This document shows, one piece after another, positions 1 to 38,639 of a stretch of DNA of 38,639 nt. The stretch comes from Bacteroidota bacterium (lineage in GTDB: Bacteria > Bacteroidota > Rhodothermia > Rhodothermales > Bin80), in the NCBI GenBank assembly GCA_028873925.1, contig JAPPNA010000125.1, positions 1 to 38,639 of the forward strand. Reading direction: 5' to 3'. The notes under the pieces are model-generated. The model was not told the origin of the DNA and did no database searches. It worked only from the letters and a program-made list of their open reading frames with translations. Within the stretch, counting starts at the first letter, position 1. Every line of letters begins with the position of its first letter. The translations under genes and the position numbers were made by a program.

Positions 1-61
1 AAGGAGCTTCAATCCTTGGCGCAGATTCCGGGAAATTCCGAATCGTCATGAATAACCCGGG
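1..61. repeat. 61-bp direct repeat, left copy
   Basis: The first 61 bases of the window recur without mismatch at 493-553, in the same orientation and 492 bp apart. Identity stops at base 62 versus 554. It may extend leftwards beyond the window. The right copy ends where the similarity of the decayed GLPGLI gene also ends, so the repeat probably marks a rearrangement or insertion junction. No transposon ends are visible. Confidence 0.9.
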
Positions 62-492
62 ATAACCGCAAGGAAGGCTGTGACAGACCATGCCTCAAGG
101 GTACTACATTGGCCGTCCAATGTTAAGAGTCGCCGCAAAGCCATCCCTACTCAGCCACCGTTGGACTGGGGCCGCCCCGGGACGCGACAGCGCCGCGGGT
201 CTACGCGTAATGGGGGCGAATTCGGCCTAACGCGCTTATTGGAGCCTGTAATCGACTCAATCAGCGATTATAGCCCCGATTTATCGCGGCCATAGGACCC
301 GTTCTCGGGTGCAAAGGCAAAGGATGGGGTCAATCAGGTCCCTGCCGACCGCAACGCCAGTCGGGCAGAAAAGCGCGTTCACCGCTCGGCGGCCGTCAGT
401 GACACAGGACAAATATCAGACGGTTACATGGAGCAGAACCTGCCTCAACGGTCCAACGCGCATCCCCCACCAATACGCTCCGCCAAGTCAGG
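62..492. other. Unassigned DNA between two 61-bp repeats
   Basis: These 431 bp contain only short, mutually overlapping open frames in several phases with no recognisable protein motif. I see no RNA gene, terminator or mobile-element end. It is probably debris between the two repeat copies. An ORF at 80-295 (71 codons) gives a composition unlike the neighbouring proteins and is not called as a gene. Confidence 0.5.
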
Positions 493-553
493 AAGGAGCT
501 TCAATCCTTGGCGCAGATTCCGGGAAATTCCGAATCGTCATGAATAACCCGGG
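493..553. repeat. 61-bp direct repeat, right copy
   Basis: Exact copy of bases 1-61. Its right boundary abuts the 3' end of the GLPGLI pseudogene on the minus strand. Confidence 0.9.
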
Positions 554-1245
554 TTCAGGACTGTCGGCCGAAAATTCCGTGATGACCCGGCTTTTAAGCA
601 TGGATCCTTCCGCAAGCATGTGCAATATGGCCCCGGTAGACCGCCTAATGTTATTGGGGTTAACACCTCAGGCGCATACCACGCCGCCGGCAGCCCGGAT
701 TCTACTGTTGATCCCATCATGTGCGAAGCGGGCGGGCCATCATTTTTTCGACCATTTCAGGTCAGCGACAGCCACTTGAACTTCATACCCCCGGATCGTA
801 CCGTCCCGACTGCCAGGTATCGTCGGGGTTGAATCAAGCTCCCGCGTGATTACGTACGGATTTTCCATACCGGCAGGCAGCGTATTGATCCGGACGCTGT
901 CCTCGTAGTCCTCCAAGGTCTCAAAACCATCATCCCCCTGCAAACCGCGGACCAAGGGCATCAAGGCCGGTGGAGCTGTCCCTGCTGCACCAGACACACT
1001 TAGTGCCCTATCCATACGCTCCACGGCACTTTATGTCCGCTGAATCGGGGGGCCAGCTCATCAGTAGGGAAACCTCTTCGGGCAGATCCACCAGCACCCT
1101 CCTGATGAGGGCGGAATCAGCCCGCACGGTTTCCGGCAGGAACTCAAGAGACGATCCCTGCTGACCTGAGTTGAAAATTACCCCTCCTGTGCCGCAGCAC
1201 CGGATGAAAGCAGCAGCACGACGATGAGCAGGCAAATGCGCGCAT
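553..1245 (-). pseudogene. Decayed GLPGLI-family paralogue
   Basis: Pieces of a GLPGLI-family secreted protein are spread over all three minus-strand frames and follow the intact gene at 1369-2250 in order. Near 1245-1185 the signal peptide reads ICLLIVVLLLSSGAAAQ, matching the intact gene. A one-base loss in the GGGGTA run near 1184 then shifts the frame. The next blocks correspond to LPETVRADSALI (about 1130-1090), the NPYVITRELDSTPTIPGSRD block (about 870-800), and AWYAPE plus GLPG (about 690-630). A segment between the last two blocks is missing. At least three frameshifts are needed, the C-terminal ~40 codons are absent, and the end coincides with the 61-bp repeat. It lies directly downstream of the intact copy in the same orientation, so it is a tandem duplicate that has died. 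Confidence 0.8.
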
Positions 1246-1368
1246 GGTGGCAGAATCCGCAAGCGATCCGGTGTTATGCCTGATGGCCCTCAGCCGATCG
1301 GGCCCTGTGCTTACCGGTCGCGCAGGACTTGCCGCCGAATTCTTCAGGCCCCTGGTGCGGGACTGAAG

Positions 1369-2250
1369 CTACTGCAGGTTCTCCATCTGTTTCTGCAGTG
1401 CTCCCATCTGCACACGGAATAATTCGAGGTAGTCCTCCTGACTGATCTCTATTCCGGTGGGGGGCTGCACCGGCCTGTCCAATGTGGTCTGAATACTATC
1501 CGCCGAAATCTCAATAACCGTCTCACTGCCCGCCATCAGATATTGCCCTGCGACATGCAGGATGGCACCCGGCAAACCGCTAAAGTACATGGGACCGGCG
1601 GGGACTGGTATTTCGGGCGCATACCATGCGGTAAACTCCGCTGATTCAACCGAGACTGCCTGGTCCGCAAAGGGTAACATTCCTGTAGATAACTGATCCA
1701 TCACATTTTGTATTTGCTCAGGGCTCACGTCTGATGTTGCCTCCCGTACGGTATACCCCAGGATCGTACTGTCCCGACTGCCCGGGATCCACTGCATGAT
1801 CTTCGTTGAATCCACTTCCGTCGTAATTACATACGGCTCCCCCATAACCGAATGCGCGGAGCTGATCACGATGCCGTTATCGTAATCCGTATAGATTTCA
1901 GGATTTGGCCTGGCCAGACTTTGGAGGCCGCCGGTATACGGGGTCAGGGCCGGCGCAGCCGGGCCCATGTCGGGCGGCATCTGAGCCATATTTACTCCTC
2001 CCCCCAGCAGTACCTTCTGTCCGCTGTATCGGGCCGTCCAGTCCATGGGAGTGGAAATCCCCTCCTGGGGCATATCCGCAAGTATCATTTCAATCATGGC
2101 GGTATCAGCCCGCATGGATTCCGGCAGTTGGGACAGAAGTAAATCCCGGCTGACCTTGATGGTCGTCTGACCGGAATAAACAATTACGCCGTTCTGTGCC
2201 GCAGCACTGGCAGGAAGCAGCAGGAATACGATCAACAAACAGATGCGCAT
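1369..2250 (-). CDS. GLPGLI family secreted protein
   Basis: A 293-residue protein of the GLPGLI family (Porph_ging type), common in Bacteroidota and of unknown biochemical function. The ATG at 2250 is preferred to an upstream in-frame start at 2304 because it begins a clean signal peptide (MRICLLIVFLLL...ASAAAQ, cleavage after about residue 18), and the longer start would overlap purQ. The family hallmark sits near the C-terminal third: an AWYAPEIPVPAGP segment followed by SGLPGAILHVAG, with A in place of the usual L of GLPGLI. The protein is predicted to be exported to the periplasm or cell surface. It starts 31 bp after the purQ stop and could be cotranscribed with it, though no functional link is known. 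A decayed tandem copy lies just downstream. Confidence 0.85.
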   Translation of the reverse strand: MRICLLIVFLLLPASAAAQNGVIVYSGQTTIKVSRDLLLSQLPESMRADTAMIEMILADMPQEGISTPMDWTARYSGQKVLLGGGVNMAQMPPDMGPAAPALTPYTGGLQSLARPNPEIYTDYDNGIVISSAHSVMGEPYVITTEVDSTKIMQWIPGSRDSTILGYTVREATSDVSPEQIQNVMDQLSTGMLPFADQAVSVESAEFTAWYAPEIPVPAGPMYFSGLPGAILHVAGQYLMAGSETVIEISADSIQTTLDRPVQPPTGIEISQEDYLELFRVQMGALQKQMENLQ

Positions 2251-2281
2251 GATGGGAGATTCGTTGTTGTGGGCAGTTACC

Positions 2282-3022
2282 CTAAGCATTACGTTGAAAC
2301 TCATGAACGCGTCCGGTCCCTCCTTGTGCCGACCAGGTGCGTGTTGCCGTGACGCTCTGAAAGATCAGCGCCCCATCCGCACTGCCCAGTGCCGGCTCCG
2401 CAGCCCGCTCAGGGTGCGGCATCATCCCGAGCACATTCCCTGCGGCGTTCAGAATGCCCGCAATATTGTTGGCTGAGCCGTTGGGGTTGGCTTCTCGAGT
2501 TATCTCTCCCTGAGGCGAACAATATCGGAAGGCCACCCGCCCGCTATCCTCCAGCGCCTCAAGATCGGCATCGGAGGCAAAATAGTTGCCCTCCCCGTGT
2601 GCGATCGGAATGCGCAGGATCCGGCCCTGTTTGAGACCGTGCGTAAATGGTGACCGCGTGTTTTCCGTGCGAACAGTCATCCACTTACAGGCAAACCTGA
2701 CACTGTCGTTGCGCAGCAGTGCTCCCGGCAGCAGACCGCATTCACAGAGCACCTGAAATCCGTTACAAATCCCCAACACCAGACCACCCTCCCGGGCGAA
2801 CCGGACCACCCGGGTCATTATGGGAGAGAAACGCGCCACGGCTCCGGCCCGCAGATAGTCACCGTAGGAAAAGCCGCCAGGAATTATGACCAGGTCCACC
2901 GGGGGAAGTCGGGTCTCTTTGTGCCAGATGAAGTCCGTCTGCAGCCCCAGCACATGGCTCGCCACATGGTAGGCATCGTGGTCACAATTTGAACCTGGAA
3001 ACACAATCACGCCAACGCGCAT
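2282..3022 (-). CDS. purQ: Phosphoribosylformylglycinamidine synthase subunit PurQ (glutaminase)
   Basis: This is the glutamine amidotransferase subunit of FGAM synthase. It supplies ammonia to PurL in step four of purine synthesis, in the cytosol. The 246 residues match the small separate PurQ seen with the PurQ/PurL/PurS-type enzyme. The N-terminus [16 protein letters not shown] is typical of the family, so I place the start at 3022 rather than at 3079, which would add 19 unrelated residues. The class I amidotransferase triad is visible: nucleophile Cys86 in GICNGFQ, and His203/Glu205 in PHPE. The oxyanion region [13 protein letters not shown] (about residues 48-60) is also present. No other pur gene lies in the window. 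It diverges from the Bat-operon DUF58 gene across about 155 bp that must hold both promoters; no purine riboswitch was recognised there. Confidence 0.96.
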
Positions 3023-3179
3023 AACGATTCGGATTTTTGGAACGTTCAGGTCCAAGGTCCCCAGTGCAGACAGATTCAAGCAATATTCGGCAACTCTGCG
3101 CCCGACCAGCAGGCTCCTGTCAACCTTTTGCGGCCAGATTAGTTTTTACGGGTTGTACTTGATGATGTCAGCAGCTGAC

Positions 3180-4055
3180 ATGATCCCACGCGAATTATTT
3201 GCCAAAATAAGGCGGATTGAGATCCGGACCAAAGGATTGGTCAATAACGTCTTCGGAGGAGAGTACCACTCCGCCTTCAAGGGACGGGGCATTGAATTCT
3301 CGGAAGTGCGCCCCTACCAGATTGGAGACGATATCCGATCCATTGACTGGAATGTGACCGCACGTACCGGAGAGGCGTTCATCAAGATCTTTGAGGAGGA
3401 GCGGGAGCAGACCCTACTGCTTGCCGTGGATATTTCGGGGTCTGGAAATTTCGGCAGCCAGGATAAGTTCAAGCTTGAAATCGCCGCGGAAATCTGCGCC
3501 ATCCTGGGTTTCAGTGCCATCAAGAATAACGATAAGGTGGGCCTGCTGCTGTTCTCAGATCAGGTTGAGCTTTTTGTACCGCCGCGCAGTGGACGGCGGC
3601 ATGTTCTACGGCTCATTCGGGACCTGTTTGCCCATGAGCCGGAATCCGACGGCACTTCACTGCAGGCTGCACTGGAACACATCCTAAGCGTCATGCGACG
3701 GCGTTCCATCGTGCTGCTGGTAAGTGATTTTCTGGACCGGGGCTTTGAGCGTCCCCTTCGAATGGTCTCCAGGCATCATGACACGGCGGCGGTTCACCTG
3801 CAGGATTCACGCGAATTTGAGCTGCCTGCACTGGGACTGATGCAGCTGATTGATACGGAAACTCAATCCGGGCTCCTGGTGGATTCCGGCAGCCGGTCGG
3901 CACGCAGAGCCTTTGCGCAGGCCGCACGGTTACACCGCGACTACCTGCAGACCCTGTTCAGGCGTGCCGGTGTGGATTCGGTCGCTATCCGATGTGGTGA
4001 GGACTATGTGGAACCATTGGCCCGCTTTTTCCGGGCACGTGCTCAGGCTGTGTGA
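3180..4055 (+). CDS. DUF58 domain protein, first gene of the Bat operon
   Basis: DUF58 (VWA-like) protein of about 291 residues. Family members usually sit beside MoxR ATPases and Bat proteins. The signature segment FSEVRPYQIGDDIRSIDWNV lies about 45 residues in. It is followed by a degenerate MIDAS-like strand (LLLAVDISGSG) and later LLVSDFLD, consistent with a von Willebrand A fold. The ATG at 3180 aligns with the usual family start (MIPRELFAKIRRIEIRTK); ATGs at 3162 and 3165 are in frame and equally possible. No transmembrane helix is visible, so it is probably cytosolic or peripheral. The stop overlaps the next start by one base (TGATG), implying translational coupling. The MoxR gene that normally precedes DUF58 is not here; purQ lies upstream instead. 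Confidence 0.92.
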   Translation: MIPRELFAKIRRIEIRTKGLVNNVFGGEYHSAFKGRGIEFSEVRPYQIGDDIRSIDWNVTARTGEAFIKIFEEEREQTLLLAVDISGSGNFGSQDKFKLEIAAEICAILGFSAIKNNDKVGLLLFSDQVELFVPPRSGRRHVLRLIRDLFAHEPESDGTSLQAALEHILSVMRRRSIVLLVSDFLDRGFERPLRMVSRHHDTAAVHLQDSREFELPALGLMQLIDTETQSGLLVDSGSRSARRAFAQAARLHRDYLQTLFRRAGVDSVAIRCGEDYVEPLARFFRARAQAV

Positions 4056-5032
4056 TGCCCTATCTGACAGGTACCCGGGTGCTGGTGTTTGCCTGCCTGA
4101 TTATGGGGGTCAGCGGCGTACGGGGTGTCTGCGGACAGCAGCTGGAGGCGTACATGTCGGCGGACAGTGTCACCATTGGAGAACGATTCACGCTCACCCT
4201 TACCGCACTGCACGGATTTGACGAGTCGCCCTCATTTCCTCCTGTTGCGGATGTGGATTCCGTATTCGGCGATTTTGTCCCGTTAGGATTGATTTCCGCG
4301 GGCACCGAGATTATAGAGCCCGGGGTAAGGCTTGACAGCGTGGTATACGGGGTGACCACATTTGCACTGGACTCGGCCATACTGCCCCCATTACGCGTGG
4401 GATTTGAGGGCGGGGCTACGGAAGGGATGACACCCGCCGTTATGCTGCCGGTGATTTCTCTGGTCTCGCAGGAAGCTTCCGGGATTCGCGATCTGGCCGA
4501 GCCCGTGGAATTCGGCACTCCGCGCTGGCCCTATTTCCTGTTGGGCCTCGGAGTTGTAATTCTGGCTGGACTCATCTGGTATTTCTTTATTCGCAAACGC
4601 CCGCCGGAAGTCATCGTGCAGGCACCGGCGGACCCTGAGAATCCGCCCCACCTGATCGCGCTTGCCCGGCTGCGCGCGCTTGAGACCGCTCCGATGGCAA
4701 CGCGCGACCAAGTAGAGAGCTACTATGTTGAGCTTTCTGATACAGTCCGCACCTACCTTGAGCACCGCCTGGGCATACTTGCCCTGGAGAGCACCACACC
4801 GGAGATCCGCCAGGCACTCCTTAGCCATGATGTGGGCCATATGATGCCATCCGGCATTCCCACACAGGTTGAGCGTATACTTTCTCTTGCAGATCTGGTG
4901 AAATTCGCGGATTTTTCTCCCGAACCCGCCCAGGGACAGCAGGCGCGCCTTGAATCCGTTGATGTGGTTGAGCGTGTGGAAACCAAACTGGGCCAAGTGG
5001 CTTCTGGCGAACAGATGATGTCCGTGCCGTAA
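4055..5032 (+). CDS. DUF4381-like membrane protein of the Bat operon
   Basis: This 325-residue protein has an N-terminal export signal (about residues 1-27), a beta-rich periplasmic part of about 130 residues and one transmembrane helix at about 159-180 (YFLLGLGVVILAGLIWYFFI). A basic stop-transfer RKR follows, then a helical cytosolic tail. In Bacteroidota Bat loci the gene between DUF58 and batA commonly encodes a protein of this plan, often matched to DUF4381; I assign it by position and topology rather than by a diagnostic motif. The start is the ATG of TGATG overlapping the DUF58 stop. The stop TAA shares its last base with the batA ATG. It presumably belongs to the Bat/VWA membrane complex; its exact role is unknown. 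Confidence 0.7.
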   Translation: MPYLTGTRVLVFACLIMGVSGVRGVCGQQLEAYMSADSVTIGERFTLTLTALHGFDESPSFPPVADVDSVFGDFVPLGLISAGTEIIEPGVRLDSVVYGVTTFALDSAILPPLRVGFEGGATEGMTPAVMLPVISLVSQEASGIRDLAEPVEFGTPRWPYFLLGLGVVILAGLIWYFFIRKRPPEVIVQAPADPENPPHLIALARLRALETAPMATRDQVESYYVELSDTVRTYLEHRLGILALESTTPEIRQALLSHDVGHMMPSGIPTQVERILSLADLVKFADFSPEPAQGQQARLESVDVVERVETKLGQVASGEQMMSVP

Positions 5033-6015
5033 TGGAGTTTGCCCAGCCGAACTGGCTCTTCCTGCTGATTCTCGTGCCGCTGTACGGCGTGTGGCACTGG
5101 TGGCATCGCGGCCGGACTGTGGGGCTTGCTTTCAGCAACATTGCCGCTGCTTCGTCTATGCCGCGTACGGTCCGCCATTATGCGGCATCGCTGCCGGTAT
5201 TGCTGCGCATGGGCGCGCTCGTACTGGCGATTCTGGCGCTTGCGCGCCCGCAGGTGCGCAATGTGACCCAGGAATACTTCGCCGAGGGGGTGGACATAGT
5301 GCTGGTGCTGGACACCTCCACAAGCATGCAGGCCAGGGATTTTCAACCCAACCGCTTTGAGGCGGCCCGAGAGGTGGCCGCGGATTTCATTGATGGCCGA
5401 CAGTCAGATCGGATCGGGCTGATTGTGTTTGCGGCCAAAGCCTACACGCAGGCACCGCTTACGCTGGATTACGTGTTCCTCAAAAAGATGCTGGCTGAGG
5501 TAAATGTGGGTGTTATAGAAGACGGCACCGCCATTGGGACCGCGCTGGCAACGGCCGTCAACCGCCTCAAGGACACCGAAGCCGAAAGTAAGGTGATCAT
5601 TCTGCTCACAGACGGGCAGAACAATCGGGGCGAAGTGGATCCGGTCACGGCCTCGGAAGTCGCCTCCGCGCTTGGAGTCAGAATCTATTCTATCGGCGTG
5701 GGCACCTACGGAGAGGCCCCCTTCATAGTGGACCACCCATTCGCCGGCCCGCAGCAGCAGATGGTACCGGTGGAGATTGATGAGGACATGCTGCGGTCGG
5801 TCTCCGGCGGCACAGGTGGCCAGTACTTCCGGGCCACTGATAAGGAGGCCTTGCGCAATATCTATGACCAGATTGGAGAGCTTGAGCAAACCCGCATTGA
5901 AACCCGCATCTACACCGATTACGATGAGCGCTACAGGCGCTATCTGTGGCCTGCGATCCTGCTGGTGCTTCTTGAAATCCTCCTATCCTCCACCCTACTG
6001 AGACGGTTTCCCTGA
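5032..6015 (+). CDS. batA: BatA, VWA domain membrane protein
   Basis: A 327-residue BatA homologue. The N-terminus contains the usual BatA/BatB pair of helices (about 6-22 and 52-72), then a periplasmic or cytosolic VWA domain and a last helix near 308-320. The MIDAS metal site is intact: DTSTS at 94-98, a threonine in EDGTAIGTAL, and LLTDGQNN for the final Asp. The conserved LARPQV motif precedes the VWA domain. BatA works with BatB-E in a complex first linked to aerotolerance in Bacteroides; its molecular action is still debated. The ATG overlaps the previous TAA by one base, and batB follows after a single base, so the genes are almost certainly cotranscribed. Confidence 0.93.
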   Translation: MEFAQPNWLFLLILVPLYGVWHWWHRGRTVGLAFSNIAAASSMPRTVRHYAASLPVLLRMGALVLAILALARPQVRNVTQEYFAEGVDIVLVLDTSTSMQARDFQPNRFEAAREVAADFIDGRQSDRIGLIVFAAKAYTQAPLTLDYVFLKKMLAEVNVGVIEDGTAIGTALATAVNRLKDTEAESKVIILLTDGQNNRGEVDPVTASEVASALGVRIYSIGVGTYGEAPFIVDHPFAGPQQQMVPVEIDEDMLRSVSGGTGGQYFRATDKEALRNIYDQIGELEQTRIETRIYTDYDERYRRYLWPAILLVLLEILLSSTLLRRFP

Positions 6016-6016
6016 T

Positions 6017-7042
6017 ATGGCCTGGCTTGACGCACAATATCTTTGGATGCTCTGGCTTATCCCGCTGATAATCGGCCTCTTTCTTGTAGCGGCATGGCGA
6101 CGGCGTGTGCTTCAGAGACGATTTGGACATATGTCACTAGTCCGCCGCCTGAGCTTGAGTATCAGCGGGCGCCGCCGCAGATATAAGGCCGCCATAACCA
6201 CCGCGGGGGTCGCGCTGCTGATTCTGGCGCTCGCTGGCCCCCAAGTGGGCACCCGGCTCCGCGAGGTGAACAGGGAAGGCATTGATCTGGTAATCGCGCT
6301 GGATGTGTCGTTATCTATGATGGCCGAGGATGTGGCACCCAACAGGCTCGGGCGCGCGCGCAATGAGGTCAAGAAGCTGCTCTCCGAACTGCGCGGAGAC
6401 CGCATTGGTCTGGTGATTTTTGCTGGCGATGCGTTTGTCCAGTGCCCGCTGACCACCGATTACAGTGCAGTAAGGCTGTTCCTCGATGTGGCAAACCCGA
6501 ACCTGCTGCCCACGCCCGGAACGAATTTTGAGGCAGCTCTGGAAATGGCTCTGCAGACCTTTGAGGCACCGGGTGGCAATCCGGACGCCGACGCGGTGCG
6601 TTCAAAGGTACTGCTTATCGTGTCCGATGGTGAGAACCACGAGGCCCAGGTCGATGAGGTGCTCGCGCGGGCAAGGTCCGAAGATGTGGCCGTGTACACG
6701 GCCGGGGTCGGTGAAGTGACCGGCGGTCCCATTCCGCTTTACGAAAGCGGACATCCTGCCGGTTACAAGCGGGATCTGACCGGTGCCATTGTCCAGACAC
6801 GCCTGGAAGAAGAGGCACTTAGGCAGCTGGCCTCGGATGGAGCGTATTTCCAGATTGCCCGCACCTCCAGCTCGCTGCTGCAATTAATCCCCGCGCTGGA
6901 TCGTTTGGACAAGACGACATTTGCATCGGAGGAATTTGAGGATTACGACCTGAAGTACCAGTGGCCGCTGGCGTTGGCTATACTGCTGCTTTGGGGCGAG
7001 CAGTTGCTGCCGATCCGGAAAAAACGTCCAGATAGTGCGTAG
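6017..7042 (+). CDS. batB: BatB, VWA domain membrane protein
   Basis: A paralogue of BatA (341 residues) with the same plan: helices at about 10-26 and 58-75, LALAGPQVG just after the second, a VWA domain and a C-terminal helix near 314-328. The MIDAS residues are present: DVSLS at 96-100, threonine in PTPGTNFEAAL, and LIVSDGENHE. BatB is thought to pair with BatA in the inner membrane. It follows batA directly (1 bp gap) and precedes batC by 23 bp. Nothing abnormal is seen; length and motif order are standard. Confidence 0.93.
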   Translation: MAWLDAQYLWMLWLIPLIIGLFLVAAWRRRVLQRRFGHMSLVRRLSLSISGRRRRYKAAITTAGVALLILALAGPQVGTRLREVNREGIDLVIALDVSLSMMAEDVAPNRLGRARNEVKKLLSELRGDRIGLVIFAGDAFVQCPLTTDYSAVRLFLDVANPNLLPTPGTNFEAALEMALQTFEAPGGNPDADAVRSKVLLIVSDGENHEAQVDEVLARARSEDVAVYTAGVGEVTGGPIPLYESGHPAGYKRDLTGAIVQTRLEEEALRQLASDGAYFQIARTSSSLLQLIPALDRLDKTTFASEEFEDYDLKYQWPLALAILLLWGEQLLPIRKKRPDSA

Positions 7043-7065
7043 ATTTATTATTTTCCGCTATATCC

Positions 7066-7818
7066 ATGACAGTTGGAATCATATTGGCGCTGCTGGCGAG
7101 CCTCATGCAGCTTAGCCCCGGCGGCCAGGCCGCAAAGCAGGGCCGCGAAGGTAATGACTATCTGAAGGCCGAACAGTACGGAGAAGCCTCGGAAGCTTAC
7201 CAGCAAGGCCTTAGTGCCTATGCCGGGGGGCGGGAGGCAGACCGGACGTATTACGGTCTTCAGAATAACCTGGGGATCTCACTGTTTCGGCAGGAGGAAC
7301 TTGAGCAGGCTCAAGCCGCCTTTGAAGCGGCTTTGGCGCAAGCCCCAACGGACCTCGAGCGTGCCCGGGCCGCCTATAACGCCGGCAACACCGCCTTCAG
7401 TCAGCAGGCCGCCGAGGCTGCGCTGGCCCGGTATCGAAGTGCGCTGCTGGCTGACCCGGAGAGCGAGGATGCCAGATATAATTATGAGTTTGTAAAGCGC
7501 TGGATCCAGGAGCAACAGCAGCAGAGTAACAACAATGAACAGAACGAGCAGGAGCAGCAAAACCAGCAGCAGGACCAGCGGCAGGAAGAGCAGGACCAGC
7601 AGCAGGAAGAGCAGCAGCAAAACGAGCCCGAGCAACAGCCGCAGGAATCCGGTGAAGAGGCCGAGTCTGATGCCCGGCCGCAGGAGCCGGAGGATACTCA
7701 GCTGACCCGTCAGCAGGCGGAACAGATCCTGGAGGCGCTGGAAAACGAGGAACAGGAACTGTTGCGCGAGGTGCAGAAAGTTCAGGGGACCCGCCGGCGG
7801 GTGGCCAAGGACTGGTAG
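7066..7818 (+). CDS. batC: BatC, TPR protein with Gln/Glu-rich tail
   Basis: This 250-residue protein begins with an N-terminal hydrophobic signal or anchor. At about residues 30-140 it has three or so tetratricopeptide repeats (for example YGLQNNLGISLFRQEELEQA and RAAYNAGNTAFSQQAAEAAL). A strongly biased Gln/Glu/Asn stretch follows at about 145-205. The closing helix contains ILEALENEEQELLREVQK, the usual BatC ending. TPRs suggest a scaffold for BatA/BatB or BatD. The low-complexity DNA at about 7510-7640 (repeated cag/gag codons) may vary in length between strains. The gene sits 13 bp before batD. Confidence 0.88.
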   Translation: MTVGIILALLASLMQLSPGGQAAKQGREGNDYLKAEQYGEASEAYQQGLSAYAGGREADRTYYGLQNNLGISLFRQEELEQAQAAFEAALAQAPTDLERARAAYNAGNTAFSQQAAEAALARYRSALLADPESEDARYNYEFVKRWIQEQQQQSNNNEQNEQEQQNQQQDQRQEEQDQQQEEQQQNEPEQQPQESGEEAESDARPQEPEDTQLTRQQAEQILEALENEEQELLREVQKVQGTRRRVAKDW

Positions 7819-7831
7819 GACGCGGCAATCC

Positions 7832-9667
7832 ATGCATACACGACTGACCATCGTGCTTTGTCTGCTCGCCGGCATAGCGCAGGTACCTGCCCGGGCTCAG
7901 GAAGTAGCCGGTCTGGTCAGTGCTACCACGATAGGCACCGAAGAGACGGTCACATACACCCTGGAAGTGACCGGTGCGGACTTGCAGTCCGTCGCAAATC
8001 TCCAGCCGCCGGAAGCTGATGGCCTCTCGTTGCTCAGCCCTACGCCTTCACAACAGACCAGTATATCCATTGTCAACGGAAGTGTCAGCCGAAGTATCGG
8101 CTTTAGATGGCGATTCCGGCCGGAGCGTGAAGGTCAGGTGCAATTTGGTGCCGCCCGGGTGGAAATCGCGGGTAGTGCATACGAGACCGAAGCCGTATCG
8201 ATTACGGTGGTGCCGCAGTCTCAACGTCCACAGCGCCGCCCGCGCTCGGTTTTCAGCCCGTTCAATCTTTTTAATGATCCCGAGCCGACCCCGCCGGCGG
8301 ACATCACCGATCGGGACATATTCATTGATGCCCGTGCGAGTGCACGCGAGGCGTTCCAGAATGAGCAGGTCACCATCAGCTACGATCTGTACTTCAAGTC
8401 AGGATTATCGCCGCGGAACAGTCGGCTGGCGGACTCCTGGGACGCGGAAGGCTTTTGGCGGGAGGATCTGGAGGTGACTGACCGGGCGGTGCCGACGATG
8501 ACTGTGCTGGACGGTACGCGATACAATGTGGTAACACTAAAGCGGGTGGCGGTATTTGCGACCCGATCCGGAGATCTGGCCGTGGATCCGCTCCAGATTG
8601 CCACAGAAGTCATCCCGCCCGCAGGCAGTCCGTTCGACCGATCATTGTATTCACTGGCCTACACGCCCATTGAGCGGGCGTCACCGACCATCTCCATCGT
8701 CTCCAAGCCCTTGCCGCCGGATGCCCCACCCGGCTTTGCCGGTGCTGTGGGCGATTACGAACTGACGGCTCAACTCAGCACGGCGGCAGTGGAAATCGGA
8801 GAGCCTGTTCAGTTGGATGTGACGATTCGCGGGACCGGCAATATTGCATTACTGGAGGCCCCTGTCATCGAGCCGCCAGGCATATTTGAAGTATATGACC
8901 CGGAAGTGCGGACCGCGATTGCTGATGAGGGCAGCGTGATTCGCGGCAGTAAAGTATATACCTGGTTGCTGGTGCCCCGTTCAAACGGGCTCTTTGAAAT
9001 CCCCCCGGTCCGGTTTATATATTTTGACCCTACCCGTGCCCGGTACGTTACCGATGAGGTGGTGCTGCCAGTCGTTGAGGTAACCGGGTCTGCGATTGGA
9101 TCGATAGCCGTAAGTGCCACGGCATCGGGGTTTCCGGTGGATGATATCGCACCCCAGTTGCGCACCCCGAATTGGACTGCGACAGGTTCAGCCCCGTTTC
9201 ATCGGCATGCATGGTTCTATGTACTGATTGCCCTTCCGATTCTCGGCTTGGCAGGTGTGGTCATAGCCCGCCGCCGCGCGGTCAGACTGGCTACCGACAC
9301 CCGGTGGGCACGCAACCGCACGGCGCATCCGCTGGCCCGGAAGCACCTGAAACAGGCCTCCGGCCTGCTTAATGCCGGACAGCCGATCGTGTTTTACGAG
9401 TATCTGGACAGAGCTGTGATGAGTTTTGTAGGCAATCGGATGAATTTAGCTGAGCTGGGCCTTACCAGGCCCCAGCTAAGCCATGAATTAAGCAACGCCG
9501 GTGTTGACCGGGGGGTCATCGAAGAGCTGCTGGAATTCCTCGATGCCTGTGATGCGGCCCGCTTTGCGGCACAGCGCCCCAACCTGGAACAGATGGACCA
9601 TGACCTCGCGCGGGCCCGTCGGCTGCTGAGTACTGTCGCCGTTGAGCTGGAGGCCATCATTACATGA
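7832..9667 (+). CDS. batD: BatD, oxygen-tolerance membrane protein
   Basis: A 611-residue BatD homologue. It has a signal peptide (about 1-22, ending RAQ), then a long beta-rich periplasmic region with several immunoglobulin-like modules. The segment FINARASA-type (here IFIDARASA) and VTISYDLYFKSG near residues 165-195 is typical of BatD. One transmembrane helix lies near 463-480 (FYVLIALPILGLAGVVIA), followed by RRR and a helical cytosolic domain. The stop overlaps the batE start (ATGA). Members of this family are required with BatA-C for aerotolerance in some Bacteroides; the mechanism is not established. Confidence 0.9.
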   Translation: MHTRLTIVLCLLAGIAQVPARAQEVAGLVSATTIGTEETVTYTLEVTGADLQSVANLQPPEADGLSLLSPTPSQQTSISIVNGSVSRSIGFRWRFRPEREGQVQFGAARVEIAGSAYETEAVSITVVPQSQRPQRRPRSVFSPFNLFNDPEPTPPADITDRDIFIDARASAREAFQNEQVTISYDLYFKSGLSPRNSRLADSWDAEGFWREDLEVTDRAVPTMTVLDGTRYNVVTLKRVAVFATRSGDLAVDPLQIATEVIPPAGSPFDRSLYSLAYTPIERASPTISIVSKPLPPDAPPGFAGAVGDYELTAQLSTAAVEIGEPVQLDVTIRGTGNIALLEAPVIEPPGIFEVYDPEVRTAIADEGSVIRGSKVYTWLLVPRSNGLFEIPPVRFIYFDPTRARYVTDEVVLPVVEVTGSAIGSIAVSATASGFPVDDIAPQLRTPNWTATGSAPFHRHAWFYVLIALPILGLAGVVIARRRAVRLATDTRWARNRTAHPLARKHLKQASGLLNAGQPIVFYEYLDRAVMSFVGNRMNLAELGLTRPQLSHELSNAGVDRGVIEELLEFLDACDAARFAAQRPNLEQMDHDLARARRLLSTVAVELEAIIT

Positions 9668-10416
9668 GCATTCAGTGGGCTTGGGTAATCATTGCTGTCA
9701 CGATGACGGGGGCCGCGCGGCCCGCGGCAGCACAGGTCACCCAGGCAGCGCAGCTCTTTGATATGGCCAATGATCAGTTTGCGTCGGGGCAGTATGCAGA
9801 GGCACTGGCAACCTATCAGGAGGTGCTGGATTCCGGCTTTACGAGCGGTGCCCTCTACCACAATTTGGGCAGCACCTACTACCGGCTTGACCGGATCGGA
9901 CAGGCCATTCGGTACTACGAAAAGGCCCGCAGACAGATGGGCGATGATCCGCAGCTGATGCACAACATCCGAATAGTTGAGGACCGTATTGGCAGTCCGT
10001 TTTCCGTCCTGCCGCAACCCTTTTGGCAAAGCTGGTGGCAATCCTGGTTTGCGGCGCGTAATCCCTGGTGGTTTTTGGCAGCCGGTGGTATCCTGTATCT
10101 GTTGGGCACAATCCTTTATGCACATCGCATATGGACGCAGGAGCGAAATGACTGGCTGCGGCGGCTTCGCGCTGGTGCGGTGATCACCGGCTGCATCCTG
10201 ATTATGATTGCGGTCGGCATTTCTGCAGACCGGGCTGCCAGTACGCGTGCTGTTATCATTGCTCCCGGCGTGGAGCTGACATCTTCTAATGGCGCGGTGA
10301 CCGTGCCGGAGGGCATAATTGTCACCATTGTAGCGCGGGAGTCCACGGGCATTGAGGTGCAGCTGCCCAACGGGGTGCGCGGCTATGTGGACGATGCTGT
10401 ACTGGGCGGGATCTGA
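9664..10416 (+). CDS. batE: BatE, TPR and SH3-like membrane protein
   Basis: A 250-residue BatE-type protein closing the operon. Order: signal peptide (about 1-24), two TPR units (about 28-95, including YHNLGSTYYRLDRIGQAIRYYEKA), helices at about 138-155 and 172-190, and a C-terminal bacterial SH3-like fold ending in GVRGYVDDAVLGGI. This order is the usual BatE arrangement. The ATG overlaps the batD TGA by four bases, so translation is probably coupled. No strong intrinsic terminator was recognised after the stop; 76 bp later the decayed propeller array begins on the other strand. Confidence 0.88.
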   Translation: MSIQWAWVIIAVTMTGAARPAAAQVTQAAQLFDMANDQFASGQYAEALATYQEVLDSGFTSGALYHNLGSTYYRLDRIGQAIRYYEKARRQMGDDPQLMHNIRIVEDRIGSPFSVLPQPFWQSWWQSWFAARNPWWFLAAGGILYLLGTILYAHRIWTQERNDWLRRLRAGAVITGCILIMIAVGISADRAASTRAVIIAPGVELTSSNGAVTVPEGIIVTIVARESTGIEVQLPNGVRGYVDDAVLGGI

Positions 10417-10492
10417 GCCGACCGTTGCAACACCTGCCGGCAGAAGAAAACGCTCCCGAGCGCCTTCCTGGCATCCCCGAGGCTGCCTTCTG

Positions 10493-10838
10493 TCAGTCTG
10501 CCCGCAACACTGTAACCGGAAGCATGACCATGGTGGTCACCGTATCCCGCATACACAGGACCACACGTCTGCTATCTGGATCTGCTGAATCCAGGCTCTG
10601 CCCCCCTTGACCGAATCTGTAAGTGATCACGATGGTGCCGTCATGTGCATCCACCAGATCCGTCAGAAGTCAGGATGCAGCAAATATTGTGACAGCCAGT
10701 TGTTTTGGGCTTGTATGTCGGTAACCCGGTCCGAGGACTCGATCCACGGCACATACTCATCTTATCTGACGCGAGGCTGCTTGCGATCCAGCGTACGAAA
10801 GTGCGGCGCAGCACAGCGGCATTTCAGCAGCTCCGTAT
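10493..10838 (-). pseudogene. Six-bladed beta-propeller lipoprotein gene, copy 3 (5'-truncated)
   Basis: Only the last third of the gene remains. Minus-strand reading from about 10800 gives FRTLDRKQPRVR, stop TAA (10762-10764), then DEYVPWIESSDRVTDIQ, which parallels the DRKQP...EDEYIPW..SWDWVTDIQ block of copy 2. After a frameshift near 10680 it continues as DLVDAHDGTIVITYRFGQGG...TMVMLPVTVLRAD to a stop at 10493. Its 5' end abuts the stop of copy 2 at 10839, so the upstream two thirds were lost at a recombination junction between tandem copies. Confidence 0.75.
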
Positions 10839-11925
10839 TCAATCCGCCTCCAACGCGGTGAGCGGCAGAATTGCTACGGTGGTTACTGGATCCCGCACAC
10901 GGGTGCGCAGGGCCATATATCTATTCACCGGATCGGCAGCCACCAGACTTTGACCTGCCAGACCAAAGCGAAATGTCTTGACCGCTATGCCCTAGGGGGC
11001 ATTCACCAAATCCATTTTTCTGTGACCGTTTCCGGTAAACGTCGTGACCGCAAGCAGTTTGTCCCCTATTACCTGAATGTCGGTAACCCAATCCCAAGAC
11101 TCCTTCCAAGGTATGTACTCGTCTTCTCTGACGCATGGCTGCTTGCGATCCAGCGGACGATAATGCTGTGCATCAATCCGCAGTGAATCCAGCAGATTCC
11201 CGTCAAAATCATAGTGATAAACCGTATGCTCCTGGAACTGCACGCACCAGAAGGATTCGCTGCCCCAATCACGATCACACCGAACCCCTGTAAGCGTGAG
11301 TGACTCGTACTTCTTCGCCCTATCTGAAAGCCACAGTATATCCCGCAGATGTACCCCGTCACTGGAAAAGATGCTCGCCATGGTGCCCGTATAGGCTCAC
11401 TGTCCCTTCGGTACCCGCTGACAACGATAAGTGAATCATTCAGGATCGTAACGTCACCGTTCGTGTGGCTCACTCCGGTGGCCACAAACGAGTGCGAAAA
11501 CGTCCCGGCGGTATCAAACAGGCTCACCCTGCCGGAGCGCTGGCTCACGGCCATCAGATCATCCTTCAAGTCACGAGACAACGGGCTTCTGAAGTCGCCG
11601 GGACCTCGGCCTTCCCGACCGACCGAACGGATCAACCGGCCGGTATCTGAGAATATGAGCACCTGCTTCCTCTTTGAGTCAATCGTGTACAGGTGCCCAC
11701 CACTAAGCGCGATCCACCACCCACCGGATTAACGAGGTCCGGCAGAAGCACTTCTCCGCCTGAAAAGCTAAAGGGAATATCCGGCTGCGCGGCCTCATCG
11801 GTGGGAGCACACCTCACCCCCAGCATTCTCCAAATGACCGCGGCAGACAGTTGGCCAACTGCTTGGGTAACATTTGCGGGCCGAAAGATGGGGACAGCGA
11901 CACGAGTCATGCTGATTGCAGCCAC
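10839..11925 (-). pseudogene. Six-bladed beta-propeller lipoprotein gene, copy 2
   Basis: A near full-length copy broken at three points. It reads from an ATG at 11925 through ...FSFSGGEVLLPDLVNPV. The frame shifts near 11720-11730 to HLYTIDSKRKQVLIFSDTG, then GRLIRSVGREGRGPGDF, the classic propeller-blade motif of PF17170-like proteins. A second shift near 11398 leads to LRDILWLSD...LYHYDF-type text. An in-frame TAG lies at 10992-10994, beyond which homologous sequence continues (GIAVKTFRFGLAGQSLVAAD...TTVAILPL) to the stop at 10839. It begins 12 bp after the end of copy 1. Confidence 0.8.
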
Positions 11926-11937
11926 CGGATAATCCGA

Positions 11938-12988
11938 CTACAGGGTGCTGAGCGGATATATCACGATGGTGATCAATGCACTATCACCTGGGACAAACGA
12001 ATTCATCAGGACTCGTCGACTCAAGGGAACTGTAGCGATGATTTGCTGACCCCGCAGCCCGTGGTAGAGCGTCTTTAGAACGGTGCCATCGCGCGCATCA
12101 ATCAGATCCGTCGTTATGCGGCCTGTGCCGGCACCCATCTCAACGGACAGCAGCCCTTCACCTGCAACCCGACTACCGGTAACCCAGTCCCAGGACTCCA
12201 TCCAAGGTATGTACTCGTCTTCCCTGACCCGCGGCTGCTTGCGATTCAGCGGACGATAGTGCGGGAGTTGACGCGCAGTGAATCCAGGAGATCCCCGCCA
12301 AAATCGTAATGATACAGCGTGTATTCCTGGATCTGCACGCACCGGAAGGATTCGCCCTTCCAGTTGAGGTCACCCCGTGCCCCTGTCAGACTCATTGACT
12401 CAAATTCCTTTTCCCTTTCTGAAAGCCACAGCATGTCCCGAACCAATTCGCCCGTGACCGTGTAGATGTGAACCATCGTGCCCGTGTACCATTCCTCACC
12501 GGCGCGATAGCCGCTGATGACCAGAAGCGAATCATTCAGAATCGTAAGGTTGCCACCGGCCTGGCTTACACCCGCGGCTACAAACGAGTGGCTGAACGTC
12601 CCCAACGTATCCAGGAAACTCACCCGACCCAATCCCGCACTTACCGCCAGCAGATTGCCGCGCACATCCAGATTGAACGGACCCGGGAACTCACCAGGCC
12701 CCCGGCCTTCCCGCCCGACGGTGCGGATCAGCCGACCGGTTTCCGAGAATACGAGCACCTGATTTGTCCCGGAATCAATCGTGAACAGATACCCGTCATG
12801 TAGCGCAAGCACGCCTGGCACCGGCTGGAGAAACTCAGGTAACTGGACCTCCTCTCCACCCGAAAAAAAGCATGTGGCACTTCCGGCAAAGCGGTCTCAT
12901 CGGCAGGGACGCAACCGACTGCCAGCAGAATCTACACCGTAAGAACGGATGCAGCTATCACCTTGGCATTCGCCGGGAAATCAGTCAT
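11938..12988 (-). pseudogene. Six-bladed beta-propeller lipoprotein gene, copy 1
   Basis: The most complete of three tandem copies. The reading begins MTDFPANAKVIAASVLTV, meets TAG at 12932-12934, then ILLAVGCVPADE, a probable lipobox (LAVGC). A frameshift falls in a run of seven A/T bases at 12863-12869, after which SGGEEVQLPEFLQPVPGV and GRLIRTVGREGRGPGEF follow in one long open frame (12821-12246). A third break near 12260 separates LLDSLRVNS from HYRPLNRKQP and the C-terminal part ending at 11938. The intact ancestor would have been a surface or periplasmic lipoprotein of about 345 residues; such propellers are abundant in Bacteroidota but mostly uncharacterised. Confidence 0.82.
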
Positions 12989-13175
12989 TTCGATGCAGTG
13001 CCTGATGGGGATTGGAGCGACCTTCGGACGTGGCTGCGCCCAGCGGCGATGCACGCCTACGCTATAACGCCCAAGGGGGCTGCGATCCTTCGGTAATTGA
13101 GGTTGCGAATCTGCCGCAAGAATGACCTGAATGTTCTTCCGTTCATCTCAATGATTCGACCCGCTGCAGGAGGAT

Positions 13176-13598
13176 TCATGCGGCTCTCAGCTCTGACAGG
13201 GTGTCTGCCCTTGTGTCAAAAATCCTGATGATCCGGTCAAATCCGCTGATCGAAATCACATCACGTATATCCCGGGTCTCCGTACACATCCCGAAGTCCC
13301 TGGATTCTTTCAGATAACGCTTCGCAAGCCGGAGCATAAGGGCCAGAGCGGCGCTGCTCACATAATGCACCGCAGCCAGATCGAGCACGAGAACCTGGTG
13401 GGCACCCGTGAGCCCCTCATTGATGGACTGCTCCAGACCGTACACATTCGTACTGTCAATCCGGCCCGAAACGACCGCAATGAGCGCGTCACCATCGCGC
13501 TCCCATTTCAGCTCCAACTCGGACTCGTTACCGGCTAGAAATTCGATCATTATGGCATTAGTTGTGCTTAGGCCCAATTTACCGGAATTGTGCGACAT
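13176..13598 (-). CDS. STAS domain protein (anti-sigma factor antagonist-like)
   Basis: A 140-residue protein with one STAS domain at about residues 25-125: VVSGRIDSTNV, then VLVLDLAAVHYVSSAALALML. The Ser of YVSSAA is at the place where SpoIIAA-type proteins are phosphorylated, although the usual DSSG is replaced by SSAA. It would act in a partner-switching circuit with a kinase or anti-sigma factor, or as a STAS subunit of another complex; no HPK/RsbW-like kinase or PP2C gene is in the window. I chose the ATG at 13598. A start at 13655 would overlap the aminotransferase end by 32 bp, and the ATG at 13550 would remove little of the domain. It follows the aminotransferase stop by 25 bp. Confidence 0.8.
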   Translation of the reverse strand: MSHNSGKLGLSTTNAIMIEFLAGNESELELKWERDGDALIAVVSGRIDSTNVYGLEQSINEGLTGAHQVLVLDLAAVHYVSSAALALMLRLAKRYLKESRDFGMCTETRDIRDVISISGFDRIIRIFDTRADTLSELRAA

Positions 13599-13623
13599 AT
13601 TCGCATCCCTCAAACCGACGATT

Positions 13624-15000
13624 TCAGGCCGTGGCGATTTCACGATAGGTCTCATTCAGCGCGACCCCGAAGGTATCCAGCAGGAATTCAATTTCCTCAT
13701 CCGTGATAATCAATGGCGGGGAAAAGCCGAGATTATTTCCCATGTTGCGCAGGATCAACCCGTGCGCCTTAGCGTGTTGCTGGCAGATGGCACCCGCATT
13801 GATGTCAGCCGGCGTGGGCGTGCTGCTGTCTCTGTCTGCGACGAGCTCCACGCCCGCCATGAGCCCGCGGCCGCGGACCTCTCCAACCAGTGGGTGATCG
13901 CCGTACCGTTGAGACAGTCCCTCCTGCAGCTTCCCGCCGACCGCCCTGACATGGGCAACGATGTCCCGATCCTCATAGATGTTCAGACATTCCAAAGCGA
14001 CAGCCGCACTTACCGGATGTCCGCTGTAGGTCATCCCCTGCGCAAATACGCCCACCTCATCGCTCCCCTGCATCAGGCCGCGATGTACTCGTTCGTTGAC
14101 CATTACCGCCGAAATCGGCAGATATGACGCTGACAGAGCCTTAGCCGAAACCAGCATATCCGGGCGGATTGCGCACGTCTGTGATCCCCACATGTTGCCG
14201 GTACGGCCCAGCCCGCAGATGACCTCATCGGCAATCATGAGTACATCATGCCGTTCCAGCACTTCCTGCACCGCGTCAAAATACCCCGCAGGAGGCACAA
14301 TGACTCCGCCGACCCCCATAATCGGCTCAGCGATGAAGGCGGCCACAGTGTCCGGGCCTTCACTGAGAATCTGTGCCTCCAATTCATCCGCCCTCCGCCG
14401 CCCGAATTCTTCCTCCGACTCACCCGGATGGCCGAACCGGAAGTGATGCGGTTTGCCCGTATGCAGGATGTTGGCAATAGGCAGATCAAACAGCTGATGG
14501 TTCTTCGGCAGCCCGGTCACACTGCCGGAACCGATTAGTGAGCCGTGGTAGGCATCCCGGCGGGCAATGATCTTCTTCTTAGCAGGGCGGCCTACGGCAT
14601 TGTTGTAGTACCACACCATCTTGATGGCCGAGTCCACCGCCTCCGAACCTGAGTTCGCGAAAAACACTTTTGACATGGTGACTGGCGCGATGTCCAGCAA
14701 ACGTCCGGCCAGCTCCGCGCCGGGAGAATGACTGAATGAGACGAACATGTGCATAAACGGCAGGCGCTCAAACTGGCGCCGGGCCGCCTCAGCCAGCCGT
14801 GGCTCACTGTATCCCAGCGATGCACACCACAACCCTGCAATGCCATCGAGGTATCTTCGGCCCGCCTCGTCATACAACCACACGCCCTCCGCACGGTCAA
14901 TCACAAAAGGGCCCTGCTCAACATGTTTGCGAAGGGGAGTGAACGGATGAAGTACACTCGCCATATCCATGGCTGCGGTCTCGGTCGCTGCGGGATTCAT
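13624..15000 (-). CDS. Class III PLP-dependent aminotransferase (omega-transaminase-like)
   Basis: A 458-residue cytosolic transaminase of fold type I. PLP-binding features are in order: NSGSEAVDSAIK (about 116-127), AYHG (150-153) stacking on the cofactor, ADEV with Asp258 contacting the pyridine N, and Lys287 in SAKALSASYLPISA forming the Schiff base. The GRTG motif at about 265-268 is also present. The sequence resembles omega-amino acid:pyruvate or aspartate-aminotransferase-family enzymes that act on an amine and pyruvate; the substrate cannot be told from the sequence. It diverges from dnaX over 208 bp. The STAS gene follows 25 bp downstream and may be cotranscribed. Confidence 0.9.
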   Translation of the reverse strand: MNPAATETAAMDMASVLHPFTPLRKHVEQGPFVIDRAEGVWLYDEAGRRYLDGIAGLWCASLGYSEPRLAEAARRQFERLPFMHMFVSFSHSPGAELAGRLLDIAPVTMSKVFFANSGSEAVDSAIKMVWYYNNAVGRPAKKKIIARRDAYHGSLIGSGSVTGLPKNHQLFDLPIANILHTGKPHHFRFGHPGESEEEFGRRRADELEAQILSEGPDTVAAFIAEPIMGVGGVIVPPAGYFDAVQEVLERHDVLMIADEVICGLGRTGNMWGSQTCAIRPDMLVSAKALSASYLPISAVMVNERVHRGLMQGSDEVGVFAQGMTYSGHPVSAAVALECLNIYEDRDIVAHVRAVGGKLQEGLSQRYGDHPLVGEVRGRGLMAGVELVADRDSSTPTPADINAGAICQQHAKAHGLILRNMGNNLGFSPPLIITDEEIEFLLDTFGVALNETYREIATA

Positions 15001-15208
15001 TTGAATGCTGCCGCTGAGGCGTTGTTAGTGAAACAGGTCACGCGAAATCATAATTCTCTACCCGATGGTCCGGCGCAACACGAGGCGGCTCCAACCGGTA
15101 CGCGCCGCACAGGTGACTGGGCCCGCCATGGCATCGCTAAGAACGGAAAGATACGACCCATCGTTTGAGTTTCCAGCCAGCAGGTCAAATGTACGCAATT
15201 GAACGGCC

Positions 15209-17335
15209 ATGACCGAAGAACGCTATCTGGTAGCCGCACGGAAATACCGACCCCAGCGATTCGGTGAACTGGTGGCGCAGGAGCATGTGGCCGAAACCCT
15301 GCGGAATGCCATCCGCATGGATCGGCTCGCCCATGTCTACCTTTTCAGCGGACCCCGCGGCGTGGGCAAGACTACCACCGCGCGCATTCTGGCCAAAGCC
15401 ATCAATTGCACCGGACGTGGGGATGACCCGGAGCCCTGCCGCAAGTGTAACTCGTGTAAAGACCTGGAATCACAGCGCAGCCTCAACATCTTTGAGATCG
15501 ACGCGGCTTCCAACAATAAGGTCGATGATGTTCGCGACCTCCGGGAGACGGTCCACATCCCGCCGCAAGGCGCGATACGCAAGATCTATATAATTGATGA
15601 AGTGCACATGCTCAGCAACGCCGCCTTCAACGCGCTGCTGAAAACGCTGGAAGAACCGCCCTCCTACGCCCTGTTCATCTTTGCCACCACCGAGCCACAC
15701 AAGGTGCTGCCGACGATACTGTCGCGCTGTCAGCGATTCGATTTCCGGCGCATTCCGGTTCCGGCGATCCTGCAGCATCTCAAGCAGATTTGCACAGAGG
15801 AAGGCATTACAGCGGATGAAGAGTCTCTGCTGCTGATTGCCCGGAAAGGGGATGGAGCACTTCGGGATGCGCTGAGCGCGTTCGACCAGGCAGTTGCCCT
15901 ATGTGGTACCAGCCTGGTTTACAGCGAACTGGCGGCTGCCCTGCGCGTGGTGGATGTAGATTATTTCTTTGAGATCGTTGAGTTTATTGCCCGGCATGAA
16001 ACCTCGGCTATCCTGCTGTTTAGCGATCGCGTCCTGAGCCAGGGATTCGATATTCGTGAATTCCTGGGCGGCCTGGCTGAGCATTTGCGCAAGCTGCTGG
16101 TGGCAGTTACTGTCGGTGCACCGCTGCTGCAGGATGTCAGCGAAGCTGTACGGGCACGATACTCCAGCCAAAGCACGCTGTTGACCCAGGCGCAGCTGCT
16201 GCGCATGCTTATGATTGCGGACGATGCGCTGATGGCGTTGCCGATGGCCACATCCCCACGTCTCAAGTTTGAATTAGCACTGCTGAAAATGTCCAGCCTG
16301 TCTCATGGGCTGGATCTGACCGAAGCATTGACCCGACTGCGGAATCTGGAAGATTTTCTGAAGAAAGGGGGACTCAGACAGATGCCCTCTGGAACAGCCG
16401 GGCTACCACCGCGGCCTCAGCCGACACCCGCGGCCACCCGGAAGGCTCCACCACACGGTCAAATCAGTGTGGGGGCCGGAGGTGCGAAGCAGGAAACAGC
16501 CCGCGGGCCCGAAGCGGCCCGTTACCCGGCACCCTCAACCCTGCACGTACCCGAGAAAACTTCTCCGCCCCATCTAGGCGGCGTTGAGCCTGGAGGTGCG
16601 AAGCAGGAGCCAGTTAGCGAACCCCAAGCGGCCCGCTCCCCGGCGACTCCAACCCTGCGTGTACCCGAGAAACCTCCGCCGCCAAGTCAACCGGATGTTG
16701 GGCCCGGAAGTGCAAAGCCGGAACCGGCCCGCGAACCCCAAGCGGCTCGCTCCCCGGCGACTCCAACCCTGCGCGTACCCGAGAAACCTCCGCCGCCAAG
16801 TCAACCGGATGTTGGGCCTGGAAGTGCGATGCCGGAACCGGCCCGCGATCCGACAACCCCAAGCGCGCCGGCCGCAACCGAAAAGGCCGCCGAGGACCGT
16901 GTTGGGTCCGAGCAGCGTACAGCTGAGCAGGTGGACAAAGCGGCTAAGACAACTTCAGCTCCCACCGAGGCGGCTGCGGTACCGGTTCAGATGAACCCGG
17001 AAGAAGTATGGACCCAAGTGACCCGGCAAGTGGCCGAATCCCATCCCAGCACGGCTGACACCATGAAGGGCGCACAGGGGGCGATCTGGCGGAATGACAC
17101 CCTCCATGTTCGCATTGCCGGCAAGTCCCACTATGAGCTCATAGAAGGTCGCAATATCGAAATCACCGCTGCGATCAGAGCCATCACCCAAAATCCCGGG
17201 CTAACACTATCTTTGGAAATGCTGCCAGCCAAGTCCAAGCAGCAGCAGGCTGATGAGCATTTGGATCAGCTAAGGCAGGCCTCACCCACCGTCCAGGTCA
17301 TGATGGACCTGTTTGACGTAGAAATTGTCACCTAA
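15209..17335 (+). CDS. dnaX: DNA polymerase III subunit gamma/tau
   Basis: This 708-residue protein is the clamp-loader ATPase that loads the beta sliding clamp and, as tau, ties polymerase cores together. Walker A GPRGVGKT is at 48-55, zinc ligands are Cys67, 77, 80 and 83, Walker B IIDEVH ends at 133, and the SRC sensor lies in ILSRCQRFDF. Domain III follows, to about residue 385. A Pro-rich linker of about 200 residues then carries a repeated 38-residue unit (114 bp in DNA). The C-terminal ~120 residues resemble the tau tail (EEVWTQVTRQV onwards). ybaB and recR follow in the conserved dnaX-ybaB-recR order. No A-rich slippery site for gamma production was recognised. Confidence 0.97.
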   Translation: MTEERYLVAARKYRPQRFGELVAQEHVAETLRNAIRMDRLAHVYLFSGPRGVGKTTTARILAKAINCTGRGDDPEPCRKCNSCKDLESQRSLNIFEIDAASNNKVDDVRDLRETVHIPPQGAIRKIYIIDEVHMLSNAAFNALLKTLEEPPSYALFIFATTEPHKVLPTILSRCQRFDFRRIPVPAILQHLKQICTEEGITADEESLLLIARKGDGALRDALSAFDQAVALCGTSLVYSELAAALRVVDVDYFFEIVEFIARHETSAILLFSDRVLSQGFDIREFLGGLAEHLRKLLVAVTVGAPLLQDVSEAVRARYSSQSTLLTQAQLLRMLMIADDALMALPMATSPRLKFELALLKMSSLSHGLDLTEALTRLRNLEDFLKKGGLRQMPSGTAGLPPRPQPTPAATRKAPPHGQISVGAGGAKQETARGPEAARYPAPSTLHVPEKTSPPHLGGVEPGGAKQEPVSEPQAARSPATPTLRVPEKPPPPSQPDVGPGSAKPEPAREPQAARSPATPTLRVPEKPPPPSQPDVGPGSAMPEPARDPTTPSAPAATEKAAEDRVGSEQRTAEQVDKAAKTTSAPTEAAAVPVQMNPEEVWTQVTRQVAESHPSTADTMKGAQGAIWRNDTLHVRIAGKSHYELIEGRNIEITAAIRAITQNPGLTLSLEMLPAKSKQQQADEHLDQLRQASPTVQVMMDLFDVEIVT
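16505..16848 (+). repeat. 114-bp tandem repeat in the dnaX linker
   Basis: Two nearly identical 114-bp units run 16619-16732 and 16733-16846, each encoding a 38-residue Pro-rich unit (EPQAARSPATPTLRVPEK, then PPPPSQPDVGPGSA). A third, more diverged unit of the same length precedes them at about 16505-16618. Unit length is a multiple of three, so gain or loss would keep the reading frame. Confidence 0.9.
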
Positions 17336-17352
17336 CCATCCGATAAACCACT

Positions 17353-17688
17353 ATGGGCAAATTCAATATGGCCGACCTGTTCGGCAAAGTGTCCAGCATT
17401 CAGCAACAGATTGCCGTTGTGCAGAAAAACCTGGCGCGTATTCAGGTCAGCGCGGAAGTAGGCGGCGGTATGGTCCGAGTCACCGCGACGGGGACTCAAC
17501 GCATCGTAGACATCGAGTTTGAGCCGGAGGTCGTCAATCCGGACGACGTTGAGCTGCTGCGTGAGCTTGTGATTGCCGGCGTAAATCGGGCGCTGGAGGA
17601 ATCCGCACGGAAACAAAAAGAGGAAATGCAGAGTGTAGCAGGAGGCCTGCTGCCCCCCGGTATGGATGCCTCCCAACTGGGCGTATAG
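17353..17688 (+). CDS. ybaB: YbaB/EbfC family nucleoid-associated protein
   Basis: A 111-residue YbaB/EbfC-family DNA-binding protein, which forms a homodimer with tweezer-like helices. An N-terminal helix (MADLFGKVSSIQQQI) leads to the beta core with GGGMVRVTATGTQRIVDIEF and VNPDDVELLRELVIAGVNRA, the conserved heart of the family. The C-terminus is a short helix plus a Gly/Pro tail. Location between dnaX and recR is the classic arrangement. It starts 17 bp after dnaX and ends 3 bp before recR. Confidence 0.94.
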   Translation: MGKFNMADLFGKVSSIQQQIAVVQKNLARIQVSAEVGGGMVRVTATGTQRIVDIEFEPEVVNPDDVELLRELVIAGVNRALEESARKQKEEMQSVAGGLLPPGMDASQLGV

Positions 17689-17691
17689 GCC

Positions 17692-18300
17692 ATGCTGTTC
17701 ACATCCGAGTCCGTTGAAAATCTAATTGAGCAGCTCTGCCGCCTGCCCACGATTGGTCGTACAACAGCCCAGCGACTGACCGCGCATGTGCTGAAGATGC
17801 CCAAAGAAGATGTCAGCCTGCTGGCGCAAGCCCTCCTGGAGGTCAAAGAGCGGGTCCGGAACTGCAAGGTGTGCCAGAACATTACCGACCACGAAACCTG
17901 CATCCTCTGCCGCTCAGATAAGCGCGACCGCAGCAAGGTATGCGTAGTGGAAGAATCCACCGATATGATGGCGCTGGAACGCACCGGCGAGTATCGGGGG
18001 GTCTACCATGTGCTGGGTGGGGTGATTTCGCCGCTGGATGGGGTAGGGCCGGACGATCTGAATATCCGTGAGCTGATGCAGCGTGTCGGTGACACCGACT
18101 CACCGATCCGCGAGATCATTCTCGCCATCAACGCGACCGTTGAAGGGGATACCACGGCCTTTTACCTGTCCCGACTGCTGGAGCCGTTTGAAAACGTGCA
18201 GGTCACGCGACTGGCTCGCGGACTGCCGGTCGGCAAAGAAATTTCATTCGTGGACGAGGCCACGCTGGCGCGCGCTCTGGCCGGGCGCAACCAGCTTTAG
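17692..18300 (+). CDS. recR: Recombination mediator RecR
   Basis: A 202-residue RecR, which with RecF/RecO loads RecA at gaps. It has an N-terminal helix-hairpin-helix ([15 protein letters not shown]; the usual GIGPK is changed to TIGRT), a zinc site with Cys58, 61, 70 and 73, and a Toprim domain starting [19 protein letters not shown]. The conserved [19 protein letters not shown] follows, with a C-terminal RLARGLPVG. Full family length. Its last four bases overlap the 3' end of the convergent symporter gene. Confidence 0.97.
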
Positions 18301-19943
18301 CGCCGGACGGCGGACAGCAGAAGTCCGATGGCCACAACGGATACGGCACCAATCACGTTGTGCCACAGGAAAGAAACCTCCGGTGCCAGAAACGTAACGG
18401 CGGCCACCGCAGCCATGCCGCCGATCAGACCTGCAAAGGCCCCGATCCCACGGGCGCGCGGTATCATCGCCAGCAGAAATACCCCCAGAATCGATCCGTA
18501 AAAGAAAGACCCGAAACGATTTACCACTTCTATCAGTGACCCCAGATTGGCGGCAAAGGTCGCTACAGTGCAGGCAAACAGTCCCCAGAATCCGGTGGCA
18601 ATCTTGCTGATCCGCAGCATATGACGCTCGGAACCCTCCGGATGAATCCAACGCTTATAGAAATCAATGACGGTAGCCGTTGAAAGCGAATTAAGCTCGG
18701 AAGCTATACTGGACATCGCCGCAGCCATAATGGCCGCAATGAACAGCCCCGTCAGACCCAGCGGCAGCACGCCCAGCGCAAAACGCGGGATAATATAGTT
18801 CACATCACGGACCGTGGAGGTCCGGGTGGTCTCTCGGACCAGATCGAGGGCCTCCTCGCGCACCTCCTGGATCCGGGCCTCCTGCTCAAGGAAGAGCTGA
18901 TGAGCACCGGGAACATGGTCGGCTACCTGACGGGCTGAAGCGGCCCGAGCCTCAAAGGAATCCTGGAATCGCGCCTCCAACTCCGCATATTCAGTCGGAT
19001 GCGCAGACTGCACGGCGCTCTCATGGGCCGGATTGTAGAGCAGCGGCGGAGCCTGAAACAGATAAAACACAAACACCAATACGCCGATAAGAAGCACCAG
19101 GGTCTGCAGCGGGATCTTCCAGTACGCACTCATCAGCAGCGACCGCCGGGCCGCCGGGACTGATTTCGCTGCCAGATACCGCTGGACCTGACTCTGATCC
19201 GTCCCGAAATAGGACAGCATCAGAAACGTGCCGCCCAGCACACCGGACCAGAAGGTGTAGGTCTCCGTCAGGTTGAACGAGAAATCAAACGCGCGCAGCC
19301 GACCGGTTGCCCCGGCAATTTCCAGGGCCTCATGCGGATTGACGGGCAACTTGAGCAGCAGTACCACCACCACCGCCACCAGCGCAATGACAATCAGAAT
19401 CATCTGCTTAACATCAGCCCAGGCTACGGCCTGTATCCCTCCAATCATGGTATACAACACGGTAGGGATCCCAATCACCACCACCGCCCAGACCAGATCC
19501 AAACCGAATACCGCGGCAAACACCACGCCAGGGGCGGCAATGATGGTGCCGCAGCTCATACCGCGACACAGCAGAAACAGAAAACTGGTCAGCGACCGCG
19601 TGGCTGGCCCGAAGCGCTGTTCCAGATACTCATAGGCGGTAAACACCCCGCTGCGGTGCAGAAACGGCACCAGGGTCACTCCGAGTATGACCATAGCCAC
19701 CGGCAGGCCGAAGTAAAACTGAACAAATCGGATCCCGTCCGTCGCACCCTGACCGGTGGTCCCAATCATGGTGATCGCCGACAGCTGGGTGGCCATCACG
19801 GACAATCCGACCGCCCACCAGGGCAGGCTCTGATTGGCCAGAAAGTAGCCTTCAATGCGATCGGTATCCTTGGAACGGCGAATGCCATCCCAAACGATGT
19901 AGCACAGGTAGACCGCGACGATCAGCCAGTTTATCCAGTGCAT
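18297..19943 (-). CDS. Sodium:solute symporter (SSS family)
   Basis: A 548-residue inner-membrane transporter with about 13 hydrophobic segments. Family features include [20 protein letters not shown] near the N-terminus (TM2, with the unwound Na+-site region) and [17 protein letters not shown], a common SSS signature, near residues 240-257. A charged, helical loop of about 80 residues (roughly 310-390, Glu/Arg/Ala-rich) interrupts the later helices, as in many Bacteroidota members. The substrate (sugar, sialic acid, carboxylate or other) is not readable. The ATG shares one base with the stop of an upstream 42-codon membrane peptide, suggesting coupled translation. Confidence 0.92.
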
Positions 19944-20071
19944 CAGTGATACAACAGCTGTAGTGCGGCGAGAACTCCAAGCGTCAGCAGTTGGATCAGC
20001 AGCACCCGATACAGGGTCTGCCGGAACGCGTTTGGTTCAACTACCTGCTTTGCTGCGCCGTCTTGGACCAT
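19943..20071 (-). CDS. Small single-pass membrane peptide coupled to the symporter
   Basis: A 42-residue ORF starting MVQDGAAKQVVEPNAFRQTL with one hydrophobic helix (VLLIQLLTLGVLAALQLLY) at the C-terminus. It would insert with a short polar N-terminus. I take the ATG at 20071, because the 69-codon version from 20152 would overlap the SDR gene. TGA and the symporter ATG overlap as TGATG. Position and overlap suggest an accessory peptide of the transporter, but I know no named family for it. Confidence 0.6.
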   Translation of the reverse strand: MVQDGAAKQVVEPNAFRQTLYRVLLIQLLTLGVLAALQLLYH

Positions 20072-20105
20072 TATCTGATGAATTTGGGAATCAGGCCGGG
20101 GACCC

Positions 20106-20741
20106 TCATGTGAGCGAACCGAAGGCCTTGATCGTAGTTCCGCTGGGCACATCGCCCTCTCGGATCAGGGCAATGGCCAGATCGGCCAGCTCATCAGCCC
20201 CGACCCCCCGTGTTCCGGCGGGTTGCGGTCCATAGAGGATATACGAGGGAGCCAGGGCATAGCAGCGAACGGTGGGATGTTCAGCAGCTGTGGCCTCCAC
20301 CAGGCGCATCAGGCCCGCCTTGCTTGCGGCGTACGCCGCCCCCATGGGTCCGGCATTTCCAAATCCGGGCTTTGCCCCAATCCCGATCAGCGTGCCGCCT
20401 CGGTCCTTCATGCATCGTACCGCCTCCCGGAAGCACAAGAAGGCCGAGTTCAGATTGGTCCGCATCACGCGCTCAAAGTCCTCCAGACGCGTTTCCAGCA
20501 GCGGCCACTGCGCCCACATCCCGACCGTATGCACCACCGCATCCGGGATGCCGTTCGCCTGCACCACCCTACCGAACACCTCCCTCGCAGCCGCTTCATC
20601 AGTCAGATCCGCGCCGAAGCCGTGCGTGCCATCCCGATCCATCCGTACGACCCGATCTCCGCGGGCCAGGAATCGGCCGGCCATCACCTGTCCCAGGTGT
20701 CCGCCGGCCCCCGTTACCACCACCGTCTTCCTCTGACCCAT
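20106..20741 (-). CDS. Short-chain dehydrogenase/reductase family protein
   Basis: A 211-residue SDR-fold oxidoreductase. The dinucleotide motif TGAGGHLG is at 10-17. A possible NADH-type acidic residue Asp35 follows strand 2, and the catalytic pair Tyr137/Lys141 is in YAASK. The Ser normally 13 residues before the Tyr is not present (IGIGAKPGFG), and the NNAG motif is HTVGMW. These changes recall dihydropteridine-reductase-like SDRs (QDPR), which also lack that Ser, so substrate and even activity are uncertain. It lies 6 bp after an NTF2-like lipoprotein gene and 34 bp before the small membrane peptide, in an apparent operon with the symporter. Confidence 0.87.
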   Translation of the reverse strand: MGQRKTVVVTGAGGHLGQVMAGRFLARGDRVVRMDRDGTHGFGADLTDEAAAREVFGRVVQANGIPDAVVHTVGMWAQWPLLETRLEDFERVMRTNLNSAFLCFREAVRCMKDRGGTLIGIGAKPGFGNAGPMGAAYAASKAGLMRLVEATAAEHPTVRCYALAPSYILYGPQPAGTRGVGADELADLAIALIREGDVPSGTTIKAFGSLT

Positions 20742-20747
20742 TATGCC

Positions 20748-21209
20748 TTAGTCGGAGCTTGCGTGTACTTCATCTGCCGACGTATGATCGTGCACTATCC
20801 GCCATCCCTGACCGGAATTGGCCGCCAACAGGGTGAACAGCCCGGTGGGTCGATCATCTGCGCGCTCCAACATATAGGCCCCGTATATGAACGCATATTC
20901 CGAGCTCAGCACGCGCACATCCCGGATATCAAACGTCAGCTGCCCCATGGCCGCCCGGTCCGGGTATGCACGGTGGTATCGGGCCAGCGTGGAGTCCCAG
21001 CCGCGTATTTCGCCGCTGCTTGAGACGAACCGGAGCTCATCGCTCCCCACGTATCCCTCCATGAATGCGTCAATGTCACCCGCATTCCAGGCCTCCTGCT
21101 GCGCCATGAGCAGAGCCATGATGTCTTCCTGGGCGTTATCAGTACACCCCATGGCCAAAAGGAGTGCCAAAATGACCCAGGCCGGGGGATAGAATCGGGC
21201 GTAGAACAT
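20748..21209 (-). CDS. NTF2-like (DUF4440-type) lipoprotein
   Basis: A 153-residue exported protein. Residues 1-22 are a lipoprotein signal with lipobox LAMGC. The mature part begins IMALLMAQQEAWNAGDIDAF and continues with FMEGYV and a WDSTLARYHRAYPD helix, the cone-shaped NTF2/DUF4440 pattern also found in calcium/calmodulin kinase association domains and SnoaL-like proteins. Binding partner or substrate is unknown. It heads the minus-strand operon with SDR, membrane peptide and symporter, and diverges from sprA across about 137 bp that must contain both promoters. Confidence 0.85.
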   Translation of the reverse strand: MFYARFYPPAWVILALLLAMGCTDNAQEDIMALLMAQQEAWNAGDIDAFMEGYVGSDELRFVSSSGEIRGWDSTLARYHRAYPDRAAMGQLTFDIRDVRVLSSEYAFIYGAYMLERADDRPTGLFTLLAANSGQGWRIVHDHTSADEVHASSD

Positions 21210-21346
21210 GCAATTCAGGCTTGCGTTACAGATTTTCCCACAGTCGGCTGCCTCCGTGCATAAAAGTTAAGCGTATAGACGATTCTGTTACGAGCGAAAA
21301 AAGTGATCTCTAGCGGATAATTGATACCCGCTCGTTGATAGACCAG

Positions 21347-24300
21347 ATGCACAACGGCCGTCGCACGATTCTGAAGCAACTAGCGTTTCTTTCCGGCGGC
21401 GCATTGATCCTCTGGATCCTGCTGAATTCAGCCTCGGTACAGGGCGATTACTACCCGGGCCGTACGGGTATGGTGGCGCTGGCGGATACCGACAGCGTCA
21501 CCCTCCACAATATGGACTCCCTTTGGGCGCTGATCACGCGTGTGGGGGCGGATTCGATCCGTAAGATTGTAATCGATCGGCTGGATTCAGACAGCTTGCT
21601 GCTTTCGTATATCGATTCGCTCGCGGCAGATACAAACCTGCGTGCCATCCGTTACCTGGGGCACCTCAATCCCTCCGGCCGTACCGCCTCCCTGTTTGAA
21701 TGGCAGCGGCGTTCCTTCGGGCCCGGACTGTTTACCGGCTGGCAGCATGAAGTAGAACTGGATTCGACCGGCACCTGGTACACGGCTTACGAACGGGTCG
21801 CCGGGCTGAATGTACGCCAGCCGATGCGGGTGACCCGTTCACAATACCGTCAGGCCCATCTGCGCAGCAGTATGGAGCGCAACTGGCGTGAACTGATTGA
21901 GATTCGTCAGAACCGGCGCGAATCCCGGCGCCGGGGCGGGCTGGGCTATTCCATTGTCGTGCCCGGCGGCCGTGAAAGCAGCTTCGCGACCATATTCGGC
22001 AAGAATGAAGTGGATTTGCGCGTCAACGGGCGGGCGGAAATCCGCCCCGGCTTTGACTACCAGAAGAATGCCCAGCAGGTGACACTGGGGCGGGGATCCC
22101 AGCTCAATCCGTCCTTTGATATGGACCTCACCTTGGGGGTCACCGGCACGATCGGCGACAAGATGCAGGTCAGTGTGGACTGGGACACCGGCCGGAGCTT
22201 TGATTTTGAAAACCAGCTCAAGCTCCAGTACACTGGCTATGAGGATGAGATCATCCAGAGTATCGAGGCCGGCAATGTGTTTCTGCAGACACCCTCAACG
22301 CTGATCCGGGGCGGGCAGAGCCTTTTCGGGATCAAGTCTGAACTGCAGATTGGCGGATTCCGGCTTACCACCGTCATGAGTCAGCAGGAAGGACAGTCGA
22401 ATCAGCTGTCCCTTGAAGGCGGCGCGGAAACGACCGAATTCAGCCGCCGTGCAACTGAATACAGTGAACGCAGGCACTATTTCCTGTCGTACTATTTTCG
22501 CAACCGCTGGGAGGAGGCACTCAGTGATCCGCCGAACATCATTCTGGATGCCGTTTTTTCCCAGATCACCGATGTGGAGGTCTGGAAGCTGCAGCAGGTA
22601 GCCCCGGAGGAGCAGAACGTTCGCCAGGTGGTCGCGATGGTGGACCTGGGCGAATCCCGGGAGCTGGTCCTTCAGGCCGACCGATACACGCAGGCCGTCC
22701 GACCCTCCAACGACATTGACCAGTACGATCCGGCCGAAATCGATGCGCAGCTGAGAGACGGTAACGCTGTGCCGCAGGACTACCTGGAGAGTGATCTGAT
22801 GGACCAGCCGCTGACCAGCAGTGATTATCAGGTAGGTCAGTTCAGGAAGCTGGAGCCCGGCCGGCACTACGATATTGACTACGCACTCGGTTATGTCTCG
22901 CTCAGGCAGCGAATTCAGGAGAGTGAGGCGCTGGCGGTGTCGTACCGCTACCTGGCCAGCGGTCAACAGCAGCAGGTGGGCGATTTCTCCAGCGAGACCG
23001 GCGGCGGTGATAACAGCCAGACCGGCGACCGCCTGGTACTCAAACTGCTCAAGCCCGTCAACCTTCAGCAGCCCGCCAACATCGGCCAGGCCAACCAGAG
23101 CAATCCGGCCGCCTGGTACCTTGAAATGCGCAACCTCTATGAATTGGACCGGGGACTGCTTCCGACCGAATTCATTCTGGATATCGCGCACGAGCCTTCG
23201 GGACGTGCCTCCACACGGACCCTGCCCGGCATTACGGGCCAGAACACCCTGATCCAGGTATTAGGGCTTGACCGGCTTAACGAGGACGGAGCGCCCAAGC
23301 CCGATAATCTATTTGACTTTCTACCCAACTATTCCATCAAGCCGGGCGAAGGAATTCTGGTGTTTCCGTATCTGGAGCCCTTCGGGCGGCGGATGTCTGA
23401 GCTGATTGATGCCAGCGGTCTGAGCCCCGCGGACAAGCAGGCGGCCAAACAGGTGTATGTGTTTGAGGACTTGTACCGGACCAAACAGATCAACGCGGCG
23501 CGCAACACCCGACTCAATGTCTACAGCCTGTCTGGATCCTACAAGGGCGGCATTCCGTCATTCTACGACCTAAAGGCTTATTCCGGGGTGGTGGATGGCT
23601 CTGTACGGGTAACCGCAGGCGACATAACCCTGACCGAAGGTACCGACTACATTGTGGACTATCTCGGCGGCACCGTGACCATTACCAATCCGGCGCATCT
23701 CGCCGGCGGCCGCCAGATTGACATAGAGTGGGAGGAAAATGCACTCCTAACCCTTCAGAAGAAGACCCTTCTGGGCGCACGCCTTGACTATTCCGCCGGC
23801 ACGCGCTTCACTGCCGGAGGCACGGTCATGCGCATGAGTCAGAAGTCGATCACAGATAAGTTCCGTGTGGGAGACGAGCCGATATCCAATATGGTCTGGG
23901 GACTTGACGGGAAGGTGCATCTGGAGCCGAGATGGCTGACGCGCGCCATTGACGCGGTGCCGCTGCTGCAGACCAAAGAGGCGAGCCGGATTGTAATCAC
24001 CGGCGAATTTGCTCAGCTCCGACCCGGACACACGGTTACCAATGCCTTCAAGGATCAGCGACGTACGCTGCGCAGTGAGGGGCGGGACTTCACCAGCGAT
24101 GAGCAGCGCGGTATTTCGTATGTGGATGACTTTGAAGGGTTCGAAAACCTGTTTTCACTCAGCCGCCCGGGGGCCTGGCGGCTAAGCAGTGCCCCTACTC
24201 GCAGCTCCGCCGGTGCCGACAATGCCAGCGAGCGGGAGCTCACCAATGATGGACGCGGCGGCCTGGGCTGGTATCAGCTCAACCAGTCTTCTCTGGAGAG

Positions 24301-27300
24301 CTTTGAGGGCGGTCTCACGCCGGCGGTACAGCTGCTGGCCCCGCAGCAGGTTTTCCCCAATCGCGAGTCACTCCAGACAGAGAGGGTTCTCACCACGCTG
24401 GACTTTTATTTTTCGCCCCATGAGCGCGGTCCGTACAACTACAACATGGACCTGGGCACCTTCATGGATAATCCGCGCCTGGTTTGGGGGGGCGTTACGC
24501 AACGGCTTACGGAAGGGAATACGGACTTTACCGCGAAGAATATTGAGTTTGTTGAGTTTATCTTCCGACCGTTTGTTGAGGCAGGCGAGGCCGATCCGGA
24601 GGCTAGGCTGATCATTGACATCGGCCGGATCAGCGAGGATGTGATTCCCGACAACAAGCTCAATACGGAGGACGGGTTGTCTCTCTCCGAGCCCGGCAGT
24701 ATCGGACGGCTGGCCCGGCTTTCAACAGGCCAGCAGAACCAATCCATCAATCCCATTGAGTCGGCCGACCGGATTACCGAGGATCTGGGCATTGATGGGC
24801 TGGCTTCGTTCCCCGACAACAAGTTTGAGCGTGAGGGCGGACTCGGGACCGAGCAGGTGGCCTTTGCCGACTTCCTCAACTCGCTGCAATCCACTACCAG
24901 CAGCCGTTATCCCCAAGAGCTGGCCCAAGAGATTGCCAAAGCCCGGTACGACCCGTCAGCGGATGACTATTTTCATTTTCTGGACACGCATTTCTTCGGC
25001 AACAGTCAGTTCTATCCCAATGGCGCCACCATTCAGGAACGGTTCTCTCGGTTTTTCTCCGGGTACGAGCTGAACACATTTGATGCCCAGCAGAAGCTGG
25101 CACCCGGCCTGTCCGGCAACGGCAACACCCGCGTGCCGGATACGGAAGATACCAACCAGAACTCCGCATCCGACACCGACAACAGCTACTTCCAGTACGA
25201 AGTACCGTTGAGCCTGACTAGGCTGGATCAGCTGGCCCAGCCCGAAGAGGTCAATGACTATGTGATCAATGAAATCGCCGGCCCCAGTGGAGCCACAGGC
25301 TGGTACCTCGTGCGAATTCCGGTGCGCGACTTCACCGGCCGGGTCGGCGAGATTCAGGACTTCACCCTGATTGAGTCCATCCGCCTTTGGACCACCGGGC
25401 ACACCTCCCCCATCACACTCCGTTTTGCGACGCTTGAGTTTGTCGGCAGCCAGTGGCGCACCAGTGAATCGGTCAATGAAACCACCTTGGATGGTGAGAT
25501 GCTGCCGGATGAGGGCAATTCACTGTTCGGTCCGCAGATCAGTATTGAGAGCGTCAATAACGAGGAAAACACGGTATATGAAATCCCCAAAAGCGCGGTA
25601 CGAAGCCGTATCCGCGAGCCCCAATCCGGCACGGTCCGGGATGCCCGCGAACAATCCATGGTGATCCGGGTGCAGGATCTCCCTGCCAATCGGCAAATGG
25701 CGGTGTTTCGGACCTATCAGACACCGCAGGACCTGCTGCGCTATGAGCATCTGCGCATGTTTCTGCATATGCACGGATTCATGGACGAAACACCCATCCA
25801 GCCGGAAGACCGGGAAGCGGTCCGGTTCTTTATGCGGCTGGGCGGTAACGAAACCCTGGACTATTATGAATATGAGCAGCCACTGACCGCGAGCCCGTTG
25901 GACAGGCTGCCCGAGGAATCTGCCCAGAAGTCGGATTACCTGTGGCGTACCAGCGAGCCGGGTACCGACGGCGACCAGACCGCTTTCGTGGATGTGAACT
26001 CCATGAATATCAGACTCAGTGCGCTCAACCAGATCAAGTTTCTGCGGGACACTTTCATGGACGAGGAAGGCACTGCCTTTGACCCGACTGAGGTGTTCTG
26101 GAGCGACATTCACACCTCCCTGCAGGCGACGATCGATGAGTTTGCCGCGCCCGGCGCACGAATCGGTGTCCGGGGAACGCCCAGTCTGGCGCGGATCAGT
26201 ACCATAGTCATGGGGATCCGCAATGGCGCTGGCGAAGAGCACATCCTCAGCGACGTAAATGTCTGGGTTAATGAGCTGCGCGTATCCGGATACGATGAGC
26301 AGCCCGGCACGGCCGCGGTGCTCAACGCGGACGTTACGCTGGCGGACTTCGGATCCGTCCGCGGCTCCGCCCGCATGCAGACCGACGGGTTCGGATCGCT
26401 CAGCAGCACCTTGGCGGAACGGGATCAGGACAATGTTCGGAACTGGAATGTCAACGCTCAGGTCAATCTGGATAATTTCATGCCCGAACGATTAGGCTGG
26501 TCGCTGCCGGTCAGTGCTAACCTTAGGGAGAACACCGTAATTCCGCGTTTCGATCCCAACCGGGGCGATATACGCGTGACGAGCCTGCAGGACGCGGTTG
26601 AAGCGGATTCGACCCTGTCGCCCGAAGAGATCACCCGAAGGCAGCAGGAGATTTCACGGCAGGCCCAGACGTCCAACAGCACCGCGTCCTATTCCGCCCG
26701 TATCGGCAAAAGCGGCTCCCGTTCACGGCTGCTTCGCCACACGCTGGATGGCCTGAGTCTCAATTACTCGTACTCCCTGGCTGAGGCGCGTTCACCGACG
26801 CAGCAGTTCCGCAATTCCACCCAGTGGAGCTCTACACTGGCGTACCGGCTGGCCATCCGCCGCCCGCGTGTGCTGCGCCTGTTTCAATGGCTGGATGGCG
26901 TGCCGGTACTGAGGATGATCAGCCACCTGGGACTCAATTATCTGCCTTCGTCCCTCCAGTACAGTCTGCGGGCGAACCGCAACTATTCCGAATCCAAGCA
27001 GCGCCCCGATCCGGTCCGGCAGCGCAGCTCCACGCTCCCGGTGGATGTACAGTTTCCACTGCGGCCGCAGCACAGCTTCAATCATGCCCGTCAGTTTTCC
27101 TTCCAGTACAATCCGTTCGGCTTTTTGAATTTCTCAGCTGAAACCAGTACCAACCAGAGCCTCAATGCTCTGGGTGTGGACACATTGTATTCCGTCATCC
27201 TGGTCGATTCCCTGGGCGCTGAATCCGTTCTTAGCAACACTTCGCTGGCCGACCTGATTGCCGACGGGACAATTGATCGGTCTCAGGTAGGCATCAGTGC

Positions 27301-29185
27301 CTTTGAGCTGGCCGAACTGAGTCTGATCCGGAGTGATCGGGTACTGCAACGGGCTGTTGGCGGAGCGGTCCCGGGTGGCCCTTCGGTGCGTACGGAGAGC
27401 TACACATCACGATTCAACGGCACATTCCGACCCCGGCTGACGCGGCACCAGTCATTGAACTGGCTTCAGTTTCAGGACTTTTCTTATGCCGCCAGCTTCA
27501 GCTGGAATAACGGTTCTGTGAGCAACAACACCGGGGCCCGCACGAGCACCAATGTGAATCTGCGGGCAGGCATGATTGTTCGTCCGCGCACGCTGCTTGA
27601 GCAGTTTGACTTTTACGAGGCATTGCAGGCCTCTGCCCGTGCAGCCCAGACCGCCGCAGATGCGCGCCGTAAGGACAGGCAGGCGGAACGGCAGGCGCGA
27701 CGTGCGGCGCGAGCGGCCGCCCTGGCTGACACCACCGAAGCTCCCCCGGAGGATGAAGCCGATGAACGGATTGCCCTGGAGGCTGCCGACGATACGACGA
27801 TGCGCCGTGTGACCCTGCCTCCGTGGCTGTCACCCAAGGCCCTATTCAGGAAGGTGTTTCTGGGTGTGACCAGCCTGGAAGAATTGAATGTCTCATACAG
27901 CGGCACCCGAAGTTCGTCCGGCACCAATGTGGGGCAGGTCGATGAGGAAGGCGAAGTGGCGGTAAGCTACAGCCTGCGGGATGCAGTGTTTGATGGTCGG
28001 GGACCATCGCTGAGATACCGGCTGGGGCTCGATCGCTACATCAGTGCCGAGCAGCGGGTGATAAATGAGCGCCTCCAGGTGGTTGACGCGCTCTCAAATT
28101 CGGATCGCTGGCAGGCCCGCACCAATCTCAACCCATCCACGGCCCTGCGCATTAACCTGAACTGGACCTTGGAGAATACCCGGCGTGAGCAGCTCACCTA
28201 CCGGGTGCTTGAAGATGGCCTGCCCGGCGCGGATACTACCCAGGCTGGAGATACGCGTGCCTCGGTATGGGCCTTTGGTGCCTCTTACGAGACCATGTTC
28301 AACCGGCATTTGAGCCTTTGGGAGACTGACTGTGCCGAGGTGTGTCTTGATGCCGACACGCTCCAGTCGGGAGTACTGACCAACCGCGTGATATTTGCGG
28401 ATTTTCAGGCCAGCTACCTGTCGTTCGGCTCCAGCGGCCTGTTGCCGTTCCCGCTGCCCGGCTGGACCGTAAGTTATTCCGGTATTTCCAATTGGCCGCT
28501 CATCCGGTGGCTTGCGCGCAGTGCCACGCTGCGTCACAATTACGGAGCCGACATCAGCACCGACTTCCGATCCAACCTGCGTGGGGGAGAACCGGATGTG
28601 TTCCGGCTGGCGGACGGGCCACTGATTGCATTTGAGATCCCACACATTGAAGTGGACGCGGCCCGCATCAATGAGCGCTTCCAGCCGCTGGTGGCGGTGG
28701 ACATGTCATTCCGGGGCAACATCCAGACCAGCGTCGCGTGGAACACGAGCAACATCTTTGCATTGAGCACCACCAATAATGTAGTCACCGAGACCAGCAC
28801 CAGCGAACTTTCCTTTACCGCCTCATACTCCACGACCGGTCTGCGGCTGCCGTTTGTCAGTCGCCGTCTAAGCAACCGTCTCAACTTCTCGTTAACCCTG
28901 TCCCGCTCGGTCAATGATGATCGGAGCTATTTCATTCGGCGCGCCATGGAAGCGGCTATCTCCGAACCTGATTTTGACTTTGCGCGTGCCCTGGAGGAGC
29001 CCTTTGTGGATATTCTGACGAGCACCACGCGTTTACAGGCGCGCCCCAGAATCTCCTACCAGTTCAGCAACGTCCTAACAGCGGACATGTATGTCCAGTA
29101 CGAGGATTTTATCGGCGACAGCCGCCGCCTCCCCTATACATCCATTAAAGGCGGGTTCAACCTGCGCGTTAATTTCGCCCACTAA
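21347..29185 (+). CDS. sprA: T9SS outer-membrane translocon SprA/Sov
   Basis: A giant outer-membrane protein of about 2,612 residues, the size class of SprA and Sov. These form a 36-strand beta barrel through which the type IX secretion system exports folded cargo, including gliding adhesins. An N-terminal hydrophobic export segment is followed by SprA N-terminal-domain text (GRAEIRPGFDYQKNAQQ, VTGTIGDKMQVSVDWD and FFLSYYFRNRWEEAL-type motifs in the first 400 residues). Long stretches of alternating strands run to the end, closing in FNLRVNFAH. Around residues 2090-2150 is an unusual Ala/Arg/Glu-rich helical insertion. I use ATG 21347; an in-frame TTG at 21335 is possible. Other T9SS core genes are not in the window. 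Confidence 0.95.
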   Translation: MHNGRRTILKQLAFLSGGALILWILLNSASVQGDYYPGRTGMVALADTDSVTLHNMDSLWALITRVGADSIRKIVIDRLDSDSLLLSYIDSLAADTNLRAIRYLGHLNPSGRTASLFEWQRRSFGPGLFTGWQHEVELDSTGTWYTAYERVAGLNVRQPMRVTRSQYRQAHLRSSMERNWRELIEIRQNRRESRRRGGLGYSIVVPGGRESSFATIFGKNEVDLRVNGRAEIRPGFDYQKNAQQVTLGRGSQLNPSFDMDLTLGVTGTIGDKMQVSVDWDTGRSFDFENQLKLQYTGYEDEIIQSIEAGNVFLQTPSTLIRGGQSLFGIKSELQIGGFRLTTVMSQQEGQSNQLSLEGGAETTEFSRRATEYSERRHYFLSYYFRNRWEEALSDPPNIILDAVFSQITDVEVWKLQQVAPEEQNVRQVVAMVDLGESRELVLQADRYTQAVRPSNDIDQYDPAEIDAQLRDGNAVPQDYLESDLMDQPLTSSDYQVGQFRKLEPGRHYDIDYALGYVSLRQRIQESEALAVSYRYLASGQQQQVGDFSSETGGGDNSQTGDRLVLKLLKPVNLQQPANIGQANQSNPAAWYLEMRNLYELDRGLLPTEFILDIAHEPSGRASTRTLPGITGQNTLIQVLGLDRLNEDGAPKPDNLFDFLPNYSIKPGEGILVFPYLEPFGRRMSELIDASGLSPADKQAAKQVYVFEDLYRTKQINAARNTRLNVYSLSGSYKGGIPSFYDLKAYSGVVDGSVRVTAGDITLTEGTDYIVDYLGGTVTITNPAHLAGGRQIDIEWEENALLTLQKKTLLGARLDYSAGTRFTAGGTVMRMSQKSITDKFRVGDEPISNMVWGLDGKVHLEPRWLTRAIDAVPLLQTKEASRIVITGEFAQLRPGHTVTNAFKDQRRTLRSEGRDFTSDEQRGISYVDDFEGFENLFSLSRPGAWRLSSAPTRSSAGADNASERELTNDGRGGLGWYQLNQSSLESFEGGLTPAVQLLAPQQVFPNRESLQTERVLTTLDFYFSPHERGPYNYNMDLGTFMDNPRLVWGGVTQRLTEGNTDFTAKNIEFVEFIFRPFVEAGEADPEARLIIDIGRISEDVIPDNKLNTEDGLSLSEPGSIGRLARLSTGQQNQSINPIESADRITEDLGIDGLASFPDNKFEREGGLGTEQVAFADFLNSLQSTTSSRYPQELAQEIAKARYDPSADDYFHFLDTHFFGNSQFYPNGATIQERFSRFFSGYELNTFDAQQKLAPGLSGNGNTRVPDTEDTNQNSASDTDNSYFQYEVPLSLTRLDQLAQPEEVNDYVINEIAGPSGATGWYLVRIPVRDFTGRVGEIQDFTLIESIRLWTTGHTSPITLRFATLEFVGSQWRTSESVNETTLDGEMLPDEGNSLFGPQISIESVNNEENTVYEIPKSAVRSRIREPQSGTVRDAREQSMVIRVQDLPANRQMAVFRTYQTPQDLLRYEHLRMFLHMHGFMDETPIQPEDREAVRFFMRLGGNETLDYYEYEQPLTASPLDRLPEESAQKSDYLWRTSEPGTDGDQTAFVDVNSMNIRLSALNQIKFLRDTFMDEEGTAFDPTEVFWSDIHTSLQATIDEFAAPGARIGVRGTPSLARISTIVMGIRNGAGEEHILSDVNVWVNELRVSGYDEQPGTAAVLNADVTLADFGSVRGSARMQTDGFGSLSSTLAERDQDNVRNWNVNAQVNLDNFMPERLGWSLPVSANLRENTVIPRFDPNRGDIRVTSLQDAVEADSTLSPEEITRRQQEISRQAQTSNSTASYSARIGKSGSRSRLLRHTLDGLSLNYSYSLAEARSPTQQFRNSTQWSSTLAYRLAIRRPRVLRLFQWLDGVPVLRMISHLGLNYLPSSLQYSLRANRNYSESKQRPDPVRQRSSTLPVDVQFPLRPQHSFNHARQFSFQYNPFGFLNFSAETSTNQSLNALGVDTLYSVILVDSLGAESVLSNTSLADLIADGTIDRSQVGISAFELAELSLIRSDRVLQRAVGGAVPGGPSVRTESYTSRFNGTFRPRLTRHQSLNWLQFQDFSYAASFSWNNGSVSNNTGARTSTNVNLRAGMIVRPRTLLEQFDFYEALQASARAAQTAADARRKDRQAERQARRAARAAALADTTEAPPEDEADERIALEAADDTTMRRVTLPPWLSPKALFRKVFLGVTSLEELNVSYSGTRSSSGTNVGQVDEEGEVAVSYSLRDAVFDGRGPSLRYRLGLDRYISAEQRVINERLQVVDALSNSDRWQARTNLNPSTALRINLNWTLENTRREQLTYRVLEDGLPGADTTQAGDTRASVWAFGASYETMFNRHLSLWETDCAEVCLDADTLQSGVLTNRVIFADFQASYLSFGSSGLLPFPLPGWTVSYSGISNWPLIRWLARSATLRHNYGADISTDFRSNLRGGEPDVFRLADGPLIAFEIPHIEVDAARINERFQPLVAVDMSFRGNIQTSVAWNTSNIFALSTTNNVVTETSTSELSFTASYSTTGLRLPFVSRRLSNRLNFSLTLSRSVNDDRSYFIRRAMEAAISEPDFDFARALEEPFVDILTSTTRLQARPRISYQFSNVLTADMYVQYEDFIGDSRRLPYTSIKGGFNLRVNFAH

Positions 29186-29963
29186 TCTGGCTCCGACGAA
29201 TCCGAAAGCCGCCTTCGGCTGCCCATTGGGTCGGGTGCCCTACGGGCCCGCATGGGATCTCCAGCGGACGCTGAAGGATCGTCTGCTAACTGCACGCCGG
29301 AACCGTGAGCTGCTGCCGCACTTTGTGCTGCTGGTTGAACATTTGCCGGTGTACACGATGGGCAAGAGCGGCCAGGCGCAACACCTGCTGTTGAATGCGG
29401 ACCGGCGCGTTGACCAAGGCATCGAGTACTTTGAGATTGGTCGGGGCGGTGACATCACCTATCACGGCCCCGGGCAGCTCGTGGTGTACTTCCTTTTGGA
29501 CCTGAACCGCTTTTACCGGGATCTGCATCGGTTCATGCGGGATCTGGAGGAAATCGTGATTCGGACCTTGGCTTCATGGGGAATTGCCGGCTACCGCGTG
29601 TCCGGCAGAACGGGTGTATGGGTTGGCCCGGCGGGTCACGAAAAGAAAATCTGCGCCTTCGGCATCCGTTGCAGCCGCTGGGTCACCATGCACGGATTAG
29701 CTCTGAACATAAACACCAATCTGGCCTACTTTGACCACATTATACCCTGCGGCATCTCGGACCGGGGGGTAACCTCATTCCAGACCGAGCTCAATTTCCG
29801 CTGCGACCTGGCGGCCGTGTCCCGGGTCCTGTGCAGTCACTTTGCCCATGTCTTCGGGGCAGACATGGAGCTGCTGGATGAACCTGATGCCTATGATGTG
29901 CTGGAATCCGTCATTGATGTGCCGGACCTGGGCAACACCCTGCAATCGCAACCGTTCTCATGA
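29091..29963 (+). CDS. lipB: Octanoyltransferase LipB
   Basis: LipB moves octanoyl from acyl carrier protein to lipoyl domains, the first step of lipoate synthesis. The active site is clear: RGGDITYHGPGQLVVYF, the Lys of KKICAFGIRCSRWVTMHGLALN, and the nucleophile Cys in IIPCGISDRGVTS. Family text begins only at about LGRVPYGPAWDLQ (29222). The sole in-frame ATG/GTG/TTG far enough upstream is the ATG at 29091, which overlaps sprA by 95 bp and adds about 40 unusual residues. A CTG at 29187, two bases after the sprA stop, is an attractive non-standard start. The 3' end overlaps the next gene as ATGA. Confidence 0.93.
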   Translation: MSSTRILSATAAASPIHPLKAGSTCALISPTNLAPTNPKAAFGCPLGRVPYGPAWDLQRTLKDRLLTARRNRELLPHFVLLVEHLPVYTMGKSGQAQHLLLNADRRVDQGIEYFEIGRGGDITYHGPGQLVVYFLLDLNRFYRDLHRFMRDLEEIVIRTLASWGIAGYRVSGRTGVWVGPAGHEKKICAFGIRCSRWVTMHGLALNINTNLAYFDHIIPCGISDRGVTSFQTELNFRCDLAAVSRVLCSHFAHVFGADMELLDEPDAYDVLESVIDVPDLGNTLQSQPFS

Positions 29964-30388
29964 CCGAAAGTGCAGTCTATGCCTTCGCATTCAACATGGC
30001 CGCCGAGGTCCTGCGTGCGCAGCATCCCGAGTCCGAATTCGGACGACTCAGTATCAGCCTCTATGATCTGAAAACCGGTCAGGAGGCCTACAACATCCAC
30101 TACGACCCGATGGAAGAGGACTATTGCCTCTGCCGGGTGCTGAAATCCGAACCTGCCGCACAATTCGGCGATGGTCCGGCTGACTTGTTTTTCAGTTCGG
30201 AAGTGGAAGTCATAACCGCCTGGCAGACCTCGGAGGAGGCCGCTGGAGCCCTGATTGAGCTCGCCCTCCAGGAAAACCTGATGCCGCAGATCAACTATAT
30301 GCTCAATGCTGAGCCATCACTTGGCGGGCCGCAGCGGCCACCAGACACCCCCAGCCCGCCATTAGGCAGAGGCCGCCGAAGGGCGTAA
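29960..30388 (+). CDS. Unrecognised 142-residue protein downstream of lipB
   Basis: I do not recognise a family. The product is acidic and apparently cytosolic with no signal or membrane helix. It has an N-terminal helix (VYAFAFNMAAEVLRAQHPESE), a beta-like segment (RLSISLYDLKTGQEAYN), MEEDYCLCRVLKSE, then ADLFFSSEVEVITAW, a helical part (EEAAGALIELALQENLM), and a Pro/Arg-rich tail. The start overlaps the lipB stop (ATGA). The last ~70 bp are antisense to the end of a DUF423 remnant. A second, 5'-truncated and frameshifted version lies at 32607-32985. The body is highly similar between copies, so the gene was probably functional recently. Confidence 0.7.
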   Translation: MTESAVYAFAFNMAAEVLRAQHPESEFGRLSISLYDLKTGQEAYNIHYDPMEEDYCLCRVLKSEPAAQFGDGPADLFFSSEVEVITAWQTSEEAAGALIELALQENLMPQINYMLNAEPSLGGPQRPPDTPSPPLGRGRRRA

Positions 30389-30553
30389 TTGCCCCGCGAT
30401 GTTGGTCAGTGCAAGGAGAGAACAGGAACACTGCACCATGCCCGCGATAAAGAGGATCCCGGCAGCCCGTATCCACGGGCCGCCCCTCCGGGTCCGTGCC
30501 CATGCCAACGGGGCCACCGCGTGACCCATCAGAAACCCTGCCGCAGTCATCCG
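30011..30553. repeat. Duplicated ~0.55-kb segment, copy A
   Basis: This segment matches 32607-33168 in the same orientation with scattered substitutions and small indels. It runs from inside the unrecognised gene (CTGCGTGCGCAG) to inside the convergent DUF423 gene (CCGCAGTCATCC). Copy A keeps the 5' part of the unrecognised gene intact but has a truncated DUF423; copy B is the reverse. Confidence 0.9.
30303..30553 (-). pseudogene. DUF423 gene fragment (5'-truncated, frameshifted)
   Basis: Minus-strand text RRGGPWIRAAGILFIAGMV and SLLALTNIAG, followed after a frameshift by FGGLCLMAGWGCLVAAAAR, matches the C-terminal two thirds of the intact DUF423 protein at 32918-33271. The N-terminal third is absent because the homology ends at about 30553. 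The original stop is also lost, so the last frame runs on to 30303. Confidence 0.85.
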
Positions 30554-31043
30554 GTGGATATTCAGCTCAAGTTGCCCACCTATTTGAGCCCAAGAATCCG
30601 CACCTTAGAAACTGTACATTCTGCGATGTGGGGAATGGAACGCAAACAGTGCCCCGAAACGGTCGTGATGTGGGGCAGGGTCCCTATTTTGCTGCGTCAA
30701 AGGGGTCATTTTGAGATGCCGGTGGGTGCGACACCTAACAAAGTTCCTCTGGCGCATATTCCATCCAGACCCGAGCATCTACGAGACCGAACTCGGTGAA
30801 CGCTATGAACGCCGTGCCTGACCGATACCTGTTGAAGGGATTCCGGGTTGACCGGCCCTAAATGTTCTGGAAAGTCAGAACTGGCGGACTGCGGCCCTTT
30901 CGGGCCGATTTCGCCGGCTGGAACCCTGACCAAACGCTCGAGCTCTGAGCAAATTTGGCCTCCGTAGCGTATCCAGCCCTCCTGCCCGCTCCCTAAGTAA
31001 ATTCGGGCGCGACAGCCTATTTGGATCACGCTGGAACGTCTTG
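30554..31043. other. Unassigned left arm of the inserted islet
   Basis: About 490 bp with no gene I can support. Short open frames exist on both strands, and an in-frame piece at about 30748-30815 reads FHPDPSIYETELGERYERRA before a stop. It looks like the C-terminus of a lost gene, but I cannot name it. A GC hairpin lies at 30892-30907. Two loosely similar ~36-bp segments at about 30925-31010 encode RPNLLR-type text on the minus strand and may be an old small repeat. Confidence 0.4.
30892..30907 (-). other. GC-rich hairpin with GAAA loop
   Basis: On the minus strand the sequence CGGCCC-GAAA-GGGCCG forms a perfect six-pair stem with a GNRA tetraloop, about 140 nt downstream of the protease gene stop. 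There is no T run after it, so it is not a typical intrinsic terminator, though it could stabilise a transcript end. Confidence 0.35.
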
Positions 31044-31943
31044 CTATTGTTGCCTTTCATCTGACAGATACTTGATCATAAAATAAGGGTCCAATATCGG
31101 TGCCCGAGCCACACCTCCCAATGATACGGCTAAATCCTGCTCCAGGTTGCTCGGATTGCTGACCTGCCTGAACAAACCACGAGTTTCGGCCCGATCAATC
31201 ACAAAGCCGTGAGACGGATAGTTGCTGGCCAAGTAATAAACCTTATCCATTGAAATATTCCTACCGGCATGAATCAGTCGCTCTCCATACTTCTGTGCGA
31301 CATTCATCGCTCTACCGGCTTCGCCCAGATGCAGTGGATCAATCTGCCCGTAAATGGGCGTGAACAGTCCGTTGGTAAGCTCAGTGGCGATCTTGGCACA
31401 GGTTTGGGAAGTTAGGGTTAATCCGCTCCTGAACTTGGTCTTCACAAAGAAATCCTCGAAAGAATCAAAGGCTCGCTGTTGTAACTGCACCAGCGCATCC
31501 AACACGACCAGTCCAGACTGTGTCTCGCCCAACTCGTCCTTCTTGGACAACTGAACGTCCAGCGGACCCAGTTCACCCTGATCCGTCATGATCAGTTCAT
31601 GCGCTCCAAGGGCCAGCAGTGTGCCGGCGCTCTTGCAAAACCCGGTCACGAATACCGAGAATTGCTCGTAATTTGACTGCAGATGCCGCGCAATAATGTA
31701 AGCTGCATCCGCATCCCCTCCGAGAGTGGTCAGGATTAATATCACATTCTTTCTTTTACTCCTACCCTCACTCACGACTCGGAGCCGTTCGGCGTTCACG
31801 CGTTCTATTGGGCCATTGAACAGGAAAACGTCGGCATCCCGCGACTCTGCGACCGTGTTGGCCCTTGCTACTACGACATCTGGATCCCAAAGCTGCGCTG
31901 TTTCTTGGTCCGACAGCTCAATGGTAGCATCTGAATCTGGCAT
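31044..31943 (-). CDS. SDH family Clp-fold serine proteinase
   Basis: A protein of about 299 residues of the serine dehydrogenase proteinase family (SDH_sah, PF01972), related to ClpP/SppA-type serine hydrolases with a crotonase-like fold. Diagnostic text: LTTLGGDADAAYIIARHL, then GFCKSAGTLLALGAHELIM with the presumed nucleophile Ser in KSAGT, and GELGPLDVQ. No signal peptide is seen, so it is likely cytosolic. I prefer ATG 31943; a GTG at 32009 would add 22 residues. It is a single gene on a lower-G+C segment that splits a tandem duplication, with a transposase remnant nearby, so it was probably acquired horizontally. Targets are unknown. Confidence 0.88.
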   Translation of the reverse strand: MPDSDATIELSDQETAQLWDPDVVVARANTVAESRDADVFLFNGPIERVNAERLRVVSEGRSKRKNVILILTTLGGDADAAYIIARHLQSNYEQFSVFVTGFCKSAGTLLALGAHELIMTDQGELGPLDVQLSKKDELGETQSGLVVLDALVQLQQRAFDSFEDFFVKTKFRSGLTLTSQTCAKIATELTNGLFTPIYGQIDPLHLGEAGRAMNVAQKYGERLIHAGRNISMDKVYYLASNYPSHGFVIDRAETRGLFRQVSNPSNLEQDLAVSLGGVARAPILDPYFMIKYLSDERQQ

Positions 31944-32379
31944 GACAGTTTGGTGCCCTGATTTTTTTGCAATGCTCGTCAAACGGTCCCCGGCCCCATC
32001 GGGGCACACAAAGGCAATACCGCCGATCCGCTGCTGATTTCTTCACGGAGTCACCCCTGCGCCCGGCCTGTGTATTCAGATCACAGTGGCCCTCCGAATT
32101 CACCCACATGCCAGCCGACCTACTGTTGACAACCGGCTTTCCCTGGTAAACACGGTATACTGGCTCAAGCCAAACATGATCGGGCCCCACTATCCCATGG
32201 GAAGGATGAGGATCCGGTGCGGCTGTTCAAGACGCTGCGGTAGAGTCCGGTCATGGATCAGTTGCAACGTCCGTGCCCAGATTCGGTAATCGTGGGAATA
32301 TGGGTCGGGGGACCATTGCGTGGTATCCCCCGCGCGATGCGCGGTCGGACGTACGTTATTGACGCGGTCGGACGTACGT
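31944..32379. other. Unassigned right arm of the inserted islet
   Basis: About 435 bp upstream of the protease gene. It must contain that gene's promoter, but none is distinctive. A 23-bp tandem duplication lies at 32341-32386. Open frames are short and unrecognised. Confidence 0.4.
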
Positions 32380-32386
32380 TATTGAA
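32341..32386. repeat. 23-bp tandem repeat, two units
   Basis: Two adjacent 23-bp units at 32341-32363 and 32364-32386 differ only in the last base. Each contains the 8-bp palindrome ACGTACGT. Two units only; not a CRISPR array. Confidence 0.9.
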
Positions 32387-32606
32387 AGGTGACCCGGGCA
32401 CCATCAAAGGATCAGAGCGCCGAACCGGGACGGGTATGGGTGATCCCCGTTCGTGAAGGCACGCCGCCCAATGCGTCGGCCATTGAGAGGTGTCTGCTGA
32501 CGACTGCAGAGTTGTCTGTCAGTTGGGAAGGCTGCGGAGATCATCAAGTTCTATGATTTGTGCTGCCGTACGGAGGTGACCTTTCGGGCACTCAAGATCG
32601 GCTGCC
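32387..32606 (+). pseudogene. Transposase remnant
   Basis: Plus-strand fragments in different frames read VWVIPVREGTPP...RCLLTTAELSVS and, after a frameshift, AAEIIKFYDLCCRTEVTFRALKIG. This resembles the end of the catalytic domain of IS4/IS701-type DDE transposases, where a LLxTTDLsLsxxEIIxLYxxRxxIEVTFRxLKxG pattern holds the last acidic residue. The remnant stops precisely at the left edge of duplication copy B (32607). No terminal inverted repeats were found. Assignment is by pattern only. Confidence 0.45.
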
Positions 32607-32985
32607 CTGTGTGCGCAGAATCCCGAGTCCGAATTCGGACGACTCAGTATCAGCTTCTATGATCTGGAAACCGGTCAGGAGGCCTATAAACGTCCACTAC
32701 GACCCGATGGAAGAGGACTATTGCCTCTGCCGGGTGCTGAAATCCGAACATGCCGCACAATTCGGCGATGGTCTGGCTGACTTATTTTTCAGCTCAGAAG
32801 TAGAAGTCATAACCGCTTGGCAAACCTCGGAAGAGGCCGCTGGAGCCCTGATTGATCTCGCCTTCCAGGAGAATCTGATGCCGCAGGTCAACTATATGCT
32901 CAACGCTGAGCCGCGACTCAGCGGACTGCAGCGGCTACCAGACATCCCCAGCCCGCCATTAGGCATAGGCCGCCGACGGGCGTAA
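32607..32985 (+). pseudogene. Truncated, frameshifted copy of the gene downstream of lipB
   Basis: The first ~17 codons of the gene at 29960-30388 are absent. A one-base gain near 32687-32692 (GGCCTATAAACG versus GGCCTACAACA) shifts the frame after FYDLETGQEAY. Downstream the protein text is almost the same as copy A (DPMEEDYCLCRVLKSE, EVEVITAW, ENLMPQVNYML) to the same stop. No start codon with support remains. Confidence 0.85.
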
Positions 32986-33168
32986 TGACCCCTACGGCCG
33001 TGATGTTGGTCAGCGCAAGCATATACAGGGAGCCGGAAAACAGCACCATGCCCGCGATAAAGAGCATCCCGGCCGCCCGAATCCACGGGCCGCCCCAGCG
33101 GGTCCACGCCCATGCCAACACCAAAAGGCCCACCGCATGGCTCATCTGGTAGCCCGCCGCAGTCGTCC
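32607..33168. repeat. Duplicated ~0.55-kb segment, copy B
   Basis: Direct-orientation partner of 30011-30553. It begins inside the unrecognised gene (CTGTGTGCGCAG) directly after the transposase remnant and ends inside the intact DUF423 gene. Confidence 0.9.
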
Positions 33169-33271
33169 AGGTCTCCGGGTGCGTCAGATCCAGCCAGTGC
33201 GCCCCAAATGCGCCCAATAGAACTGCGAGTCCGGCACTTAAGGCACCGGCGGCAAAGAAGAATCGCGTCAT
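32918..33271 (-). CDS. DUF423 family membrane protein
   Basis: A 117-residue inner-membrane protein of the DUF423 (YgdD-like) family, function unknown. Four hydrophobic helices are visible. Family marks are LLGAFGAHWLDL near residues 18-29, YQMSHAVGLLVLA, FSGSLYMLALT and ITPVGGLCLMAGW. Length and motif order are normal. It converges with the truncated small gene at 32607-32985, overlapping it by 68 bp. It lies 31 bp after a lipoprotein gene at the end of a minus-strand run that includes rsfS. A 5'-truncated duplicate is at 30303-30553. Confidence 0.92.
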   Translation of the reverse strand: MTRFFFAAGALSAGLAVLLGAFGAHWLDLTHPETWTTAAGYQMSHAVGLLVLAWAWTRWGGPWIRAAGMLFIAGMVLFSGSLYMLALTNITAVGVITPVGGLCLMAGWGCLVAAAVR

Positions 33272-33302
33272 GCGGAAGAAACCGCTGAAACACCCGGCCG
33301 GC

Positions 33303-33794
33303 TCAGACCTGCGGCTGAATATTGAACGGAACTGCCGTGCCGTTGACCTTTAGGACGTAACTGCCCGCCGTGTAAACGCCATCGAGCATCAGATACAACC
33401 GGTACGGACGCCGCACATTCATGCAGACGGTATCGTCGGGCCTTCGCATATCCAAGGTAGCTTCAATCAGGTTGCCCGACCGCTCCTGACTGAACTGATG
33501 CATCTCCATGCAGGCATCTGGAAAAGATCCCTTGATCAATACCTCAACCTGTACCTCATGGGACTCGTCCGTAAGAGGGGCCGGGCGAATTACTACCGAC
33601 TCAAAAGTGGCTGGCAACAATGTAAAGGAGCCATCTGCAGGGGGGGCGGCCAACGTCAGCGTACGCCGCCCGTCCGGGGCCTGCCCTTCAAACCTGTGTC
33701 CGAATTGCGCATCAGGATTCCGGTCCACAGACCCGCGCGGACCGCTACAGGCTGCGATCAGGAGAAGACAGAAAAGTATACCCAATCGGTTCAT
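33303..33794 (-). CDS. Hypothetical lipoprotein after rsfS
   Basis: A 163-residue exported protein with signal and lipobox LIAAC (Cys at residue 16). The mature part is beta-rich (EVQVEVLIKGSFPDACMEMHQF, RRPYRLYLMLDGVYTAGSYVLKVNG), suggesting a small beta-sandwich. Two cysteines, in DACMEM and TVCMNV, could pair. I do not recognise a named family. The ATG overlaps the rsfS TGA by four bases, so it is translated with rsfS. Confidence 0.75.
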   Translation of the reverse strand: MNRLGILFCLLLIAACSGPRGSVDRNPDAQFGHRFEGQAPDGRRTLTLAAPPADGSFTLLPATFESVVIRPAPLTDESHEVQVEVLIKGSFPDACMEMHQFSQERSGNLIEATLDMRRPDDTVCMNVRRPYRLYLMLDGVYTAGSYVLKVNGTAVPFNIQPQV

Positions 33795-34225
33795 CCTGCG
33801 GAGATCCGGGCAAACGTACTGTCAATCGACTCGCACGGAGCATCGCCCCACAGCCGCTCCAGATCATAAAAGGACCGGCGCTCCGGCGTGAAAATATGGA
33901 CGACCAGGTCCACATAGTCCATCAGCACCCACTGCCGATGATCCGCCCCCTCAACATGCCATGGACGCTCCCGGAATCTGTCGCGCACACGGGTTTCCAC
34001 CGCTTCCACGATAGCTTTGATCTGAACATCTGAATCGCCCGTGCAAACCACAAAGTAGTCCGCCATTCCGCTGACCTCACGCATGTCAATAAGCACGATG
34101 CCTTGGGCCTTCTTTTCCACAGCGGCAGCAATGGCCTCGTCAGCCAGAGCACGGACGGCGGTTTGGGTGGTGCGCCTTTTGTCACGCGCCTTGGATACGC
34201 CGCTGCTCATGTCCGGCTCGCCCAT
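33791..34225 (-). CDS. rsfS: Ribosomal silencing factor RsfS
   Basis: A 144-residue RsfS/Iojap protein. It binds ribosomal protein uL14 and blocks joining of the subunits when nutrients are short. The conserved order is visible: DEAIAAAVEKKAQGIVLIDMREVSGMADYFVVCTG, then WHVEGADHRQWVLMDYVDLVVHIF and RRSFYDLERLWGDA. A ~20-residue basic extension precedes the core. The ATG at 34225 overlaps the last base of the upstream stop; a TTG one codon earlier is also in frame. It lies between a LytR_C protein and a lipoprotein in a coupled run. Confidence 0.95.
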   Translation of the reverse strand: MGEPDMSSGVSKARDKRRTTQTAVRALADEAIAAAVEKKAQGIVLIDMREVSGMADYFVVCTGDSDVQIKAIVEAVETRVRDRFRERPWHVEGADHRQWVLMDYVDLVVHIFTPERRSFYDLERLWGDAPCESIDSTFARISAG

Positions 34226-34701
34226 CAATCAGGAGTCTCACTGAGCGTGTCGGCGACGAACGGGGGAATCAGACCGTAGTCCTTGCCGATAATGATGGAC
34301 GCATCCAGATGGTACTCGTCGCGGATTTCCTGGCTGATGCGATCCTCCGGCAGGCCCAGGGTGGCGACAATATTACGCGAGATATCCAGATTGCCCCTTC
34401 GATCTACCACGATAGTCTCTTCCTGGTCAAAGGATGAGTGATTACCGACCCACACCACATCATAGTTCTTCGTTCTCAAGTAGGTCCGCATCCGTTCAGC
34501 CACCCCATTTACGCCCACACCGTTGCGGACTTCCACCTGGTACACATCGTTCGCGGACGGATACGGGGATTCGATCTGCAGCGAAGGCTGCTCAGCGGCA
34601 GGCAGAAACCGGTTCTGCAGAAATGAAAACACCAAGATGACCACCGCCACCGCGAGTATGGCCGCAATAAACCCGATCAGCAGCGTGCTGAGACGCCCCA
34701 T
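34225..34701 (-). CDS. LytR C-terminal domain membrane protein
   Basis: A 158-residue protein with an N-terminal membrane helix (about 5-28, LLIGFIAAILAVAVVILVFSFL) and a LytR_C domain at about 52-140: VEVRNGVGVNGVAERMRTYL, YDVVWVGN and DASIIIGKDY. Bacteroidota commonly place a standalone LytR_C protein beside rsfS. It should be anchored in the inner membrane with its domain in the periplasm; the role is unknown, though LytR_C occurs in cell-wall enzymes. Its TGA shares a base with the rsfS ATG. Confidence 0.87.
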   Translation of the reverse strand: MGRLSTLLIGFIAAILAVAVVILVFSFLQNRFLPAAEQPSLQIESPYPSANDVYQVEVRNGVGVNGVAERMRTYLRTKNYDVVWVGNHSSFDQEETIVVDRRGNLDISRNIVATLGLPEDRISQEIRDEYHLDASIIIGKDYGLIPPFVADTLSETPD

Positions 34702-34724
34702 GTGGGTGCGTGATCACTCCTGCA

Positions 34725-35261
34725 TTACCAATATCCCATCCGATGCAGTCCGCGGTAATGCCGCGCGTACGGACTGTAGCCATAACGGTCATAGCCCATA
34801 CGTCCGTACCCACCGTAACGTCCGTAAGGATTCTGTCGGACCTGCAGCTGCAGATGGATGTTCTTGGCCGGCTTCCAGTCTACCTGTGCATTACGCAGGA
34901 ATATGCGCGGGCCAGCATTCTGGGCAAAGCCTGCCTGATGCACGATCCGGTTCTGCGGCGAGTAGGCCATGGCCACATCCATGCGGGCCGCCAGCTTATC
35001 ACTAAACTGCCAGGCCATGGTGTTTGTGTACATCCCCATCGAATACCCCTGACCGCCGAATGAACCGGCTGACATCTCAAAGCTGTGGCTCATCTGGAAA
35101 ACCTGGGGATTGAACAGCCTGCTGAAAAACGTCCCGATTTTCCCGGTTGCGTCGTAAAGCCTTGCCGGCGGGTGCGTATCGGGCACATTCTGCCTGAACT
35201 GTGCCTGAACAGGCACGGCCATCAGGACCGCCAATCCGAGAATCACCGCTGATCTGCGCAT
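34725..35261 (-). CDS. Hypothetical secreted protein with Gly/Tyr-rich tail
   Basis: A 178-residue protein starting with a signal peptide (MRRSAVILGLAVLMAVPVQAQ). The middle has alternating strands (SFEMSAGSFGG, AARMDVAMAYSP, QVDWKPAKNIHLQLQVRQ), which suggests a small outer-membrane or surface beta structure. The last ~35 residues are rich in Gly, Tyr and Arg (GRYGGYGRMGYDRYGYSPY). No family is recognised. It heads the minus-strand run leading to the LytR_C gene (23 bp gap) and diverges from the chorismate mutase gene. Confidence 0.7.
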   Translation of the reverse strand: MRRSAVILGLAVLMAVPVQAQFRQNVPDTHPPARLYDATGKIGTFFSRLFNPQVFQMSHSFEMSAGSFGGQGYSMGMYTNTMAWQFSDKLAARMDVAMAYSPQNRIVHQAGFAQNAGPRIFLRNAQVDWKPAKNIHLQLQVRQNPYGRYGGYGRMGYDRYGYSPYARHYRGLHRMGYW

Positions 35262-35296
35262 CAGTACCGAAATCTATTAGCAGGAAATGTAGCCAA

Positions 35297-35325
35297 TTGC
35301 TCTCCGAATGTCAATAACATATAGC
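35297..35325 (+). promoter_or_regulatory. Possible promoter for the chorismate mutase-mltG pair
   Basis: TTGCTC (35297-35302) and TATAGC (35320-35325) are spaced by 17 bp in the divergent intergenic region, 70 nt before the chorismate mutase ATG. This is a fair sigma-70-like match, but Bacteroidota often use a different consensus, so it is a weak call. Confidence 0.2.
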
Positions 35326-35394
35326 GCGCTGGTTGGTTCAAGCCCGCACCGACGAATTTCTGGCGATATGGCTACGGCCCTGAAGTGAGGCGAA

Positions 35395-35700
35395 ATGGCA
35401 CCTGAAGAGGCTAGCATTGAGGATATTGAACCGCTCCGAGTGCGGATCGACGAGATCGACCGAAAACTGGTCGAATTGCTCAACGCGCGGTCGGGACTGG
35501 CGAACCGTATCGGACACATCAAGAAGATCCTGGGGCTGGCCATTTACGACCCTTCCCGTGAGAAAGATGTTCTGACCTATGTTGTTCGCGCCAGTAAGGG
35601 TCCGCTGCCTGATCCGGCTATTCGGCGGTTGTTTGAGCGTATTATTGATGAAACCCGATCGCTGGAGCGCCAGCGCTACCAGGACCCGCCAGAAGAATGA
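35395..35700 (+). CDS. Chorismate mutase, AroQ class
   Basis: A 101-residue monofunctional chorismate mutase of the all-helical AroQ class, converting chorismate to prephenate for Phe/Tyr synthesis. The pattern is clear: PLRVRIDEIDRKLVELLNARSGLANRIGHIKK, where the second Arg and the Lys bind substrate, then IYDPSREKDVL and a final helix with FERIIDETRSLERQ. It is not fused to DAHP synthase or prephenate dehydratase. The stop overlaps the mltG start (ATGA), tying an aromatic-pathway enzyme to a cell-wall enzyme in one transcript. Confidence 0.92.
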   Translation: MAPEEASIEDIEPLRVRIDEIDRKLVELLNARSGLANRIGHIKKILGLAIYDPSREKDVLTYVVRASKGPLPDPAIRRLFERIIDETRSLERQRYQDPPEE

Positions 35701-36737
35701 AACGCATGCTGAAAGTGTTGCTGCTGGGCTGTCTGGGACTGGGAATTTTCGGCGGGGGGCTGGCCGCATGGATACTTTGGGGAGACAACACCCGGACCTA
35801 CGCAGACGATCGGGGGGTTCATCTGCCTGTCGGCACCCGACTGTCGGACGCAGCAGATTCGCTGATGACGCGAGGCATTCTTGACAGACGCTGGTCATTT
35901 GTGCTGCTTGCGGAGGCTACCGGATGGGGGGATCAAATCAAGGCAGGACACTACACCTTCACTGCTCCGCAGTCCAACAAGGCCATCTTGGACAAACTCC
36001 GGTTCGGGCAACAGACATCGGTGCGCATAATGATACCGGCCGGCTCCCGGCCGGAACGGATTGCCGGCCTTGCCGCCCGCAATATGGCTTTCTCCGCCGA
36101 GGAATTTCTGGCTGCACTGAAAGACGCGGAACTGGCCGCCTCCCTGGGTACGGACACCCTGCATCTGTTTACATACATGCTGCCTGACACCTATTACGAA
36201 TTCTGGCTTACTGATGCCCCCGGCGTGGTACGTAGGATCAAGCGTGAGTTTGACCGTTACTTTGCGCGTGAGCTAGCGGACTCCGCCGCCGCCCTTGACC
36301 TTACGCTTCCTGAGGTAGTCAGTCTGGCCGCCATTGTTGAGTGGGAGACCAATGTGAATCAGGAGAAGAGTACCATTGCCGGGGTCTATTTGAACCGTTT
36401 GCACAGGCAGTGGCCGCTGCAGGCGGACCCTACCGTCCAGTACGCACTGATCGAATTGGAAGGCGGCAAGCGTCGGCTGTTGTTCCGGGACTATCGGATA
36501 GATCATTCCTACAACACGTACCGGTTCAGAGGCCTGCCGCCTGGCCCGATTACCAATCCTTCGCGTTCGTCTCTGGAGTCAACGGTCCGGGCCGGAAGGC
36601 ACGACTACATGTTTTTTGTTGCCAAGCCAGGGGGTGGCCATGCATTCAATGTTACGCTGAGCGGACACAACCGGGACGCGGCAGTATTGCGGCGCTATCT
36701 GCGTGAAAGGCGGCGGATCGAGGCTGCGGCCCAATAG
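35697..36737 (+). CDS. mltG: Endolytic transglycosylase MltG
   Basis: A 346-residue MltG/YceG protein that cuts nascent glycan strands and so ends peptidoglycan polymerisation. It has an N-terminal membrane anchor at about 7-28, a LysM-like part (about 40-115, including LPVGTRLSDAADSL and IKAGHYTF), and the catalytic domain with Glu215 in AAIVEWET at the position of the E. coli catalytic Glu. Then come AGVYLNRL, ADPTVQYAL, YNTYRFRGLPPGPITNP and FVAKPGGGHAF, the family's usual closing motifs. Length and motif order are normal. It is coupled to the chorismate mutase gene and converges with the outer-membrane barrel gene with a 4-bp gap. Confidence 0.95.
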   Translation: MKRMLKVLLLGCLGLGIFGGGLAAWILWGDNTRTYADDRGVHLPVGTRLSDAADSLMTRGILDRRWSFVLLAEATGWGDQIKAGHYTFTAPQSNKAILDKLRFGQQTSVRIMIPAGSRPERIAGLAARNMAFSAEEFLAALKDAELAASLGTDTLHLFTYMLPDTYYEFWLTDAPGVVRRIKREFDRYFARELADSAAALDLTLPEVVSLAAIVEWETNVNQEKSTIAGVYLNRLHRQWPLQADPTVQYALIELEGGKRRLLFRDYRIDHSYNTYRFRGLPPGPITNPSRSSLESTVRAGRHDYMFFVAKPGGGHAFNVTLSGHNRDAAVLRRYLRERRRIEAAAQ

Positions 36738-36741
36738 CGGT

Positions 36742-38361
36742 TTACAACCTGTACGTCAGCTGCACCAGCACCCAGTCGCGTGTTAGTGCTTCATCAATCT
36801 GCAGGATGGCATCCTGGCGCGAGCCGAATTCATCTTCCGGATATGCGTACCAGGTGTCATCGCGGGTCTCGGTCTGCACTGCAATGTCCAGGTGCCATCG
36901 ACCGGACAGGTTCACCCCCACTCCGAGGTTCAGGTAGACCCGATCCCGGTTCAGCTTCGCGCCGCGACTCGTCACCGGAATCTCCTTGAGGGGATCCGGG
37001 CGCACGGCTGCTCCTCCGCGCACGGTGGCCCAGCCGAAATCAATCTCGGCTCCGAGGCTGGTGTTGATGCTTACTCCGTACTGATCGTCGATCTGCCGGT
37101 TGAGATCCCGGAACAACTCATCCTCAGTATCGGAATAATATTCCATCTGACTCCAGTCTACCACTTCCAGGTCGCCTATCAGCCGCACTCTGCCCAGAGA
37201 GGCATGCACACCTGCTCCGAGTCGCCAAGGCGAGAGGAATTCATAGTCAAAAAAGCCATTGCCCACATCGTCTGCCCGGTTACCGTATGTAAGCACGCCG
37301 CCACCATCAAATTGGGTAGTAAAGGAGGCCCCATAGCTCTCCTCAATATAGGTCCAGGTAGGGCTTTCGATCACCGCACCCAGCCGCAGAAATCCTGTCG
37401 CCTGCCAAGATGCACCCAACTTAAGATTAAGGCCCACCATGTCACTCTCCAGGCGTTGGGTGTAGGTAAGGTGGTCGAAACCCTGCAGCAAACTCCCATC
37501 ATCCTGCAGGACGTTGTAGTCGTCAATGCCGTTCTGGTCGAATTCATCAATCTCCTCAAGCGTATTGTAGAGATTGTAGGCCCCGATTACCAGATTTGCC
37601 GAGAGGCCCACCATAAGGCCGCGCTTAGCTTCTACGGCCATGCCAATTGCGCCTTCATACAGCTCCCCGGTATCATGGACAAAGCCCTCCTGTCGGATTA
37701 CGGTGCCTGGGATTACCGCTTCCAGAAATGGGTAATCCCCATTGCTTAACCGGGAGGGGAAGAACTCAATCATTCCCCCATTGAATGCCGCGAAAGACAG
37801 ATCATTAAGCTGATCCAGCCCGCCATCTTCAGTCAGACTGTATTCGTCGCCAAAGGGCAGAAACGATGTGGAAATCGTACTCCGGCTGTTCTCCCCGCTG
37901 AACGCCAAATTCCTGTTGAAACTTTGGACTTTCGCGATGCCCAGACTGAAGACGAGCGACCCCTGCTGCACAGGCACATCATGGACGTAGCTCAGATTGC
38001 CCAGTCCGGCAAACTCATTTCTGCCACTCAAGGCATCCGATGAAAAGCCCGGTGATCCCGATGAGGACTCATTCACTGCGTCCAGCGCAGTCAGCGACAG
38101 TGATAGGCTGGAGGACTGAACATAGCCCAGCCCGGCCGGATTGGAGTGCAGTGCACCTTTAACGCCGATGCCGCTGAATCCCCGCACACCCATGCCAGCC
38201 AAATGTGCGCTGAATGCTGAAGGATGGCGCTGACTGAAACGAAGCGCATCTTCGGTGGTCTGGGCATGGGTCCGGGGGGCAGCGCATAGCAGGCCCACCA
38301 TCAGTCCGGCCAGAAGCCCCTTGCGCCGCAAGGCTGCATATAATAGATGGATGTTACGCAT
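36742..38361 (-). CDS. OmpP1/FadL-like outer-membrane transporter
   Basis: A 539-residue outer-membrane beta-barrel. A long signal region (about 1-34, cleavage near THA-Q) is followed by DALRFSQRHPSAFSAHLAGMGVRGFSGIGVKGALHSNPAGLGY. Its G-x-G...A.NPAGL pattern is typical of the FadL/TodX hatch region in Bacteroidota. The rest is strands and ends in an aromatic/hydrophobic strand (VLVQLTYRL), as barrels do. FadL-type proteins take up hydrophobic molecules; the cargo here is unknown. PorV-like barrels of T9SS share this fold, so a T9SS link is an alternative, but PorV is usually shorter. Confidence 0.83.
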   Translation of the reverse strand: MRNIHLLYAALRRKGLLAGLMVGLLCAAPRTHAQTTEDALRFSQRHPSAFSAHLAGMGVRGFSGIGVKGALHSNPAGLGYVQSSSLSLSLTALDAVNESSSGSPGFSSDALSGRNEFAGLGNLSYVHDVPVQQGSLVFSLGIAKVQSFNRNLAFSGENSRSTISTSFLPFGDEYSLTEDGGLDQLNDLSFAAFNGGMIEFFPSRLSNGDYPFLEAVIPGTVIRQEGFVHDTGELYEGAIGMAVEAKRGLMVGLSANLVIGAYNLYNTLEEIDEFDQNGIDDYNVLQDDGSLLQGFDHLTYTQRLESDMVGLNLKLGASWQATGFLRLGAVIESPTWTYIEESYGASFTTQFDGGGVLTYGNRADDVGNGFFDYEFLSPWRLGAGVHASLGRVRLIGDLEVVDWSQMEYYSDTEDELFRDLNRQIDDQYGVSINTSLGAEIDFGWATVRGGAAVRPDPLKEIPVTSRGAKLNRDRVYLNLGVGVNLSGRWHLDIAVQTETRDDTWYAYPEDEFGSRQDAILQIDEALTRDWVLVQLTYRL

Positions 38362-38460
38362 GGTCGTTACGAATTGAATGAATCTTCCCCAGGGTTGTTG
38401 AAAAGTGTGCCACGCTATGGCGAAACGCCACTGTAGCCCGATTAATTTGTCGCGGGTCGC

Positions 38461-38639
38461 CTAGTTGCCACCCTTGCGCGAAGTGCGGCTGCTTGAGGAG
38501 CTGCCGCCGGACGAGCGTGCCGGTGAAGATCGGGTTGGCGTGCGGGATACGGTTCCGCCTCCACGAGAGGATGAGCCGCCGCTCGATGGCCGGGCACGCG
38601 AAGTCGGCCGGGTGCTGCTGGACGGCCGGGCACGCGAAG
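38461..38639 (-). CDS. Partial gene: Ser/Arg/Gly-rich C-terminal tail
   Basis: The window ends inside this gene. Minus-strand frame ending at TAG 38461-38463 gives about 58 residues almost wholly of Ser, Arg, Gly, Pro and Thr, with the unit SRARPSS appearing twice and closing SSSSSRTSRKGGN. Such tails are disordered and are often found on exported or membrane proteins of this group. The other frames also stay open here because of the base composition, but this frame has the coherent repeat and a proper stop. Product unknown. Confidence 0.55.
   Translation of the reverse strand, partial: SRARPSSSTRPTSRARPSSGGSSSRGGGTVSRTPTRSSPARSSGGSSSSSRTSRKGGN

Follow-up and report, generated by a model that had tools for sequence, protein, structure and literature searches.

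Single-crossover (Campbell-type) insertion-duplication leaves an insert between two direct copies, each of which is truncated on its inner side. In bacteria, short tandem duplications arise mostly at short repeats: the confirmed junctions of one study had short direct repeats at their endpoints (PMC3411829), and in another study the endpoints of a bacterial tandem duplication were designed with 9-bp direct repeats (PMC11111574). Repair-mediated duplication of a few hundred bases, closely linked and with capture of nearby DNA, has been described in vertebrates (PMC2671141).

The locus described here lies in a stretch of 38,639 nucleotides (the window), which is part of a 3.93-Mb, 185-contig genome of an uncultured Rhodothermaceae-type bacterium (a metagenome bin). 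The site is inside its contig, flanked by about 30 kb of sequence on its left and 12.5 kb on its right. Like a Campbell-type product, it consists of an insert flanked by direct copies with truncated inner sides, but no donor circle, plasmid gene or integrase was found. Spontaneous bacterial tandem duplications by illegitimate recombination (PMC3411829; PMC11111574) are likewise short head-to-tail copies with genes truncated at the inner ends, whereas the right joint of this locus has no short repeats and 2 kb lie between its copies. The close linkage, the length of a few hundred bases and the inserted DNA resemble repair-mediated duplication (PMC2671141), although that process was described in vertebrates. 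The features of the locus are as follows.

29220..29963, plus strand: lipB (lipoate-protein ligase B), left anchor of the locus (PF21948, 2e-44; same place in relatives)
29960..30388, plus strand: small gene, intact copy, 142 aa (homologues beside lipB across the family)
30010..30553, no strand: copy A of the duplicated segment (repeat search and alignment)
30321..30553, minus strand: DUF423 remnant without a start, in copy A (PF04241, partial, 24 bits)
30592..30763, no strand: MITE-like repeat remnant, unit of about 175 bp, terminal inverted repeats GGAGTCTGCGCCAYAGRAA (copies in the genome)
31044..31943, minus strand: putative SDH/ClpP-fold serine protease gene, intact (PF01972, 2.3e-9)
32153..32605, plus strand: internal fragment of an IS4-family transposase, with indels and stops (aligned to the copies on contigs C154 and C88)
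32606..33168, no strand: copy B of the duplicated segment (repeat search and alignment)
32606..32985, plus strand: small-gene remnant without codons 1-17, in copy B (comparison of A with B, and relatives)
32918..33271, minus strand: DUF423, intact copy, 117 aa, in copy B (PF04241, 2.3e-24)
33303..33794, minus strand: lipoprotein gene, right anchor of the locus (gene order in relatives)
33791..34228, minus strand: rsfS (PF02410, 1.5e-33)

The original prediction held that 30011-30553 and 32607-33168 are direct copies, and this was borne out: in direct orientation A and B share 483 identities over 563 columns, 20 of which are gap columns (89% identical with gaps excluded), and the alignment score of 810 compares with a maximum of 58 among 200 shuffles. 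The duplicated stretch is about 550 bases long and takes in the ends of the small gene and of DUF423, which face each other as convergent genes and overlap by 68 bp. Copy A has the small gene whole and a beheaded DUF423, of which only profile positions 23-71 of 86 are left, with deletions of 7, 6 and 6 bp. Conversely, copy B carries a small gene that has lost codons 1-17 and is frameshifted by a 1-bp insertion at codon 44, together with a DUF423 that belongs to PF04241 over positions 1-86 of 86. Both arrangements had been predicted. The inner truncations of the two direct copies are complementary, as in a tandem duplication with an insertion.

The alignment that had been proposed for fixing the breakpoints did so on one side. 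The left edge of the duplication is sharp, at 30010/32606, but the right edge of A is blurred through decay and fades from about 30553, possibly reaching 30591, with similarity out to 30591 that is faint and weakly supported (16 of 500 shuffles equally good). No homology was found past the right edge, between 30766-31043 and the DNA right of B (52 of 500 shuffles equally good), or past the left edge, between the sequences that precede the two copies (63 of 500). The junction pattern had no match in viral contigs. The small gene belongs to no family in Pfam, NCBIfam or PADLOC, and a PADLOC search of the small gene, protease, DUF423 and transposase gave no match. An ORF of 141 aa at 32560-32985 (plus strand) has a GTG start inside the IS4 fragment and enters the small-gene remnant in frame past the frameshift, and is possibly chimeric. 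Elsewhere in the window, positions 1-61 and 493-553 form a perfect 61-bp direct repeat, 492 bp apart, and 16441-16782 holds three 114-bp tandem units that are 71-74% alike.

A LipB search of genome contigs returned three near relatives at 56-59% identity, the nearest named ones being Rhodothermaceae MAGs; the relatives surveyed are other genera of the family, with no genome of the same genus, and hence no intermediate state, among them. The position of lipB is the same in relatives, and homologues of the small gene adjoin it across the family. Two genomes of the family, G002 and G003, have lipB, small gene, DUF423, lipoprotein and rsfS, one copy each. This is the simple order, with a single small gene and a single DUF423, that had been expected of relatives, and it confirms, as judged from gene order, the predicted ancestral arrangement. 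In three others (G009, G011 and G015), lipB is followed by the small gene and then the lipoprotein gene, and in a further three (G005, G012 and G014) a small gene between lipB and the lipoprotein gene was undetectable with both anchors present. The duplication and the islet between its copies were absent from every relative surveyed, which limits the event to the lineage of the window as far as relatives have been sampled.

The spacer between the copies (30554-32605, 2052 bp) has the size of about 2.05 kb and the protease gene and transposase fragment that had been predicted, as well as a MITE-like remnant that had been overlooked. The MITE-like family is dispersed in the genome, with further copies on contigs C113, C120, C16 and C110 and a partial copy on C33. 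The remnant in the window is 34.6% from the consensus, a figure inflated by 3' misalignment and realistically about 30%, against 6-9% for the other copies. The protease, whose start was taken as the M at 31943 in an ORF that opens at 32009, retains the Ser-containing GFCKSAGT motif; it scores above the cut-off of PF01972 (37.2 against 31.3) and far below that of the NCBIfam equivalog NF047768 (47 against 250, 1.8e-12). A homologue that is 67% identical is present in G014, with relatives in G015 and G011 at other loci. The differences from the G014 gene fall mostly at third codon positions (191, with 100 and 67 at the other two), which indicates that the protease family has been under selection.

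The right end of the islet is an IS4-family remnant, identified by transposase homology (the protein of the C154/C88 copies scores 4.1e-64 with NF033590). A 23-bp perfect tandem duplication lies within it, at 32340-32385. The fragment ends in ggctgc and copy B begins at the very next base, at a point beyond which the transposase continues in C154 and C88. No inverted repeat, target duplication or microhomology was found at this joint, which therefore reads as an illegitimate join and not as a transposon end. For the islet as a whole, terminal inverted repeats at both edges and a target-site duplication, as looked for in a transposon insertion, were not found; its right edge falls inside the IS4 gene, the ends of the MITE lie within it, and its left edge has no sharp position. 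A large target-site duplication made by a transposon was set aside, as the ends do not fit.

Comparison of the copies bears on their fate. Substitutions between A and B affect 32 of 379 sites in the small-gene part (8.4%) and 29 of 165 in the DUF423 part (17.6%), an unevenness with p = 0.003, and synonymous changes make up 14 of the 32 and 14 of the 29. The expected synonymous fraction is 0.26 with both copies neutral (computed), about 0.41 with one neutral and one constrained (our own estimate), and 0.75 with both constrained (assumed). The observed fractions reject both the neutral and the assumed fully constrained case and fit, for both genes, a constrained copy paired with a decaying one. 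With relatives as outgroup, 15 amino-acid differences are informative, and at 11 of these it is the intact copy that has the outgroup residue. Together with synonymous fractions near 0.41, this identifies the truncated copies, on comparative grounds, as those that decayed.

In the IS4 remnant, 76 window-only changes were counted at 295 sites where C154 and C88 agree (26%, which includes any divergence preceding insertion), plus 6 indels. These changes are flat across codon positions (21/30/25) and look neutral; measured against the DUF423 part by itself, they are not significantly in excess (p = 0.15). At 26% and about 30%, the IS4 and MITE remnants appear more aged than the duplicates (8% and 18%), and the islet was therefore probably old by the time of the join. 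The uneven divergence of A and B may, however, reflect gene conversion between them, which could make the duplication look too young and weakens the dating. Between 30010-30180 and 32606-32777 all eight substitutions are protein-changing, and the remainder is rich in synonymous changes; this stretch is a possible gene-conversion tract.

We consider the following history about as probable as all others together (roughly 0.5): the islet came first, and an illegitimate join then brought in the small gene and DUF423 a second time, as a lineage-specific tandem duplication with insertion. A single-copy ancestor with lipB, small gene, DUF423, lipoprotein and rsfS would have gained, in or beside DUF423, a 2-kb islet with the protease gene, made of mobile DNA that was decaying even then. 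One non-homologous join would next have fused codon 17-18 of another small-gene copy to the interior of the dead IS4 transposase, leaving DUF423 intact on the right. The likeliest route would be an unequal exchange in which one chromosome had the islet in DUF423 and its partner, from a sister or another strain, lacked it; template switching in the course of break repair would give the same outcome. Afterwards, DUF423 in A and the small gene in B would have decayed while their intact partners remained constrained. The topology, the order in the ancestor, the lack of the event in relatives, the composition of the islet, its sharp right joint without homology and the decay in the truncated copies are directly visible; that the islet is older than the duplication, and how the two were joined, we infer. 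The staggered ends agree with the predicted tandem duplication with breakpoints inside two convergent genes, but the arrangement is not its exact product alone, since other one-step routes fit too: single-crossover insertion, unequal exchange and template switching are not separated by the sequence. It is doubtful that the duplication rescued DUF423, in the sense that the islet first broke the gene and a non-homologous, unequal exchange with an allele free of the islet put an intact copy back beside the broken one; if true, the scar would record a duplication kept because the gene was repaired.

The main rival, which we regard as somewhat unlikely, puts the duplication first: a simple tandem duplication, about 550 bp long, near whose junction the MITE, the protease and IS4 arrived stepwise before a deletion took away the tail of IS4 together with the left end of copy B. 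In bacteria, small duplications are common (PMC3411829), mobile DNA has also moved into this interval in G004 and, probably, in G006 (see below), and gene conversion would account for young-looking copies. Nevertheless, this order calls for a series of events, each with an end at the junction. The original prediction likewise allowed the islet to come afterwards, and this is not supported: decay in the IS4 and MITE remnants exceeds the divergence of the duplicates, and the IS4 piece breaks off within its transposase, right where copy B starts, and was therefore not placed there by fresh transposition into the junction.

Integration by a single crossover of a circle that held the islet along with a homologous stretch of small gene and DUF423 from a related strain would produce the exact topology, islet and flanking repeats, in one event, and the GC content of the protease gene (51.6%, against 58-61% nearby) hints at a foreign origin. 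However, a functional donor predicts mostly synonymous differences, unlike the 14 of 32 and 14 of 29 observed, and the islet has no recognisable plasmid or integrase gene, which makes this a weaker and improbable alternative. An assembly artefact of the metagenome bin, conceivable in a 185-contig assembly, is very improbable, as A and B are 11% different, the contig extends far to both sides of the site and the remnants show independent decay, which misassembly does not produce. Overall, the locus reads best as ordinary illegitimate recombination specific to this lineage, at a place that mobile DNA has entered in other genera as well.

The interval between the small gene and the lipoprotein gene seems to be a repeated target of invasion, with separate events in other genera of the family. 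In G004 (C2:424113-442925), about 19 kb lie between these two genes, with a DNA methylase (named by eye from the sequence) and a 764-aa IS4-type transposase that has a long extra N-terminal part. In G006 (C71, 840-980 of the extracted locus), a probable IS256-type transposase end, also read by eye, lies between the same genes, where DUF423 sits in other relatives. Such repeated invasion agrees with a permissive spot between convergent genes; a literature search on island hotspots at convergent genes found nothing. The locus in the window is an ordinary kind of genome scar that alters no view of mechanism, and it offers a clear example of mobile DNA and illegitimate recombination reshaping a quiet interval between convergent genes.
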